Below are positions 1-64,000 of a DNA stretch of 64,000 bases, in pieces. The DNA is taken from positions 868,001-932,000 of the forward strand of contig NZ_CP101416.1 in assembly GCF_027942295.1 (NCBI RefSeq). The letters run 5' to 3'. Made by a program: the position numbers and the translations under genes. Each line of letters opens with the position of its first letter. Position 1 is the stretch's first letter. The stretch comes from Pseudanabaena sp. Chao 1811. Lineage in GTDB: Bacteria; Cyanobacteriota; Cyanobacteriia; Pseudanabaenales; Pseudanabaenaceae. The notes below the pieces were generated by a model. It ran no database searches. It saw only the letters and a list, made by a program, of their open reading frames with translations, and was not told the origin of the DNA.

Positions 1-260
1 AGCGTGGACGGATTTCTCTCTCTACCAAGCAACTTGAGGCAGAACCCGGTGACATGGTGCGTGATCCCCAACTTGTTTACGCTAAGGCAGAAGAAATGGC
101 TGCGAAGTATCGTGAACAACTAAATGCACCTCCTGCGGTAATGGAAATTCCCTTGCCTCCAGTAGATGATGATTATGAAGTTCCCGATGCTATGGAAGAG
201 CCTGAAATTCCTGAAGAAGTAGTGGCTGAAGCAGTAGAAGAAGCTACGGCTGAAGTTTAA
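1..260 (+). CDS. rpsA: 30S ribosomal protein S1, C-terminal end (partial)
   Basis: The frame is open from the window edge (first full codon at base 3) to TAA at 258-260, so only about 85 residues are present. It reads [18 protein letters not shown] and then [16 protein letters not shown], which is how cyanobacterial S1 proteins end after the last S1 RNA-binding repeat. An acidic Glu/Pro/Val tail follows. S1 binds mRNA on the 30S subunit during initiation. A strong hairpin starts 7 bp after the stop. The identification rests on recalled similarity of this short end, and most of the gene lies outside the window. Confidence 0.85.
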
Positions 261-266
261 TCAAAT

Positions 267-307
267 AAATAACAAAGCCAATGCTCATAGCATTGGCTTT
301 GTTATTT
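267..307 (+). terminator. Terminator hairpin after rpsA
   Basis: Perfect inverted repeat: the 19-nt arm at 267-285 pairs with 289-307 around the loop CAT. The arms are A-rich on the left and T-rich on the right, so it could work as an intrinsic terminator in both directions, for rpsA and for transcription leaving the STAS gene region. Confidence 0.8.
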
Positions 308-361
308 ATCACTTGAGAAGCAGTCCTAAACACTGCTTCTTTTTTATTCCCGATCTCCCCT

Positions 362-685
362 CTAGCTTAAGGTTGCATTGAAATCATCAATGGTTGGATA
401 AATTTTAAAAATCTTAGTCATACTAGTAAGTTCAAATAGCATTTGCACTTGATCATTAGCACCACAAATTACCATTTCACCATTACTGTTACGGATTGAT
501 TTGAGAGCTGAAACTAGAGCACCTAGCCCCGAACTATCCATAAAAGTGATCTCTTGGAGATCAACTAGTAAGTACTTAGGAGAATTTGTAGCTGACGCAA
601 TATCATTGACTTGACGGCGGAAATCAGCCGCAGTTGTGACATCAAGCCTGCCTGAAGGCTGGATAACTTTTACTTCATTACTCAT
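362..685 (-). CDS. STAS-domain anti-sigma-factor antagonist-like protein
   Basis: This 107-residue protein is a single STAS domain, the fold of SpoIIAA and RsbV. The signature [16 protein letters not shown] lies at residues 46-61. Ser51, directly after Asp50, matches the serine that is phosphorylated in SpoIIAA-type proteins. Such proteins bind an anti-sigma/switch kinase when unphosphorylated and are reset by a PP2C phosphatase. No kinase or phosphatase is adjacent, so its partners must be encoded elsewhere; a PP2C phosphatase lies at 56.3-58.6 kb. It is transcribed alone, convergent with rpsA and divergent from mrp. The family is certain, the target is unknown. Confidence 0.88.
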   Translation of the reverse strand: MSNEVKVIQPSGRLDVTTAADFRRQVNDIASATNSPKYLLVDLQEITFMDSSGLGALVSALKSIRNSNGEMVICGANDQVQMLFELTSMTKIFKIYPTIDDFNATLS

Positions 686-874
686 GGATTTATTTCCTGA
701 CTTAGAGATTTATTTATTTTGATAATTGAGGGATACGAAATACTTAACCAATGCTGTAAGAGGATGTTTCACCATAAGCATAAATCTTTATCGATAACTT
801 TGGTTCTTATTTGAGCTTTAATGAAATCTTGGCAGTATTAAGTAATTTCTTTAATTTTTTAACTTTCTAAATCT

Positions 875-1951
875 ATGGCTGATTTACATGATTTGCAAGC
901 GATAAAGGACGTATTAACACCAATTATCGATCCCGATCGCCAAAAAAGCATTATCGAACTAGACATGGTGCGCGATATTGCGATCAAGTCCAATGGGGTA
1001 GTCAGCTTTACGCTTTTATTAAATGATCCCAATAGTCCTAAACGCGACCCGTTAATTCAAGAATGTAAAACTGCGATTAAGGCGATCGCAACAGTTACCG
1101 ATGTTTGGGTAAAGGTGATTGCTAATAGCCCTGCGATCGCCACTCCAGCAGCTCCAACTAATGCCTTACAAGGTATCGAAGGCGTAAAACATATTATTGC
1201 TATCTCCAGTGGGAAAGGCGGCGTAGGTAAAACCTCAATATCAGTCAATATTGCCGTAGCCCTCGCCGATATGGGGGCAAAGGTGGGGCTACTTGATGCG
1301 GATATTTATGGGCCAAACGTGCCACTAATGCTTGGAGTAGAAGCTGCACAGGTGAAGGTCGTTAAAGCAGAAAATGGTGCAGATGTAGTTGAGCCAGCCT
1401 TTAACTATGGTGTGAAAATCATTTCGATGGCATTTTTGATTGCGAAGGATCAGCCTGTGGTTTGGCGGGGACCAATGCTCAATGGTGTGATTCGGCAGTT
1501 TCTCTATCAAGCAAACTGGGGCGAACTCGATTATTTAATTGTGGATATGCCCCCCGGTACTGGTGATGCACAACTAACCCTCACGCAATCTGTACCATTG
1601 GCAGGAGCCGTGATCGTAACTACACCACAAACTGTATCGCTCTTAGATTCTCGCAAGGGCTTGAGGATGTTCCAAAATATGGGTATTCCTGTTTTAGGCA
1701 TTGTCGAAAATATGAGCTATTTCATTCCCCCCGATATGCCTGATAAGCAATACGATATTTTTGGTTCTGGTGGTGGTAAGAAGGCTTCCGATGAGCTTGG
1801 TGTTGATCTGCTCGGTTGCGTGCCGCTAGAAATTAGTCTGCGCGAAGGTGGCGATCGCGGCGTGCCGATTGTCTTAGGTCATCCTGAGTCTGCTTCGGCT
1901 AAGGCTTTAAGGGAAATTGCTAAAGCGATCGCAACCAAAGTCCAAGCGTAA
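875..1951 (+). CDS. mrp: Mrp/NBP35-family P-loop ATPase (Fe-S cluster carrier)
   Basis: This 358-residue protein has a MIP18/DUF59-type domain at about residues 5-90 and then a ParA/MinD-like ATPase domain. The deviant Walker A SSGKGGVGKT is at 111-120, followed by LLDADIYGPNVPLMLG and DMPPGTGDAQLTL, all diagnostic of Mrp/ApbC proteins that carry and transfer Fe-S clusters. The CxxC cluster-binding pair seen near the C-terminus of many family members is not visible; the equivalent stretch reads ENMSYFIPPDMPDKQYDIFG, as I recall for cyanobacterial Mrp. No strong ribosome-binding site precedes ATG 875. The 3' end and downstream flank are partly repeated at about 2.81-2.97 kb. Confidence 0.93.
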   Translation: MADLHDLQAIKDVLTPIIDPDRQKSIIELDMVRDIAIKSNGVVSFTLLLNDPNSPKRDPLIQECKTAIKAIATVTDVWVKVIANSPAIATPAAPTNALQGIEGVKHIIAISSGKGGVGKTSISVNIAVALADMGAKVGLLDADIYGPNVPLMLGVEAAQVKVVKAENGADVVEPAFNYGVKIISMAFLIAKDQPVVWRGPMLNGVIRQFLYQANWGELDYLIVDMPPGTGDAQLTLTQSVPLAGAVIVTTPQTVSLLDSRKGLRMFQNMGIPVLGIVENMSYFIPPDMPDKQYDIFGSGGGKKASDELGVDLLGCVPLEISLREGGDRGVPIVLGHPESASAKALREIAKAIATKVQA

Positions 1952-2205
1952 ACTGATAATTCTTGGTTATGTACCCAATCTAAAAGTTTGCGAAATCTCG
2001 TCTCAACTTGCCTATTTTTGGATTTAGTTGAGTGAGTTTATGTAGCTCAGGAACAAGCGCAAAAATAAAGTATCCCTAAGTTGACAAAAACTCAGATTTC
2101 CATATTTACTTTTTTGGTACTTTATTAATTAGCGAGTCCCTAGTTAATGCCTGAAAGTTTCTGCCTAGTGCACTGATTTAGGTGATTAGGCGGAAACTGC
2201 TTTGA
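1918..2205 (+). repeat. mrp 3' end and flank, copy 1 of a degenerate direct repeat
   Basis: The last codons of mrp and the following intergenic DNA match 2808-2965 by eye in two blocks: about 1926-2010 (GCGATCGC, AAAGTC, GCGTAA, TTATGTACCCA and CTCAA in the same order) and about 2150-2200 (CTGAAAGT, GATTAGGC, AAACT). The two copies bracket the exonuclease gene. The rest of this 292-bp gap shows no convincing promoter or hairpin. Confidence 0.6.
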
Positions 2206-2243
2206 GGTTCACAAATTTATATGTGATTGTTTAGGATATTTAG

Positions 2244-2765
2244 ATGAGCTACATTATGGTTGATGTAGAAGCTGATGGTCCAATTCCAGGAGATTACTCG
2301 ATGATCTCCTTTGGCGCTATCGTTGTAGAGCCTTCGCTAAGCAAAACATTTTACGCACAACTCAAACCAATTTCAGAGAAGTGGATTCCAGAAGCTCTTC
2401 AAATCAGTGGTTTTACCCGTGAAGAGACATTCACCTTTGAGGAGCCTCAAACAGTAATGGAAAATTTTTCGTTGTGGATTGAAGCTGAAATTTCAGGTAG
2501 AGCGTTTTTTATCTCAGATAATAACGGGTTTGATTGGCAGTTTATTAATTGGTACTTTCATCATTTTTGTGGTAATAATCCATTTGGATATGCATCAAGC
2601 AATTTAGGCTCACTCTATAAAGGTTTAGTTAAAGATACCTTTGTGAACTTCAAGCATTTGAGAAAAACAGCGCATACACACAATGCCCTAGACGATGCTC
2701 GCGGGAATGCAGAGGCACTTTTACAACTTAAGGAAGAGTTTGATCTGAAAATCAGCCTAAAATGA
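2244..2765 (+). CDS. DEDD-type 3'-5' exonuclease (RNase H fold)
   Basis: This 173-residue protein starts MSYIMVDVEADGPIPGDYSM. The DxE pair (Asp7, Glu9) fits the ExoI motif of DnaQ-like exonucleases. A central SDNNGFDWQF supplies the ExoII Asp, and THNALDDARGNAEAL near the C-terminus supplies the ExoIII H-x4-D of the DEDDh subgroup. These four acids bind two metal ions for 3'-5' hydrolysis of DNA or RNA. It is a stand-alone nuclease; whether it proofreads, matures RNA or degrades invading nucleic acid cannot be told. It is flanked on both sides by copies of the mrp downstream flank, which suggests that the gene arrived by insertion or that the region was duplicated. Confidence 0.82.
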   Translation: MSYIMVDVEADGPIPGDYSMISFGAIVVEPSLSKTFYAQLKPISEKWIPEALQISGFTREETFTFEEPQTVMENFSLWIEAEISGRAFFISDNNGFDWQFINWYFHHFCGNNPFGYASSNLGSLYKGLVKDTFVNFKHLRKTAHTHNALDDARGNAEALLQLKEEFDLKISLK

Positions 2766-2807
2766 TAGTCTGTCAGACTGTATCAGCGATCGCCTATTTT
2801 GATTTTA

Positions 2808-2965
2808 GATAGAGAAATAGGCGATCGCGGCTAAAGTCTATGCGTAAAAGGCTTATTCTCGTTTAGTTATGTACCCAGAGCTAAAATTTGACTAGACTAC
2901 GGCTCAATTGCTGAAAGTCTCTATATAATGCCACTTATAGTCTGATTAGGCTAAAACTCTTCTCT
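2808..2965 (+). repeat. mrp 3'-end copy 2 (degenerate direct repeat)
   Basis: GCGATCGCGGCTAAAGTC followed by TATGCGTAA reads like a diverged copy of the mrp C-terminal codons (AIAxKVxA stop). TTATGTACCCA and CTGAAAGTCTCT then follow in the same order as downstream of mrp. Most of the 301-bp gap between the exonuclease and the methyltransferase is this copy; I see nothing else in the gap. Confidence 0.6.
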
Positions 2966-3066
2966 TCTAATACATAGGGGCTTACTAGGTGATTAGTGGA
3001 GATATTCCTGAAAGGTTATTTGTAGAAACAACGAAGTAAAATTCGCCCAAATTCTAAGACTGCTTT

Positions 3067-3819
3067 ATGTTTGATTTTTATGATCAACTCGCCCCCTTCT
3101 ATCACCTCATTTACAGTGATTGGGAATCAGCAATTGAGAGACAGGCAACCCAGCTATCTACCATTATCGCAAAGTATTGGGATACACCAATTCAGACAAT
3201 TCTAGATGTATCTTGCGGTATTGGCACACAGGCGATCGGTTTGGCGAGCAAAGGCTACCGAGTGACTGCATCAGATATCTCATCCAAAGAGATTGAACGA
3301 GCTAAAGAAGAAGCCCAACGAAGGCATCTTGATATCAATTTGTCAGTCTGCGACATGCGAACGGCGTACGATTGTCATCAAGCTCAATTCGATATTGTTA
3401 TTTCGTGTGACAACTCAATCCCTCACTTACTGAATGACGAGGAGATTTTAAAAGCCTTAGAACAAATGTATCTCTGTACTCGTTCTGGTGGAGGATGCTT
3501 AATAACAATCCGTGATTATGAAAAAGAGCAAAGAGGAAGTGGTATTGTCAAGCCTTATGGAATTCGCGAAGAAGCTGGCAAACGTTACTTAGTATTTCAA
3601 GTTTGGGATTTTGAAGGTGATATCTATAACTTATCAATGTATTTTATTGAGGAGGATAAGCAGCTTAGGACTGCAAAGACCCATATAATGCATTCTCGCT
3701 ACTACGCAATTAGCCTTCATCATCTAACACATCTAATGCAAGAGGTCGGCTATGTTTCAGTGGTTCAGCTTAATGACCATTTTTTCCAGCCAGTTCTAGT
3801 TGGTATAAAAGCTAGCTAA
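3067..3819 (+). CDS. Class I SAM-dependent methyltransferase
   Basis: This 250-residue protein has the Rossmann methyltransferase layout. It begins MFDFYDQLAPFYHLIYSDWE, typical of small-molecule methyltransferases. Motif I is ILDVSCGIGTQAIGLASKGY (about residues 49-68), followed by an acidic SDISSKEIERA at the end of strand beta-2 and DIVISCDNSIPHLL as the post-II region. S-adenosylmethionine binding is therefore well supported. The substrate is not evident, and the neighbours give no pathway. Confidence 0.85.
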   Translation: MFDFYDQLAPFYHLIYSDWESAIERQATQLSTIIAKYWDTPIQTILDVSCGIGTQAIGLASKGYRVTASDISSKEIERAKEEAQRRHLDINLSVCDMRTAYDCHQAQFDIVISCDNSIPHLLNDEEILKALEQMYLCTRSGGGCLITIRDYEKEQRGSGIVKPYGIREEAGKRYLVFQVWDFEGDIYNLSMYFIEEDKQLRTAKTHIMHSRYYAISLHHLTHLMQEVGYVSVVQLNDHFFQPVLVGIKAS

Positions 3820-3879
3820 CCATTCCGTTGCAATCTGAATGGATTAAAATAGTTGATTGCGCTTGAACGATTTAAACCT

Positions 3880-4551
3880 ATGGCATTTGAACTCGACCAT
3901 ATTTTTATCTGTACTGATATAAATGCTTGGGAAGCAGATCGTTTAGTAGCCTTTGGATTCATAGAAGGATCGGCTAACGTACATCTAGGACAAGGCACAG
4001 CCAACCGTCGTTTTTTCTTTCACAATGCGATGATCGAAATGCTGTGGGTACATAATTCCGAAGAGACTAAATCTGAGTCAATTCGCCGCACTCATCTTGG
4101 GGAAAGATGGGAAAATCGCAAGGGTACTGCATGTCCTTTTGGAATCTGCTTGCGGTCAGTAACAGCGAGCAATGGAACCGTTCCATTTTCTCATTGGGCA
4201 TACCATCCACCCTATTTACCTGAAACGATGAGTATTGCTGTAGGCACAAATAGTCACTTATTAAATGAGCCAATGCTTTTCCAGATTCCTTTTGGAAAAC
4301 GTCCAGATCAATATCCTCCCGAAAAAGCTCAGCCCATAGAGCACAGCCATGGCTTGCGGGAAATAACTCGGTTAGCAATGGTTAGTCCTACAGCAAATAA
4401 TATTTCACCAGAATTTCAAGCGGTGATTGATAGCAATATTCTCAACATAAGAGAAGGCAAAAATTATTGTATTGAGATTGGTTTTGATGGAGAGATACAA
4501 GGTAATCAATTGGATTGTCGCCCTGAATTACCTATGATCTTATTTTGGTAG
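3880..4551 (+). CDS. VOC/glyoxalase-like domain protein
   Basis: About 223 residues starting MAFELDHIFICTDINAWEAD, the opening beta-alpha-beta of a vicinal-oxygen-chelate fold. It continues ANRRFFFHNAMIEMLWVHN, a common VOC half-module with His and Glu as possible metal ligands. A longer frame begins at TTG 3853, but ATG 3880 starts exactly at the domain and is preferred. The protein resembles glyoxalase-like hypotheticals that often act on small electrophiles or antibiotics; the substrate is unknown. It follows the methyltransferase by 60 bp on the same strand and may be co-transcribed. Confidence 0.65.
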   Translation: MAFELDHIFICTDINAWEADRLVAFGFIEGSANVHLGQGTANRRFFFHNAMIEMLWVHNSEETKSESIRRTHLGERWENRKGTACPFGICLRSVTASNGTVPFSHWAYHPPYLPETMSIAVGTNSHLLNEPMLFQIPFGKRPDQYPPEKAQPIEHSHGLREITRLAMVSPTANNISPEFQAVIDSNILNIREGKNYCIEIGFDGEIQGNQLDCRPELPMILFW

Positions 4552-4748
4552 TCCATCTATGGATTGATTAGTTCATTTCCACATAGTAAAAAACAAACTC
4601 AGACATGCGCCACTCGCAGAAATTGGAATGCAAGTCTGTATGTCTTGCAACTCTTACGCTGAGTTAAATTTACTCGTGCTAAACCTGTAAACTAGCGATC
4701 GCTTATTTTGCTATTAGGCAACTTATGAGTTATCCTAGACAAGCTGTT

Positions 4749-4782
4749 AAAAAACACACGCTTGAGGTTTCGGGTGTTTTTT
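4749..4782 (+). other. Hairpin in the rpsB leader
   Basis: In the 320-bp gap before rpsB, nine bases at 4749-4757 (AAAAAACAC) pair with 4774-4782 (GTGTTTTTT) around a 16-nt loop, followed by TTG and T5. It lies 90 bp upstream of the rpsB start. It could be an attenuator in an rpsB leader (ribosomal protein leaders are often autoregulatory) or a terminator for the upstream genes. A second small hairpin is at about 4630-4650 (TGCAAG/CTTGCA). The assignment is by inspection only. Confidence 0.4.
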
Positions 4783-4871
4783 GTTTTTAAAATTTCGCAA
4801 AGTCAAAATTTTAAAAATATCAAATTCCATCTCAGGCGCAAGGACAAACCCGAACACAGGAGAAAACTTAA

Positions 4872-5651
4872 ATGGGAGTCGTAACCCTAGCCCAATTGCT
4901 AGAGTCGGGAGTTCACTTCGGGCATCAAACCCGTCGTTGGAACCCCAAGATGGAGCCTTACATCTTCACCGAGCGTAATGGCGTTCACATCATTGACCTT
5001 GTGCAAACCGCACAGTACCTCGAAGAAGCCTATGCATACTTGCGTCAAGCTTCCGAGCAAGGCAAGAAAGTATTATTTGTCGGAACCAAGCGTCAAGCTG
5101 CTGGTCTGATTGCTCAAGAAGCCGCCCGTTGTGGTAGCTACTACATCAACCAACGCTGGTTGGGTGGAATGCTCACCAACTGGACAACCATCAAAACCCG
5201 TGTCGATCGCCTTAAGGATCTCGAACGTCGCGATGAAAGTGGTGCATTAGATCGCCTACCTAAAAAGGAAGCATCCACCCTGCGCCGCGAAATGGAAAAG
5301 CTCCGCAAATATCTCGGTGGTATCAAGTTGATGCGTAAGCCACCCGATATCGTGATCATCGTTGACCACAAGCGTGAGTATAACGCTGTTCAAGAATGCC
5401 AAAAGTTGCGTATTCCCATCGTATCTTTGCTTGACACCAACTGCGATCCCGATAGCGTTGACATCGGTATTCCTGCCAATGATGATGCAATTCGCTCGAT
5501 CAAGTTGATTGTCGGTAAGCTTGCCGATGCGATCTACGAAGGTCGTCATGGCGATATCGAAGATATCGAATATGAAATCTCTGCTGAAGAAGTAGAAGCC
5601 TACGCTGATGATGAAATCATCACTGGCGACGAAGAAGAAGCAGAAGCATAA
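4872..5651 (+). CDS. rpsB: 30S ribosomal protein S2
   Basis: 259 residues beginning [20 protein letters not shown], with the S2 signatures [33 protein letters not shown] and [16 protein letters not shown]2 binds the 30S head-body junction late in assembly and is needed to recruit S1. The C-terminal 30 residues are acidic. ATG 4872 is preceded by AGGAG at 4858-4862. In many bacteria rpsB is followed by tsf; here a strong terminator follows and no tsf is in the window, so the gene appears to be transcribed singly. Confidence 0.97.
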
Positions 5652-5661
5652 ATCTTTGCAT

Positions 5662-5694
5662 AAAAAAGGGGGGTGCTTAGCGCCCCCCTTTTTT
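5662..5694. terminator. Bidirectional terminator between rpsB and the relE remnant
   Basis: A6G6 (5662-5673) pairs with C6T6 (5683-5694); the inner TGC/GCG pairs around TTA. It suits rpsB transcription on the plus strand and the converging toxin-antitoxin pair on the minus strand. Confidence 0.88.
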
Positions 5695-5701
5695 ATTGGC
5701 A

Positions 5702-5970
5702 TTAATAAACTTCATCGTGACTACCAATATCAACGAAAACAATCATTCATCTTGGATTAGAAAGATACAAATAATTCGGTATTCATAGGTCAAGCTACAG
5801 GCATAAAATTCGCTAAGATCCCCTTTTAGTTTATGTGTTTTTAGCGATGGATCGAATGGATCAGTTTTTAGCTTTTCTAGAACTTCTCCATACTTATCAG
5901 TTAAATGAGGACGTTTTTTAAAGAATTTACGTTCTTTACGTGTATAGTCACCATCCTTAACTAATTTCAT
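5702..5970 (-). pseudogene. RelE/YafQ-type toxin, frameshifted near the C-terminus
   Basis: The frame from ATG 5970 gives 75 residues with the RelE-family stretch KTHKLKGDLSEFYACSLTYE followed by YRIICIF, and stops at TGA 5743-5745 after LIQDE. In the next frame, starting at the overlapping ATT, the sequence continues IVFVDIGSHDEVY and stops at 5702. That is exactly the conserved C-terminus of RelE/StbE mRNA interferases. A single lost base between GAA and ATT explains the break. The intact toxin would have about 89 residues and cut mRNA on the ribosome. The lost tail normally carries catalytic and core residues, so the toxin is probably inactive unless this is a sequencing error. It overlaps the antitoxin by 14 bp. 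Confidence 0.8.
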
Positions 5971-6214
5971 TCTTTAAATCTTGAATATAAGCTTTTACAT
6001 TATTAATCTCGGTAAAGCCCGATAAACCTTCCTGTTTAATTTTTTGGATGGTGCTTAAGCATTGATGCTTATCTATTTTGAGATCTTCATCAGCTTCTTG
6101 TTCTATTTCGCTATTAATGCCAAGCCGAAAATAGTGAATCAGATCATATAAAGCGGATAGCTTGGATTCGGGAATATATTGCAACTCGTTAATGATGGCA
6201 TCTTTATTTGACAT
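5957..6214 (-). CDS. Antitoxin of the RelE-type module
   Basis: This 85-residue protein, MSNKDAIINELQYIPESKLS and on, contains an N-terminal helical segment, an acidic middle (EIEQEADEDLKIDKHQ) and a C-terminal LSGFTEINNVKAYIQDLKNE likely to wrap the toxin. It overlaps the start of the toxin gene by 14 bp in the usual antitoxin-first order. The role is inferred from position and size. The DNA-binding fold cannot be named with confidence. Confidence 0.65.
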   Translation of the reverse strand: MSNKDAIINELQYIPESKLSALYDLIHYFRLGINSEIEQEADEDLKIDKHQCLSTIQKIKQEGLSGFTEINNVKAYIQDLKNEIS

Positions 6215-6251
6215 TGTTCGATACCTGTAAAAGTTAATGTTTAAAAGATCG

Positions 6252-7397
6252 CTATTGATAAATTTTACCTAATAAAACCGATCGCTTGGCTCCTGTGACA
6301 CTGGGTAAATTGCCATAGCGCTCTTTAATTCGTAAATATCCTAATACCGCAAAGGCGATCGCCTCTTTACTATCGCCACTCAAACCAAAGTCATCAGTAC
6401 GTTGCACGATCGCAGGCTTGAGCAAATCCTGTAAGCGCTCCATCAAGTAACCATTGCGTCCACCACCACCACCGACTAAAACCTCTTCAGGAAATACAGG
6501 CAGAAAATCGCGATAACTTTTGGCGATCGCCCTAGCCGTAAATTCCGTCAACGTGGCGAGAATATCGTAATTACCTAAATCTTGGCATTCCCCTAAAAGT
6601 TCTTCTAAATAGACAGGACTAAATAACTCGCGCCCCGTTGATTTTGGCGGAGGAATGAGAAAAAATTCTTGCTCTAGCCATTGATTAATTAAATCTAAAT
6701 TAGCTTTACCTTGTCTTGCGATCGCCCCATCCCGATCAAAAGGCTGACCAAATAATTTCTGAGTTGCCATATCCATCAGGACATTTCCAGCCCCATTATC
6801 AAACCCAAATATTTGCTCTGGAATTGCTCCTGCATTGGGTGGTAAATAGGTGACATTACTAATCCCGCCAATATTTTGGCAAGCCCGATATTTAGTAGGG
6901 TGCGATAACAACAAAGCATCCACCATTGGCACTAGCGGCGCACCTTGCCCCCCAACTTCAATATCCGCAACCCGAAAATCGCTGACCGTCTTAATTCCCG
7001 TTAATTCTGCAATGACTGCACCTCGCCCCAGTTGCACCGTATAGCCCATCTTTTGATCTGCGGGTGGACGATGAAATACGGTTTGACCATGAGAACCAAT
7101 TAAATCTGGCGGTTGATCGCCTTTCTGCCTAATCGCTAAAGCTGCTTTAGCAAAACTCTCGGCAATGCGATCATCAAGTTCACATATTTGCTGTAGCGAT
7201 CGCGGTTCACCTGCACAAACGGCAAGGATTTCTCTTCTTAAATCTGCCTCATATTCATAGGTATGCCCTGCGATTAGGTTAGTGCTAAGGATACCTTGGC
7301 GATCGCAAATTTCTACAAGCGCCGCATCAATCCCATCTACTGATGTGCCACTCATCAAGCCGATCGCTAATATTTTGTCCGTTGTTAGGTGTGTCAA
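6252..7397 (-). CDS. anmK: Anhydro-N-acetylmuramic acid kinase
   Basis: About 381 residues. The N-terminal ILAIGLMSGTSVDGIDAALV, the SHGQTVFHRP motif, GQGAPLVPMVDALLL and GFDNGAGNVLMD are all hallmarks of AnmK, which cleaves and phosphorylates 1,6-anhydro-MurNAc to MurNAc-6-phosphate in peptidoglycan recycling. The C-terminal VLVGGGGGRNGYLMERL fits the sugar-kinase/actin fold. There is no ATG near the domain start: in-frame TTG codons are at 7397 (giving MTHLTTDKILAIG) and 7442. I prefer 7397 because it leaves only a short leader, but this is uncertain. The gene is divergent from the HAD gene. Confidence 0.92.
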   Translation of the reverse strand: MTHLTTDKILAIGLMSGTSVDGIDAALVEICDRQGILSTNLIAGHTYEYEADLRREILAVCAGEPRSLQQICELDDRIAESFAKAALAIRQKGDQPPDLIGSHGQTVFHRPPADQKMGYTVQLGRGAVIAELTGIKTVSDFRVADIEVGGQGAPLVPMVDALLLSHPTKYRACQNIGGISNVTYLPPNAGAIPEQIFGFDNGAGNVLMDMATQKLFGQPFDRDGAIARQGKANLDLINQWLEQEFFLIPPPKSTGRELFSPVYLEELLGECQDLGNYDILATLTEFTARAIAKSYRDFLPVFPEEVLVGGGGGRNGYLMERLQDLLKPAIVQRTDDFGLSGDSKEAIAFAVLGYLRIKERYGNLPSVTGAKRSVLLGKIYQ

Positions 7398-7448
7398 TTC
7401 TGCTAATACAAATATGATGAATATTGATACATCTATTATCAAATACCA

Positions 7449-7916
7449 ATGTGGATTTTCTTAGATATTGATGGAGTGCTTGTCCCAGAGAAAAAATTTG
7501 ACAAGCCAGTTCCACAAGAGGATTACATGAAATTTGATCCTGAATGTCTTGAGAAATTTGAAAATGTTCTACGGAAATTTACTGAAGCAAGAGTGGTCAT
7601 AAGCTCTTCGTGGCGAGAAATTTTTCCCTTTGAAGTAATCCCACCACTTTTTTCGTCAGATATTACAGCGCGGATAGTTGGTGTAACTCCTCTCTTAGAG
7701 ACTACGATTATCCACAATTTCCAGTTTCTCCGTCATCAGGAGGTTTTGGAATATCTGAGACAAAATCAAGCAGAAGGCTCCAGTTGGGTAGCAATTGATG
7801 ATATTCCTGAACATTACGCACCAAACACACCAGTTGTTGTAACTGATCCTTATATTGGGTTTGACGATAATTCAGCTAAAATTCTTACCCAGTACCTAAG
7901 TGCATTTAGAGCATAA
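7449..7916 (+). CDS. Small HAD-like protein
   Basis: 155 residues starting MWIFLDIDGVLVPEKKF. DIDGV is the HAD nucleophile motif (DxDxV/T), and a downstream VVISSSWRE matches the Ser/Thr motif II. WVAIDDIPEHY near residue 113 supplies the motif IV acids. The SSSWR variant without a large cap domain resembles the HAD modules attached to Swiss-army-knife RNA repair proteins; here it stands alone. Probable phosphatase or nucleotidase, substrate unknown. A terminator hairpin overlaps its stop. Confidence 0.75.
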   Translation: MWIFLDIDGVLVPEKKFDKPVPQEDYMKFDPECLEKFENVLRKFTEARVVISSSWREIFPFEVIPPLFSSDITARIVGVTPLLETTIIHNFQFLRHQEVLEYLRQNQAEGSSWVAIDDIPEHYAPNTPVVVTDPYIGFDDNSAKILTQYLSAFRA

Positions 7917-7941
7917 AAAAGGGCGCAAAGCGCCCTTTTTT
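7915..7941. terminator. Bidirectional terminator between the HAD gene and gnd
   Basis: A6GGGCGC (7915-7926) pairs with GCGCCCT6 (7930-7941) around AAA, placed between two convergent genes. Confidence 0.88.
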
Positions 7942-7956
7942 ATATTCAAGTAAATT

Positions 7957-9381
7957 TTACTTCATCCATTCGGTGTGGAAAAACTCACCTCTGGGCTTGT
8001 CGGTGCGCTCGTAGGTATGTGCACCGAAGTAATCACGCTGAGCCTGTGTCAAGTTTTGAGGTAGGCGATCGCGTCTGTAACTATCGAAATAGTCAAGAGA
8101 CGCACTGAATGCGGGAATCGGAATACCCAACTGCGCCGCCGCCACAACCACTTTGCGCCATGCTACCTCTTTGGTGAGGATGGTTTGTTTGAAATCGGGA
8201 TCGACTAACAGGTTAGGCAATTGAGGATTGCGCTGAAAAGCTAGCTTAATCTTGTCAAGGAAAGCCGCACGAATGATGCAACCGCCTTTCCAGATACGGG
8301 CAATTTCACCCAGATTTAAGTCATAACCAAAGTCACGAGATGCGGCACTCAAAAGCGCCATGCCTTGAGCATAGGAACAAATCTTAGAACAGTACAGCGC
8401 ATCCCGCACAGCATCAATAAACTCTTGGCGATCGCCTTGATATTTACCAGAGGTCGAGCTGATCAGTACTTTCGAGGCAGCCACCCGTTCTTCCTTATAA
8501 GAAGAAATTACCCGCGCTGTCACCGCCGCGATCATTGTGGGGATCGGTACTCCTAAATCAAAAGCACTTTGCACTGTCCATTTGCCTGTTCCCTTTTGAC
8601 CTGCTGCATCGAGAATTTTATTGACGAGTGCATCCCCAGTTAAATCATCAGCCTTAGTGAAAATATCCGCCGTAATATCAATCAAATAAGAATCGAGTTC
8701 GGAACTACGCCATGCGGTAAAGGTTTCATGTAACTCACTAGCGGACAGCCCCAAACCATTACTGAGCAAATCATAGGCTTCAGCAATTAACTGCATATCG
8801 CCATACTCAATGCCGTTATGCACCATCTTCACATAATGCCCTGCGCTACCCTTACCGATGTAAGTCACACAAGCACCATCATCAACTTGAGCCGCGATCT
8901 TCGTCACGATTGGCTCGATCTCTGCGTAGGCAGATTTTTGACCACCTGGCATCATGCTCGGTCCATTGAGTGCGCCTTCTTCTCCACCACTCACACCCAT
9001 ACCGATGAATTTCAAATTAATCTTCTCTAGCTCCACCGTGCGGCGATCGGTGTCGTTATAGAGCGAGTTACCACCATCAATGATGATGTCGCCTTCATCT
9101 AGAAATGGAATTAGTTCTTGGATTACGGCATCCACAGGCGCACCTGCCTTTACCATGATCAACATTTTGCGGGGGCGCTCTAACGATGCAACAAAATCAG
9201 CGATCGTAAATGTGCCTTTGAAATTTTTCCCAGCCGCACGAGTGGCAAGAAACTTGTCGGTTTTGTCGCGACTGCGGTTATAAACACTCATCGAAAAACC
9301 ATTGCGCTCAATGTTTAGAGCAAGGTTTTCACCCATCACCGCCAAACCAATCAGTCCAAAATTTTGCTTGTCAGATGTCAT
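7957..9381 (-). CDS. gnd: 6-phosphogluconate dehydrogenase, decarboxylating
   Basis: 474 residues from ATG 9381, chosen because GGAGAGGA lies just upstream; an in-frame ATG at 9399 would place that Shine-Dalgarno sequence inside the gene. NADP-binding [20 protein letters not shown] is at the N-terminus. The substrate signature is [13 protein letters not shown], and [18 protein letters not shown] holds the catalytic Lys-His-Asn-Glu region. [11 protein letters not shown] and the C-terminal tail complete a full-length enzyme. It oxidises 6-phosphogluconate to ribulose-5-phosphate and CO2, making NADPH in the oxidative pentose phosphate path. The gene is probably transcribed alone. Confidence 0.97.
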
Positions 9382-9629
9382 AAAATCCTCTCCATCCATT
9401 GAAATATCGGTAGATACGATCTACCTCTAGTCGATAAGTTTCAGGTAAATTTTCCTGAACTTGAGGACAAAAGTATCGTAAGGGCTGATTTAGCGGGGAT
9501 CGCAAATCCTTTGTAAATCCTTAATACCATTGACAGAAAAAAGACTGAAAAAGAAGGTGTTATAGCTGTAGTCACTTGCATTAAGACAAATCAAAACCTA
9601 AGCATCAAGTTATGACGAGAAGTGCCGCA

Positions 9630-9674
9630 GCAGTTCTTTTAGGGTTTTATATTTATTGCGCCCAGCTACTTATA
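9630..9674 (-). repeat. AAGTAGCT-family repeat, inverted partial copy
   Basis: Read on the minus strand, this is TATAAGTAGCTGGGCGCAAT then AAATATAAAACCCTAAA, matching the left ends at 9878, 14931 and 18882. The partner end to its left is not recognisable. Confidence 0.55.
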
Positions 9675-9758
9675 ACTTTTGTTTTTTAGATCAAGCCAAG
9701 GATGGAAGGAGTTGCGTGCCTCCTCTTCCACCTTTGAGGGCATAGGCTATATTTTAAA

Positions 9759-9836
9759 AGCCACAACAGTAAAAGCCTTGCTTCGCAAGGCTTTTACTGT
9801 TGTGGCTCCTAGAAAGGGCGAACCCTTTCTAGGAGC
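9759..9836. repeat. Two back-to-back palindromes
   Basis: The 23-nt arms 9759-9781 and 9785-9807 pair perfectly around TTC. They overlap a second hairpin with 14-nt arms 9805-9818 and 9823-9836 around CGAA. The strong, uninterrupted pairing and the GC-TTC-GC centre recur at many other sites in this window. Confidence 0.75.
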
Positions 9837-9877
9837 TAGGTTGAAATTAAGCCGATCTGAGGTTCAGTACAAATTAT

Positions 9878-9979
9878 TAAGTAGCTGAGCGCAGTTGAAT
9901 ATAAAGCTCCAAAACCTATGACTCAATCGCAGCCTGTACCATAGGTTTTATCTTTGATTTTTAATTATGTCCATCTATT
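9878..9979 (+). repeat. AAGTAGCT-family palindromic element
   Basis: The left part is AAGTAGCTGAGCGCAGTTGA, with ATATAAAGCTCCAAAACCTATG. The right part returns as CATAGGTTTT and TTTTTAATTATG. It shares order and spacing with elements at 14931, 15391 and 18882. Confidence 0.6.
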
Positions 9980-10436
9980 GATAATGTAATAATGTCTTAG
10001 AAACAACTTGCAAAGGACGGTTTGTGAACTAAGATATTAAATGTTTATATGGATATCGCTGGGAAATTATATACAGCCTTTAACTGGTCTGACATAGAAC
10101 AGTGTATGCTTAGAGTTGAAAAGATATGTAAGTCTTTATCTTAGCTAAAGCTGTTTCAGGTAATAGTTATAATTGTGCTAAATTACGCTAAAGCCATGAA
10201 GCACGCTTGCAAGGGGATAAGTTAGACTACCTAATACTTCATTTTTTTTGCGGAATTTATTTTAGGTAGAGTTAAAAAATATAAGCTAATCTCAGGTTAA
10301 ACTGAGATATCCATCAATTGGAGGTTATTTCATACAATTTGTATAAGATAAACTTGAATTTGATTGCCATATTTTTCTAGCGGTTTCCCAGTAAGGTCTA
10401 GTCCGCATTAGACTCCTTAGTTTTCTGGAGGTTCAC

Positions 10437-11537
10437 ATGAGTAAAATCAATAAGCCCAGTCAATCCGATGACTCAAATAGTAAGCTTTTACCGAGATCTG
10501 TTACACCTAAACCTCCGATTAAAGATTTGCCTAAGTTAGAAGTTGTCAAAGTTATTGCTCCTAAATCTCCAGAGTCTATTGAGCCTGAAGATCAGAAGTT
10601 AGTACAGCCAAGTGAAGAACCAGCTAAAGCTGTTGCTAAGGTTATCCCTGCTTCTGCAAGAGTTAAAACACCAAGTATCAATCGTTTAACGGATTATCCA
10701 TCGGCTACATATAACCGTGACGAAGATATTCAAGAAAACAAAGTTTGTTTACAACCGATTCCTGATGCAACGGAGCCGTTTCAATATAGAGCGATCGGGG
10801 TGATTTATGGTCGCTATGTTGCCAATGCTGATAATTGCGCTAAAGGGCATATTCTAACGCCTGATGGCTCTCAGGTTGACGCAGTATTACTAGGCAAAAT
10901 TATTTCGATTGTTAAGAAGCGCTTGCAAGGCGATCGCGATTATTTATGGGTTGTGTATCCACGTACCAATGACAAGGCAGGTAAACTGCATGTACAGATA
11001 TCTGGGGTGTGGGCTCCTGTAGAGCTTGGTAGATCGGATGTGCCAATTGAGCCTAATGTCCAAGATGGTTACTTCTCTGTGCGTGGTGAGATATCGAGCC
11101 AGTCCATTGAAGATAATTCGGTAATAGTTAAGGTTCGGCGCACTGAGCAGAAATTTGATAAGCAAAAAGATAAAACTGTCAAAGAGTACAGCAAGTTTAA
11201 AGTTCGCCTAACGGGGTTGTTGCCAACTGATGCTGTTGGACAGTTCTGGAGTGTCAATGTTCAGCGTCAAGGTGATGTATTAACGATCATTGATGGTGAA
11301 TTTATTGGGATTGTGCCTTATAAGGGTAAACGTCGTCCACAGTCAAAGGGTCGCCCTAGCGGTGGCGGTAAGTTTGCCCCAAGGAGATATGATCGCCCCT
11401 ATAGCGATCGCCCATACAAGCCATCAGCTACTGGTGATGGTGATAACTTCGGTGGTTATTCATCACGTCCTCGATTTTCTGAAGATCGTCCACCAGTACC
11501 TAAGCCCTTAATTAAGCGCAAAGATCCAACTGAGTAA
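10437..11537 (+). CDS. Cyanobacterial hypothetical protein with basic Arg/Gly tail
   Basis: 366 residues in three parts. Residues 1-110 are low-complexity, rich in Lys, Pro, Glu and Ser, and probably disordered. A conserved core at about 118-305 contains FQYRAIGVIYGRY, DGSQVDAVLLGKI and LWVVYPRTNDKAGKLHVQI. Its beta-rich pattern could be an OB-like fold. The C-terminal 60 residues are basic (KRRPQSKGRPSGGG, then repeated DRPY), as in RNA-binding tails. I recall similar unnamed proteins in other cyanobacteria but no function. TTCTGGAGG sits 4 bp before ATG 10437. A role with RNA is inferred from the tail only. Confidence 0.75.
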   Translation: MSKINKPSQSDDSNSKLLPRSVTPKPPIKDLPKLEVVKVIAPKSPESIEPEDQKLVQPSEEPAKAVAKVIPASARVKTPSINRLTDYPSATYNRDEDIQENKVCLQPIPDATEPFQYRAIGVIYGRYVANADNCAKGHILTPDGSQVDAVLLGKIISIVKKRLQGDRDYLWVVYPRTNDKAGKLHVQISGVWAPVELGRSDVPIEPNVQDGYFSVRGEISSQSIEDNSVIVKVRRTEQKFDKQKDKTVKEYSKFKVRLTGLLPTDAVGQFWSVNVQRQGDVLTIIDGEFIGIVPYKGKRRPQSKGRPSGGGKFAPRRYDRPYSDRPYKPSATGDGDNFGGYSSRPRFSEDRPPVPKPLIKRKDPTE

Positions 11538-11539
11538 GT

Positions 11540-11570
11540 AAAAAGCCTCTCACAATGTGAGAGGCTTTTT
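11540..11570 (+). terminator. Terminator
   Basis: AAAAAGCCTCTCAC (11540-11553) pairs with GTGAGAGGCTTTTT (11557-11570), followed by another T. It lies directly after the stop of the preceding gene and before the convergent gene at 11581. Confidence 0.85.
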
Positions 11571-11580
11571 TGTGATTGTT

Positions 11581-12090
11581 TTATGGTTGCAAGACCATGC
11601 TCCATTCTTTGTTTTGACTGTCCCAAAATGGGGCATCGGTTTCGCCAACAATATTTGGTCCCCAATAGGTGCGAGAACCATCAGTAGCAAAGGCAAAAAT
11701 CACATCACCTTTGCCGATCACCACTTTGTAATTTGGTAGAGATAACAACAAACCTTCTTTGCCACCTTCATTTGGTGCAAAGTCCCAATTGAGAGGTTCG
11801 ATTGCTTGCCAATCATTTTGAGAAGTAATTCTTGACAGTAGAACTATTCGCACAGAGCGATCAGTGCGATTACCAACACGAAGACTCCCAATATTTTCAC
11901 TATCCTTAGTGTTGGGACGGGTAAAGGTGGTTGGGAGGGGTGGAACGACTACTTTAGAGATTTCAGGACTTTCGGGAATCTCATGAGTGGGGGGTGGAGT
12001 CAACCGTTGCCATAGGGAAACCCCTGTCAGGGTAATTACGGCTCCCAGACACATCGAATAAGCATGTTTGACATCAAGAGTCGGTAGCAC
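11581..12090 (-). CDS. Hypothetical membrane-anchored or secreted protein
   Basis: 169 residues. One hydrophobic helix at about 11-25 (YSMCLGAVITLTGVSLW) follows a short N-terminus; a Pro-rich linker follows at about 30-60. The soluble C-terminal domain has SLRVGNRTDRSVRIVLLS and ends FWDSQNKEWSMVLQP. The layout fits a signal anchor with an extracytoplasmic beta domain. I do not recognise the family. ATG at codon 12 is an alternative start. Confidence 0.6.
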   Translation of the reverse strand: MLPTLDVKHAYSMCLGAVITLTGVSLWQRLTPPPTHEIPESPEISKVVVPPLPTTFTRPNTKDSENIGSLRVGNRTDRSVRIVLLSRITSQNDWQAIEPLNWDFAPNEGGKEGLLLSLPNYKVVIGKGDVIFAFATDGSRTYWGPNIVGETDAPFWDSQNKEWSMVLQP

Positions 12091-12243
12091 AGCTTCAATT
12101 TTGATGTTGATAACTTTATTGTATGCTTCCCGATTTGCAAATTAAAATTACACCTAAATCTTTTAGGATTCGTATAAAAAGATGGGGTAAATTACTTAAC
12201 TCTCTAGAATTAACGTCAGTTTGGGGTAAGCTAGCAAATTTTC

Positions 12244-12327
12244 AAAGACCAAAAGAAAAGCCTTGCTACGCAAGGCTTTTCTTTTGGTCTTTTAGAGAGG
12301 GTCTGCTACGCAAACCCTCTCTAAAAG
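12244..12327. repeat. Tandem palindromes downstream of deoC
   Basis: Arms 12244-12266 and 12270-12292 pair perfectly around TAC. A second hairpin pairs 12289-12302 with 12314-12327 around CTGCTACGCAA. Both have the GCTACGC centre found elsewhere in this window. They lie 34 bp past the deoC stop on the minus strand and could terminate deoC transcription. The 96-codon frame that crosses them is not a credible gene. Confidence 0.75.
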
Positions 12328-12360
12328 TCTGTTTCAAATTATCCCGAACTCGCGTTAGCA

Positions 12361-13017
12361 TTAGCTTTTTTCGCGGGCGATCGCTACTCCATAGGATGTG
12401 CCTAAACGGGTAGCACCAGCATTGAGTAAGGCGATCGCTTGTTCTCTAGTACGAATGCCCCCAGAAGCCTTAACCCCAACCTTGCCCCGTGAGATCTCCT
12501 TAAGAAATTTCACCATTTCCACGGTTGCGCCTCCTGCCCAGCCTGTACCCGTTTTGAGAAAGGCAACCCCTGCATCCATACAGACTTCAGCAGCGAGTTC
12601 TTGCTCATCGGGGGTGAGCAAGCTTAATTCCAAGATGGCTTTAACGGGTTTACCTGATTCCTCGCAAATTTGAGCAATATCTTGGTGCAACAAATTAGTC
12701 TGTCCAGTTTTGAGCCAACCAAAATTGATCACCACGTCCAGTTCTGTCGCTCCATTCTCTACAGCCTCCATAGCTTCATAAAGCTTTACATTTGATGTGG
12801 TGGCTCCACTAGGAAAACCGATAACCGTACAAATCTCTACTTTGGTTTTAAGTAGCCGCTCCGTCGCACGCTTGACATTGCAGGGATATACACAGAGGCT
12901 AGCAAAACTAAAGCGATCGGCTTCTTCGCAAGCATGATCTACCTGCTCATTGCTAGCGGCGGGATCTAATAGGGCGTGATCAATATATGAAGAGAGATCG
13001 ATGTCATTTGGCAGCAT
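12361..13017 (-). CDS. deoC: Deoxyribose-phosphate aldolase
   Basis: 218 residues from ATG 13017; an in-frame ATG at 13029 adds only four residues. The TIM-barrel signatures include [28 protein letters not shown] with the Schiff-base Lys155, and [12 protein letters not shown], which binds phosphate. It cleaves 2-deoxyribose-5-phosphate to glyceraldehyde-3-phosphate and acetaldehyde in deoxynucleoside breakdown. In most homologues the motif is KTSTG; here it is KTGTG. No other deoxynucleoside catabolic genes are nearby. Confidence 0.93.
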
Positions 13018-13161
13018 AAAACTATACACACTTAGGCAAGCAAGAGGTTACATTGGAGATTAGTGGCGATAACTTCTTATAATTACTTATTCAGAGTCAT
13101 TTCTCTCGACTTATTCTCGACTTATTAAATCTAAGCAAATATTAACAAATATTAAGTAAAT

Positions 13162-14193
13162 ATGCATATTTCGGAATTAGATGAATTAGAAGCCTCGGTT
13201 AGCGATTTGCTGACAATGGCAAAGGTGGAGTTAGAACAAAATCGGCTGCAACAACAACGCGATCGCCAAATTCAAGAAGCAGTAGCACAAATTGAAGGAC
13301 GGTTGAAACCATTATTGGCAAAAGTTGAGCAGATGCTAGAGGAATACAACCGTGAAGGTGGAAACCCAGACAGTGAGACAAAACTAAGACTAGAAAAAAA
13401 AGCGGCGGATATTCGACAAGAAATTGCAGAAGCGCCTACCCTAGCAGCTCAACTCGCCGATCGCCAGTTGATCTTGAGTGAAGAAAGACTACTAGACGAG
13501 CGAATAACGGAACAAACGGCTCAATGGCGAAGGGAATTAAAAGCCGATCTCTTAGAGATGATCGAAGAACAACATGATTTCTTTAGCGCTACGGATGCTT
13601 CGATCGCCGTAAGGGGATATGCCAATGACTTAAAAGCAATCGGTGCACTTGAAGAAGTAGTAGAAGCCCTGATCAACCAAATAAATTCCCACAGTGAAGA
13701 AGGTCCCGTAGCCCGCTTGCGAGGTAGCCATGAACAGACACTTACCTTTATTTACAATAAGGCTCTTGAAAATCGTTCCCGTGTCGATCGCGCTCCCGAT
13801 GTGCAACCTAGCGCGAGACACCGTAAGACCGAAAAACGCCCTGCTTTATATACCGACCTCAGTGGCAAGGTTTTAGTCTTTGGAGGACACGATCGCTTAC
13901 AAACGGCTGTAAAAAATCGATTGCGCGATTCGGCAATTAATTTAATGTGGTACACCGAGCAGGATGGGTTACAGCTTGCCGCGCAGGGTGAGAGTCAAAT
14001 TGCAGGTGGGGATTTAATTATTATCGTGACGGGTTATGCGAGCCACTCACTCACGGAAAGAGCGATCGAGGCTTGTCGTCGAGCAAATAAGACCTATGAA
14101 ATTGTGAATACAACGGGTATGACCAGACTATTAGAAGTAATCGAATCGGGACTAAAGGCAAAACAATTAGCACGCCATTGGAAACAAGGATAA
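13162..14193 (+). CDS. Coiled-coil protein with C-terminal DUF2325-like domain
   Basis: 343 residues. Residues 1-160 are strongly helical and rich in Glu, Gln, Arg and Leu, and should form coiled coils. A basic linker (ARHRKTEKRPALY) at about 220-232 leads to a Rossmann-like C-terminal domain: GKVLVFGGHDRLQTAVKNRL, DLIIIVTGYASHSLTERAIE and IVNTTGMTRLLEVIE, which resembles DUF2325. Function is unknown. The gene stands alone, with a palindromic terminator 18 bp after the stop. Confidence 0.7.
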   Translation: MHISELDELEASVSDLLTMAKVELEQNRLQQQRDRQIQEAVAQIEGRLKPLLAKVEQMLEEYNREGGNPDSETKLRLEKKAADIRQEIAEAPTLAAQLADRQLILSEERLLDERITEQTAQWRRELKADLLEMIEEQHDFFSATDASIAVRGYANDLKAIGALEEVVEALINQINSHSEEGPVARLRGSHEQTLTFIYNKALENRSRVDRAPDVQPSARHRKTEKRPALYTDLSGKVLVFGGHDRLQTAVKNRLRDSAINLMWYTEQDGLQLAAQGESQIAGGDLIIIVTGYASHSLTERAIEACRRANKTYEIVNTTGMTRLLEVIESGLKAKQLARHWKQG

Positions 14194-14210
14194 AAAATTA
14201 GGTTCTTTAT

Positions 14211-14256
14211 AAACTAGAGAGAGTTGCGGTGCAAAGCACCGCAACTCTCTCTAGTT
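14211..14256. terminator. Palindromic terminator
   Basis: AAACTAGAGAGAGTTGCGGT (14211-14230) begins a near-perfect palindrome ending in ACTCTCTCTAGTTT (14243-14256), with centre GC-AAA-GC, followed by TTTT. Confidence 0.82.
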
Positions 14257-14302
14257 TTTTAATGTCTTAACTAGCGATAAGCTCAAGAATCAATAAATTT
14301 CT

Positions 14303-14920
14303 ATGACCAAACCATCTCCTCAACCATCACAACCACATAAATCCAAGAAGCCCAATCAAGGTAAAAAATCAAAGGCATCTAACTTTTGGAAAGAAACTGC
14401 TCAAACCTTAGGCTTAACGGTTGCTTTAGCGTTTGGATTTCGGGTCACGATCGCACAGGCTTACTATCTACCGCCATCGGGTTCGATGGAGCCAACTTTG
14501 CAAAATTACGATCGCGTGATGGTAGACAAACTCAGTTATCGCTTTCAAACGCCAAAACGCTATGACATCATCGTATTTGAGCCAAATGAGGCTGTAGTAA
14601 AAGGGTGTAGTCTATCTGCTGAGAAGCAAAAAAGCTCATTGATTAAGCGCGTGATTGGTTTACCAGGCGATCGCGTCGAGATCAAGGATGGAACTACCTA
14701 TATCAATGGTCAGCCTTTATCGGAGCCATATTTAACAAAAGCTCCTGAATATGAGTTGCCACCAATAACCGTCCCTGCCCATGCCTACTTTGCCCTAGGC
14801 GATAATCGCAATAATAGTTGTGATGGGCATATTTGGGGCTTTGTACCGCAGCAAAACATCATTGGTAAGGCAGCTTTTCGATTCTGGCCAATTGATCATT
14901 TTGGTAATATCGATAAATGA
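14303..14920 (+). CDS. lepB: Signal peptidase I
   Basis: 205 residues with one N-terminal membrane helix (about 33-53) after a Lys-rich cytoplasmic stretch. The nucleophile Ser61 lies in PPSGSMEPTL, and the general-base Lys115 in SLIKRVIGLPGDR. The conserved box E motif is YFALGDNRNNSCDG. This is the membrane serine protease that removes signal peptides from exported proteins. Length and order match cyanobacterial LepB. A repeat element follows immediately. Confidence 0.95.
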   Translation: MTKPSPQPSQPHKSKKPNQGKKSKASNFWKETAQTLGLTVALAFGFRVTIAQAYYLPPSGSMEPTLQNYDRVMVDKLSYRFQTPKRYDIIVFEPNEAVVKGCSLSAEKQKSSLIKRVIGLPGDRVEIKDGTTYINGQPLSEPYLTKAPEYELPPITVPAHAYFALGDNRNNSCDGHIWGFVPQQNIIGKAAFRFWPIDHFGNIDK

Positions 14921-14930
14921 GAATAATCTG

Positions 14931-15028
14931 TAAGTATCTAAGCGCAATTAAATATAAAATCCCAAAACCTGTGGCGCACGCTGCGCGTGCGTCACAGGTT
15001 TTGGCTTTGGGTTTTAATTACTACTTAC
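14931..15028 (+). repeat. AAGTAGCT-family palindromic element
   Basis: It begins TAAGTATCTAAGCGCAATTA, then ATATAAAATCCCAAAACCTGT. A hairpin at 14964-15002 (AAAACCTGT...ACAGGTTTT) has the centre GCACGCTGCGCGTGC. It ends GGGTTTTAATTACTACTTAC. The overall order matches the copies at 9878 and 18882. Confidence 0.65.
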
Positions 15029-15085
15029 TGCATCGAGTGCGATGGAGATTGCAGATTATTTTTGGCAAAAACGTTAGATAGATGT

Positions 15086-15358
15086 ATGGATAAACAGCAG
15101 ATAAAAGAAGCAATCACTGCGGCTGATCTCGATCGCATTGTGGAAATGGCATGGGAAGACCGCACCAGCTTTGATACGATTTACGACCAATTTGGCATTT
15201 CTGAGGCGGAAGTGATTAAAATCATGCGTAAGTCAATGAAACGCTCATCATTTCTAATGTGGCGAGAAAGGGTAAGTGGTCGCAAAACTAAACACGCAAA
15301 GACCTCTGAGGCGCAAAGATTTCGCTGTAGTCAACAAGATAAATTCAAGTCTCGCTAA
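15086..15358 (+). CDS. DUF2805/TIGR03643-like small protein
   Basis: 90 residues from ATG 15086 (MDKQQIKEAITAADLDRIVE). The core MAWEDRTSFDTIYDQFGISE followed by AEVIKIMRKSMKRSSFLMWRERVSGR is a helix-turn-helix-like segment conserved in the DUF2805 family. A longer frame from 14987 would run through the upstream repeat element, so it is rejected. Function unknown; the basic C-terminus and HTH-like pattern are compatible with nucleic-acid binding. Confidence 0.78.
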   Translation: MDKQQIKEAITAADLDRIVEMAWEDRTSFDTIYDQFGISEAEVIKIMRKSMKRSSFLMWRERVSGRKTKHAKTSEAQRFRCSQQDKFKSR

Positions 15359-15390
15359 CTAATCTTTTGCCCTTGGGCAGAATTATTTTT

Positions 15391-15497
15391 AAGTAGCTCA
15401 GCATACTTAAAACCCGAAACCAGAGCGTGGTTCGCCCGCTACGCGGGCGAACCACGCTTCTAGGTTTTAAGTTCGTGGTATGTAGAGCTAGCTACTT
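15391..15497. repeat. AAGTAGCT-family element with 8-bp terminal inverted repeats
   Basis: AAGTAGCT at 15391-15398 is inverted as AGCTACTT at 15490-15497. Inside is a perfect 16-nt-arm hairpin (15424-15439 and 15443-15458, loop TAC, centre CCCGCTACGCGGG). It ends 22 bp before the start codon of the TPR-CHAT gene, so it lies in that gene's 5' leader. Confidence 0.72.
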
Positions 15498-15518
15498 AGC
15501 ATCTCTAGGGAGGTAACT

Positions 15519-18422
15519 ATGCGCTTAGTTCGTAATTTTGCGGTTTTAGGAATATTGCTAACGGCTGTGGGTATGCCTATTGCCGTAACACCAAAATTAG
15601 AATTACTTGGGTTAAAGGCGATCGCCCAAAGCTCTAATAGTTCTGACGAATTGCGAAAACAGCAAATTACAGAGGCAGTTTACCTCAAACAATCGGGATA
15701 CGATCGCTTACAAAAAGCAGACCCACAAGGAGCGATCGCGGATCTGCAAAAAGCCATCGAACTATTCCGCAAATGGAATGCCACGGGGGGAGAGCGAGAT
15801 ACCTTAAACGTTTTAGGAGAGGTCTATTTAACGACGGGGAAGTATGACAAGGCGATGCCCTATTTCCAGCAAGCCTTGAAAATTGCCAAGGAAATTGCAA
15901 AGTCTCCCGATGGCGATCCTGTGGATATTGGCTACACCTTGCAATATATTGCCGATGTCCATGACAAACAACGTCAATATGACCAAGCTTTACCCATCTA
16001 TCAACAGGCGCTTGATATTTTTCGCGATCGCTTAAAAGCGAAAAAAGGCGATCGGGAATCTTTGCTGACCAGTGAGAGCGTGACGCTAGCACGCATGGCT
16101 TCGATTTATTTTAAATCCGCCCAATATGATCGTGCATTGGCAAGTTATCAGCAAATGTTACCGATTGCCATTGAGCGCAACGATATCATCGGCAGGGTAC
16201 AAACCTTAAATAATATTGGTGTAATCTATGCTAACCAAACCCAATACCAGCAGGCTTTAGAGTCCTATGAGCAGTCTCTCACCCTAGTTCGCACACTCTG
16301 TTGTTATCGTGGCGATGAGGCAGCCATTCTCAATAATTTGAGCGCTCTATATTTTAGTTTGGGACAAAACCGTCGTGCCTTAGATTTTGCCGATCAAGCA
16401 ACCAAGATCTACTTTAAACTCACAACAAATGATGTAGCGGGATTAAAAAAAATAGAAATTGAACTACTCCATGATGTTCTTGGTGAGGACAATAGCAATC
16501 CAACTCTCACTAGTCGCGGGCTGTCGGTGCGAGCTACTGTGGGCGATACTGCTAACAATGATGTAACCGTCAAAGCAGGACAGGCAAACAATCTCAATAA
16601 TCTGGCACAACTCTATAGCAACAGTGGCAAATATAAAGAGGCGATCGCATTCTTTCAAAAGGCAAGAAACATCTATCAAGATATTGGTAATGATTTAGGA
16701 ATTGGCATCACCCTAGACAATATTGGTAGTACCTATACTCGGTTAGGACAGACAGAACAGGCGATTTCATTTCATCAGCAGGCTCTCAGTCAATACGAGA
16801 AGGTTGGCGATCGTGCAGGTATTGGTGTTGCCTTGAGTAATCTTGGTCGTGCCTATGCTAACAATAGTAAGCAAATAGAAGCCATCAATGCTTATCAAAA
16901 AGCTTTAAATATTGCCAGAGAAGTACGCGATCCTAGTACAGAATCAGTGATACTCGCGAATATTGGCGATTTATTAGCACAACAGAAACAAATCGATAGC
17001 GCGATCGCTTTTCTCAAACAATCAGTAAATGTACGCGAATCGATTCGTCAATCGATCAGAATGCTGCCGCGTGAAGACCGTTCTGCTTACAAACAAAGTG
17101 TTTCCTATACTTATCGTAATCTTGCCAAACTCCTCCTACAGCAGGGTCGTATTAATGAGGCAATTCAAATCCTCGATCTCTTAAAAGTGCAAGAACTGCA
17201 AGACTATCTACGTGATGTCAAAGGCAATGAGCGCACTTCGTCGGGAATTACGCTTTTTGCACCTGAGCAAGCAGTAATCAATAGTGATCTCAAATCATTA
17301 ATCAATGGCTCACCCTTAACTACTCAAATCCAACAGATTTCATCCCAACAGGAAGCGAATCTAGCTAGTTCAAAATCTCTATTAGCAAATGTGCAGAAAT
17401 TTGGTGATCGGGCAGCAATGTTCTATCCACTACTATTTGAAGACCGACTGTTCTTAGTGCTTCTCCCTGCCAAATCTGCGCCAATTCTCCGTTCCATTAG
17501 CATTCAACAACAAGACTTTACTAAGTTGTTGCAAAGCTTTCGGTCTGACTTGCAAGACTCTAGTTCTAGTGATGTTAAGGAATCCTCAGCCCAACTTTAT
17601 AAATATCTAATTAAACCAATTGAGGCGGATCTCAAAGCGGCTAATATTGAGCTACTTCTCTATGCTCCAGATGGACAAATGCGTTATATTCCCCTTGCAG
17701 CACTCTATGATGGGAAGCAATGGCTCATTGAGAAATATCGCTTTAATTACTTGACTGCCTCTGGATTTTTAGACTTGCAAACTACTGTTAAACTCCCACT
17801 AAAAGCGATCGCGGCTGCCTTTACTCAGGGTGATTTCAAATTCTCGATTGGTAGTGAGCAGTTCTCGTTTACAGGATTACCCTTCGCAGGCAAAGAAATC
17901 AACAAAATTGCGGAGACTTTTCCTAATACGACGAAATTATTCGATACCTTTTTCAATCGTAATACCACCGTTGCTCAGTTTGGAGAATACAACATTATCC
18001 ATTTAGCGACCCATGCCGCTTTCGTGAATGGGACACCTGAGGACTCCTTTGTGCTGATGGGCAATGGCGATCGCCTTAATTTACGGGAGTTACGCGAATG
18101 GAAATTACCGAATACCCAATTAGTAGTTCTTAGTGCTTGTCAGACTGCTCTCGGTGGTGTGGTTGGCAGTGGCGAAGAGATTCTTGGGTTTGGCTACCAA
18201 ATTCAACGTACTGGTGCAAGGGCAGCGATCGCCTCGCTCTGGACAGTGAGCGATCAGGGAACACAATCACTGATGGGTAGTTTTTATACGCAGTTACAGA
18301 AGGGTAATAACGTTATTAACTCTTTGCGTGAAGCCCAGCTTAGTCTCCTACAGTCAAAACAAGATAAATTCCAACATCCCTACTTTTGGTCTGCCTTTAT
18401 TCTCATTGGCAATGGCAACTAA
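15519..18422 (+). CDS. Secreted TPR-CHAT protein (caspase-like)
   Basis: 967 residues. An N-terminal signal-type segment (VRNFAVLGILLTAVGMPIAV) ends near residue 38. About ten TPR units fill residues 40-530, for example AMPYFQQALKIAKEIA and LNNIGVIYANQTQYQQALES. The C-terminal CHAT domain (about 650-967) carries the caspase-type dyad: His at about residue 831 in NIIHLATHAAF and Cys at about 873 in VVLSACQTALGG, then GARAAIASLWTVSD. TPR-CHAT proteins are common in cyanobacteria, probably as peptide-cleaving or scaffold proteins; targets are unknown. The signal peptide suggests it acts in the periplasm. AGGGAGGT precedes ATG 15519. Confidence 0.88.
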   Translation: MRLVRNFAVLGILLTAVGMPIAVTPKLELLGLKAIAQSSNSSDELRKQQITEAVYLKQSGYDRLQKADPQGAIADLQKAIELFRKWNATGGERDTLNVLGEVYLTTGKYDKAMPYFQQALKIAKEIAKSPDGDPVDIGYTLQYIADVHDKQRQYDQALPIYQQALDIFRDRLKAKKGDRESLLTSESVTLARMASIYFKSAQYDRALASYQQMLPIAIERNDIIGRVQTLNNIGVIYANQTQYQQALESYEQSLTLVRTLCCYRGDEAAILNNLSALYFSLGQNRRALDFADQATKIYFKLTTNDVAGLKKIEIELLHDVLGEDNSNPTLTSRGLSVRATVGDTANNDVTVKAGQANNLNNLAQLYSNSGKYKEAIAFFQKARNIYQDIGNDLGIGITLDNIGSTYTRLGQTEQAISFHQQALSQYEKVGDRAGIGVALSNLGRAYANNSKQIEAINAYQKALNIAREVRDPSTESVILANIGDLLAQQKQIDSAIAFLKQSVNVRESIRQSIRMLPREDRSAYKQSVSYTYRNLAKLLLQQGRINEAIQILDLLKVQELQDYLRDVKGNERTSSGITLFAPEQAVINSDLKSLINGSPLTTQIQQISSQQEANLASSKSLLANVQKFGDRAAMFYPLLFEDRLFLVLLPAKSAPILRSISIQQQDFTKLLQSFRSDLQDSSSSDVKESSAQLYKYLIKPIEADLKAANIELLLYAPDGQMRYIPLAALYDGKQWLIEKYRFNYLTASGFLDLQTTVKLPLKAIAAAFTQGDFKFSIGSEQFSFTGLPFAGKEINKIAETFPNTTKLFDTFFNRNTTVAQFGEYNIIHLATHAAFVNGTPEDSFVLMGNGDRLNLRELREWKLPNTQLVVLSACQTALGGVVGSGEEILGFGYQIQRTGARAAIASLWTVSDQGTQSLMGSFYTQLQKGNNVINSLREAQLSLLQSKQDKFQHPYFWSAFILIGNGN

Positions 18423-18424
18423 CC

Positions 18425-18844
18425 TTAGCCTACATCTTTAATATTGCCTCGCAACGCCTTAATTTCCCCACGTTTACTCTTATCGTCGATTCTCCGATTT
18501 TGAGCGCTGCGTGAGGGTTTAGTTGGTTTGCGTTTGGGCTGTGTGATCGTGATGCTTTGAATTAACTGTTGTAGTCTTGTCAGTGCATCTTCCTTATTCT
18601 GTTCTTGAGTCCGATGCTGCTGTGCCTTAATGATGATTACGCCATCTTTGGTAATGCGGCGATCGCTTAAATTGAGTAGACGTTCCTTGTAAATAGGCGA
18701 TAGAGAGGAAGCATTAATATCAAAACGTAGATGGATCGCCGTCGAGACTTTATTCACATTTTGGCCACCAGCACCTTGCGATCGCACTGCACTAATATTA
18801 ATTTCGTCAAGCGAGAGGGATGTATATTTGGTAATTTGGAGCAT
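18425..18844 (-). CDS. arfB: Alternative ribosome-rescue factor, peptidyl-tRNA hydrolase
   Basis: 139 residues: a short RF-1-like catalytic domain with SAVRSQGAGGQNVNKVSTAI holding the GGQ motif that hydrolyses peptidyl-tRNA. A basic C-terminal tail (KRKPTKPSRSAQNRRID then SKRGEIKALRG) in this family enters the mRNA channel of stalled ribosomes. The codon-recognition domains of full release factors are missing, as expected for ArfB/YaeJ. It releases ribosomes stalled without a stop codon. It is convergent with the TPR-CHAT gene, only 2 bp separating the two reading frames. Confidence 0.92.
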   Translation of the reverse strand: MLQITKYTSLSLDEINISAVRSQGAGGQNVNKVSTAIHLRFDINASSLSPIYKERLLNLSDRRITKDGVIIIKAQQHRTQEQNKEDALTRLQQLIQSITITQPKRKPTKPSRSAQNRRIDDKSKRGEIKALRGNIKDVG

Positions 18845-18881
18845 TTAGGTTACATGAGAAAATCTCGATTGTCTTTATCAT

Positions 18882-18981
18882 ATAAGTAGCTGGGTGCAAT
18901 TAAATATAAAACCCAAAAACCTGTAGCACAGGCACAGCGTGCGCTACAGGTTTTTACTCTGATTTTGAATTATGCTCAGCT
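18882..18981 (+). repeat. AAGTAGCT-family palindromic element
   Basis: It begins ATAAGTAGCTGGGTGCAATT, then AAATATAAAACCCAAAAACCTGTAG. The hairpin CCTGTAGC...GCTACAGG at about 18920-18950 has the centre GGCACAGCGTGC. It ends GAATTATGCTCAGCT, touching the dgkA stop codon. Confidence 0.66.
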
Positions 18982-19355
18982 CAAATTTTATATAGTTTCC
19001 AGAGATGACTTGCTTCAAGGATTAATGTTGTAGCCCACACAAAGATACTGATGCCAGCCGCCGCCGCCGCAATATCCTTAATCATCCCAATCCGCCGATC
19101 CTCTCGTGGTTGAACAAAATCGCACAGAATCTCGATCGCGCTATTAAATAACTCCGAAACTAACATCATTCCTGTTGCCAACAAAATCAACGTAACATCA
19201 ACCCATTGCTGAAGAATAAACGACCCAATAAAGACTGGAACTGATAAAACAAGTTTGTAAGCAACACTAAAATCAGATACTGCAAAATGAAGCCCTGAAA
19301 ATATAACTTTTAGCTTTCTGATTGGATCGTAGTTTGATTTAGTGGGCTTAGACAT
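18981..19355 (-). CDS. dgkA: Prokaryotic diacylglycerol kinase
   Basis: 124 residues with three hydrophobic helices. The signature SELFNSAIEILCDFV matches the E-x-x-N-[ST]-x-[IL]-E catalytic motif of DgkA, and DRRIGMIKDIAAAAAGISIF is the conserved region before helix 3. The enzyme phosphorylates diacylglycerol or undecaprenol at the inner membrane. The N-terminal 20 residues are basic and cytosolic. The stop lies at the edge of a repeat element. It follows the DUF1838 gene on the same strand. Confidence 0.9.
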   Translation of the reverse strand: MSKPTKSNYDPIRKLKVIFSGLHFAVSDFSVAYKLVLSVPVFIGSFILQQWVDVTLILLATGMMLVSELFNSAIEILCDFVQPREDRRIGMIKDIAAAAAGISIFVWATTLILEASHLWKLYKI

Positions 19356-19404
19356 AAATACATAGATAAGTGAATTAGAAAGCTACACCAGTCTTTAATG
19401 GGAT

Positions 19405-20211
19405 TTATATTTGTGTTGGTATTGGGAATGTTGCGCCCTGTGAATAGGCTTCAAAATGCTGTTTAAAGTATTCCCATGAAGTCATTTCTGCACCTTCAAC
19501 TTTTTTAGGTGGAGCATCTTTAAACATGGGAATGCGAGTTTCGATTTCCTTTTTGAGAATGGCAGGTAGTTCATCAAAATCTTTCACCTTTTTGCCATGA
19601 GCGCTATAGATCAAATTGCCGCTTCTTTGTGCCATTTTCATCCAAGGTAGCCAAGGTCCTACGCGATTCCAAGAGAGCGTTAACTTAGAAACAGTGGTAG
19701 TACTAGGATCTTCAAGATCGACAGTAGGGACAGTAAGCTTGAACAATTCCACAGCACTGTACATAGGACGATCGCAATATTCGACAAACTGAGGATCGTC
19801 AGCGAGAGGATTGGGATAGTGAGCAAAGAGATCGAAAATAAAAGTCGTGGTATCGCCATCAACTTCGGCAGGAATATTGTCGCTCAAAGTACCTTGAATT
19901 GGACTATTCGCTACATGCATTACAGGCAACATCTCACCAGTCCAAGGATTTTGCCAATGGCGCATCATTTCGCCAGTTTTAGGATCAAGATAGAGCAACA
20001 CTTCACGGGAGGTAAAGTCCCAAACACCATCGCCTTGATCAATGCAACGTCCGACACTCATCCCGACAATTTTGAAGAGCTTGCGCTTTGGCTCATCGGG
20101 CATAAAGGAATAGAGATAACCACTCCAAGCCAAAAATGACGGTGTGCCATCAGTCGTACATCTGGTTTTAGCAAACTGCGTGGGCGAAAATTCTCTCGTT
20201 TCTGCAAACAT
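19405..20211 (-). CDS. DUF1838 family protein
   Basis: 268 residues from ATG 20211 (MFAETREFSPTQFAKTRCTT). The frame extends to 20265, but the added 18 residues are basic and unlike the family. Conserved-looking blocks are LAWSGYLYSFMPDEPKRKLF, VWDFTSREVLLYLDPKTGEM and WQNPWTGEMLPVMHVANSPI. They place it in DUF1838, a family frequent in cyanobacteria and of unknown function. No signal peptide or membrane segment is visible. Confidence 0.8.
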   Translation of the reverse strand: MFAETREFSPTQFAKTRCTTDGTPSFLAWSGYLYSFMPDEPKRKLFKIVGMSVGRCIDQGDGVWDFTSREVLLYLDPKTGEMMRHWQNPWTGEMLPVMHVANSPIQGTLSDNIPAEVDGDTTTFIFDLFAHYPNPLADDPQFVEYCDRPMYSAVELFKLTVPTVDLEDPSTTTVSKLTLSWNRVGPWLPWMKMAQRSGNLIYSAHGKKVKDFDELPAILKKEIETRIPMFKDAPPKKVEGAEMTSWEYFKQHFEAYSQGATFPIPTQI

Positions 20212-20286
20212 TGATTTTCTCGCTATTTTAGGTCTTGATTGCTTGTATCTAGTCCTAGTGTACAAAACTTATGGCAAATAGCCTAT

Positions 20287-21312
20287 CTATCTTTTACTTT
20301 TGGCGATCGCCTTACTTTGACTCTTACCTGCGAGTTTGATCGCAAAGCTTTCAATGCTGTTATATAGACCACGTGGCAGCATCCAAATGAAATAGGCAGC
20401 AACAATCGTCAGTAGCGATCGCTGTGGCTCGTAAATCAAAATTTTCCAATTGCTCTTTAAAGCCCGATTAATCAACTGTACGGCAGATTTACCATCCTTA
20501 TTGCGAATTGCGCGACGACAAAGATAACGTAATTGGTAAGCACGGGCTAAGGATTCCCACTGTGCCATGAACTCAGGAGCATAGGCGCGAGTTTTAGCGA
20601 TCACCTTTTCCCAAGAGTCCAATTGCTTGATCATGTTTGCCGACAGTCCACCTGAATTAACCCGATAGAGGGTGAGGGCATCGGCAATACCTTCGAGTTG
20701 CCATTTGGTAGTTAGGACAATACGCAGCCAGCATTCAATATCTTCAGACTGGCGGAAGTGATCGTCAAAATAGAATTTCTCTTCTGTACCATAATAATCT
20801 GCCATAAACTCGATGTCCTGAAATACGGCTTTGCGAATCACGGGAACGGAACCATTGCTAATCGGATTGCGGCAGAGAACTAGTTCGGGCGTAATATCTT
20901 TGAGTTTGGGTACTTGGTAATTGCCAAGCGGTTGACTGTCATCATCAATAAATTCCGAACAGCAGAAACTCACCCCTACTGAGGGATTAGCATCTAGGTG
21001 TTGGACATGTTTTTCCAGCTTTTGCGATCGCCAAACATCATCGGAATCCAAAAATGCTAAATATTCACCTTGGGCATGGCGAATACCTGTATTTCTTGCC
21101 CCTGCTAAACCTCGATTTTTTTGATGAATGATGTGAATGCGCGGATCGGCAATACCTTGACAGATGGCAATACTTCCATCCTTTGATTCGTCATCAATGA
21201 TGATTAGTTCAAAGTCAGTAAAGGTTTGTGCTAAAACTGAGTCAATTGTTTCAGCAATATACTTCTCAACGTTATAGACAGGAATAATCACAGAAACTTT
21301 AGGCATATTCAA
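20287..21312 (-). CDS. Glycosyltransferase family 2 (last gene of the polysaccharide cluster)
   Basis: 341 residues. The GT-A fold begins KVSVIIPVYNVEKYIAETID, with IIDDESKDGS and the metal-binding FLDSDDVW. A HAMP-free, soluble catalytic domain (1-220) is followed by a helical C-terminal part with one amphipathic segment. It transfers a sugar from a nucleotide donor to a polysaccharide repeat unit. It is about 180 bp away from the next GT2, separated by a MITE-like repeat. The paralogous GT2 upstream shares the C-terminal arrangement (YLCRRAIR, and YLARRAFR in the other), so the two arose by duplication. Confidence 0.9.
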   Translation of the reverse strand: MNMPKVSVIIPVYNVEKYIAETIDSVLAQTFTDFELIIIDDESKDGSIAICQGIADPRIHIIHQKNRGLAGARNTGIRHAQGEYLAFLDSDDVWRSQKLEKHVQHLDANPSVGVSFCCSEFIDDDSQPLGNYQVPKLKDITPELVLCRNPISNGSVPVIRKAVFQDIEFMADYYGTEEKFYFDDHFRQSEDIECWLRIVLTTKWQLEGIADALTLYRVNSGGLSANMIKQLDSWEKVIAKTRAYAPEFMAQWESLARAYQLRYLCRRAIRNKDGKSAVQLINRALKSNWKILIYEPQRSLLTIVAAYFIWMLPRGLYNSIESFAIKLAGKSQSKAIAKSKR

Positions 21313-21334
21313 CTCCTGAGAAATAAATAGAGTA

Positions 21335-21475
21335 AGAGCGTGTTTGAGAAGTTTTTACCCCCTCTAACTCCCCCTTTGTAAGGGGGAGGATCTGAGTTTC
21401 CACCCTTTGCAAGGGGGGATTAAGGGGGTAAAAGCAGAAATTTATGCTAAGTAGGATACTTCTCAAACACGCTCT
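21335..21475. mobile_element. MITE-like element with 18-bp terminal inverted repeats
   Basis: AGAGCGTGTTTGAGAAGT (21335-21352) is exactly inverted at 21458-21475. The 141-bp element contains CCCCCTTTGTAAGGGGGAGG and similar C/G-rich palindromes but no gene. The size and ends fit a non-autonomous element inserted between the two GT2 genes. Confidence 0.75.
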
Positions 21476-21492
21476 AAAGATAAATTTTTAAT

Positions 21493-22428
21493 TCAGCGCA
21501 ATGCGATGTATCGGCTATAGGTTGCTAATAGAGTTAGCAAAGTACGGCGGGGTTCACGCAAAAAAATACGCCAATCGGAACAGATAGCACGGTTGATAAA
21601 ATCTCTACCAACATGGGGTGGTAGATTTAAACGAAAGGCGCGTCTTGCTAAGTAACGCAGATGGATTGCTCTGGCAAGGCTGTAGTGTTGTTTGACTAAA
21701 TCAGGAGCATATTCTCGCGCTCTCTCGATCAGTAAATCCCAGCCAGCTTCCATCCGATATAGTGATGCGGATAGCCCCGATGGACTGGCACGGTAAGCAA
21801 TCAATACGCGATCGATTCCTTCAATTTGCCAAGGAGACTTCTCTGGTCGCTGATAACAACTCACTCGAAATAGCCATTCGAGATCCTCAGAATAGCTCAT
21901 GTCCTCAGCAAATCCGCCTACCTGTGCGAAGACATCCGCACGCACCACAAGATTGGACATTGTCGTAGTAGGATTTTCGTAGAGAAAATCTTCGGGTTTG
22001 AGGTTAATGAGGCGGGAAGTAGAAACTTGCCCAGTGGATTCTCCTGCAAAGCTGATAAATTCTACCCGACTGAAGCTAACTGCGAGGTTGGGATTGTTGG
22101 CAAAATGTTGAACATGGGCGGCTAATTTGTCATTGCGCCAGATATCATCTGCATCGAGAAAAGCGATCAACTTTCCTTTAGCCATATTCACACCTCGGTT
22201 GCGGGTAGCCGACACCCCTTGATTGACCTGTGAGAGAACTTGGATACGGCGATCGCGCAGGGCATATTGCTTGGCAATCTCTAGGGTGTTATCGGTGGAA
22301 CCATCGTCAATAATTAAAAGTTCAAAATCCGCAAAAGTCTGATTGAGAACTGATTCTATCGTTTGGGCGATGAAACTTGTCGCATTGTAGGCGGGCATGA
22401 CGACGGATAGCATCAAGCGATCGCTCAT
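21493..22428 (-). CDS. Glycosyltransferase family 2
   Basis: 311 residues from ATG 22428, which overlaps the stop of the flippase gene by 4 bp (ATGA), a sign of translational coupling. A longer frame to 22551 lies inside the flippase gene and is rejected. The GT-A core has LSVVMPAYNATSFIAQTIES, IIDDGSTDNT and FLDADDIW. It adds one sugar to the lipid-linked repeat unit; donor and acceptor cannot be predicted. Confidence 0.9.
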   Translation of the reverse strand: MSDRLMLSVVMPAYNATSFIAQTIESVLNQTFADFELLIIDDGSTDNTLEIAKQYALRDRRIQVLSQVNQGVSATRNRGVNMAKGKLIAFLDADDIWRNDKLAAHVQHFANNPNLAVSFSRVEFISFAGESTGQVSTSRLINLKPEDFLYENPTTTMSNLVVRADVFAQVGGFAEDMSYSEDLEWLFRVSCYQRPEKSPWQIEGIDRVLIAYRASPSGLSASLYRMEAGWDLLIERAREYAPDLVKQHYSLARAIHLRYLARRAFRLNLPPHVGRDFINRAICSDWRIFLREPRRTLLTLLATYSRYIALR

Positions 22429-23726
22429 GGCTGCACCTCCGATGGCGTGAGCATAACTTTTGAGATGTTGCGCGTTACCCACAGGGAATACAAAGGTAAG
22501 GTGATCGCATGGGCAATCAGAACAGCAGCAGCTACGCCGATAATATTCCAATTAACACCGATCAATAGGGCGATCGCAAAGAATGTCGTAAAGAACATAT
22601 TCCAGCGTAGATCCCAATCAGGTTTGTCCAAAGCCCATAAAACTCTAGATGCAGCATTGGCAAAGGGTCGGGGAATTGCCGACAGACAAATCAAGATTAA
22701 AATAGGAATCGCAGGCAGCCATTTCTGTCCAAATATAATCGGTACATAAATTGGGGCAAACATAGATTGCAAAAGGACAAGGGGGAAAACAATCCAAGCG
22801 ATCGTTTTGAGACTACTGAAATAGCGTTCTTTAAACTGGGCTGGATCGGAGCGCGCGGCACATAGGTGCGGAAACAAAGCCGAATCGACAGCATTGATCG
22901 CACTCATGCTAATTCCCAATCCTGCATTAAAAGCAAAGTAATAAATCCCTAAAGCTTCTACACCGAGAAATCTGCCTGCAATTAAGTAATCAAGATTATT
23001 TCTGAGGGTATTCATCAGCTTCACTCCTAAAACACTCCGCCCAAAGCGGACAATTTCCTGCCAGTTGACGAGGGTAAACTGGCGCGATGGTCGCCAAGGA
23101 TTATTGAAATAATGCACAATTACCCAGACTGGCCCCACAATTACCTTGGGTAAAACAATCGCCCACATTCCCAACCCCAAAAAAGCGAGAATGATTGTCA
23201 AAATATTATCAATAGAAACCTGCAATCCGTTAGCTAGAGCCATCACATGCAGACGATTTTCCCGTTGGGTTAAGGAAGCCTGTACTAGGGATATGGGAAT
23301 CATCAGATACACCAATGCCATGATACAAATTGGCAGAATAATCTGATTATCTTTGTAGAACCAAGCAACGGGGACGGAAATCAAACATTGGGTGATGAAT
23401 AGAGAGCCACAGACGATCCAGTTGAGACAATAGGCGGTTTGACAAAGTTGTTCTAAATCGCTTTCATCGGATTGAATCAGCTTGTCCCAAATTCCATTCT
23501 GGGTAAATACATTCACAAACTCGTTGGTGGTCAAGACTAGCGCTGCCAAACCATAGTCATATTTAGAGAGTAGTCGCGCTAAGACAATCGTAGCGGCTAA
23601 TCGAGAAATCCGAATGAAGAGTTCGGACAAGCCTAGCCAGCCCAGATTGCGGAGAAATCGACTGGCGAGTTTTTGTTTGATCGTATCGATTAATTTGCCA
23701 ATAGCTGACACAATAAAGCCTCCCAT
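22425..23726 (-). CDS. wzx: Oligosaccharide flippase (Wzx/MOP family)
   Basis: About 433 residues from ATG 23726. A longer frame reaches 23783, but it overlaps the upstream GT4 even more. The protein has about 12-14 hydrophobic helices. The N-terminal FLRNLGWLGLSELFIRISRL and TIVLARLLSKYDYGLAALV are typical of the polysaccharide-transport branch of the MOP superfamily. It should flip undecaprenyl-linked repeat units to the periplasmic side. It overlaps the preceding GT4 by 37 bp and the next GT2 by 4 bp, so it is inside an operon. Confidence 0.88.
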   Translation of the reverse strand: MGGFIVSAIGKLIDTIKQKLASRFLRNLGWLGLSELFIRISRLAATIVLARLLSKYDYGLAALVLTTNEFVNVFTQNGIWDKLIQSDESDLEQLCQTAYCLNWIVCGSLFITQCLISVPVAWFYKDNQIILPICIMALVYLMIPISLVQASLTQRENRLHVMALANGLQVSIDNILTIILAFLGLGMWAIVLPKVIVGPVWVIVHYFNNPWRPSRQFTLVNWQEIVRFGRSVLGVKLMNTLRNNLDYLIAGRFLGVEALGIYYFAFNAGLGISMSAINAVDSALFPHLCAARSDPAQFKERYFSSLKTIAWIVFPLVLLQSMFAPIYVPIIFGQKWLPAIPILILICLSAIPRPFANAASRVLWALDKPDWDLRWNMFFTTFFAIALLIGVNWNIIGVAAAVLIAHAITLPLYSLWVTRNISKVMLTPSEVQP

Positions 23727-24688
23727 GCGGTTAAGTGTTGATCCCAAGCATTTCTCACTGATTCCCTCCCGTTGATTCCCCAAGCGCTCAGGTCTGCTGG
23801 TGACATCTCACAGATCTGGGCGATCGCTTGGGCAAGAGCCTGCGGATTGTCAGGGGGAACAAGCAGCCCTATTCCCTGAGCCTGCTCGACTAAACCATCA
23901 ACGGCACTGACAATGATTGGTTTACCCGCTGCCTTAGCTTCTAAACAGACATTGCCCCAAGGCTCCCACCGTGACGGAATAATCACCACATCGCAATCCG
24001 CCAGAAAGGATGGCACGTCATCGACCTTACCAATAAACTGAACTTTGGGATTTCCTTCGGCTAATCGCTGCAATAAGTCTTCATCGGAACCATAGCCTGC
24101 GATTTTTAAATGGAAGTCAATTTGAGGGATTAATCTACATGATTGCAATAGAACATCGAATCCCTTTTGAGCATCAAATCTTCCATAGGCAGCGAAAATT
24201 AAGGGCTTAGTGATTGATTTGAGGGGAAGTCCTAAAAAGCGATCGCAGTTGAGACCTTGCTGAATCACACTTAGTTTAGCGGGTCTGACTAATTGGTGTT
24301 TGAGCATCCATGCTGCCTGAGCCTGAGAAACTACTAATGTGCGATCGGCACACCAATGACAGAGCTTTAACATCAAGCGAAATCTCGATGGAGAGGGTAC
24401 TTGCAACCGTTCAAAAGCAGCCGAATAATGATGATCTTGGATGACCAATTTTGACTTTTGCTTCAGGAATTTAAGTACTAACAGGCGAGGTAAGATTTTC
24501 CAAGAGCAAGCATCATGGACAAGAATAATATCTGGTTGAAAGTTACGGATACTTGCCTTAGCACGGTGCAATGGCGCGATCGCAAATTCAAACTGTTCCT
24601 TTAGTCGTGAAGCCATCAAACTACTGAGACTAGTCTTAACCCCCCCCATCCGCTCATCGCTGATTAAATTGATGATTTTCGCTTTCAT
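23690..24688 (-). CDS. Glycosyltransferase family 4
   Basis: 332 residues from ATG 24688, with GGAGCTTGAGG just upstream; the longer frame begins at a TTG. GT-B fold: N-terminal AKIINLISDERMGGVKTSLS and C-terminal donor site with SRWEPWGNVCLEAKAAGKPI containing the EX7E-type motif. It transfers a nucleotide sugar to the growing repeat. It is clearly paralogous to the next upstream gene: both have DHHYS and the identical EPWGNVCLEAKAAGKP block. Confidence 0.9.
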   Translation of the reverse strand: MKAKIINLISDERMGGVKTSLSSLMASRLKEQFEFAIAPLHRAKASIRNFQPDIILVHDACSWKILPRLLVLKFLKQKSKLVIQDHHYSAAFERLQVPSPSRFRLMLKLCHWCADRTLVVSQAQAAWMLKHQLVRPAKLSVIQQGLNCDRFLGLPLKSITKPLIFAAYGRFDAQKGFDVLLQSCRLIPQIDFHLKIAGYGSDEDLLQRLAEGNPKVQFIGKVDDVPSFLADCDVVIIPSRWEPWGNVCLEAKAAGKPIIVSAVDGLVEQAQGIGLLVPPDNPQALAQAIAQICEMSPADLSAWGINGRESVRNAWDQHLTAWEALLCQLLAN

Positions 24689-24707
24689 GGTTACGATCCT
24701 CAAGCTC

Positions 24708-25700
24708 CTATGATGTTGCTAAAACTTCCCAAAGTATGGACTCCCATGCTTCTAGATATTTACTTCCTGCCGAACTCACAGCACGACGACCGCTTTGTCC
24801 CCAATTAGCGAGAGTTGCATCGGAGAGGGAAGCAACTTGGATAATTGCCTTGGCTAAAGCGTCAGGATCTTCCACGGGTACGACTAGTCCACATGCCTCG
24901 ACCTGCTCGACTAGCCCATCAGTAGCAGTGACAATCACGGGTTTACCCGCAGCTTTTGCTTCTAAACAAACATTGCCCCAAGGCTCCCAACGCGAGGGAA
25001 TGACCACCACATCACATTGGGATAGAAATGTTGGAACATCACGAATGGTTCCTAAAAACTGGACATTTTCTAAACCCTGCGCGATCTGTTTGAGCATCGT
25101 CTCATCGGAGCCATAACCACCTAATAACAGTTGGACTTGCTCTGATGGAACTTGCTGCATGGCTCGCAATAGTAGATCAAATCCTTTTTGTTGACTAAAT
25201 CTGCCGTAAGCACCCAAAACTAAAGGGCGATCGCGAGGTTTCGGAGCAATCTCCAAAAATTTAGCGATCGGTGGGGATTGCTGAATTACGGCAAGATTTT
25301 CTGACTTAACGAGGTTGTGTTCGCGCATCCATTGCCCCTGAGCATGGGAAACAGCAACGACACGGTGAGCAGTGCCATAGGTAAGTTGCAGCATCAGCCG
25401 AAAGCGAAATTTAGAAGGCACATTGTAATCTTCAAAGCCCTTGGAGTAATGGTGATCGTGAATGATTAACCGAGTCTGTCTCGCAATCTTCCATAGAGAG
25501 GTGAGATTTTGCCAATTGCAGGGATCGTGAAAAATGGCGATGTCAGGTTTGAGCGATCGCAAAGCTGTTTGCGCTTCACTGACATTCGCAGTCAAAAATT
25601 CAAACTTCTCGCCTAGGGGTGAATTAATCAGACCTTCCATAGTCTTATTGACTCCACCGAGATTGCGATCGCTTAATAGTTTTAATACTTTAGGTCTCAC
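24708..25700 (-). CDS. Glycosyltransferase family 4 (paralog of its neighbour)
   Basis: 330 residues starting at GTG 25700, with GAGAGA upstream. It begins RPKVLKLLSDRNLGGVNKTM and has RLIIHDHHYSKGFEDYNVPS and SRWEPWGNVCLEAKAAGKPV. It is similar along its length to the downstream GT4, so the two arose by tandem duplication and may add related sugars in successive steps. A 113-bp gap to the upstream membrane gene holds no obvious terminator. Confidence 0.9.
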   Translation of the reverse strand: MRPKVLKLLSDRNLGGVNKTMEGLINSPLGEKFEFLTANVSEAQTALRSLKPDIAIFHDPCNWQNLTSLWKIARQTRLIIHDHHYSKGFEDYNVPSKFRFRLMLQLTYGTAHRVVAVSHAQGQWMREHNLVKSENLAVIQQSPPIAKFLEIAPKPRDRPLVLGAYGRFSQQKGFDLLLRAMQQVPSEQVQLLLGGYGSDETMLKQIAQGLENVQFLGTIRDVPTFLSQCDVVVIPSRWEPWGNVCLEAKAAGKPVIVTATDGLVEQVEACGLVVPVEDPDALAKAIIQVASLSDATLANWGQSGRRAVSSAGSKYLEAWESILWEVLATS

Positions 25701-25813
25701 GGCTTATCTCTCTTTTATTTACAAGAATTATTTACAAGAATTTTTATAGGAGGTTTTGCAGAAATTTTGAATTTGGCATTGGACGCTGTTTGACATCTAT
25801 GCAAGATCATTAA

Positions 25814-27112
25814 TTAATGTTCGGAAACCTCCTTTAGCATCACGACCTTTGGCTTATCTTCTTGGAGACGATCTTTGGCTTTAAAACCAATTCCCATCAT
25901 GACTAGTCCTGGCCAAAAGAGATAGGCGAGAATTTCCAGATTCTCGCCAAAGGTGTAGAACATCAGGACTAAAACCATACTTAATCCCACCTGTGCGGAT
26001 TCACTTTTTTGGGCTTTGACCGTCAGATCGCCAAAACTCCAAGCCATCGGTACTGCCAGCGCCAAAAAGCCAACAATCCCTTTAACATAGAGCAGTCCAA
26101 ACCAACTGTGATGAGAACCGATGGGCATATGCTCGACAAGGTGAGGTCCCTTTTCAACAACACCATGTCCCCAGATTGGCGCTTCCTTTTCCCAACGATA
26201 GCGAGCAATTCGCCCCAGAGCCGCCCGCACTCTCGAAGAATCCTTCCTTGCTGCGGTAAATTTCTCATTGAAGGTTTCGATCGCTTCTAAAATTTCATTC
26301 AAGGTAATACTACCGATAAAGCTCACAATCCCTAAGCCAATCAACGTCATCGGACGACTGAGTTTAGAGAGCAGTAATGTGATTAGCCAAACCGCAGGCA
26401 TAGCAATGAGAGCTAGCCTTGATGCTGAAATCTGACACATCACAAGGCAACCTGCCATGCCTAACCAACGTAACTTGCGATCGCTATCCCGCAAAATCAT
26501 AAAGAAATAGATATTAGCCACAAATCCGAGGGCTGGAGCCCAAGGCGTAAATAAGCGCCATCTCGGTTTATGTTCCCCTGGATCGATTTCGTATAACATC
26601 ACCTCAAAAAAATCGGGACCAGGACCGCCCACAGCGCGAAGTGGTGAAACATAGAGCTTTTGAGGTAAATGGATATAAAAGGCGAGAACAAAGGGTATGG
26701 AAATCGCAAGGGTAAAGGCACAGATTTTAGATGCAGCACGGTACATTAGCTGCGGTCTAATGTTTAAACAACCAATCAATGGATATAGAGCTAATAAAGC
26801 CCATCCCTTTGCCCACCCGATTGTCGATTTAATGATTTCTCCTAAGCCCAGATTGAAATCTAGATGCCCCATAATCAAAGCAAGCTGCATTATTAACATG
26901 CTCACAACCCAAATTCTCACCCCCCAAGGAATTGTAATCCTTTCTTCTATAGGAGTTTCGTCATTTTGTTTCCATAATTGAACGCAAAGATGCCCAAATA
27001 AAAGCCAAGCTAATACTGCACCAAGAATATAGAGACCACCGATAGCATAAAAGCCATAAGTCCAAATGATGGAAATCCAGATTGCTTTTTCCGCAAAGTT
27101 TTGTGGCTTCAT
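25814..27112 (-). CDS. O-antigen ligase/polymerase-like membrane protein
   Basis: About 432 residues from ATG 27112, which overlaps the stop of the Wzz-like gene (ATGA). The frame extends to 27184 within that gene and is not used. Some 10-11 hydrophobic helices are visible, with a large loop between about residues 280 and 340 (WEKEAPIWGHGVVEKGPHLV, then HHSWFG). This resembles the catalytic periplasmic loop of the Wzy/WaaL O-antigen ligase fold. It most likely polymerises or transfers the flipped repeat units. Wzy and ligase cannot be told apart from the sequence. Confidence 0.75.
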   Translation of the reverse strand: MKPQNFAEKAIWISIIWTYGFYAIGGLYILGAVLAWLLFGHLCVQLWKQNDETPIEERITIPWGVRIWVVSMLIMQLALIMGHLDFNLGLGEIIKSTIGWAKGWALLALYPLIGCLNIRPQLMYRAASKICAFTLAISIPFVLAFYIHLPQKLYVSPLRAVGGPGPDFFEVMLYEIDPGEHKPRWRLFTPWAPALGFVANIYFFMILRDSDRKLRWLGMAGCLVMCQISASRLALIAMPAVWLITLLLSKLSRPMTLIGLGIVSFIGSITLNEILEAIETFNEKFTAARKDSSRVRAALGRIARYRWEKEAPIWGHGVVEKGPHLVEHMPIGSHHSWFGLLYVKGIVGFLALAVPMAWSFGDLTVKAQKSESAQVGLSMVLVLMFYTFGENLEILAYLFWPGLVMMGIGFKAKDRLQEDKPKVVMLKEVSEH

Positions 27113-28563
27113 GATTCTAGGATATTGGGTTGATTTGGCTTGATTTTGCCTTTGATGTAGGTGGTGGTTTCTTTGCGCCACCACAGCAAAACTAAGCCAG
27201 TGGTAATGAAAATCGAGGCAACTCCAGCACCTACAAATACAATCGATGGTTTGGGAGAGGTTTTCTCATCGGGTAAAGTTGGTTCCGCCAGTAATTGCGT
27301 GATGGGATAGGAGATAAAAATGTCGGACTTGCCAAGGTCTAACTTAGCTAAGGTGGAAGCGAAGACTGCCTCAGCAATTTGAACTTCTCGTTGCAGATTA
27401 TCCAATTTGGATTGTTTTTGAACAAGAATTTTTAACCTTGCTTCTAATTCTGCAATCTGATTGCTCAGAGCTTCATTTTGAGCAACTATGCCCTGCTGGT
27501 CTGTCTGAATTGCCACTAAATCACGGAAGAGACTCTCGCGACTAGAGCCAGATTCACTTTTAATACTGAGATGCTGAAGAACAGCAAGATTAACCCTGCG
27601 TCCTAATAGAGAACTAGCGCGATCAAGCATCGCCACACGGGCTGCTTCTCTTCTCGCAGCTTCCTTGATCACTAGAGGATGATTATCTCCCCACTTTGTC
27701 TTTAAAACCACCAATGTGGAACTAGATTCATTGTAATCCTTTAAATTCTGCTGAAATAACTGATCGGCTTGGAGTAGAAAGGCATTGGCGGCTTCAGGGA
27801 CAGTGATATCGAGGTCAGAGGATAGCTGCGCTAAACGGGTAGTGGCTTGTTGGACTTGAGCATAGCTTTCTGCCCTTTGCTTGCGAAGTTGTTCGATATT
27901 ATTTGATAAATCCTTCACTTGATCGCCAGAACTGAGACCTGACGAAGCTTTATATTCGGAGAGCGTCTTTTGAGCTTGCTGGAGCTTGTCCCTTGCGGAG
28001 GTTAAGGTTGCTTGACTTCCCTGTTCGCGTTTGGCAACCTCCTCTAACCTCAATTCACTCAATTTCGTCTGGAGAGCATCATAAATAGCGTGCGATCGCA
28101 ATTGGGCATCCTTGGCTGTAGGACCTGTAACTTCAAATTCCATAATCGAAGTGTTATCCACTAATTTGACCTTTGGTTTGCCCAGTTGCTTGAGGGGAAT
28201 CTTCAACTGATTCGCAGCTTCTTCTAAAACCGACTCATTGGTAATGAGAAATTGATAGTTTGCCCGAGGGTCCATCGAGGCACTGCCAAAGGGAGAGCTA
28301 CTAGAGGAACTAGCTTGTCCAATTTCAGGCAAATTGACGCTCACCCCCGAACCAGCCCCCGGAACAATCACTGCCCAACTGCTGGTATAGACTGGCTTTG
28401 CTGTTTTGAGATAGGCTAACGTGATTCCCCATAAAGCCGCATTAGCAGCTAAGCCGATCGCCGCATATCTCGCATATCGCCAGAACTTATTTTTCTTCTC
28501 TAAAGGATGCGCATCAGAGCTACTGGCTATAGATAGGGATTTGATAGGGTCATTGATGGTCAT
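27109..28563 (-). CDS. Wzz/GumC-like polysaccharide co-polymerase (no kinase domain)
   Basis: 484 residues. TM1 is at about 32-50 (YAAIGLAANAALWGITLAYL), and TM2 at about 448-466. Between them is a long periplasmic alpha-helical region (about 175-430) with coiled-coil heptads, for example QIAELEARLKILVQKQSKLD. This is the Wzz/GumC fold that sets chain length and links to the outer-membrane channel. No Walker motifs or Tyr-rich tail follow TM2, so a BY-kinase partner would have to be encoded elsewhere. GAGGT precedes ATG 28563. Confidence 0.85.
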   Translation of the reverse strand: MTINDPIKSLSIASSSDAHPLEKKNKFWRYARYAAIGLAANAALWGITLAYLKTAKPVYTSSWAVIVPGAGSGVSVNLPEIGQASSSSSSPFGSASMDPRANYQFLITNESVLEEAANQLKIPLKQLGKPKVKLVDNTSIMEFEVTGPTAKDAQLRSHAIYDALQTKLSELRLEEVAKREQGSQATLTSARDKLQQAQKTLSEYKASSGLSSGDQVKDLSNNIEQLRKQRAESYAQVQQATTRLAQLSSDLDITVPEAANAFLLQADQLFQQNLKDYNESSSTLVVLKTKWGDNHPLVIKEAARREAARVAMLDRASSLLGRRVNLAVLQHLSIKSESGSSRESLFRDLVAIQTDQQGIVAQNEALSNQIAELEARLKILVQKQSKLDNLQREVQIAEAVFASTLAKLDLGKSDIFISYPITQLLAEPTLPDEKTSPKPSIVFVGAGVASIFITTGLVLLWWRKETTTYIKGKIKPNQPNILES

Positions 28564-28566
28564 ACC

Positions 28567-29694
28567 TCATTTCCCCCCCCTAAATATCAAATTAAAAGGA
28601 GTCAAGAGAATATCGGTAATTGTCCGCACAACATCCCTTACGTCGGTCACAGTAGAGTCATAGCAACCAACTCCATCTTCGGGCATGAGGAATGGATTAT
28701 TAGTGTCATCGGTAGAATTACGGATGATTTCCTCCACATCGCGATCAAAAACCTTGGTTGCTCCCGTCTGGCGATCGGTGCGAACTAATACGGCTCTACG
28801 TGGTGCATTGGTAGGTGATGTACCACCAACGCAGTTAGCAGCAATCACTGCTTGGGATAATCTTGCCCCATAGGGAAAGGAAGAGCCGTCGGATTTAATC
28901 GAAGAACTGGCATTATTAGTCGCAGGAGTTGTGAGATTCGATAGAAACACTCGAATTCCGGGGGGTGTAATTTGAGAGGGTCGGACTAAATTGTTCTGCT
29001 GCTGGGGTAACTCAGGCACAATCACGCGATCGCCAGCAATCAGAGCCACATCTTCGACTTCCTCACCTGTAAATATGCCCGACAGATCGACAACTTGCTC
29101 TAGCCCATCTCTGATCACCCGAATTTCTTTGACATTTGCCATTGGGGTAATGCCACCTGCTCCACGCAAAGCCGCAGTCAGATAACGCTCTGGAGGATTA
29201 TCGCCCGATGATTGATTTTGCTGTAAGCTGCGGTCTTCCGCAGAGCGATTGTTGATCGATACTCGACCTGCCTGAAAAGTTGCCCCAGAAACGCTTACTT
29301 GAACGGCTGCCCATTGCAAAATACTGACATTTACTTGCAAAAATTGGGGCTGAAAGAACTTGCGATCGATTAATGTATGGTAAATTTTTTGCTTGACTTC
29401 GGATATTTCCAAACCTTTGACAGCCAAAGGCTCGAGATAGGGAATTTGAATGTTGCCATCGATGTTGACTTCATAAACACCACTAAACAATTCGCCTTCA
29501 GGGATAAGTAGCCTGATGCGATCGCCGGGGGATAGGGGCAAGGCTAAGACTGGTTTTACCCCAAGTAAGTCGATAAAATTTATGGAGAGCGTGGCAATCA
29601 TGAAAACCGCCCAAAACCTAAGGTGACTCCAATCGTCTTTGACCATCGAAGTGCGTTTAGATTTTGTGTCAAACTGATTGCCCATCTTATCCAT
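28567..29694 (-). CDS. Polysaccharide export protein (Wza-like)
   Basis: 375 residues, or 372 if the second ATG at 29685 is used. A membrane-export signal at about 27-52 (FWAVFMIATLSINFIDLLGV) ends near VLALPLSPGDR. The PES domain follows: PLSPGDRIRLLIPEGELFSG and YEVNIDGNIQIPYLEPLAVK. One or two SLBB-like segments follow (VSVSGATFQAGRVSI). This is the outer-membrane secretin-like channel of Wzy-dependent export. No lipobox Cys is visible at the processing site. It lies 2 bp after the fusion gene and 3 bp before the Wzz gene. Confidence 0.86.
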   Translation of the reverse strand: MDKMGNQFDTKSKRTSMVKDDWSHLRFWAVFMIATLSINFIDLLGVKPVLALPLSPGDRIRLLIPEGELFSGVYEVNIDGNIQIPYLEPLAVKGLEISEVKQKIYHTLIDRKFFQPQFLQVNVSILQWAAVQVSVSGATFQAGRVSINNRSAEDRSLQQNQSSGDNPPERYLTAALRGAGGITPMANVKEIRVIRDGLEQVVDLSGIFTGEEVEDVALIAGDRVIVPELPQQQNNLVRPSQITPPGIRVFLSNLTTPATNNASSSIKSDGSSFPYGARLSQAVIAANCVGGTSPTNAPRRAVLVRTDRQTGATKVFDRDVEEIIRNSTDDTNNPFLMPEDGVGCYDSTVTDVRDVVRTITDILLTPFNLIFRGGK

Positions 29695-29696
29695 CT

Positions 29697-31847
29697 TTAG
29701 ACAGCACTATTTTTACGATTAAATAAAACAGCGATCGTTTTGAAGATTAAGAGGATGTCATATTGCAAGCTCCACTTCTGTTTATATGCTAAGTCAAACT
29801 CCATTACTTCTTCAAAGATTTTGACGCTAGATCGACCATTCACTTGCCATACACCAGTCATCCCCGGTTTGACATCGAGACGACTCCATTCTGTCATTTT
29901 GGCATCGGTATATTCATTCTCTAGCTCATAGAGTCCAACTTCATTAAAAGTAGGTGGTCTTGTCCCCACAAGGCTCATATCACCTACCAAGACATTAAAA
30001 AACTGGGGAAGCTCATCTAAGCTAGTTTTACGCAGAATTTTGCCTACTTTTGTGACTCGCGGATCGTTACTATTCTTAAAGAACTTACCGCTATTTGCAT
30101 CTGAACCATCGGCAGAATCAGCGATCTGATTGGTCACTTTTTGTTTGAGCATTTCGGCATTTTTGACCATGGAGCGAAATTTCCAGATACCAAAAGGCTT
30201 ACTCATCAGTCCTGCGCGTTTTTGCTTAAATAGTACTGAGCCATGACTTTCTAATTTAATGGCGATCGCAAGGGGGATGAATAAAATTGCGGTGATGCTG
30301 AGACCAACTAAGGAACCAAAAATATCGATGATGCGTTTGGGGAAACTGCGTACAGAGGGATGTACGGGGACTCTCGGATCCAACTCGATCGCAGGATAAA
30401 TAAAATACATCACATACGCAATCACACATACAATCGGAATGCCAAGCAGAAAATGATAGAGACGATGCAAATTTGTGGCAAGGCGAAGAAATCGAATTTT
30501 TGCAACATTCTGCACTTTTCTGCTTGGTAAACGATTAGTGCGTGTAGATGGCTCAATGAAAAAAACATGATCGAGATTGGTCATTTTTAAGATGGAAACC
30601 ACCTGTGGATTAACGCTCCACAGGACTAATTCTGTGGTTTCAGTTTTACCAGATTGAATATCCGCTTGGCGCAAGATTTTCAAACAGGAAATCAATGCAC
30701 CAAGCCCTGAGCTATCAATAAACTCGGTATTGGACATATCGATAATAATTTTATGAAAACTATCATCTTCTTGGCATAGTTCTCGAAAATCCTCCTTAAG
30801 TCTTCGCGCTTCGGGATTAAAGATGTTTTTGGGTGTACTGATTAAAGCGGTATCTTGAAAACTCGTAATTTGGACGTTGGATAAACCCGATTTTAATGAC
30901 GGCTGATCATTACCTGTAGGAATATAGACTGACTCAGGATAACGGTTGGCAATTTCTTCTGAACGGACGATCAGGAGGTCTAAGGCTCTCAATGAGCGTA
31001 GTAATCTTGCCGAAAGACTCAAATCACGAATGCGGGTTTTGGATTCGATGAAAATAACTTGACTTCTGCATAGATATTTTGCCGCTACTAAAAAGGGGAC
31101 AGCCACCCCAGCACCAGTCGAAATTGTCAATGCGGGACGTTTTTTAGAAAATACACGAATGGCTAATAGTAGGTTACGGACTAAGTTCGGCAAATTTCGA
31201 TTAGTGGGACTATGCGCCCAATAAGCTTTTTCATCCTTAAGTTCTGATTGGGTCGTGCCAGTTTTAAAGGTAATCCAATCGCGTTGCTCGAATTGCTGCC
31301 AATATTGACTTAGACCCTGCATGGCTTTGAAATGTCCACCCGATGAGCAAACCAGCATGATTTTGCGATAGTCTTGGCTAGGATAGCGATCGCTGAGATA
31401 TTCGCATAGTGGACTATCTTCTCCAAAACTAGGAGAACTACGGGATATCGTAATCAGCTTCAAAAATTTAACTAAGTCGGCAGGCGATCGGGCGATGAGT
31501 GTACCTTGGTTTTCAAGATCATCTGCCATCTCTAGTTGATGATCGTCAACATGCTCATGGAATTGGGCTGTACGGGGTACTAAGATATAAGGCTTATCAA
31601 ATTCTTCCAGTAATAGTGCTGTTCCTTCCCCGCAGTGAGCAATCACGGCACTTGCTTGCTCAACATTTTTCTTAAATTGGTTTTCAGGCATTACTTTGCT
31701 GACATTGACATTGTCAGGTAAGCGAGTTGCTGCCCCATATTGGATAGTGACTTCTTCAGTAATGATTCCCTCTTTCATTAACAAATTAATCCAATCCATT
31801 AAGGCATTGAATGGATACTGCTCAGTGCCGACTGTAACTAGTATCAT
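29697..31847 (-). CDS. Four-part fusion: Alg13-like, Alg14-like, STAS, phosphoglycosyl transferase
   Basis: 716 residues. (1) About 1-155: [20 protein letters not shown] and [20 protein letters not shown] match Alg13/MurG C-domain glycosyltransferases. (2) About 165-315: [20 protein letters not shown] and [18 protein letters not shown] match Alg14/MurG N-domain. (3) About 335-445: a STAS domain with [18 protein letters not shown]; Ser379 follows Asp378. (4) After a membrane segment at about 465-485, residues 505-716 are a bacterial sugar transferase: [24 protein letters not shown] and [20 protein letters not shown] then VGTRPP. Part 4 should start the repeat on undecaprenyl phosphate; parts 1 and 2 could add the second sugar. 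The Alg13 half precedes the Alg14 half, the reverse of MurG. First gene of the operon. Confidence 0.9.
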
Positions 31848-32233
31848 AGTTAATAAATCCCCAATAGATGTTTATAAGTTATTTGGCACAGAATTTATCT
31901 AGATAATATTAAATGATTTACTAAAAAACATTATATAACTAGCGCCTTACATAGCGCCTTACAAAGCTAGAAAAACTAAAAATAGGGTGGTAGAAGTCTT
32001 GCAAATCAACATTTCTATCATTCTAATCTTGTTTTTTAACCTGTAGTAATAATAATGATTTCCAAGTTTTAAGTTTACCCCCATTTATAGATTTCTAAAA
32101 TCATAAATTAAAGAAATTTGTCTATATTTTAATCTATCTTACATCTGATGAGCATTGCATCAGCATAAAGTACTATCGCTGAAGTAGTTATATTGAGAGA
32201 AACTCCCCAAACACTTAAGCTTAGGGAGATCGC
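31848..32233. other. Regulatory gap upstream of the polysaccharide operon
   Basis: 386 bp of AT-rich DNA between the fusion gene and DUF2358, both reading leftward. It should hold the operon promoter. A 12-bp tandem repeat is at 31940-31963. Several T-rich runs are present but no hairpin terminator or certain -35/-10 pair could be picked. Confidence 0.5.
31940..31963. repeat. Two tandem copies of a 12-mer
   Basis: TAGCGCCTTACA at 31940-31951 is repeated exactly at 31952-31963. It lies 93 bp upstream of the polysaccharide operon start. A direct-repeat operator is possible but unproven. Confidence 0.7.
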
Positions 32234-32665
32234 CTACCGCAAAAATTGAAAATGTTGCTTAATTACATCAAATTTGCTGCATTCCCAATAGTCGATGTGG
32301 GAAATAATTAATTCGCGATCGCCTTCACCATTCTCCAAAGCACCCGCAAATTTATCTACAGTCAAATCACTCCAGCCTGTGACGCTAATTCGGGGCTTCC
32401 AAGGTAATGGGGCATCCCAACTCATCGTCCAGCTAGCTTTAATTAAATTATCGGTACGCGAGATGTCATGGAGATCGAGCTTGAGATTTTTAAACCAAAA
32501 GGTAATAAACCCAATCATCTTTTGATATTGCTTAATCCCGCGAAAGTTATAGACAGGATCTTTAAAATAGACATCTTCGCTATAGATGCTATAGGTTTGC
32601 GCCTCAGGGAATTTAGCATAATCTGCCTTAATGATGTCGAGAATATTGGTCATTGATGTGGTCAT
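32234..32665 (-). CDS. DUF2358 domain protein
   Basis: 143 residues from ATG 32665 (MTTSMTNILDIIKADYAKFP); the frame runs to 32716, and ATG 32653 is another possible start. The core IYSEDVYFKDPVYNFRGIKQ followed by YQKMIGFITFWFKNLKL and WDAPLPWKPRISVTGWSDL is the SnoaL-like DUF2358 fold found in cyanobacteria and plastids. No catalytic residues can be named. It stands alone, divergent from the DUF2214 gene. Confidence 0.82.
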   Translation of the reverse strand: MTTSMTNILDIIKADYAKFPEAQTYSIYSEDVYFKDPVYNFRGIKQYQKMIGFITFWFKNLKLDLHDISRTDNLIKASWTMSWDAPLPWKPRISVTGWSDLTVDKFAGALENGEGDRELIISHIDYWECSKFDVIKQHFQFLR

Positions 32666-32815
32666 TGGGATTAATTGCCTAGTAAGAGTTGTGAGTTGTG
32701 ATTTTGCCATACACAAAATTACAACCGCTATATGCTTTGATGATAACCTTGAGATCCCGTAAAGCTAGCACTGTCTTTGCTTTAAGAACCTAAAATTTTA
32801 AACTAGAGGAATCCT

Positions 32816-33274
32816 ATGTGGGCTAATGCGATCGCTGCCTATCTACATTATTTGAGCCTAGGGCTTATTTTTGCATCTCTATCTACGGAATTATTTACGC
32901 TCAAACAAGACCTAACCAATCGTGATGGATGGCGAATTCTGATTGCCGATACTATTTATGGAATCGCAGGAATTACGGTCTTAGTAACGGGGATTTTAAG
33001 ATATTTATATTTTGAAAAAGGTGCAGATTACTATTCCCATCAGCCCGTTTTCTGGATGAAAATATCTGTATTTATTGCGGTTGGTTTATTGTCGCTATAT
33101 CCCACAATTTCATTCTTGATGTGGATTAAAAATCTTCGTGCAGAAAAGCCTCCCGAAGTAAGTCCAGAGAAAGTCAAAACTTTAAGAACAATCATTCACA
33201 TCGAGCTTGTCGGATTTAGTCTAATTCCTCTCCTCGCTTCTATGATGGCAAGAGGAATTACGTTAGGTTTATAA
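32816..33274 (+). CDS. DUF2214 membrane protein
   Basis: 152 residues with four hydrophobic helices, starting MWANAIAAYLHYLSLGLIFA. The region GILRYLYFEKGADYYSHQPV, then FWMKISVFIAVGLLS and LLASMMARGI, is typical of DUF2214, a small integral-membrane family with conserved His, Arg and Trp, possibly for haem or a redox cofactor. Function is unknown. AGAGGAAT precedes ATG 32816. Confidence 0.8.
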   Translation: MWANAIAAYLHYLSLGLIFASLSTELFTLKQDLTNRDGWRILIADTIYGIAGITVLVTGILRYLYFEKGADYYSHQPVFWMKISVFIAVGLLSLYPTISFLMWIKNLRAEKPPEVSPEKVKTLRTIIHIELVGFSLIPLLASMMARGITLGL

Positions 33275-33306
33275 AACAGAGGGGACGCTAAGCGTCCCCT
33301 CTGTTT
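33274..33306. terminator. Bidirectional terminator between the DUF2214 gene and arsR
   Basis: AAACAGAGGGGACGC (33274-33288) pairs perfectly with GCGTCCCCTCTGTTT (33292-33306) around TAA. It overlaps the arsR stop codon. Confidence 0.85.
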
Positions 33307-33631
33307 ATGAAAGAGCATCTCTTAACATCGCTAACTTCTCAGGCAAAATGCGATAGTAAATCCAAGTTCCACGACGTTCCTTAGTCAGTAAACCTGCTTC
33401 ATATAGAACTTTGAGATGATGGCTGACCGTTGGTTGCGCTAAACCTAAAGTTTCTACCAATTCACAGGCGCATACTTCTTGACTGGGTTGAGCCGCAATT
33501 AAGCTCAAGATTTGTAAACGCGCAGGTTCCCCCAATACGCGAAATGTTGTGGCTAAATAACTAGCCTCATCAGAGGTGAGGCGACCTTCTAGTAAGGGAG
33601 GACAACAGGTAATCGATTGATTTGGCTTCAT
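33305..33631 (-). CDS. arsR: ArsR/SmtB-family metalloregulator
   Basis: 108 residues from ATG 33631 (MKPNQSITCCPPLLEGRLTS); the longer frame to 33667 would run over the operator. The winged helix is clear: LGEPARLQILSLIAAQPSQE then VCACELVETLGLAQPTVSHHL and YEAGLLTKERRGTWIYYRI. The CAC pair in the alpha-3 region matches the CxC arsenite sensor of ArsR, and a further Cys pair lies near the N-terminus. It is divergent from acr3 with the operator between them. It should repress until As(III) or Sb(III) binds. Confidence 0.9.
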   Translation of the reverse strand: MKPNQSITCCPPLLEGRLTSDEASYLATTFRVLGEPARLQILSLIAAQPSQEVCACELVETLGLAQPTVSHHLKVLYEAGLLTKERRGTWIYYRILPEKLAMLRDALS

Positions 33632-33668
33632 AAACTTATAGTGCCATGAATTAATGCGAGGTGACAAA

Positions 33669-33704
33669 ATATCGATTATTATAAATATTGATATTAATCA
33701 ATAT
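33669..33704. promoter_or_regulatory. Putative ArsR operator upstream of acr3
   Basis: ATATCGATTA (33669-33678) and TAATCAATAT (33695-33704) form an inverted repeat with a 16-nt spacer. Within it, ATATTGAT and ATCAATAT (33685-33692 and 33697-33704) form a tighter palindrome. The block ends 14 bp before acr3 ATG. The same 36 bp with three changes recurs before gap at 39308-39343. Alternating A/T half-sites around ATCAA/TTGAT fit SmtB/ArsR operators. Confidence 0.78.
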
Positions 33705-33718
33705 CAGGTAAATTAATC

Positions 33719-34783
33719 ATGGCACATATACAGCCGATTAAAAAACTCTCTATACTCGATCGCTTTTTGACTGTCTGGATTTTTCTGGCGATGGCGATCG
33801 GTGTGACCATCGGTGCACTTTTTCCTGCGGTTGATCGCGTGATCAATCAGTTTCAAGTTGGCACGACCAATATTGCGATCGCGATCGGCTTAATTTTGAT
33901 GATGTATCCCCCCTTCGCAAAAGTACGTTACGAAGAATTAGGTGATGTCTTCCGTAATGGCAAAATCTTAGCCCTATCCCTATTTCAGAGTTGGATCGTT
34001 GCACCGAGTTTCATGTTTCTCTTGGCGATCGCCTTTTTTCGAGACTCGCCTGAATATATGGTGGGCTTGATGTTAATTGGGATTGCGCCCTGTATCGCGA
34101 TGGTGATTGTATGGAGCGATCTTGCTAAGGGTAATTCCGAATATACGGCGGGATTGGTTGCGTTTAATAGCATTTTCCAAGTTCTATTTTATAGCTTCTA
34201 TGCTTGGTTTTTCATTACGGTATTACCGCCGCTATTTGGTTTGCAAAGTACGGTGGTGAATGTAAGTATTATCGAGATTGGACAGACTGTTTCTATCTAT
34301 TTGGGCATTCCTTTTATCGCAGGTTTTTTGACGCGCTTTTTCTTGAGTAAAATTAAAGGGAAAAACTGGTATCACAAGGTATTTATTCCCAAAATCAGTC
34401 CGATCACCCTCATTTCATTGCTGTTTACGATTGTGGTGATGTTCAGTCTCAAGGGTAACTTGATGTTAAAAATCCCTTTAGATGTTGTCAGAATTTCGAT
34501 TCCATTGTTGATTTATTTTGTTGTGATGTTTGTATTCAGCTTTTATCTTGCTTGGCTCATCAAGGCAGATTACGACAAAGCCGCAAGCGTTGCTTTTACG
34601 GCGGCAAGTAACAATTTTGAACTAGCGATCGCTGTTGCAGTCGGGGTATTTGGCATTAATTCGGGAGCAGCTTTTGTGGCGGTTGTTGGTCCCTTAATTG
34701 AGGTTCCCGTTTTAATTAGCCTTGTAAATTTATCTTTTTGGTTTAAGCGAAACTTCTTTGATAGTGCAGATCGGACTAAGTAA
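33719..34783 (+). CDS. acr3: Arsenite efflux transporter of the ACR3 family
   Basis: 354 residues with ten hydrophobic helices. [24 protein letters not shown]-like sequence (here [18 protein letters not shown]) contains the Cys essential in Acr3 pumps. [20 protein letters not shown] and [20 protein letters not shown] are typical. It exports arsenite (and in some members antimonite) using the membrane potential. The name arsB is also used for this gene in cyanobacteria, though the fold is ACR3. It is divergent from arsR and controlled by the operator between them. Confidence 0.93.
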
Positions 34784-34880
34784 ATTGAGGCGATCGCTCT
34801 AATCCCACCCAGTTGTTGGTTACGCAATAGCTCTCGTCCGCGCTGACGAAGTAATTCAGCAATTAGGATCATCATGATTC

Positions 34881-35126
34881 TTACTTGACAAATGCTTCTA
34901 CTAATTCATCTTCGGTCATGCCAGTTTCTAATAGAACTTTCTCAAATACGCGATCGAGTGAATCTATGGCACTAGTATCAATATTATTTCTAGTAGCTTT
35001 TGGGGCTTCAGCAATCTCTTTACCTAGCAATTTCCACAGTTTGATTTTATGTTCAATATTGAGGGTGGTGACGGCTTCGGCTAGTAGATCAAAGGGGATG
35101 TTAATTTGGGCGGTGGCAGTTGTCAT
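34881..35126 (-). CDS. Small antitoxin-like hypothetical protein
   Basis: 81 residues, MTTATAQINIPFDLLAEAVT then TLNIEHKIKLWKLLGKEIAE, with a helical acidic C-terminus (TGMTEDELVEAFVK). The size, acidity and neighbourhood suggest an antitoxin. No partner toxin frame follows: the next in-frame ATG downstream (34875, MMILIAELLRQRGRELLR) opens a frame that soon runs antisense to acr3 and looks like a remnant. Function is an inference only. Confidence 0.5.
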   Translation of the reverse strand: MTTATAQINIPFDLLAEAVTTLNIEHKIKLWKLLGKEIAEAPKATRNNIDTSAIDSLDRVFEKVLLETGMTEDELVEAFVK

Positions 35127-35232
35127 AATGTTTCTACTTGCATGGCAAGTTTTCCTTAGACCGATTGATGATGATTTTACTCGACATTTTGGGGTTTGAG
35201 TAGGATCTGGACAGATAAATTATGACCAATCA

Positions 35233-35457
35233 TCAATTGATTGCTAGTTGCTGTAATCCTTGATAGGCAAAGATTTGTTCATCTAATGTTTTTGCTTTAG
35301 CTAAAAAAGCGAGTCTTCCTCTAATCTGTTCTTCGTAGGTAATGATGGTAACGGCAACTTCAGGATCTTCTATCTCTGCAAGTTTGGCTAAGATTCGCTT
35401 ACCTTCTTGTCCGTTGCGCTGAATGAGGCTGAGATGATCGGTGTTAAAAATATACAT
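35233..35457 (-). pseudogene. Truncated VapC-like PIN-domain toxin
   Basis: 74 residues: MYIFNTDHLSLIQRNGQEGK and VAVTIITYEEQIRGRLAFLA. This is the first half of the PIN domain of cyanobacterial VapC-type toxins, which I recall beginning MYLLDTDHLSL with about 130-140 residues. The frame ends after YQGLQQLAIN, and the next sequence in any frame does not resume the family, so the second half with its metal-binding acids is missing. The first catalytic Asp of LDTDH is Asn here (FNTDH). The toxin is very likely dead. Confidence 0.7.
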
Positions 35458-35463
35458 GATGCT

Positions 35464-35682
35464 CTATTCAGCAGATTTGCGCCATTCTTGACCGAGGCGA
35501 TTTGCTTCGTCAAAGGTGGGATCGTTTTCAAAGCTACCTGCGACTTTTAACCACCAAGGTGTTTTTTTCTGCACAAATACAAATACAGATAGCATCTGTC
35601 GCATTTGCGCGAGTTCTGTTTCTAATGCGGCAACTCTAGTTTCTAGATGTTGAGATTTGTCTTCAAGCTGTGGAGAGAGCAT
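35464..35682 (-). CDS. Antitoxin paired with the PIN remnant
   Basis: 72 residues. The N-terminal half is a coiled coil (HLETRVAALETELAQMRQML) and the C-terminal half PWWLKVAGSFENDPTFDEAN then RLGQEWRKSAE is typical of antitoxins that precede PIN toxins in cyanobacteria. The toxin remnant starts 6 bp after its stop. It may now be an orphan antitoxin. Confidence 0.7.
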   Translation of the reverse strand: MLSPQLEDKSQHLETRVAALETELAQMRQMLSVFVFVQKKTPWWLKVAGSFENDPTFDEANRLGQEWRKSAE

Positions 35683-35783
35683 AGAAGTTTTTGGTGAGTT
35701 TAGGTTATGCGGCTATTATAGCAAGATGGTTGGAAGTGTAAATTTACGCGATCGCCTAACTAATCGCCCCTAATCCCACAACG

Positions 35784-36953
35784 TCACAAATTACTACAAA
35801 TATTAGCTAAAAAACTCTGTCCACATTGATCTAGATCATCATCTAAAGCAAAAGTTAAACTACGGGTGCGAATTGTATCAGGTTTATGATCAAGCGCTTT
35901 TGTTAAATCCTGTGGATAGATTAGAATTGCTTCAGGACATTGCATGGCGATCGCATAGCTGCGTACTTGATGTAAGTCTTGAGCGCTAACGGTTTCTTTA
36001 ACTTTATATTTGGTATCGAGGATAAATTTACATTCTTCTGACTGGATATCTTTGATTACAAGGTCAATGGCACAGGTTAAACCTATTTGAATGGAATATT
36101 GTTTGTATAGTCGTAAATGCAGTGGTAAATGCCTTTTGAGCCATGCTGCGACAAAGGTTTCATAGAGAGATGCCATATCAATCAAAAAGCTAAAGGATGA
36201 TCGCTGTCCTTGTTTGTGCGTTGGGGCTGTGCGATCTAGAAAAAATTGACAGAGCAAATGTAAATAGCGATAGTCTTGATTGAGTCGAGAATAATGGCGA
36301 TCGCGGCAGTCAGCAGCAGTAAATGGATATAGATTCACATAGCCTTGTAATGCGTGAAATGCTTTATGTACTTTGATTTGAGTGTTTTCGGAGCAAAGCT
36401 GCGATCGCAAAATACGATGCAACGTATAGAAAATTATTTGATTGTCTTCGTTGTCGTAGGTATTTTCTTGATATTGACAGGGAATCTTGATTTGCCAAGG
36501 TTTTTGGATGGCTTTAGGAATATCAATCCTGCCGCGCACATATTCCAAAGTCTCATTTTGAGAAATATAGCTACGATAGAGTCCGCGCCGACATTTTTCG
36601 AGAACTCGATTAGCCAGTAATGCGGCTAGACTATTGAGAAACTCTTGAAGCGTATCAAAATTAGCAAGTTCAGGAAATTTAAAGCCCTTAAATTCGGGTG
36701 TGTATTCCAACATTGCCAAGACATTTTTAATCGGTGTTTTCGGCTCAATAAAGATTGCGAAATCTTGGGAGACTTGGATATAGCCAACATACCCCTGTGC
36801 CGTAATGCGCCAGCGATCGCCTTTTCTATCAGCTATTAAATCAATCTCAATTTGATTGCTATATTCACGACATAGCTTCTCCTTCAAATCATAACTAATT
36901 GATTCTCTAGGAATTTCCTGCGATTGATACTCTTTGAGCTTGATGGGTGGCAT
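35784..36953 (-). CDS. mcrC: McrC-family nuclease subunit
   Basis: 389 residues. The N-terminal region contains GYVGYIQVSQDFAIFIEPKT, found in McrC proteins, and YVRGRIDIPKAIQKPWQI. The C-terminal PD-(D/E)xK nuclease centre is visible as CAIDLVIKDIQ followed by KFILDTKYKVKET, giving D...DTK. It pairs with the McrB-like GTPase/AAA+ protein that is 22 bp upstream on the same strand. McrBC enzymes cut DNA with modified cytosines. The whole sequence is uninterrupted, so the system could be active. Confidence 0.85.
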   Translation of the reverse strand: MPPIKLKEYQSQEIPRESISYDLKEKLCREYSNQIEIDLIADRKGDRWRITAQGYVGYIQVSQDFAIFIEPKTPIKNVLAMLEYTPEFKGFKFPELANFDTLQEFLNSLAALLANRVLEKCRRGLYRSYISQNETLEYVRGRIDIPKAIQKPWQIKIPCQYQENTYDNEDNQIIFYTLHRILRSQLCSENTQIKVHKAFHALQGYVNLYPFTAADCRDRHYSRLNQDYRYLHLLCQFFLDRTAPTHKQGQRSSFSFLIDMASLYETFVAAWLKRHLPLHLRLYKQYSIQIGLTCAIDLVIKDIQSEECKFILDTKYKVKETVSAQDLHQVRSYAIAMQCPEAILIYPQDLTKALDHKPDTIRTRSLTFALDDDLDQCGQSFLANICSNL

Positions 36954-36975
36954 TAATTAAGCTTACTGAATTTGA

Positions 36976-38139
36976 TTAATAAATCTGTTTCTGCACATTG
37001 AACCAGCGAAAGGATTCAATAATTTCTCTGCTTTGATTGTCAAAGAAATATTCCTCTAAATATGGCTCTACTTCCATTTGCCAAATATCTTCTATTTTCT
37101 CTGATAAGTTATCACTCATAAAGAAAGAAGTTCCTAGTTCATAGTCATTGCTGCCCATTGCTTCACAGATTTTTTGGTTTAAACCTTCTAAAACTGTGAT
37201 CAATTTCTCGATAGGAAAATCTGAATCTTGAAATTTATTTCTTAAACTTTGATAGTTAGGTGTAATTTTGATAAAAGCAAAACGGCGGCGCAGTGCATGA
37301 TCAATTAAGGCGATCGAGCGATCGGCGGTGTTCATTGTGCCAATAATCAGCACGTTGTCAGGTATGGTGAAAGTCTTGCCTGAAGATAGGGTAATTTCTG
37401 CGTTGCGATATTCCAATAAATACATCAATTCGCCAAATACCTGTGAAATATTGGCGCGATTGATTTCATCAATGATAAAAACACAGGGAAGATCTTGATA
37501 CTCCGTTTGGGCTTTTTCGCAAAATTGAATAAATCGACCTTCTGCATAGTTATAGGTCAAACTACCATCTTTGATTTCTGGCTTCAATCCCCGCATGAAG
37601 TCTTCATAAGTATAGGATGGATGAAACTGTACTAAGTCCATATAACCATCTTGAGTGGAGGTTAAGTATTTAGCAAATTTCTGAGCAATGAATGTTTTCC
37701 CCGTGCCAGGAGAACCAGCAAGAATAATTTGCTTTTTCCGTTTAATTGTCTTTTCGTATCTATCTAGCTCTTCTGGGGTAATTGAGGTGTCTTGTAAAAA
37801 TTGATTCATTGCAGTGGCTTTTGCAGTCAAAGACCATTTTTCAAATTGCCCTTCAATTTTTGCTTGATCTAAGTCCTCATTAGAATTTTGATAATTTGAG
37901 GTTAATGACCATTTACCCCAACCAATATTTTTAATAAGTCCAGACTTTTTTAGATGAGTTTTAACCCAACCAAATCTACTTTCAATATGCTTTTTTTGGT
38001 TGTTGTCTTGGACATCAAGTATGAGTTTGATCTGCTCAAGAATCTGCTCGTTTGTTCCAGATCCTCCTAAATTTATTAAAGCTCTAAGAGTTATACTATA
38101 TAACTCACCATCTTTAAGCATATTTGGCAACTGAGCCAT
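36976..38139 (-). CDS. mcrB: McrB-like AAA+ GTPase with N-terminal winged-helix domain
   Basis: 387 residues from ATG 38139; the frame starts at a TTG three codons earlier. An N-terminal segment (about 1-95) ELYSITLRALINLGGSGTNE and SRFGWVKTHLKKSGLIKNIG resembles the winged-helix Mrr N-terminal domain. The AAA+ motor has Walker A ILAGSPGTGKTFIAQKFA, Walker B CVFIIDEINRANISQVFGEL and the McrB signature IGTMNTADRSIALIDHALRR. In E. coli McrB the N-terminus is a different modified-base reader, so the target modification may differ here. Confidence 0.85.
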   Translation of the reverse strand: MAQLPNMLKDGELYSITLRALINLGGSGTNEQILEQIKLILDVQDNNQKKHIESRFGWVKTHLKKSGLIKNIGWGKWSLTSNYQNSNEDLDQAKIEGQFEKWSLTAKATAMNQFLQDTSITPEELDRYEKTIKRKKQIILAGSPGTGKTFIAQKFAKYLTSTQDGYMDLVQFHPSYTYEDFMRGLKPEIKDGSLTYNYAEGRFIQFCEKAQTEYQDLPCVFIIDEINRANISQVFGELMYLLEYRNAEITLSSGKTFTIPDNVLIIGTMNTADRSIALIDHALRRRFAFIKITPNYQSLRNKFQDSDFPIEKLITVLEGLNQKICEAMGSNDYELGTSFFMSDNLSEKIEDIWQMEVEPYLEEYFFDNQSREIIESFRWFNVQKQIY

Positions 38140-38269
38140 AAGGGTCAAATATCTTGAGTATTAAAGTGATTATCATTGGTAATAAAGTCAAAATACTGCA
38201 TAGATGCCCAATATGCAATAAAATGCTAAGTTAGCTTTACTAAGCCTAGATTTAGTATTGATTGGGAAG

Positions 38270-38393
38270 TAGGCGATCGCCCTTATTTTCTGGAAAATAG
38301 CGACTACACTAAACTCGTCTCAAGACGCGATCGCTGAAAACTTAATCTCAACTTTTTGATTGAGAGCGCCAGCAATTTTCTGTAACATAGACA
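38270..38393. repeat. Direct repeat copy 1 flanking mazEF
   Basis: GCGATCGCCCTTATTT...GACTACAC...CTCGTCTCAAGACGCGATCGC and TGAGAGCGCCAGCAATTTTC match 39150-39280 in order and spacing, with scattered differences. The two copies bracket the MazEF cassette and are about 880 bp apart. Confidence 0.75.
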
Positions 38394-38470
38394 GCGAATG
38401 CCCATCATAATCAGCATCCTCAAGCAATGCGCGATCGCCGATTGTTTAGTTCCAATGCGATTATTGGATT
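38320..38470 (-). pseudogene. HigA-like XRE antitoxin remnant, frameshifted
   Basis: On the minus strand the last 33 codons read EDADYDGHSLSMLQKIAGAL then NQKVEIKFSAIAS stop, the usual end of XRE-type HigA antitoxins. Just upstream but one frame away is RIGTKQSAIA, the second helix of the HTH. One base lost in the CGA-like codon between them explains the break. The start of the gene is not recognisable. No HigB toxin is found next to it. Confidence 0.72.
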
Positions 38471-38497
38471 TTGTTTGGGTTTGATGAGAGGCGACAT

Positions 38498-38833
38498 TCA
38501 GTAAATACAAGCATCTAAAATGCTCAAAACTTCAGCCAAAAGCTCATCCGCAGCAACCTCTATCAATTTCACCTTTCTCGACTTGTAGTCGATAGATTTC
38601 ACTTGCTCCACCATCACATAGCCAGTTAGAGTTTTACTACTAGCGATCGCCACATGAAAAGGAAAATCACGCTTAGTATTTGTAATCGGACAGACAATCG
38701 CCAAACCCGTATGCTGATTGAACAGCGTATTACTCACCACTAAAGCAGGTCGCCGCCCTTTCTGCTCATGTCCAGACTGCGGATCGAAAGTGAGGATAAT
38801 CAAATCGCCCTTTTTGGGAATATAACTAGCCAT
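38498..38833 (-). CDS. mazF: MazF/PemK-type mRNA interferase toxin
   Basis: 111 residues with the PemK fold: YIPKKGDLIILTFDPQSGHE, then GRRPALVVSNTLFNQHTGLA and VCPITNTKRDFPFHV. The conserved Arg/Ser/Thr residues of the RNA-cutting site are in GRRPALVVS and CPITNT. MVEQVKSIDYKSRKV is the usual dimer strand. It cuts mRNA at short sequences when its antitoxin is degraded. Its start follows the mazE stop directly, with no spacer. Confidence 0.92.
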   Translation of the reverse strand: MASYIPKKGDLIILTFDPQSGHEQKGRRPALVVSNTLFNQHTGLAIVCPITNTKRDFPFHVAIASSKTLTGYVMVEQVKSIDYKSRKVKLIEVAADELLAEVLSILDACIY

Positions 38834-39082
38834 TTACCAAACTTCCAAACCTACAGGCGCTCCCCAATTCTCTTCTTGAACCTTATAGTTAGAAGGAATT
38901 TTGGAAACTAGATCTTTAAGATCGTACTTACCACGGATTTTACGAACAGGTTTGATTACAATCTGCTCCTTAGTTGTGATAATCTCTAGTGCGTCACCAA
39001 CCAGAATATTAGCCTCAGCTAAAACCTCTTTACTGAGTCTAATTCCTTGACTATTACCCCATTTCTGGACTTTGACCAGCAT
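38834..39082 (-). CDS. mazE: MazE-type AbrB-fold antitoxin
   Basis: 82 residues. The AbrB/SpoVT swapped-hairpin domain is MLVKVQKWGNSQGIRLSKEV then VGDALEIITTKEQIVI. The C-terminal tail (DLVSKIPSNYKVQEENWGAP) is the toxin-binding part. It is the first gene of the cassette and should autorepress it with MazF. The direct repeat at 39150-39280 lies about 70 bp upstream. Confidence 0.9.
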   Translation of the reverse strand: MLVKVQKWGNSQGIRLSKEVLAEANILVGDALEIITTKEQIVIKPVRKIRGKYDLKDLVSKIPSNYKVQEENWGAPVGLEVW

Positions 39083-39149
39083 AACTTTTGACGATTATTT
39101 TTGCATAATATGTATAGCCCAAGTATAGCCTAAAGTTTTAAAATTTTGA

Positions 39150-39280
39150 CAAGCGATCGCCCTTAATTCCCTGAAAACTAAAACAGCAACTACACAAAAC
39201 TCCTCTCAAGATGCGATCGCTGAAAACTTAATTTCAATTTTTTGATTGAGAGCGCCAGCAATTTTCTATAACATTGACAG
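39150..39280. repeat. Direct repeat copy 2 flanking mazEF, with second HigA-like remnant
   Basis: The minus strand reads LSML stop KIAGALNQKIEIKFSAIAS stop (39280 to 39206), the same HigA tail as at 38320-38420 but with a CAG to TAG change. Both remnants come from one ancestral gene. Confidence 0.72.
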
Positions 39281-39307
39281 ATTTCCACAAATACAGCCAA
39301 AATAAAT

Positions 39308-39343
39308 ATATTGATTATTATAAATATTTATCTTAATCAATAT
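39308..39343. promoter_or_regulatory. Putative ArsR operator upstream of gap
   Basis: ATATTGATTA (39308-39317) and TAATCAATAT (39334-39343) with a 16-nt spacer. The 36-bp block differs from that at 33669-33704 in only three positions. It ends 29 bp before the gap start codon. Identity over the whole block, not only at the arms, supports shared control by ArsR. Confidence 0.78.
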
Positions 39344-39372
39344 TTAAAGCATACTTAACCTTTAGATAATCT

Positions 39373-40380
39373 ATGGCTGTGCGCGTTGGTATTAATGGCT
39401 TTGGCAGAATTGGCAGATTGGCTCTGCGTGCTGCTTGGGAGTTTCCTGAATTAGAGTTTGTACATATCAATGAAATCAATGGCGGCGTAGAAGCTGCCGC
39501 ACATTTACTCAAATTTGACTCGGTACATGGACGCTGGCAACAAGATGTACAAGTAATAGGCGATCGCATCCAAATTGATCATAAATCTCTTAGTTTTGGC
39601 GAATATGCCAAACCCGAATTAGTCAACTGGCAAGAGTTAGGCGTAGATATAGTTCTGGAATGTTCTGGCAAATTCCGTACCCCAGAAACCCTAAATCCCT
39701 ATTTCACCAAAGGCGTAAAGAAGGTAATCGTTGCAGCTCCTGTCAAAGAAGAAGCGCTAAATATCGTCATGGGAATTAACGATCATCTCTACGATCCCGT
39801 GCAGCATCATATTCTCACCGCCGCTTCCTGTACGACCAATTGCCTCGCGCCTGTAGTGAAAGTCATCCATGAAAGTTTAGGCATTAAACATGGCGTAATT
39901 ACCACGATTCACGACAATACAAATACTCAAACCCTTGTTGATGCTCCCCATAAAGATCTGCGTCGCGCTAGGGCTTCGGCTTTGTCCCTAATTCCCACAA
40001 CTACGGGATCGGCAACGGCAATAACTCTAATCTATCCCGAACTCAAGGGGAAATTAAATGGCTTAGCTGTGCGAGTGCCTTTGCTAAATGCTTCGCTTAC
40101 GGATTGTGTGTTTGAAGTAGCAAGAGAAACCACAATTGAGGAAGTCAATAGTTTATTAAAGGTAGCTGCCGAAGGTGAACTAAAGGGGATTTTAGGCTAC
40201 GAAGAACGTCCCTTAGTTTCTATTGATTACAAAGACGATCCGCGATCGTCCATTATTGATGCCCTCTCGACAATGGTTGTAGATGGAACTCAGGTAAAGA
40301 TTCTCGCTTGGTATGACAACGAATGGGGCTATTCCTGTCGCATGGCGGAATTAGCAAGAAAAGTGGCTTTGTCTATTTAA
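39373..40380 (+). CDS. gap: Glyceraldehyde-3-phosphate dehydrogenase (ArsJ-associated)
   Basis: 335 residues. The NAD-binding start is [20 protein letters not shown], the active-site Cys is in [15 protein letters not shown], and substrate-binding [12 protein letters not shown] and [11 protein letters not shown] are present. With arsenate replacing phosphate this enzyme makes 1-arseno-3-phosphoglycerate, which ArsJ exports. The ars role is supported by the ArsR-type operator upstream and by arsJ downstream. It may be separate from the housekeeping GAPDH, which is not in this window. Start ATG 39373 fits the family N-terminus. Confidence 0.92.
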
Positions 40381-40382
40381 GA

Positions 40383-40480
40383 CCCTCACCCCCCATCCCC
40401 CTCTCCCGCAGGAGAGGGGGAGCGAAGAAGATATTTTTACTTGTTCTCCTCTCCTGCGGGAGAGGGGCTAGGGGTGAGGG
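40383..40480. repeat. Palindromic repeat between gap and arsJ
   Basis: CCCTCACCCC at 40383 is mirrored by GGGGTGAGGG at 40471-40480. Inner arms CCCTCTCCCGCAGGAGAGGG and CCTCTCCTGCGGGAGAGGGG also pair with each other. This CCCTCACCCC...GGGGTGAGGG layout is familiar from dispersed cyanobacterial repeats. It lies within the presumed operon. Confidence 0.75.
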
Positions 40481-40509
40481 CAAATCATCTAACCTTTGAG
40501 GAATTGATT

Positions 40510-41769
40510 ATGACCTCTTCTACTACATCTCAAGCAAACTTCAAAAACTATGTGCTAGTTACCCTCACCTATTGGGGATTCACGATTACCGATGGCGCGT
40601 TGCGCCTGTTAGTATTGCTTTATTTCAATAATATTGGCTACACACCGATTCAAATCGCTTCTCTATTCCTATTCTATGAAGTCTTTGGAGTCGTTACTAA
40701 TTTTTTAGGTGGATGGATTGGTTCACAGTTAGGGCTGAAAGTTACGCTCTATACAGGGATTAGCTTACAGATTTTCTCCCTTGCGATGTTGTCTTTTCTT
40801 AATCCAGAATGGGCGCAATGGTTAGCGGTTCTCTATGTGATGATCGCTCAAGCTTTTTCAGGAATTGCCAAAGACTTAACGAAAATGAGTACCAAGAGTG
40901 CGATTCGCTTAGTCGTAACACAGGATGCTCAATCGGCTTTGTTTAAATGGGTTGCGATTCTCACAGGTTCTAAGAATGCCCTTAAAGGTGTCGGCTTTTT
41001 TGTCGGAAGTGCTTTATTAGGACTATGCGGGTTTGTGAATTCCCTATGGATTATGGCGGGAGGTTTATTCCTACTCTTATTCACAGGCTTATTCCTACCT
41101 AAGGGCATGGGCAAAATCAAAACAAAAGTCAAATTTAAACAACTCTTTTCCAAAAGCCCTGAAATTAATCTGTTATCCGCAGCAAGATTCTTTCTCTTTG
41201 GTTCTAGAGACGTATGGTTTGTGGTGGGATTGCCTGTATTTTTGCGAAGTGTTTTAGGTTGGTCGTTTTATCAAGTTGGTGGATTTCTAGCATGTTGGGT
41301 AATTGGCTATGGCATCATTCAATCCCTCGCACCAACATTAATTAAGCGCTTTGGTTCAGGTCAGCCGCCGCGATCGCAAACAGTGCGATTTTGGACAACA
41401 TCCCTCATTGCCGTTCCTGCGATCATGGCGATCACACTGCAATTAAATCTCCCTGCAAACTTAGTAATCATTGGCGGGCTACTAATTTTTGGTATCGTCT
41501 TTGCCTTTAACTCATCGGTGCATTCTTACTTAGTTCTCGCTTTCACCGATGATGACAAAGTAGCCCTAAATGTGGGCTTCTATTACATGGCAAATTCGGG
41601 TGGACGCTTAGCAGGAACGGTTCTATCGGGGTTGATTTATGAATTTTATGGATTGATTGGCTGCCTATGGGTATCCGCAATCATGGTTTTAGCTGCGGCT
41701 GTGATTACGCGCAAGTTACCCGATCCTGAAACCCCAAAAGTGATCGCATGGAAATCTGATGGAGAATAA
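40510..41769 (+). CDS. arsJ: ArsJ-type MFS exporter of 1-arseno-3-phosphoglycerate
   Basis: 419 residues from ATG 40510, preceded by TTTGAGGAATTG; the frame back to 40441 runs over the repeat and is not used. About 12 helices and an MFS pattern, with FKNYVLVTLTYWGFTITDGA, LRLLVLLYFNNIGYTPIQIA and SGIAKDLTKMSTKSAIRLV, which are typical of ArsJ. It exports the organoarsenical made by GAPDH, where it breaks down to arsenate outside. The order gap-arsJ is the usual arrangement in arsenic-resistance clusters. Confidence 0.88.
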   Translation: MTSSTTSQANFKNYVLVTLTYWGFTITDGALRLLVLLYFNNIGYTPIQIASLFLFYEVFGVVTNFLGGWIGSQLGLKVTLYTGISLQIFSLAMLSFLNPEWAQWLAVLYVMIAQAFSGIAKDLTKMSTKSAIRLVVTQDAQSALFKWVAILTGSKNALKGVGFFVGSALLGLCGFVNSLWIMAGGLFLLLFTGLFLPKGMGKIKTKVKFKQLFSKSPEINLLSAARFFLFGSRDVWFVVGLPVFLRSVLGWSFYQVGGFLACWVIGYGIIQSLAPTLIKRFGSGQPPRSQTVRFWTTSLIAVPAIMAITLQLNLPANLVIIGGLLIFGIVFAFNSSVHSYLVLAFTDDDKVALNVGFYYMANSGGRLAGTVLSGLIYEFYGLIGCLWVSAIMVLAAAVITRKLPDPETPKVIAWKSDGE

Positions 41770-41825
41770 ATAGTATCGGATGAATTTTTGTAGACTCCTG
41801 TACTAAGCAAAATTGAAAAAACAAT

Positions 41826-43175
41826 ATGCCAATCTCTATTGCCCTCATCGCCCATGACACCCAAAAAGCAGATATGGTCGCACTGGCGCAAAAGTACCAT
41901 GTAACTTTGTCTCGCTATAATTCCCTTGCGACTGCAAATACTGGTAAGCAAATTCAATCCGCCACAGGGCTACCTATCGAGCTAGTGCGATCGCAACGGG
42001 ATGGTGGTGATATTGAAATTGCTGCCCGTGTCATTGCAGGAGAAGTTGCCTGTGTCATCTGGCTATTCGAGCCCGATCATGCTCCACTCCTCGGCTCCAA
42101 TCTTCTAAATTTATTGCGAATATGCAAAATCTATAATGTCCCTCTGGCGACGAACCTTGCTACCGCAAATATCGTGTTGCAATCACTAGGCAAAAGTCGT
42201 ATTGCCCATCTGATTTTTAACCCCATTGCAGGACAGGGCAATCCTGACGCGGATCTCGCCATGATTCGCCAAATTTTGGAACCCCATGTGCAACTAAAAA
42301 TTATTTTCACAAAGCCTGATCTGAACCCTACCGATCAAGCCAAAACCGCGATCGCGACAATTCAAGAGAGAAACTCCACTGCTTCTGACACCGATTTTAT
42401 TATTGCTTCTGGTGGCGATGGGACGGTTTCCGCAGTAGCCAATGCTTTAATTGGCACAGGTATTCCCCTTGGGATTATTCCTAGAGGCACTGCTAATGCT
42501 TTCTCCGTAGCATTAGGGATTCCAACGGGGTTAAAGGCAGCTTGCGAAAACATCCTCACAGGCAATACCTGTATTGTCGATGCTGCCCGTTGCAATGACT
42601 TGCCGATGATTTTGCTAGCTGGTATCGGCTTTGAAGCGGAAACCGTGGAACGCGCTGATCGGGATATGAAAAATCTCTTAGGAGCCTTTGCCTATTTCCT
42701 CGCAGGGGCGCAACAACTTTTGGAACAGAAGCTCTTTACCGTTGAAGTGGAAATTGATGGATCAGTCACGCAGTTTCAATGTGGAGCGATGACTATTGCC
42801 AATGCTGCGCCTCCAACTTCAGTACTGGCGCAAGGTTGGGGAGAGGTGATTCCTAACGATGGGTTACTTGATGTGACGATCGCCATTTCCAAAAATGAGA
42901 GCCTCAATCTTTCCGATCGCCTATTAGCGATCGATGTCATCGGTAAGCTATTTGCGTCTGCATTAGTCAAAACTCCCATCGAAAATGAAGTCTTAGTCTG
43001 TTTCCGAACTAACAAAATCAAGGTTACGGCAATTCCACCGCAAAAAGTGGTAGTAGATGGCGAGATCATTGGTACAACTCCCGTTGAAGTCGTCTGTATA
43101 CCTAACGGATTAACGGTTTTTGCGCCATTAGTTAATAGTTTGCTGTCAGTCAAAAAATCAGCCGAATCCCATTAA
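41826..43175 (+). CDS. Methylglyoxal-synthase-like domain fused to a YegS/BmrU-type lipid kinase
   Basis: 449 residues. Residues 1-122 match methylglyoxal synthase: SIALIAHDTQKADMVALAQK, ATANTGKQIQSATGLP, RDGGDIEIAARVIAGEV with the catalytic-type Asp, and VPLATNLATANIVLQS. Residues 128-449 are a diacylglycerol/sphingosine-kinase domain: IFNPIAGQGNPDADLAMI, the ATP-binding GGDGTVSAVANALIGTGIPL and PRGTANAFSVALGIP. The first domain would make methylglyoxal from DHAP and the second would phosphorylate a lipid. Annotation pipelines may label the whole protein with only one activity. It lies 56 bp after arsJ. Confidence 0.85.
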   Translation: MPISIALIAHDTQKADMVALAQKYHVTLSRYNSLATANTGKQIQSATGLPIELVRSQRDGGDIEIAARVIAGEVACVIWLFEPDHAPLLGSNLLNLLRICKIYNVPLATNLATANIVLQSLGKSRIAHLIFNPIAGQGNPDADLAMIRQILEPHVQLKIIFTKPDLNPTDQAKTAIATIQERNSTASDTDFIIASGGDGTVSAVANALIGTGIPLGIIPRGTANAFSVALGIPTGLKAACENILTGNTCIVDAARCNDLPMILLAGIGFEAETVERADRDMKNLLGAFAYFLAGAQQLLEQKLFTVEVEIDGSVTQFQCGAMTIANAAPPTSVLAQGWGEVIPNDGLLDVTIAISKNESLNLSDRLLAIDVIGKLFASALVKTPIENEVLVCFRTNKIKVTAIPPQKVVVDGEIIGTTPVEVVCIPNGLTVFAPLVNSLLSVKKSAESH

Positions 43176-43388
43176 CTTGAGCGTGCGGAATGATGCCAAG
43201 GATTTTCTAGTCTGCTTGACTTAAGCTTTGAGTCAATAAGTTCTTGATTTGCTTTCGCAATTCCTAAAGACTTTTAAGTGATTTTTTCCGCAAGCCTGAG
43301 AGCAAAGTAAAATAAGGAATATATTCCCAGACGAAATGATCGACTTCTAAACCCTACCAAATCTTTGTATTGTTGTAGGAGAGGCAAA

Positions 43389-44918
43389 ATGAAGACAGAT
43401 TATTTGATTGTCGGTAGCGGTATATCCGCTTTGGTATTTGCAGCTTTGATGGCAAAATCTGGTAAAAAAGTCCAGCTCCTAGAAGCCCATGAACATGCAG
43501 GAGGTTTTGGACATACTTTTACAATGGCAAATAAATATAAATTTAATGCTCAGCTTCATTATGTGTGGAACTGTGGTGAAGGACAACCTGTTCATCAAGT
43601 TCTCCAAAAACTAGATCTAGACAAGTCAGTTACCTTTGAGCATTACGATCGCGATGGTTTTGACCATATGCACATGCCCAATTACGCGCTGCAAATTCCA
43701 TCCTCATTGGAGGAGTTAAGCCGCAGATTGTCCGACCTATTTCCTAAAGATGCGACTCAAATTAGGAAGTTTATTAATGAAGTACAAACAACGAGTGAAG
43801 GCTTAGAAAAGTTAGCACCACCCATCATTCCTAGTCAGCTATTTCAAAATTTTGGCGCAGTATTCTGTGCTTTGAAATATTTGAATAGTACGCTCCAAGA
43901 TGTTTTTGACAAATTTCGATTACCACTGGAGGCGCAAACCCTGTTAGCCCTGCAATGGCCAGATTTTTTATTACCGCCGAATCAACTCTCTTTTTATGCT
44001 TGGGTGATTTTATTCACGGGCTATCAAAAGGGAGCATTTTATCCGACTAAACACTTTGAGCATGTGATTAATTCCTTAGTGAATGTCATTCAGGAAAATG
44101 GCGGCAAGGTTTTGCTCAATCATGAAGTGACCAATTTCCGAGTTCAAGATGGTGCGGTAATTGGTGTCGAGGCAAAGGATTTGCGATCGCATCAAACCCA
44201 TGATTTTACAGGCGAAACCGTGATTTGTAATATCGATCCACAAAAAGCCGCACATATGATTGGTCTAGAAAAATTCTCTAAACCAATTCGCCAAAAGCTG
44301 AGCTATGACTACTCACCCTCTAACTTTATGGCGTACTGCGTTGTCAAGGATCTTGATTTGCATCAGTACGGCTTTGGTAAATGGAACACTTTTCATTCAG
44401 GACATCGTGATCTCAATGAATCCTTTGATCAGATGTATACCAAGCATGACTTCTCTAATCCTAGCTTTGCGATTACGACACCCACACTTTTGACTGAAGA
44501 AGATCGTGATTGCCCTGAAGGATGTCAAGTCATGGAATTCCTGACAGTAGCTAATTACAATTATTTCAAGCAATTGCGGGATACTGACCCCAAAGCCTAT
44601 CGTCAGAAAAAAGAAGAGATTTTGGAATCAATTCTTGATGTTGTCGAAAAGAACTATATTCCTAATTTGCGCCAACATATCGTTTTCAAAATCACTGGTA
44701 GTCCCACCACCAACGAAAGATTTTGTGGCTGTCCCGATGGTAATTCCTATGGTTCGAGCTTAACACCTCGGAATATGGGGCTTAGTCGGCTGAATTACGA
44801 GTCATCGCTTAAGAATTTCTATTTTTGCAATGCTTCCTCTGGTTATCCCGGTTTTGCACCGACCTTTTGGACAGGAGCAAGGCTATATCAACATTTATCA
44901 GGAGATACGATTCCGTAA
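43389..44918 (+). CDS. FAD-dependent oxidoreductase, phytoene desaturase/carotenoid isomerase family
   Basis: 509 residues from ATG 43389, with TAGGAGAGG upstream; the longer frame starts 24 bp earlier. The dinucleotide-binding start is KTDYLIVGSGISALVFAALM then EAHEHAGGFGHTF. The second FAD contact is near the end (FYFCNASSGYPGFAPTFW, then GARLYQHL). The overall layout fits the CrtI/CrtH/RetSat group, which act on conjugated polyenes. Which carotenoid or other substrate it uses is unclear. A similar-sized gap and a palindrome cluster separate it from another FAD protein. Confidence 0.82.
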   Translation: MKTDYLIVGSGISALVFAALMAKSGKKVQLLEAHEHAGGFGHTFTMANKYKFNAQLHYVWNCGEGQPVHQVLQKLDLDKSVTFEHYDRDGFDHMHMPNYALQIPSSLEELSRRLSDLFPKDATQIRKFINEVQTTSEGLEKLAPPIIPSQLFQNFGAVFCALKYLNSTLQDVFDKFRLPLEAQTLLALQWPDFLLPPNQLSFYAWVILFTGYQKGAFYPTKHFEHVINSLVNVIQENGGKVLLNHEVTNFRVQDGAVIGVEAKDLRSHQTHDFTGETVICNIDPQKAAHMIGLEKFSKPIRQKLSYDYSPSNFMAYCVVKDLDLHQYGFGKWNTFHSGHRDLNESFDQMYTKHDFSNPSFAITTPTLLTEEDRDCPEGCQVMEFLTVANYNYFKQLRDTDPKAYRQKKEEILESILDVVEKNYIPNLRQHIVFKITGSPTTNERFCGCPDGNSYGSSLTPRNMGLSRLNYESSLKNFYFCNASSGYPGFAPTFWTGARLYQHLSGDTIP

Positions 44919-44972
44919 CTAAAAATGGCTATGGCATTTTTAGTTTTAAAACATCTTACTGGGTTTGGTTTT

Positions 44973-45088
44973 AATTCACGAAAGGGTGGTCACACTTTCG
45001 TGAATTGGTATTACAGCACTTTGCACTGTAATCAGAACCAAGAAATTTTGTAAAAGTGTTGCTTTGCAACACTTTTACAAAATTTCTT
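44973..45088. repeat. Cluster of three palindromes
   Basis: Hairpins at 44973-45006 (arms 12 nt), 45010-45032 (arms 7 nt) and 45040-45088 (perfect 23-nt arms around TTT). The last has the centre TTGC-TTT-GCAA. It lies between the two FAD genes and could terminate the first. Confidence 0.78.
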
Positions 45089-45123
45089 GTAATTCGCTCT
45101 AATACTTCATTCAGGTGATGAAC

Positions 45124-46341
45124 ATGAAAATAGCAGTTATTGGTGGCGGCGCAAGTGGCATGGTGACAGCTTATCTGCTGGATAAACAGGGGCATTTTGT
45201 AACTGTGATGGAAGAACAGCCGATGTTGGGTGGTCATATTCGGACATTGAATAAAAATGTCCAAGCGAGTCATGCTGATTGCGAATTTCTGTTAGAAAGC
45301 GGTGTACTAGAGTTTCCCGTTGCATTTCATAGTTTTTTGGATTTAATGCAGGAATTAGAAGTTGAATTAGAGCCTGTACAGGTTGGTTCAGGTCTATTTT
45401 TAGCAGATGGTCGCCATTTCCTGTCGTCAGTAATGATTCAAAAAAACTTCACAGGCTTACAGCGACTGATCGAATATCTGCGAATAGATACACTCTATGC
45501 GCGATCGGCAGGACTATGGATTACCTTACATTCTGCTCAAGCTAAAGAACTTCACGATCATCCAATGTCCGATTACTTGAAGCCTAAATGTATTCGCTGT
45601 GATTGGTTAAAACTGCTGACGATGTATAGTTACTCGATGCCATTGGAATTGATTGATGATTTTCCTGCCGAATTAGTCATCCCTGCATTACGTGATTATG
45701 TGTTTGCTAAATGGGTGAAAATTAAGGGAGGTGTATATTCCTATATTGAAAAAATTCTAGAAAGATTTCGGGGCAAGATTCTGCTCAATACCAAGATTAC
45801 CGAAATTAGACGCATCGATACATCAGTGCAGATTCAATTTGCTGATGGCAGACTGGAAATATTTGACAAAGTAGTTTTTGCCACACCACCTGATCGCATT
45901 CTCAAGTTACTTGTTGATCCGACTTTTGAGGAATCAAAACGCTTCTCCGCTTGGCAAAGCAATCATGCTCAAACCATCATCCATACTGATACTTCCATGT
46001 ATAACCAATATGGTATTAAGCAAGCTTCGGAGTTTGATTTCTTTCAAATGTCCGATGGATGGGGATATAACGCTTCTTTAAATCAACTATGCGGTTTGCG
46101 ATCGCCTCAGCAATATAGCCTCGCTTTTCATTTAGATCAGGCGATCGCCACAGATAAAATTATTCATGTTCAGAAACATAATACGCCGCTATATACAGTG
46201 GAAGCTTTGCATTATCGCAATGAAGTTATGGAGACCAATGGTGAAAACCATACCTATTATGTAGGAGCCTATCTTGGTGATGGTCTGCATGAAGGAGCGA
46301 TCGCCTCGGCAATGCGAGTTGCCCAATTAATTGGTGTGTAA
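45124..46341 (+). CDS. FAD-dependent amine-oxidase-like protein
   Basis: 405 residues from ATG 45124, placed 7 bp after AGGTG; ATG 45118 is also in frame. The N-terminal MKIAVIGGGASGMVTAYLLD, with EQPMLGGHIRTL, is a Rossmann FAD domain, and KVVFATPPDRILKLL and GAYLGDGLHEGAIASAMRVA are conserved late motifs. It resembles the NAD(P)-binding amine-oxidase/phytoene-desaturase superfamily without a nameable substrate. It reads in the same direction as the preceding FAD gene. Confidence 0.78.
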   Translation: MKIAVIGGGASGMVTAYLLDKQGHFVTVMEEQPMLGGHIRTLNKNVQASHADCEFLLESGVLEFPVAFHSFLDLMQELEVELEPVQVGSGLFLADGRHFLSSVMIQKNFTGLQRLIEYLRIDTLYARSAGLWITLHSAQAKELHDHPMSDYLKPKCIRCDWLKLLTMYSYSMPLELIDDFPAELVIPALRDYVFAKWVKIKGGVYSYIEKILERFRGKILLNTKITEIRRIDTSVQIQFADGRLEIFDKVVFATPPDRILKLLVDPTFEESKRFSAWQSNHAQTIIHTDTSMYNQYGIKQASEFDFFQMSDGWGYNASLNQLCGLRSPQQYSLAFHLDQAIATDKIIHVQKHNTPLYTVEALHYRNEVMETNGENHTYYVGAYLGDGLHEGAIASAMRVAQLIGV

Positions 46342-46350
46342 TCAATAAAA

Positions 46351-46387
46351 GTAAGGATGGGCGGCGCTTCGCGCCGCCCATCCTTAC
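46351..46387. terminator. Perfect palindrome after the amine-oxidase-like gene
   Basis: GTAAGGATGGGCGGCGC (46351-46367) pairs with 46371-46387 around TTC. It lies 10 bp after the stop and probably acts as a terminator, although no T-run follows on the plus strand. Confidence 0.7.
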
Positions 46388-46400
46388 CATCTTGTATATG

Positions 46401-46483
46401 GCAGTCCTAAATCATTTGTAGATTTTTGGGTTTGTGGAAGCGCAACCCTTCGGGTTGCGCTTCCACAAACCATTTAGGATTGC
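46401..46483. repeat. Palindromic element with GCAATCCTAAAT-type ends
   Basis: GCAGTCCTAAAT (46401-46412) is inverted as ATTTAGGATTGC (46472-46483, one mismatch). Inside, 18-nt arms 46431-46448 and 46452-46469 pair perfectly with the loop TTC. Confidence 0.74.
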
Positions 46484-46616
46484 TATAGCTATATTTCTAG
46501 TTCTAACGTAAAGTGCTGTAAAAATCAGCAAACCTGATTTTTATTGTAGTTACCCAAGATGTGTGTAGATTTTTGGTTAGCTGTGCTAGCATCTTTTGTG
46601 AGTTCGCTGGATAGTA

Positions 46617-47111
46617 ATGGCAAAAGTCCTTGTACTAAACGCATCCTATGAGCCGCTGAACATTACCAATTGGCAGCGTGCAATTGTGTTGGTTATAAAA
46701 GGTAAAGCCGAACAAGTCGAACATAATGGCAAAATGGTCTACCCTGGGATGCCATTGCCTAGCGTGATCCGAATGTTGCAATATGTCAGCATTCCCTACA
46801 AAGAAATTCCCCTCACTCGCCGCAATATTCTCCATCGCGATGCCCATTCCTGTCAGTACTGTGGATATACTGGCGATGGTTTGACCCTTGATCATGTATT
46901 ACCGCGATCGCGTGGTGGTGCTGATAGTTGGGACAATATTATTACTGCCTGTGTGCGTTGCAATGTTAAAAAAGGCAATCGCACTCCTAAGGAGGCATCA
47001 ATGCCTCTAAAAAAACAACCCCGTCGTCCTCATAGTGGTTTGCATTTTGAAGTAACCAAATATTTGCGATCGGGCAATCACGATGAATGGCAAAAATACA
47101 TTATTCACTAA
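46617..47111 (+). CDS. HNH endonuclease
   Basis: 164 residues. The HNH zinc-finger nuclease domain is at about 78-125: CQYCGYTGDGLTLDHVLPRS, then RGGADSWDNIITACVRCNVK. The two CxxC pairs bind zinc, and Asp-His of LDHV and the Asn/His positions form the betabetaalpha-Me metal site. The N-terminal MAKVLVLNASYEPLNITNWQ is typical of a widely conserved stand-alone HNH family in cyanobacteria. No restriction partner is adjacent. Confidence 0.88.
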   Translation: MAKVLVLNASYEPLNITNWQRAIVLVIKGKAEQVEHNGKMVYPGMPLPSVIRMLQYVSIPYKEIPLTRRNILHRDAHSCQYCGYTGDGLTLDHVLPRSRGGADSWDNIITACVRCNVKKGNRTPKEASMPLKKQPRRPHSGLHFEVTKYLRSGNHDEWQKYIIH

Positions 47112-47185
47112 AAAGTAGTGCCGCTACGCAACACTACTTTTCTGAACTTTGAGAGATGGTTTGCTACGCAAACCATCTCTCAAAG
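47111..47185. terminator. Two hairpins between the convergent HNH and M16 genes
   Basis: AAAAGTAGTG (47111-47120) pairs with CACTACTTTT (47132-47141). CTTTGAGAGATGGTTTGC (47147-47164) pairs with 47168-47185 around TAC. Both have the CTACGC centre. Confidence 0.75.
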
Positions 47186-47196
47186 CAAGTTTTGCG

Positions 47197-50034
47197 TTAT
47201 TTAGGAACTACAGAAACAATTAAAAGGTTGTCAGGCTGTAATAACTCTTTCGCCGCACGGTTAACCTGTTCGAGAGTTACCGATTGAATCCGCTGGGGAT
47301 ACTTGTAAAAATCGCCAACGGGTAAGCCATAGATTTCATCACTGAGTAGAGAATTAGCAATGCTATCAGGATCAGCAAATTCCGTCGCGAAATTATTAAT
47401 CAAGCTCTTTTTCGCCACATCAAATTCTGCTTGGGTGATGCCTTTATCACGCACATCCTTGAGCAATCCTATGGTTGCTGCGATCGCCTTTTGTGTATCC
47501 TTACCGCTGGTTTGCATTTGGACAATGAATGCACCCTGAGGCGGTCTGCCAGCTTGGAAGAAACTGTAAATACCATAGGTCAAACCAAGGCGATCGCGAA
47601 TTTCGGTTCCAAGACGACTCGCTAAGGTATCACCACCGAGGACTTGATTAAGTACTAATGCAGGATAATATTGGGGATCAGAACGAGAAATGCTGGGATG
47701 TCCAATAATTGTGACCGCTTGGGTTTTACCAGCAAGAGCTTCTTGTTTCTCCGTGGTTTTGGCAAGCTTCTGAATTTTTGGGAATTGGAATTTTGGCGCA
47801 TTGCCCTTGGATTGCCATTTGCCCAGCTTCTCCTCTAAGAGACTTCTTACAGTTGCAGGATCAAAGTCTCCTGTCAGTGTGAGAATCGTATTATCAGGAC
47901 GATAAAAGGTTTTATAGAAGGTCATTAAATCTTCCCGCTTCAAAGATTTGAGCGTCTCTTCCGTTTTCATCGCATTAAAGGGATGACCTTTGGGATAGAG
48001 CGTTGATTGGAAGATGCGCCGCGCTAACGAATTGGGGTTATCTAATTCTGATTTAAATGCTAATAAATTACGCTGAAGATTCAGTTCAAATTCCTTATTT
48101 GGGAAAGTGGCATTTTGCAGCAGATCCGCTAATTGGTCAATCACAATTGGCAAGTCCTTTGCCATCGAAATTGCCGAAATACCAACACTTTCGCGTCCTG
48201 CGGAAAATCCTAATCTCGCGCCTAGATTTTCCAATCGGGAGGCAAGGGTGAGGGCATCTTTGGTAGTTGTACCATTGGTGAGATTTTGGGCTGTAATTCC
48301 TGCTAAGCCTGCCTTCTCAATCGTGTCAAAACCTGCACCTGCATTGATTTCACCAACGAGAGTAACCGTAGGCGTGCTGCGATCGCGCAATAGCAAAACC
48401 TTTAAGCCATTGGATAGCGTGAATTTGTCAGGCTGTACCGCCGTTGGTGTTCCTGCCTTAGCAATCAAAGCACTCTCTGGTAAATACTTCGCAACTTCCG
48501 CAGGATCAACAGGAGAATTAGGCTTAAAGGATTCCGCTGAATGGGGGTTGCTAGGAGTTGTGCCTGCCCCAGCCGTGATCACCGAAGGCTCAAAATATCC
48601 CACTACACGGCGATCGCTTTGTAGATATTGCTGAGCGACTCTTTGCACATCCGCGATTGTGACTTTTTCAACCGCATCTAGATAGCGATCGCTATAGCGA
48701 TAATCCTTAGCAACGGTTTGGTTGTAACCAATTTGAACTGCTTGGGAGCTAATATCGCGATTGCCGAGAATATAGCTTGCCCGCATATTAGTTTTGGCAC
48801 GTTCTAGCTCGGCAGATGTAACAGGCTGCGTTTTTATTTTCTCAATTTCATCAAGGATCAGGCGATCAAGATCTTCAAGGGACTTTCCTTCCGTTGGGGT
48901 CGCACTTACCAAATACCAACCTGTGCCAATCTGCGTGGATGAATTGCCACTGACACTACTCGCTAAACCTGTTTCCACTAAGGCTTGATAAAAGCGCGAA
49001 CTCCGACCTGATGTCAAAATGCTATCCAACACATCAACTGCGGCGACATCAGGATCATTAGTTTTCGGTAGATTAGGATAAACTGCTTGTAAAAATGGCA
49101 CACTACCAGGTTCTTTAAGGCGAATCGGTTCCTTGCTAGATTGTGGTTCTGGCGGCTTAGGCTTTTTCTGCTGAGCTTCCGCCGTGATGATCTCTTTAGG
49201 CTTGGGTGGAGCCTGAATTGCGCCGAAGATTTCCTTTACTTTTTTAAGCGTAGCCTGCGTCTCAAAATTGCCCACAATTACCAATGTGGCATTATCAGGA
49301 CGATAAAAAGTACGGTAATAATTTTGAATATCTTCAACCGTATAGTTCTCAACTTCAGGACGATAGCCAATTACTGGCCATCCATAGGAGCTGTCGGGAT
49401 ATGCCGCTAGCATCACTTGACGATACAGTCTAGTTCCGGGATTGTTATTCCCCCCATCTAGCTCTGACAAAACTACAGTGCGTTCGCTTTTAAGTTCCTT
49501 TTCACCTGCGACCGTGTTCACCATGCGATCGGCTTCTAGCTTTAGCATCGCTTCCAGTTTATCGCTGCCCGTTGTTCCAAAATAGGCGGTCATGTCATAG
49601 CTAGTAAAGGCATTAAAGTTACTGCCCAAGGCACTAAATAAACGTCCAAACTGAATTGGACGTTCCTTTGTACCTTTAAACATCAAGTGTTCAAGTTGGT
49701 GGGAAATACCTGTAATGCCGAGTTTTTCATTTTGTGAACCCACACGATACCAAACTTGGACACTAACGACAGGAGCAGTATTGACCTCTTTAGTTAAAAC
49801 TGTTAACCCATTATCTAGAACTGTTTTGACAACATCGCCCGTTAACGAATCCTTTGGCGATACAAGCGATCGCGTCGGAGTTTTGGCAACTAGATCGGGC
49901 TGAGCAGCCTGTGCTTGACCTCCCCCTAGTTGTAGAAATGATTGCGACCATAGTGGCAAGTTACCAAGCATCACTACAGCGATCACTGTAGCTAAACTAC
50001 GACTCAAAAAAGAGAGCATAAAATTACGCTTCAC
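47197..50034 (-). CDS. M16 family zinc peptidase (two M16 halves)
   Basis: About 945 residues from GTG 50034, chosen because GGAG lies 8-11 bp upstream; GTG 50046 is the far limit. A signal peptide (KRNFMLSFLSRSLATVIAVV then VVMLGNLPLWS) ends near QAQAAQPD. The first M16 half has the inverted zinc motif GITGISHQLEHLMFKGT (HxxEH), with ELDGGNNNPGTRLYRQ holding the distal Glu. The second half (from about 520) lacks HxxEH and is the inactive partner: NGLKVLLLRDRSTPTVTLVG and GDTLASRLGTEIRDRLGLTY. It should degrade peptides in the periplasm or at the envelope. Confidence 0.9.
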   Translation of the reverse strand: MKRNFMLSFLSRSLATVIAVVMLGNLPLWSQSFLQLGGGQAQAAQPDLVAKTPTRSLVSPKDSLTGDVVKTVLDNGLTVLTKEVNTAPVVSVQVWYRVGSQNEKLGITGISHQLEHLMFKGTKERPIQFGRLFSALGSNFNAFTSYDMTAYFGTTGSDKLEAMLKLEADRMVNTVAGEKELKSERTVVLSELDGGNNNPGTRLYRQVMLAAYPDSSYGWPVIGYRPEVENYTVEDIQNYYRTFYRPDNATLVIVGNFETQATLKKVKEIFGAIQAPPKPKEIITAEAQQKKPKPPEPQSSKEPIRLKEPGSVPFLQAVYPNLPKTNDPDVAAVDVLDSILTSGRSSRFYQALVETGLASSVSGNSSTQIGTGWYLVSATPTEGKSLEDLDRLILDEIEKIKTQPVTSAELERAKTNMRASYILGNRDISSQAVQIGYNQTVAKDYRYSDRYLDAVEKVTIADVQRVAQQYLQSDRRVVGYFEPSVITAGAGTTPSNPHSAESFKPNSPVDPAEVAKYLPESALIAKAGTPTAVQPDKFTLSNGLKVLLLRDRSTPTVTLVGEINAGAGFDTIEKAGLAGITAQNLTNGTTTKDALTLASRLENLGARLGFSAGRESVGISAISMAKDLPIVIDQLADLLQNATFPNKEFELNLQRNLLAFKSELDNPNSLARRIFQSTLYPKGHPFNAMKTEETLKSLKREDLMTFYKTFYRPDNTILTLTGDFDPATVRSLLEEKLGKWQSKGNAPKFQFPKIQKLAKTTEKQEALAGKTQAVTIIGHPSISRSDPQYYPALVLNQVLGGDTLASRLGTEIRDRLGLTYGIYSFFQAGRPPQGAFIVQMQTSGKDTQKAIAATIGLLKDVRDKGITQAEFDVAKKSLINNFATEFADPDSIANSLLSDEIYGLPVGDFYKYPQRIQSVTLEQVNRAAKELLQPDNLLIVSVVPK

Positions 50035-50309
50035 CGAAATCTCCACGAAATACAGCTTTTATTATAGTTGTGCAAACATGTTAACGTGAGTTCAATATCG
50101 CCTGTGCTGTGCAAAGAAAAGCAAAAATGGCGAAAAATGCTAATAATCGCCGATTAATCCTCTAATTTTTCGCTTTCGTCGAACTGACATCAGGTTAGGG
50201 ACTCGCAGTAAAATAAGGAACAGATTTTTGATAGCTCAGCTTCGCCACGCTGCAAAAAATCTGTTCCCTTATCAAATCGCAGAACCCTAAGCAATTTAGG
50301 CTATCCCAA

Positions 50310-50474
50310 TTAGTTTTTAGGCTGTTCAATAATGCGAATATTCACATATTGATCATTTTTCAGCTTTTCCTTAATTTTTTTCTCCATCTCTTGTTCTTTC
50401 TTCTTATCAGAATCATTCATCTGTTGGGAAAGCCATAGACATCCAGTAACTAACAAAGCCCCAATAATTTCCAT
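50310..50474 (-). CDS. Small hydrophobic-helix protein (54 residues)
   Basis: ATG 50474 to TAA 50310. It reads MEIIGALLVTGCLWLSQQMN, then a highly charged stretch (DSDKKKEQEMEKKIKEKLKN) and ends with a YVNIRIIEQPKN tail. The first 16 residues form one short membrane helix, with a Cys at position 12 in a lipobox-like VTGC, but there is no basic n-region. The layout is like small anchored membrane proteins. No Shine-Dalgarno sequence is evident. The hydrophobic-then-charged pattern is unlikely in random sequence, but I do not recognise the family. Confidence 0.5.
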   Translation of the reverse strand: MEIIGALLVTGCLWLSQQMNDSDKKKEQEMEKKIKEKLKNDQYVNIRIIEQPKN

Positions 50475-50601
50475 ATAAATTTTTATGCAAATTCGTGATG
50501 GCGAATATTAAGCCTTTTAAATTTTATGAGTCAAGTAAATTGCATATAAAATCTATAAAATTGTCAGAACTTAACATATATAAAACAACTTGAGTCCGAT
50601 A

Positions 50602-50675
50602 TCGCCATTTGAGACATGCGAGGCATGTCTCAAATGGCGAAAATAGCAAAAATTGCTTAGCAATTTTTGCTATTT
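50602..50675. repeat. Two adjacent perfect palindromes
   Basis: TCGCCATTTGAGACATGC (50602-50619) pairs with 50623-50640, loop GAG. AAATAGCAAAAATTGC (50641-50656) pairs with 50660-50675, loop TTA. Similar to the other paired palindromes in the window. Confidence 0.75.
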
Positions 50676-50844
50676 GTCTTGCTAGTCAAACTGATGTCAA
50701 AACAGCCGCAAGTAACACCTTCGATCGGGGTATGGAGCGCTTTCCTTTGGATAGATATTTGCGATCGCACGATTACATTACTTGAGGATCGTGGTAAGTT
50801 AAGTTTAGTTAAGAAATTATTTTGAACATCAGGCTCTTTGCTAT

Positions 50845-52731
50845 ATGAAATCCTCTTGGAGAACTGCACTGCTGTGGTTGCTGCCCATAGCGATAATTGG
50901 CTTTTTTGGCTGGCAGACATTAGTTGCTCGTCCTGCCCCTAGTCGTCCAACGGTGAATGCAGCAAATACCCGCATCGCCTACGGAAGATTTCTTGAGTAT
51001 CTCGATGAACATCGGGTACGCAAGGTCGATATTTTTGATGGTGGTCGCACGGCGGTAATCGTAGCAAGCGATCCCCAAATTGAGGGCAAAGAGCAACGCG
51101 CTAGAGTTGACTTGCCACTATATGCCCCAGAATTGATGGACAAACTCAATGAAGGTGGTGTGGATTTAGCAATTTATCCACCTAGCAACAATGGCGCGAT
51201 CTGGAGTGTTCTTAGCAATTTAGTTTTCCCCGTTGCTTTAATCGCAGGTTTATTTTTCCTATTCCGTCGTTCCAATCAAATGGGCGGTCCCGGACAAGCT
51301 ATGGACTTTGGTAAATCCAAGGCGCGTTTTGCGATGGATGCCAAGACAGGCGTAATGTTTGATGATGTCGCTGGTATCGAAGAAGCTAAGGAAGAATTAC
51401 AAGAAGTTGTAACTTTCTTGAAAAAGCCCGAACGCTTTACCGCCGTTGGCGCAAAGATTCCTAAGGGTGTTTTGTTAATTGGTCCTCCCGGAACTGGTAA
51501 GACCTTGCTTGCCAAGGCGATCGCTGGTGAAGCTGGCGTACCTTTCTTCTCCGTATCTGGTTCTGAGTTCGTGGAAATGTTCGTTGGTGTTGGCGCATCC
51601 CGTGTACGCGACTTGTTCAAGAAGGCTAAGGAAAACGCACCTTGCATCATCTTTATCGATGAAATTGATGCAGTTGGTCGTCAACGTGGCGCTGGTATTG
51701 GTGGTGGTAATGACGAGCGCGAACAAACCCTCAACCAAATCCTCACCGAAATGGATGGCTTTGAAGGTAACTCTGGTGTGATCGTGATTGCGGCAACTAA
51801 CCGTGCTGATGTCCTTGACTCCGCACTGTTACGTCCCGGTCGTTTCGATCGCCAAATTGGTGTTGATCCACCTGATATCAAGGGTCGTTTGCAAGTTCTT
51901 AACGTTCATGCCCGTGACAAAAAGATTAGCCCTGAAGTTTCCCTAGAAGCGATCGCTCGTCGTACCCCAGGTTTTGCAGGTGCTGACCTTGCGAACTTAC
52001 TTAATGAAGCCGCAATTCTCACCGCTCGTCGTCGTAAGGATGCAATGACTATGGCAGAAATTGATGATGCCGTAGACAGAATCATTGCTGGCTTAGAAGG
52101 TAAGGCTCTCGTCGATAGCCGTAACAAGCGCTTGATTGCCTATCACGAAGTTGGTCATGCGATCGTTGGTACATTACTCAAGGATCATGATCCAGTTCAA
52201 AAAGTTACCCTCATTCCTAGAGGTCAAGCGGCTGGTTTGACATGGTTCACTCCCGATGAAGAACAAACTCTGATCTCTCGTGGTCAAATCCTCGCTCGCA
52301 TCACCGCTGCCCTCGGTGGACGCGCTGCGGAAGAAGCAGTATTCGGTTCTGCGGAAGTAACTACTGGTGCTGGTGGCGACTTGCAACAGGTAAGCGGCAT
52401 GGCACGTCAGATGGTGACAAGATTTGGTATGTCCAATATTGGTCAACTTGCCCTCGAAGGTCAAAGCTCTGAAGTATTCCTCGGACGTAGCATGGGTGGC
52501 GGATCGCAATATTCTGAAGATATTTCGGCAAAGATCGATCAACAAGTTCGTGAAATTGTGCAGAAATGCTATCAAACAGCCTTGCAAATCGTGTATGAAA
52601 ATCGCACAGCGATCGATCGCGTTGTCGATCTGCTAGTTGAGAATGAAACTCTCGATGGTGATGAATTCCGTCGCATCATCTCTGAGTACACATCCGTTCC
52701 TGTAAAAGAACGTTTTGTACCTCAAATTTAA
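50845..52731 (+). CDS. ftsH: ATP-dependent zinc metalloprotease FtsH
   Basis: 628 residues. Two membrane helices flank a periplasmic domain (about 10-28 and 118-140). The AAA+ module has Walker [17 protein letters not shown] (about 212) and Walker [20 protein letters not shown] is [20 protein letters not shown]. The zinc site is HEVGH at about residue 434. FtsH forms membrane hexamers that remove damaged photosystem II D1 and other membrane proteins in cyanobacteria. Length matches the FtsH2/FtsH3 type. Copies of one repeat family lie on both sides of the gene. Confidence 0.97.
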
Positions 52732-52741
52732 AAATCGCCCA

Positions 52742-52776
52742 AAAAGAGAGCGGACACGTTGTGTCCGCTCTCTTTT
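52742..52776 (+). terminator. ftsH terminator
   Basis: AAAAGAGAGCGGACAC (52742-52757) pairs with GTGTCCGCTCTCTTTT (52761-52776) around GTT. Confidence 0.87.
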
Positions 52777-52792
52777 AGTTTCACGTTAACTA

Positions 52793-52887
52793 AACGTGAG
52801 TTCGATAACGCTATTTTCCGCCTTCGTCGAAACGAAACCCATATTTCTGTGCCGTCCGCGTAGCGGGCGGCACAGAAATATGGGTTT
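52793..52887. repeat. TGAGTTCGATA-family element with long palindrome
   Basis: AACGTGAGTTCGATAACGCT at 52793 and CGCCTTCGTCGAAACG at 52819 match the copies at 50084 and 50588. A 25-nt arm (52835-52859) pairs with 52863-52887 around GTA, with one wobble. Confidence 0.7.
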
Positions 52888-52926
52888 TAAGTTTACTTAT
52901 GCCTGACTACTTACTAAATTCTATTT

Positions 52927-53733
52927 TTATATAGCGATCGCAAGATATTCCTGAATCAGATCAATGGTCTCCTGTGGATGACTCATATGAGGACAATGCC
53001 ATGTAGCGTCCATGATTTTTAGGATACTTTTAGGTAAATTTTGATGTAAATAATGCCCTACCTCGATAGGTACAAAGGCATCATCTAGAGATTGAAGGAT
53101 TAATGAAGGTGATGTCACTTTAGATAAGTTATGGCGGTTATCAGAATGTAAAGTCACCTCCGCAAAATGCGTGGTGATCGTCGGATCATTTGCTCGATAG
53201 CTTTGCTCTAACTCTTGAGTTAACTCTGGCTTATCCTCATTTCTCATCACAATGGGAGCTAAGAAGTTTGCCCAACCAATATAGTTCTTTTCCATAATGT
53301 CCAGTAGTTCTGCAATATCTTGCTCCTCAAAACCACCGATATAATTAGGTTTGTTGATGTAACAGGGAGAAGCTCCAACGAGAATCAGCTTTTGAAACAG
53401 ATGAGGTACTTGGAGTGAAGCTAAGATGCCAATCATCCCGCTTACAGAATGCGCGATGAGAATTGTGCTGTCTAATGACAAGTATTCACAAATATCGAGG
53501 ATATCTTGAGCATAACCTTCTAGATCACTATAGCGATCGACTTCATAAGCACTAGGATCTGACTGTCCTGAACCTACATAATCAAATAAAACGACTTGGT
53601 AATCCTTCTCAAAGGCAGGAGTCACGAAACGCCACATCTTTTGGTCACAGCCAAACCCATTTGCAAAGATGATGGTTTGTTTGCCTTTGCCCAAAATTTT
53701 GACATTATTACGAAGAATAATACTTTGACTCAT
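52927..53733 (-). CDS. RsbQ-like alpha/beta hydrolase
   Basis: 268 residues, the same length and pattern as Bacillus RsbQ: FANGFGCDQKMWRFVTPAFE, FDYVGSGQSD, CYINKPNYIGGFEEQDI and MEKNYIGWANFLAP. The catalytic triad is Ser96 in IAHSVSGM, Asp218 in SLDDAF and His246 in WHCPHMSHP. RsbQ activates the PAS-PP2C phosphatase RsbP in energy-stress partner switching, and related folds are D14/KAI2 hormone receptors. A PAS-PP2C phosphatase is encoded 2.5 kb away at 56265-58637. A functional link is inferred, not shown. Confidence 0.85.
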   Translation of the reverse strand: MSQSIILRNNVKILGKGKQTIIFANGFGCDQKMWRFVTPAFEKDYQVVLFDYVGSGQSDPSAYEVDRYSDLEGYAQDILDICEYLSLDSTILIAHSVSGMIGILASLQVPHLFQKLILVGASPCYINKPNYIGGFEEQDIAELLDIMEKNYIGWANFLAPIVMRNEDKPELTQELEQSYRANDPTITTHFAEVTLHSDNRHNLSKVTSPSLILQSLDDAFVPIEVGHYLHQNLPKSILKIMDATWHCPHMSHPQETIDLIQEYLAIAI

Positions 53734-53778
53734 GCGGTCTCAATTTCAGTCATCAGTATGAACTCCAAAGGGCAGCTT

Positions 53779-54216
53779 CTAGCTATACTCTCTTGGGTTT
53801 TCTTCATCACGGACACGAAAACGAAATCTCGCCTCTTGAATACAGGGGCGCATCTGCTCGTATAGCTCCCTGACATCTATAGGCAAACGTTCTAATAATA
53901 TCTTTGGAGCTGATAGATCGCGGGTAATCAAGAGCATATTGCCACTACCCATAATCCTTTGATTTAATGGCTTTTCGAGATGGATATCATCGACTTGATA
54001 AATTTCTAAAGTCTCGATCGCTCTAGAAAATATCCCAGTTTCAATCACAATTCGCTGTGAAGTAATTAAATATTGCGTATTGATCGATTTTAGCCAAAAC
54101 CAAAACGCTCCAATTCCTAAAGTAAACACAGAAATCAGTAACCTAGTCACACTACCAATTACAGCAGGATGACCTTTAAACAGAATGCGTTCTTCGTGTA
54201 AAGGAGCTTTTGTCAT
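53779..54216 (-). CDS. bPH-domain membrane protein (YdbS-like)
   Basis: 145 residues. One or two membrane helices at about 22-46 (SVTRLLISVFTLGIGAFWFW) are followed by YLITSQRIVIETGIFSRAIE then TLEIYQVDDIHLEKPLNQRI, the bacterial PH fold of the YdbS/DUF304 type, and a basic RFRFRVRDEENPREYS tail. Function is unknown; such domains often aid envelope stress responses. It follows argG on the same strand, past a palindrome. Confidence 0.8.
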   Translation of the reverse strand: MTKAPLHEERILFKGHPAVIGSVTRLLISVFTLGIGAFWFWLKSINTQYLITSQRIVIETGIFSRAIETLEIYQVDDIHLEKPLNQRIMGSGNMLLITRDLSAPKILLERLPIDVRELYEQMRPCIQEARFRFRVRDEENPREYS

Positions 54217-54226
54217 AGTGGCTATA

Positions 54227-54265
54227 TAAACTAGAAAGGAGCGCTAAGCGCTCCTTTCTAGTTTA
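54227..54265. terminator. Palindrome overlapping the argG stop
   Basis: TAAACTAGAAAGGAGCGC (54227-54244) pairs perfectly with 54248-54265 around TAA. The argG stop codon is at 54263-54265, within the right arm. It could terminate argG or stabilise its mRNA. Confidence 0.78.
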
Positions 54266-55462
54266 TCTGTTTTTCTGCGCCCATACACGGATTGGCAGTC
54301 CCCAAACATAAATAAAGCCTTCGGCTGCTTTATGGTCGAATTGGTCAGCACTGGTGTAAGTTGCAAGGTCTTCGTCGTAGAGAGAATTCACGGATTTACG
54401 CCCAACGATGGTGGCGTTACCTTTATGGAATTTAACGCGAACCACACCTGTCACGCGCTCTTGGCTCTTATCAATAAAAGCATCAAGGGCGGATTTAAGA
54501 GGGCTATACCACAAGCCGTTGTAAATGATCTTGCCGTAGGTTTCCTCGACACCACGCTTGTATTGAGCTAGGTCAGAGGGCAGGGCAAGACTTTCGAGGT
54601 CGCGGTGAGCATGGATTAAAACCAACATCGCAGGTGCTTCATAGATCTCGCGAGACTTGATTCCCACAAGACGATTTTCTACCATGTCTATGCGTCCATA
54701 GCCATTACCACCAGCGATCGCATTGAGTCGGGTGACTAACTCCACTGGCTCAAGGGCTTGACCATCCAGCGACACGGGCAGACCTTTCTCAAAGCCAATT
54801 TCGGTATAGGTTGGCTCATCGGGAGTATCAGCGATCGCCTTGGTGAAGTCATAAATTTCTTCAGGTGGCTCATTCCAAGCGTCCTCAAGGGGACCTGCTT
54901 CGATGCTGCGTCCGAGCAAGTTGCGATCAATACTGAAAGGAGAAGATTTCTTAACAGGGGAAGGAATCCCAAACTTTTCACCATAGGCGATCGTTTCTTC
55001 TCGGCTCATCCCCCATTCGCGGGCAGGGGCTAGCACCTTAATATCGGGGTTAAGTGCGGCGATCGACACATCAAAGCGCACTTGGTCATTGCCCTTACCT
55101 GTACAGCCGTGGGCTACTGCATCCGCACCATATTCTTCGGCTGCCTCAACCAAAATCTTGGCAATGAGAGGACGCGCTAGAGCCGTAGTTAAAGGATAGC
55201 GATTTTCATACAGCGCATTGGCTTTAATCGCAGGAAAGGCATAGTCTGTAACAAATTCTTTAGTAACATCTCTAACTAGAGAAACCGAAGCTCCTGAATC
55301 TAGAGCCTTTTGTTTAATCGGTGCTAATTCATCGCCTTGTCCTAGATCTGCTGCAAGGGTAATGACTTCTTCAACACCCCATTCTTGCTTGAGATAAGGA
55401 ATGCAAACAGATGTATCAACGCCGCCCGAATACGCAAGTACGACTTTTTTCGCCCGACCCAT
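54263..55462 (-). CDS. argG: Argininosuccinate synthase
   Basis: 399 residues. The N-type PP-loop is [20 protein letters not shown], followed by [17 protein letters not shown] and a WEEP-type ending at [15 protein letters not shown]. It joins citrulline and aspartate with ATP to make argininosuccinate in arginine synthesis, cytoplasmic and tetrameric. GGAGAGATCC precedes ATG 55462. The SRP RNA ends about 30 bp upstream on the same strand. Confidence 0.97.
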
Positions 55463-55491
55463 GGATCTCTCCTAAACCGATTTCTAAACCT

Positions 55492-55596
55492 AAAAAAAGT
55501 AGCCCGGGTACTACGCCTACCTCAAGCATCCCTTAGTGCTGCTGTCTTCCGACCCTGACACGATTCGGGCGTTAAGATCGCATAGATCCGAGCCAC
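55492..55596 (-). ncRNA. ffs: Small signal recognition particle RNA (4.5S)
   Basis: On the minus strand, GTGGCTCGG (from 55596) pairs with CCGGGCTAC (ending 55499), counting G-U pairs. Next, CTATGC pairs with GCGTAG. The tip contains TGTCAGGGTCGGAAGACAGC followed by AGCA, matching the SRP domain IV pattern GTCAGG, a GGAA tetraloop and AGCAGC, to which Ffh binds. A run of T7 (55498-55492) after the stem is the terminator. About 98 nt long, typical of cyanobacterial 4.5S RNA. It is directly upstream of argG. Confidence 0.88.
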
Positions 55597-55723
55597 TTAT
55601 AAGAGTAGCACTAAGCGGGGAACTTAAACTAAAAACTTGCCAATTGTTGGCAAATCCATACATAAGTCCTGAGGATATCCTAAATTCAAGAAAGCAGCAC
55701 AATATGCTGCCTTTTTATATGGT

Positions 55724-55945
55724 TTATATGGCAAGGTTTTGTTTAGAGCGTTCGAGTTGCTGCCATAGCTCTGTAATCTGCGTGAATGCCTCTTGAGCCG
55801 AAATCTTGCCACCCGTTTCTAAGGCACAAATAATACTGACTCGATGCGAGAATTCTTGCAAGTTAGCATTAAACATCAAGTTCTCTGGGGTAAATGTGCC
55901 GTAGTAACGGGACCGGGGAAACATAACTTTGGTTGTGGTAGGCAT
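55724..55945 (-). CDS. Small conserved cyanobacterial protein (DUF7219-like)
   Basis: 73 residues: MPTTTKVMFPRSRYYGTFTP then ENLMFNANLQEFSHRVSIIC and ALETGGKISAQEAFTQITEL. It resembles short cyanobacterial proteins with the FPRSRYYG and LVFNANLQEF blocks that I associate with DUF7219. AAGGAGGGAATT precedes ATG 55945. Function unknown. Confidence 0.7.
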   Translation of the reverse strand: MPTTTKVMFPRSRYYGTFTPENLMFNANLQEFSHRVSIICALETGGKISAQEAFTQITELWQQLERSKQNLAI

Positions 55946-56264
55946 AATTCCCTCCTTAAGATTGCAAATCAGGGTGACTGTTCGGTAGCCTTAAGATCCT
56001 GAAAGGTGAGATGGCACAAGAGTGCGGGTTATAACCTTTTTTGGCAGCTATTTTGGTTTGATAGGCGTGAGCAATTTTATTAACCTAATCTTAACCTAGA
56101 TTTAATTTATTATGATGGTCTTGTTTGTGATAAGTTCCCGACATAACTTGGAATTGCTATTTAGCCGAGTCTATGTAGAATCCTGCAAAGTTAGCGATCG
56201 CGAAGTTCTAACAGGTCTACGGTATGACAGGAAATAGCATTATGAAGAGGCATGTGAGCCAAAT
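55946..56264. other. 319-bp gap
   Basis: It separates the DUF7219-like gene from the divergent PAS-PP2C gene and should hold both promoters. TTAATTTATTATGATGG around 56103-56120 is AT-rich and promoter-like. No hairpin or repeat seen. Confidence 0.4.
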
Positions 56265-58637
56265 ATGACGCTATTTAAACCTGCGATCGCCTTGATGAAT
56301 CATCTTAAATACCCCCAAAAATTTTTGCTGATTAGCTTGCTATTTGTTTTGCCACTAGCGCTCGTGATGAACTTGCTACTGTCAGAAATCAATAGCCGCA
56401 TTGACTTTACCCAAAAAGAAATCTATGGCAACACTTACCTCCGTCCTCTAAACCAACTCTGGCAGCATATCCCCCGCAGACAGTTAATTTTACAGCGCCA
56501 GTTCTATAAAGATACCCAAAGTTTCGGTCAAATATTACATTCTCAGTCACAGGAATTAATCGATTTACAAAACAAGATTGATCAAGCATTTGTCAAGCTC
56601 ACAAATGTCGATCGCCAATTAGGTAAGGTCGTCCAAACTAGCGATAAATTGCAAGATATCAAGTTTGCATGGCTTAGTCTGAGAGATAGTCAAGAGTTTG
56701 CTTCTTTTCGGAATCATGATGCCCTTCTCGAACAACTCGATCGCTTCCGTATCCATATAGTTGACTTCTCAAATTTGATTCTCGATCCAGATCTTGATAC
56801 TTACTATCTGATGGATGCTAGTGCCGTGAAATTGCCAGAGATGCAAAAGCTCCTGCATCAAATTATGCAGATAGAGGCAGAAGTTATCTTTAAAAAAGAA
56901 ATTAGCAATGCTAATAAAGAGAAATTAATTGCTTGCATTAGCTTATTAAATAATTACAATAATGCGATCGCCGCAAATCTAGAGAGAGCTTTTAACAATA
57001 ATCCGAGCCAGAATCTCCGTAACTCTCTCAATATTCCTCTGCGTAATTTTGTTGTTAGTGTCAGTGAATTTAACGCTTATACCAATGAGTTAGTAAGACA
57101 AGAAAATAAATTTAATTTTACAGATAGTTTTTATCGGCAAGAGATGGAAAGTACTTTAGATGACAGCTTTACACTCTGGCAACAGGTTGTTGATCGCCTC
57201 GATGAGCTATTGACATACCGCATTCAAGGATTTGAGCAACGCAAACAATTTATCTTGATGTTTGTGGCGGTTATTTTGATCGCGATCATCTATTTATTTA
57301 TTGGCTTTTATCTATCGGTAATGCGAACTGTTCATCAATTAGACATTGCCTCCAAACAAATGACTAGTAATGGTGCGATATCAATACGTCTCGATAGTAA
57401 AGATGAATTATCGATGGTTGTGCGCTCATTTAACAATGTGGCGATCGCTCTACGGGAATCTGAGGAGAAATATCGCAGCATTTTTGAAAATTCGGTTGAT
57501 GGCATCTTTCAAACTACGGTTGATGGCAAATACATCAGTGTGAATCCTGCCCTAGCCAAAATTTATGGCTACAGATCAGTTGAGCAGATGCTGGAGGAAA
57601 TCGTTGATATTCAGTCACAGCTTTATGTGGATCGCGATCGCCGTCAACAGTTTCAGACCTTGATGGATGCAAATGACACCATTACAAACTTTGAATCACA
57701 AATCTATAAACGCGATCGCAGCAAGATCTGGATTAGTGAAAATGTGCGCGCAATCCGTGATGGCAATGGCAAAATCATTTATTACGAAGGCACGGTCGCA
57801 GATATTACACAAAGGAAACTTGCCGAAATAGCATTAGAGAAAGCTAATCAACAGATTTTATCGCTGAATAACCGCCTTAAAGAAGAGAATTTACGCATGA
57901 GTAGTGAGCTAGAAGTGACCCGCAAACTTCAGCAGATGATTTTGCCCAAAGAACAAGAACTATCATTGATTTTGGGATTAGATATTGCAGGATTTATGGA
58001 ACCTGCTGCTGAGGTGGGTGGCGATTATTACGATGTACTGCAACAGCATGGGCGGATTAAAATCGGGATAGGTGATGTGACGGGACATGGCTTAGAAAGC
58101 GGAATGCTGATGATTATGGTACAGACTGCCGTGCGTACCCTATTGCAAAGTGAAGAAAATGATCCTGTCCGTTTTTTAGATACACTCAATCGCACCATTT
58201 ATGGAAATGTGCAGCGCATGTCATCGGATAAAAATTTAACGCTCTCTCTCATTGATTACGAACATGGCAAATTGACGTTAAGTGGTCAGCACGAAGAAAT
58301 TATTGTGGTGCGCAAAAATGGAACTCTAGAACGTTTTGATACAATTGATCTCGGATTCCCCATCGGTCTAGAGGAAGAGATTTCTAATTTCCTCGCTCAA
58401 AAGCAAATTCATTTAGATTTAGGCGATGTCATGGTGCTATATACCGATGGGATTACGGAAGCAGAGAATGAATCTCGCCAGCTTTATGGTGTGGATCGTC
58501 TATGTGAAGTGGTACGCCAAAATGTAGACAAATCTGCTAGTAATATTCGACAGGCGGTGATTGAAGATCTGCGATCGCACATTGGTACGCAAAAAATCTA
58601 TGACGACATCACCTTGCTAGTTCTCAAACAAAAATAA
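56265..58637 (+). CDS. Membrane HAMP-PAS-PP2C serine phosphatase (RsbU/RsbP type)
   Basis: 790 residues. TM1 at about 20-40 and TM2 at about 329-352 (ILMFVAVILIAIIYLFIGFY) bracket a 285-residue external sensor rich in helices. A HAMP domain follows to about 400, then PAS (about 400-515: YRSIFENSVDGIFQTTVDGK), a short coiled coil and the SpoIIE-type PP2C domain (about 560-789). Metal-binding motifs are EVGGDYYDV, GDVTGHGLESGM, LYTDGITEAE and YDDITLLVL. It should dephosphorylate a STAS antagonist. Candidates here are the free STAS (362-685) and the STAS part of the fusion at 29.7-31.8 kb. Confidence 0.9.
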   Translation: MTLFKPAIALMNHLKYPQKFLLISLLFVLPLALVMNLLLSEINSRIDFTQKEIYGNTYLRPLNQLWQHIPRRQLILQRQFYKDTQSFGQILHSQSQELIDLQNKIDQAFVKLTNVDRQLGKVVQTSDKLQDIKFAWLSLRDSQEFASFRNHDALLEQLDRFRIHIVDFSNLILDPDLDTYYLMDASAVKLPEMQKLLHQIMQIEAEVIFKKEISNANKEKLIACISLLNNYNNAIAANLERAFNNNPSQNLRNSLNIPLRNFVVSVSEFNAYTNELVRQENKFNFTDSFYRQEMESTLDDSFTLWQQVVDRLDELLTYRIQGFEQRKQFILMFVAVILIAIIYLFIGFYLSVMRTVHQLDIASKQMTSNGAISIRLDSKDELSMVVRSFNNVAIALRESEEKYRSIFENSVDGIFQTTVDGKYISVNPALAKIYGYRSVEQMLEEIVDIQSQLYVDRDRRQQFQTLMDANDTITNFESQIYKRDRSKIWISENVRAIRDGNGKIIYYEGTVADITQRKLAEIALEKANQQILSLNNRLKEENLRMSSELEVTRKLQQMILPKEQELSLILGLDIAGFMEPAAEVGGDYYDVLQQHGRIKIGIGDVTGHGLESGMLMIMVQTAVRTLLQSEENDPVRFLDTLNRTIYGNVQRMSSDKNLTLSLIDYEHGKLTLSGQHEEIIVVRKNGTLERFDTIDLGFPIGLEEEISNFLAQKQIHLDLGDVMVLYTDGITEAENESRQLYGVDRLCEVVRQNVDKSASNIRQAVIEDLRSHIGTQKIYDDITLLVLKQK

Positions 58638-58698
58638 AAGGATTGGCGGCACAAAGTACCACCAATCCTTCAAAAGAAGCCTCGCAATGCGAGACTTT
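58638..58698 (+). terminator. Two hairpins after the PP2C gene
   Basis: AAGGATTGG (58638-58646) pairs with CCAATCCTT (58662-58670). A second hairpin, AAGCCTCGC...GCGAGACTT, with one mismatch, is at 58677-58697. The convergent DHS-like gene starts its stop at 58702. Confidence 0.7.
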
Positions 58699-58701
58699 TT
58701 T

Positions 58702-59760
58702 CTATACGCTAACAGGAGTAGGAATATTACTGAAAGCTACAGATGACTTGTTGAAGACTTGGGCTAGTTGACGAGGAGCGCGATCGCACCAGTTCTTCTT
58801 CCCATAGACATAGCCTGCAATCAGAGGCAGAGCCACAGTTGCTTCGGAGAACACCATCTGCTCTTGGACGATATCTACTTTGCCCCAAGAATGTGCTTCC
58901 TTCAAAGTAGAACCTGATAGAGCGCCATCACGTTCATCTGCAACGGTGATTTGGACTGCATACTTGTGCATTGCTGCCTCGAATCCGAGCAATTCTGCGG
59001 CAACAACAGTATCTTGAGCAAAGTTCTTGGGAACACCACCACCGATCATGAATAGACCAGTGTGAGGGCTTGCCAACTTGCATTGAGTCAATTCACGGAA
59101 ATCCTTGACAGAGTCAATGCTGACATGCTCTTCGGGAGAATTCCACTGATGATGCACTAAGCCAAAACCTGCGGAACAATCACTGAAGGCAGGAACGAAG
59201 ATAGGAACTTGATGCTCATAAGCTGCCAAAACGACGGAGTGGCGATTCTTGGCATTCTTATCTAGATATGCACCCATTTCATGGATGAATTCTCGAGAGG
59301 AGTAAGCACGAGGAGGAAGAGAATTCGCAATTTCCGCGATCGTCATGTCGCAAACGCGCAGTTCGTCTTCGTCGATGTAGGTGTCATAGATGCGATCGAT
59401 CGCATTTTCGCGGAGTACAGTATCGTCTGCAAAGGTATCACCCACATAGTGACGGAAGCCGAGAGCCTCAAAGAAGTCTTGATCGACGATATTTGCGCCT
59501 GTAGAGACAATCATGTCTACCATGTTGTTGACGATTAAATCGTAGATGACTCCCTTAAGTCCTGCACTAAATAAAGAACCTGCTAAACATAGGATGATTG
59601 CGCAATCCTTATCTTGGATCATGTTGTCATAGATACGGGCAGCACGTCCAAGGTTACGACCTTGAAAAGCGGTATTTGCCATAGCATCAACCAATCCCAC
59701 AACATCAAAAGCCTTGATGTCAATATGTTCAACAGTCTGTTTAAGTAGTTCGCGTTTCAT
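58702..59760 (-). CDS. Deoxyhypusine-synthase-like enzyme (homospermidine-type)
   Basis: 352 residues of the deoxyhypusine synthase fold. DFFEALGFRHYVGDTFADDT, then IGGGVPKNFAQDTVVAAELL and ADERDGALSGSTLKEAHSWG with Lys after it (HSWGKVD), aligned with the catalytic Lys of DHS in the SWGK motif. As bacteria lack eIF5A, such enzymes are thought to join aminobutyl groups to small amines, producing homospermidine or related guanidino-polyamines. The exact product cannot be read from sequence. It is convergent with the PP2C gene. Confidence 0.82.
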   Translation of the reverse strand: MKRELLKQTVEHIDIKAFDVVGLVDAMANTAFQGRNLGRAARIYDNMIQDKDCAIILCLAGSLFSAGLKGVIYDLIVNNMVDMIVSTGANIVDQDFFEALGFRHYVGDTFADDTVLRENAIDRIYDTYIDEDELRVCDMTIAEIANSLPPRAYSSREFIHEMGAYLDKNAKNRHSVVLAAYEHQVPIFVPAFSDCSAGFGLVHHQWNSPEEHVSIDSVKDFRELTQCKLASPHTGLFMIGGGVPKNFAQDTVVAAELLGFEAAMHKYAVQITVADERDGALSGSTLKEAHSWGKVDIVQEQMVFSEATVALPLIAGYVYGKKNWCDRAPRQLAQVFNKSSVAFSNIPTPVSV

Positions 59761-60397
59761 GGTTCTCTATAGTCCTAGATGTTTATGTGTTAGTAGAGGT
59801 ATGCAAATGGATGCAAAAAAATTTGAGCAAGCTTCAAAAACTGAACAAGCAAAATTGAACATCGCAGGACTGAAACTTTGTGAATTTTATGTCGCAAGAT
59901 CATGATTGACAGCCTAATACTTGGTCAAAATACTAGCTGCTGCCAAATTAAAACCTTGAACATGAAAAAATTTCTGCTCAGACAGTTCTTTGTGCTAACT
60001 ATTCAGTTTTTAAAATATTTATTCTTCCCATTGGTGAGAAGCGATCGACCTAGGCTGTCAACAGTGGTTACAGCCCTAATAGTTAGAAGGTCGATCGGAA
60101 CATACTGGGACCTTCACAGGCATCATCCCAAGAAAGAGTAGGGTCAGACTCACGTCTGTCGCCTAGCTTCTCGTTGAGGAGCCAATCACATCCAAGCAAT
60201 AAAACCAGCTTTTTCAATTTCTATATAACTGAGTGCAACAAGTCCTTAGATACAATAGCACTTTTTTTAATAAACACAAGCAAAATGGCGCTAGAGAATT
60301 TACATATTAATGCGTTTAATTGTGTATTAGGAGGCTTGTAGAGACCTAAGACTCCTTATTTGAAACAAGTATAGACGTATTTCATACAGGGACGATC
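59761..60397. other. 637-bp gap with a structured RNA candidate
   Basis: Upstream of the DHS-like gene and of the MCP gene (divergent). Two small frames (59714-59905 and 59902-60141) run across the structure and are not supported. The central 160 bp fold into a branched RNA described separately. The remainder is AT-rich. Confidence 0.5.
60030..60187 (+). ncRNA. Unassigned structured RNA candidate
   Basis: GAGAAGC (60036-60042) pairs with GCTTCTC (60166-60172), closing a branched fold. Arm 1: CGATCGACCT (60042-60051) with AGGTCGATCG (60088-60097), ten perfect pairs, with inner GGCTGT/ACAGCC (60053-60058 and 60070-60075). Arm 2: TGGGA/TCCCA (about 60106-60130). Arm 3: CAGAC/GTCTG (60145-60158). 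An outer ATTGG/CCAAT may extend the closing stem. TTTTTAAAATATTT upstream is promoter-like. No protein frame fits. A 6S-type RNA or a riboswitch-like leader of the MCP gene (60398) are possible, but I could not match it to a named family. The strand is uncertain. Confidence 0.55.
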
Positions 60398-63300
60398 ATG
60401 ATGACAGCGCAGTATCAGGCGGCTCTACACTCCTATGCAGAGGGGCGGTATGAAGAGGCAATGCAGCAGTTCTCAGAGCTGTTGTATGAAGATCCTCGTA
60501 ATCCCAAACTGCATATCTGGTTGGGCGCAACTTTTCGCAAGGCAGGTAAAATTGAATATGCTAAGGTTCAGTACCAGCAAGTATTAACCCTTACCGATGA
60601 TCCAGATTTACTTGATCTTGCTAGTACTTCGCTGGCGCAAATTCAAAATAAGTTAGCTCAGGGAGAAAAAAAATCTGCTTCTAAGGCTATACCTCCAAAA
60701 GGCATCCAGAAGGATTTAGATAATATCCGTGATTTTAATATTTTAGTGCCACCGCAAGAAGTGACGCAAATCATTGCACCAAAGCCCCCTGAATTAGCGA
60801 ATGTTAATACTGCTAGTCACATAATTGCCAATGATCAAGACTGGACTGCTGAGGATGTAACTGTATTAGCAGTTAAGCCTGATGAAACTGAATCAACTAC
60901 GCCTCAAGTCGCAATGAGGGCGCAAAGTCGTAATGGACTAATTCCCCCTCCTCCTGCGATCGCTGCACTGTTTCAGCAACAGCAACCATATCAGGAAGAA
61001 TATACGACCGAACCTTTTTTAAGTAACGAGGAACCTACGGAAAAATCTAGTACTTCCTCAATCTTGCAGGATACGATCGCCGATATTCAGAAGGTAAATC
61101 AGAAAGATACTCAGAAAAATAAAAAAGCTAAAAAGTCAAAACAGAAGAAAGCTCAATTTGAATTTCCTTCTTTAGATGTAGATACAGATCTACTGACAGA
61201 TAGTGAGGAAAGTTTAGAAATCATCCCCCAGACGGTTGGGAATGACCTTGCCAAACCTTCGGCGATCGCTTTGGAGGATATGTTGAAATTCTCCACAGTT
61301 GGTCAAAAAATCACCCTATGGGGAGCTTTTATTGCCACTATCCCTGCAATTATTTTGGGGGTAGCCGCCTATAAGGTGGGTGATGGGTTGCTCTTAACTA
61401 AAGTTAAGCAGGGTCAGCAGTCTGAAGCGATCGCCCTTGCCAAAGCCACTGAAAGTTTCTTACTTAAGCAAACGGGGGATGTGGGAGTTCTGAAGACTCT
61501 ACTGATATCGGCAGAGGTAGGACAAAACACCTTGCAAAATGCTGGACAGGTTGCTGTAACTACCAATCCATCCGAACCGAATAAGACAATCAAGTTGCTG
61601 TCATCTTTACCAATCACACAGCAACGTCAATATAAGCAGCTATTAACCAATCGGCTAAACCTCTATAGCCAAGCTTATCCACAGTACACCAGCATTGCCG
61701 TATTTAGTGTCAATGGGGAATTGATTGCCCAGTCCACTAATTCTAAGACTCTGCAAACAATTAATCAGAATACTCTTAGCAAAGTATCTACCATTGATAA
61801 TCCACTGATTAGCAGCCCTGTGGTTAGTAAAGATGGCGCTAATTTATATGTATTAACATCGGTTAAGAGTTCTGTTTCTCAGAAAGTTAGTATGGTTTTA
61901 CAGGTAGAAATTCCTGTAAAGACTTTAGTCACCAATTTAACTAAGACTAAAGGTGGTAATGAAAATAGTAATTTCTATGTTGTTGATAGCAACAACAAAT
62001 ATGTTGCTAGTTCGCAAAATGTGACGGTGGGGGAGGATGCGTTAGCAGATTTTGCAGTACTACCGAATTTACGATCTTTACCCTCTAATGATTTTCCCGA
62101 TCTAATGAAGGGAGATCGCAATGCGCAACTTCTTGCCTATGCACCTGTGGCTAATATGCAGAGCTATGGCATGACTTGGGATGTACTAACGACTATTGAC
62201 AAGGCGACAGCCATTGCTGGTAATCAAAATCTATTGTTGGTGGTAGGTGTGGGGATTGCCGCGACACCTCTATTGGTAGCAGCGATCGCCTATGCTTTAT
62301 CGCGACGCTTGAGTACTAGGCTCAAAGATATTCGGGCGGCTTTACGTGATCTAAGACAGGGAAATACTGACATTAGTTTTGGAGCTTTGAGTGTAGAAGG
62401 TAATGATGAACTTGCCGATATTTCCTTAAGCATTAACAAGATGTCTGAACAGTTTCAGACGATGCGGCAGAAACAGGAACAGGAACAACAACGGCTACAT
62501 TTACAAGTAGTCAAACTATTTAAAGTGTTATCCAAACTTGCAAGAGAAGAAAAACACGAAGTTCAAGAGTCTGATTTATCCGACGAAAATATCTTGCTAT
62601 TGGGTAAGAAAATTCGTGGTGAGATGGTGCAACGTAATGCTGAGGTCGAGAGCTATCGCCAGCAGAAAGCAGATTTGCAAATTCAGTTAATGAACATGCT
62701 GCGAGATATGCAGGCATTGGCTGATGGCGACTTAACTGTTTCTACTAAATCCATTGATGGCAGCCTCAATGATGTGACGATCTTTTTTGATGATGTCATG
62801 CGTGGATTGCAAAATATTGTTAGTCAAGTTAAGTCTTCAGCTAGTCAAGTTAATTTATCCCTTGGTCAGAATGAGCAGGCGATCGCCAATCTCACTAGTG
62901 TCTCGCAAAGACAAGTAGATACGGTGACACGCTCTCTGAACACCGTGCAAATGGCGAAAATATCGGCGAACTCAATTACCACTAATAGTCAACATGTATT
63001 GCAGTCATCGCAATTAGTAGTCGAAAAACTACTGGATAGCGATCGCTCCATTGACGCAGTAGTACAAAAGGTTGGTGCATTACAGGGGACTGTCGCCAAT
63101 ACAGCTAAGAGAGTTAAACATTTAGGGGAAGTATCTCAAAAAATTGCAAAGGCTATTTCCTCAATTAATGAGATTGCGATTAAGACTAACTTTCTCGCAA
63201 TTAATGCAACCCTTGAATCTTCTCGTTCAGGAGGAATGGGTGGTGGATTTGTGATGGTTGCGGAAGAGGTAGGAGAACTAGCCGCACGTTCGGTAGCTGC

Positions 63301-63661
63301 TACTAAGGAGGTGGAAAGCTTGCTGAGTAGCATTCAGAGTGAGACCAACGCGGTGATGACAGCAGTTGAGTCTGGTAGCAATCAAGTTTTAGAAAGCGCT
63401 ACTTTAGCGATCGCCGCCAAAGATAGCTTACTGCAAATTTCTGACATCTCCCATCAAATTGATGAGCTAGTATCATCGATTTCTGATGCCACTATTTCCC
63501 AAGTGCAAACATCAGAAGGAGTTGCCAACTTGATGAAAGACATTTCTCACATTGCTAAGAGGAATCTAGCTGCTTCTTCTGAAGTATCGAAATCTTTAAA
63601 AGCAACCAAGAAATACTCTGGGGAATTACAACAATCTTTGGCGCATTTTAAAACCCGATAG
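60398..63661 (+). CDS. TPR-containing PilJ-type methyl-accepting chemotaxis protein
   Basis: 1087 residues. Residues 1-85 are TPR-like (YQAALHSYAEGRYEEAMQQF then KIEYAKVQYQQVL). A Pro/Lys-rich linker follows to about 300. TM1 about 306-330 and TM2 about 611-633 bracket a Cache-like external domain. A HAMP follows and a second HAMP-like stretch at about 765-815. The signalling hairpin tip is EIAIKTNFLAINATLESSRS at about 925. Such receptors control type IV pilus phototaxis in cyanobacteria (PilJ/TaxD). ATG 60398 or 60401. Confidence 0.88.
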   Translation: MMTAQYQAALHSYAEGRYEEAMQQFSELLYEDPRNPKLHIWLGATFRKAGKIEYAKVQYQQVLTLTDDPDLLDLASTSLAQIQNKLAQGEKKSASKAIPPKGIQKDLDNIRDFNILVPPQEVTQIIAPKPPELANVNTASHIIANDQDWTAEDVTVLAVKPDETESTTPQVAMRAQSRNGLIPPPPAIAALFQQQQPYQEEYTTEPFLSNEEPTEKSSTSSILQDTIADIQKVNQKDTQKNKKAKKSKQKKAQFEFPSLDVDTDLLTDSEESLEIIPQTVGNDLAKPSAIALEDMLKFSTVGQKITLWGAFIATIPAIILGVAAYKVGDGLLLTKVKQGQQSEAIALAKATESFLLKQTGDVGVLKTLLISAEVGQNTLQNAGQVAVTTNPSEPNKTIKLLSSLPITQQRQYKQLLTNRLNLYSQAYPQYTSIAVFSVNGELIAQSTNSKTLQTINQNTLSKVSTIDNPLISSPVVSKDGANLYVLTSVKSSVSQKVSMVLQVEIPVKTLVTNLTKTKGGNENSNFYVVDSNNKYVASSQNVTVGEDALADFAVLPNLRSLPSNDFPDLMKGDRNAQLLAYAPVANMQSYGMTWDVLTTIDKATAIAGNQNLLLVVGVGIAATPLLVAAIAYALSRRLSTRLKDIRAALRDLRQGNTDISFGALSVEGNDELADISLSINKMSEQFQTMRQKQEQEQQRLHLQVVKLFKVLSKLAREEKHEVQESDLSDENILLLGKKIRGEMVQRNAEVESYRQQKADLQIQLMNMLRDMQALADGDLTVSTKSIDGSLNDVTIFFDDVMRGLQNIVSQVKSSASQVNLSLGQNEQAIANLTSVSQRQVDTVTRSLNTVQMAKISANSITTNSQHVLQSSQLVVEKLLDSDRSIDAVVQKVGALQGTVANTAKRVKHLGEVSQKIAKAISSINEIAIKTNFLAINATLESSRSGGMGGGFVMVAEEVGELAARSVAATKEVESLLSSIQSETNAVMTAVESGSNQVLESATLAIAAKDSLLQISDISHQIDELVSSISDATISQVQTSEGVANLMKDISHIAKRNLAASSEVSKSLKATKKYSGELQQSLAHFKTR

Positions 63662-63722
63662 ACAATTAATACTAGTCTGACTAGTATTGCAAAGGCAAAA
63701 CAGTTCACTAGAGCTAGATATA

Positions 63723-64000
63723 ATGACTTACTCAATGATTGAAATAGGATTACAGAAAATCAAGCAAACCTTTTCTGAGGAGGCTCAAGTTTATACTAAT
63801 GAGCTTGCCAATCAAGTCTCGAAATTAGACGCAAATTTACCAAATTTTAGTCAACAGATTGATCAATTGCTTGCTACCCATAAATTGCTAAAAGATGCAG
63901 CGATCAAGGCTAATTTTTATATCCAAGACTCGAATTTTGTTATTATTACTAATCGTTTGGAACAAGTAATCAACTTATTGCGTGATCACCCTAATCATAT
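63723..64000 (+). CDS. Start of an unidentified gene (partial)
   Basis: The frame is open from ATG 63723 to the window edge (92 codons): MTYSMIEIGLQKIKQTFSEE, then AQVYTNELANQVSKLDANLP and KDAAIKANFYIQDSNFVIIT. It is helical and rich in Gln, Asn and Lys. It follows the MCP gene by 61 bp on the same strand, so a chemotaxis protein (for example CheA/PilL) is possible, but the CheA-type Hpt motif is not visible in this part. Confidence 0.5.
   Translation, partial: MTYSMIEIGLQKIKQTFSEEAQVYTNELANQVSKLDANLPNFSQQIDQLLATHKLLKDAAIKANFYIQDSNFVIITNRLEQVINLLRDHPNH

Follow-up and report, generated by a model that had tools for sequence, protein, structure and literature searches.

A four-part PssE-PssD-STAS-phosphoglycosyl transferase fusion in Pseudanabaena, a candidate switchable initiator of exopolysaccharide synthesis

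The four-part protein and its gene cluster

The window, that is the whole stretch of 64,000 nucleotides that was analysed, encodes a Pseudanabaena protein in which two glycosyltransferase halves, a STAS domain and a phosphoglycosyl transferase (PGT) are read in one frame of 716 residues (Table 1). Four Pfam domains were matched in this frame, all of them above the curated cut-offs: Glyco_tran_28_C at residues 1-127 (E 6e-9), Alg14 at 220-309 (E 1e-12), STAS at 330-435 (E 9e-12), and Bac_transf (PF02397) at 504-709 (E 3e-62). The NCBIfam profiles PssE (residues 1-120), PssD (164-308, 5e-24), WelK, and those of exopolysaccharide sugar-transferase families were matched as well, all below their curated cut-offs; in the WelK profile, positions 169-295 were aligned to residues 2-125. 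The scores for PssD and PssE were 85.4 and 80.1 bits, short of the equivalog cut-offs of 110 and 120, and at this level the two halves are relatives of, not equivalogs to, the NCBIfam PssD and PssE.

Both halves of a PssD/PssE pair are present with their motifs, HCGEGT (71-76) and EHVDDHQ (98-104) at the donor site of the PssE-like half and GGH, with His172, in the PssD-like half. The STAS fold carries a serine in its DSxG loop. The C-terminal part has the Bac_transf domain and the PglC fold of a small monotopic PGT; a re-entrant helix (about 502-533) and the catalytic pair D611-E612 are predicted from motifs, and the Asp-Glu pair at 611-612 is found in all four-part proteins.

An AlphaFold model of the protein (pLDDT 79.7, pTM 0.50) was compared piecewise with known folds. 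For residues 1-141 the match is to the C-terminal halves of GT-B enzymes, YjiC among them (Z 12.5), for residues 161-311 to the N-terminal half of MurG (Z 15.7, rmsd 2.2), for residues 323-435 to the STAS proteins TM1442 (Z 15.7) and RsbV in its complex with RsbW (Z 13.8), and for residues 497-711 to PglC (Z 18.2, rmsd 3.0). The original prediction of an Alg13-like, an Alg14-like, a STAS, and a PGT domain in one frame was thus borne out by Pfam, NCBIfam, and fold comparison. Its four segments stand, but the Alg14-like half starts near residue 158-160 instead of about 165. The fold matches of both halves place the donor half ahead of the acceptor half, the opposite of MurG, as had also been proposed. 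In a separate model of residues 1-318 (pLDDT 88.1, pTM 0.59) each half is modelled with confidence and alone matches GT-B halves, but, as in the model of the whole protein, their placement relative to each other is of low confidence. Many of the alignment rows were unpaired single domains, and permuted pairs are beyond what a sequential aligner can detect. The linker at residues 447-495 is more likely an in-plane or re-entrant helix than a single membrane span; a single span would put the N-terminal domains outside the cell.

Both here and in the relatives that were read, the gene heads a Wza-Wzz-Wzy cluster. In the window, a Wzx gene lies further downstream.

Table 1. Coordinates of the four-part gene, its cluster, and related genes. 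Positions are those of the window unless they follow an L number; L and G numbers are our handles for loci and genomes.
Feature	Position	Strand	Evidence or remark
Whole four-part protein, PssE-PssD-STAS-PGT, type A, 716 aa, ATG start	29697..31847	-	Pfam, NCBIfam, PGT tree
Alg13/PssE-like donor-binding half, residues 1-155	31383..31847	-	Pfam, NCBIfam, fold match
Alg14/PssD-like acceptor half, residues 158-313	30909..31376	-	Pfam, NCBIfam, fold match to MurG N-half
STAS domain, residues 323-437	30537..30881	-	Pfam, fold match
Ser379 codon, predicted phospho-acceptor, D378-S379-S380-G381	30711..30713	-	Equivalent to SypA Ser56 (PMC10120452)
Hydrophobic or amphipathic linker, residues 447-495	30363..30509	-	Among proteins read, Pseudanabaena four-part proteins only
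Small monotopic PGT domain, residues 497-711	29715..30359	-	Bac_transf, PglC fold match
Wza-like polysaccharide export protein, next gene downstream	28567..29694	-	Poly_export E 9e-10; same neighbour in Pseudanabaena relatives
Wzz-like chain-length protein	27109..28563	-	Weak Pfam and NCBIfam matches; synteny
Wzy-like polymerase	25814..27184	-	Wzy_C E 3e-8; synteny
Wzx-like flippase	22425..23783	-	Polysacc_synt_3 E 8e-59
Type B copies	L088 7192-9339; L121, L124-L139	- (L088)	
RsbW-type proteins with WGCIFLL-like G2 box	L077 4047-4511; L087 6270-6740; L075 4283-4783; L084 2623-3084		
Genomes with PssD, PssE before STAS-PGT	G091, G175, G042, G078, G314, G304, G024, G340, G014, G187, G286, G278		

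Two-part relatives and the origin of the fusion

In a phylum search of 386 sampled cyanobacterial genomes, the best matches listed outside Pseudanabaena were almost all of the two-part STAS-PGT type, with lengths of roughly 320-420 residues. A STAS domain was present at all 27 best-matching loci read outside the family (L010-L036), including that of a three-part protein in genome G109. Among the matches listed, 12 genomes carry separate PssD-like and then PssE-like genes upstream of STAS-PGT and on the same strand (Table 1); the gap between them and the PGT match is 0.4-1.8 kb, and the STAS part falls inside it. The split relatives are therefore ordered Alg14, Alg13, STAS-PGT and the fusion Alg13, Alg14, STAS, PGT, which indicates that the two halves were swapped on fusion.

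The reversed order had been called a circularly permuted MurG. In cyanobacteria the nearest homologues are encoded by two separate genes, so that the protein is better regarded as a new joining of such genes. Independent re-fusion of split Alg13/Alg14 genes is on record, and the order is not without precedent, since the Alg13-Alg14 fusions of Entamoeba and Dictyostelium share it (PMC8993221); these differ in being eukaryotic ER proteins that carry neither PGT nor STAS. The pairs PssD/PssE, EpsE/EpsF, and Cps14F/Cps14G, as well as WelK, contain the same two domains with the motifs kept; the three pairs are split and WelK is fused in the MurG order, whereas the window protein is fused in reverse. 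To our knowledge, pairs of the PssD/PssE type were not known to be joined to a STAS-PGT.

We found 45 distinct four-part proteins in 27 genomes of one cyanobacterial family, in Pseudanabaena and two other genera (G390 and G416). The survey of other cyanobacteria that had been suggested thus gave the same domain order in 26 further genomes. When the first 318 residues were searched for within the order, 30 of 38 genomes gave a match, and an exact-peptide-word scan of genome contigs matched only the family of the window protein and one other cyanobacterium. The expectation that such a fusion would be unusual was right for the whole protein, the four-part form being confined to one family among the matches listed in the cyanobacteria searched. 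An assembly join or a frameshift artefact was ruled out, since the same genome holds a second full-length copy (53% identity) and the architecture recurs in 26 more genomes from the family.

A maximum-likelihood tree was built from PGT domains, including the 44 distinct ones found among the four-part proteins (that of the window protein and 43 others). A single branch separates all 44 from the rest (support 98/94; recovered in 97% of bootstrap trees), and by this tree the four-part form has a single origin. The G109 protein, which comes from another family and has the order Alg13-STAS-PGT, groups with the two-part proteins in the same tree, and a similar fusion must therefore have arisen on at least one other occasion. 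Further three-part proteins with a divergent PGT part are encoded in G419 and G420. At locus L084 (3135-4556, minus strand) we observed an independent three-part Alg13-STAS-PGT fusion without the Alg14 half, next to a convergent gene for an RsbW-type kinase.

The acceptor serine and the two paralogues

The motif D378-S379-S380-G381 aligns with D-S56-S57-G of SypA and with SpoIIAA. Ser379, which had been proposed as the phosphorylated residue, is the first serine of this motif and matches SypA Ser56 (PMC10120452), the canonical acceptor position. S380 was set aside as the acceptor because the sequences of the SypA primers place Ser56 directly after the Asp (PMC10120452).

Pseudanabaena carries two paralogues, type A, to which the window protein belongs, and type B. 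In type A (21 of 21 proteins), Ser379, His172 of GGH, Gly73 of HCGEG, EHVD(D/N)HQ, and all the other catalytic motifs checked are retained; Ser379 is also present in each of the 37 two- and three-part relatives. The type B genes sit elsewhere in the genome, amid unrelated genes. Their products keep the Asp-Glu pair of the PGT, while all 22 have Tyr or Ala at His172 and Asp at Gly73, the first Gly of GEG; Ser380 is replaced by Ala in 21 of the 22. Ser379 is found in 14 of the 22 and is replaced by Gly or Thr in the remaining eight. The four-part protein of G416 likewise has Gly at the acceptor position and has lost the GGH and GEG motifs.

Type B is probably a PGT with a decayed second transferase, since the GGH histidine and the GEG glycine are lost, the PGT pair is kept, and the GGH histidine is required for the activity of Agl24 (PMC8993221). 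In some paralogues STAS is retained although the acceptor serine is gone, which argues for at least one role of STAS that is independent of phosphorylation. The type A/type B pair offers, within one genome, a natural comparison between an intact and a motif-stripped copy.

RsbW-type kinases and a proposed switch at the first step

The genes 3′ of several STAS-PGT genes encode proteins of Pfam HATPase_c_2, of the RsbW type. Comparison of the places listed by two phylum searches gave an RsbW-type kinase gene adjoining STAS-PGT in at least 37 of 87 genomes, at 10-882 bases from the PGT match; diverged kinases may escape the query. Among the matches listed, the adjoining gene was always downstream (37/37) and, with one exception, on the same strand (36/37). 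In several of these clusters a free STAS gene is added. Most STAS-PGT genes of the Nostocales had no adjoining kinase among the matches listed for the kinase query used. In most of the kinases read, the N box is of the usual form and the G2 box resembles GRGL. In several kinases from PssDE clusters the G2 box is changed to WGCIFLL, and these may on that account be non-catalytic.

With two-part STAS-PGT genes, PssD/PssE upstream and an RsbW-type kinase downstream, the four-part fusion condenses a conserved gene set. By its layout, this set resembles a partner switch connected to the enzyme that starts polysaccharide synthesis. A dedicated kinase gene was looked for beside the Pseudanabaena four-part gene and none was found, so a trans-acting kinase is assumed. 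The same genome encodes other RsbW-type kinases, among them those at C1:4728607 and C1:823135, and PP2C phosphatases, and the nearest homologue of the STAS-PGT-linked kinase lies at C1:578401.

We consider it rather probable that the four-part protein initiates a Wzx/Wzy-type exopolysaccharide as a fused enzyme that can be switched on and off, with STAS as the phospho-switch. Such a mechanism fits the place of the gene at the head of Wza-Wzz-Wzy, with Wzx downstream. The C-terminal PGT would move a sugar-1-phosphate onto undecaprenyl phosphate (Und-P), giving Und-PP-sugar, and the PssE and PssD halves would form a GT-B enzyme, either in cis or between two chains. A pair of the PssD/PssE type acts after the initiating PGT. 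The GT-B enzyme would then extend the lipid-linked sugar by a second one, acting on the kind of substrate that bacterial EpsE/EpsF (Alg14/13-type) pairs use (PMC8993221). This precedent and the PssD/PssE genes placed directly before STAS-PGT in the 12 genomes listed make it plausible that the protein makes the first two sugars of the repeat, as first suggested. STAS, between the two enzymes, would be the regulatory input: an RsbW-type Ser kinase would phosphorylate Ser379 and a PP2C phosphatase would remove the phosphate. By analogy with SypA, of which the S56A variant is active and the S56D variant inactive (PMC10120452), the unphosphorylated form may be the active one. Lipid carrier and nucleotide sugars would then be committed only on demand.

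It appears unlikely that both enzymes work and that STAS is merely a structural or docking element, for dimerisation or partner recruitment, with no phospho-switch. The substitutions at the acceptor position in type B and G416, where STAS is nevertheless kept, the STAS domains of SulP transporters (PMC8256260), and the missing kinase neighbour in Pseudanabaena would agree with such a role; however, the acceptor serine is fully conserved wherever the whole enzyme looks intact, and the RsbW-type kinase gene recurs directly downstream in other families. Still less probable is a reverse flow of information, by which the membrane-bound STAS would titrate an RsbW-type kinase or anti-sigma factor and so report polysaccharide synthesis to gene regulation. 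Canonical STAS proteins do act on RsbW-type anti-sigma factors (PMC8256260) and the kinase genes adjoin STAS-PGT, but every STAS found in the STAS-PGT family is welded to the same type of PGT, and by the genetics of sypA and sypE it is the kinase that acts upstream of the STAS protein (PMC10120452). That the Alg13/Alg14 halves are vestigial and the PGT alone is active, as the motif losses of type B and G416 might suggest, is very improbable for the window protein, given the intact GGH, HCGEG, and EHVD(D/N)HQ of type A and the need for the GGH histidine in Agl24 (PMC8993221).

The switchable initiator can be set beside several known systems. In Vibrio fischeri (SypA/SypE) and Nostoc punctiforme (HmpU/V/W), the output of a STAS phospho-switch controls a polysaccharide-dependent trait; SypA and HmpV are free STAS proteins with no known target (PMC10120452, PMC6495340), whereas the window STAS is fused to the initiating enzyme. 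In Myxococcus xanthus, phosphorylated EpsW activates the initiating PGT EpsZ (PMC12802240), one recent precedent in which a small signalling domain controls an initiating PGT post-translationally. There, the PGT is a large monoPGT, and a response regulator encoded as a separate protein takes the place of the fused STAS. Among the closest published relatives is all4160 of Anabaena PCC 7120, a glycosyltransferase that carries STAS at its N-terminus (PMC8256260); a passage of that paper citing Wang 2007 gives genes of this type as required for heterocyst envelope polysaccharide. The likeness, STAS N-terminal to a sugar transferase, is drawn from the literature description, not from sequence, and all4160 has no PssE/PssD halves. 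The two-part STAS-PGT is thus already in print, its form with the acceptor serine is widespread in cyanobacteria, and the four-part fusion is the addition made here. No published account of this fusion or of the STAS-PGT/RsbW pairing was found in open papers, few subscription papers being covered.

A STAS fused to the initiating transferase, with a kinase gene adjoining in dozens of genomes, suggests this enzyme as a candidate target of outputs of the SypA/HmpV type. More tentatively, the effector that polysaccharide partner switches have so far lacked may be the initiating PGT itself, with a cis-fused STAS and a co-encoded RsbW-type kinase in many cyanobacteria, and with switch, initiator, and second transferase welded together in Pseudanabaena. 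If so, Ser phosphorylation would be added to the few known post-translational controls of Und-P commitment, and stand-alone STAS proteins of the SypA and HmpV kind may have PGTs as their targets in trans. This also suggests how slime production could be switched at its first step.

Other partner-switch genes were seen in the same genome. At C1:822705-824136 a STAS gene adjoins a fused PP2C/HATPase_c_2 frame and at C1:4728294-4728942 another adjoins an RsbW-type kinase gene; both look like complete partner-switch kits. Within the window, a free STAS protein of 107 residues with DSSGLG is encoded at 363-686 on the minus strand (C1:868363-868686), with no kinase gene seen beside it. A PP2C (SpoIIE-type) phosphatase domain at 58047-58628 on the plus strand (C1:926047-926628) belongs to an open frame of 799 residues, possibly a partner-switch phosphatase.
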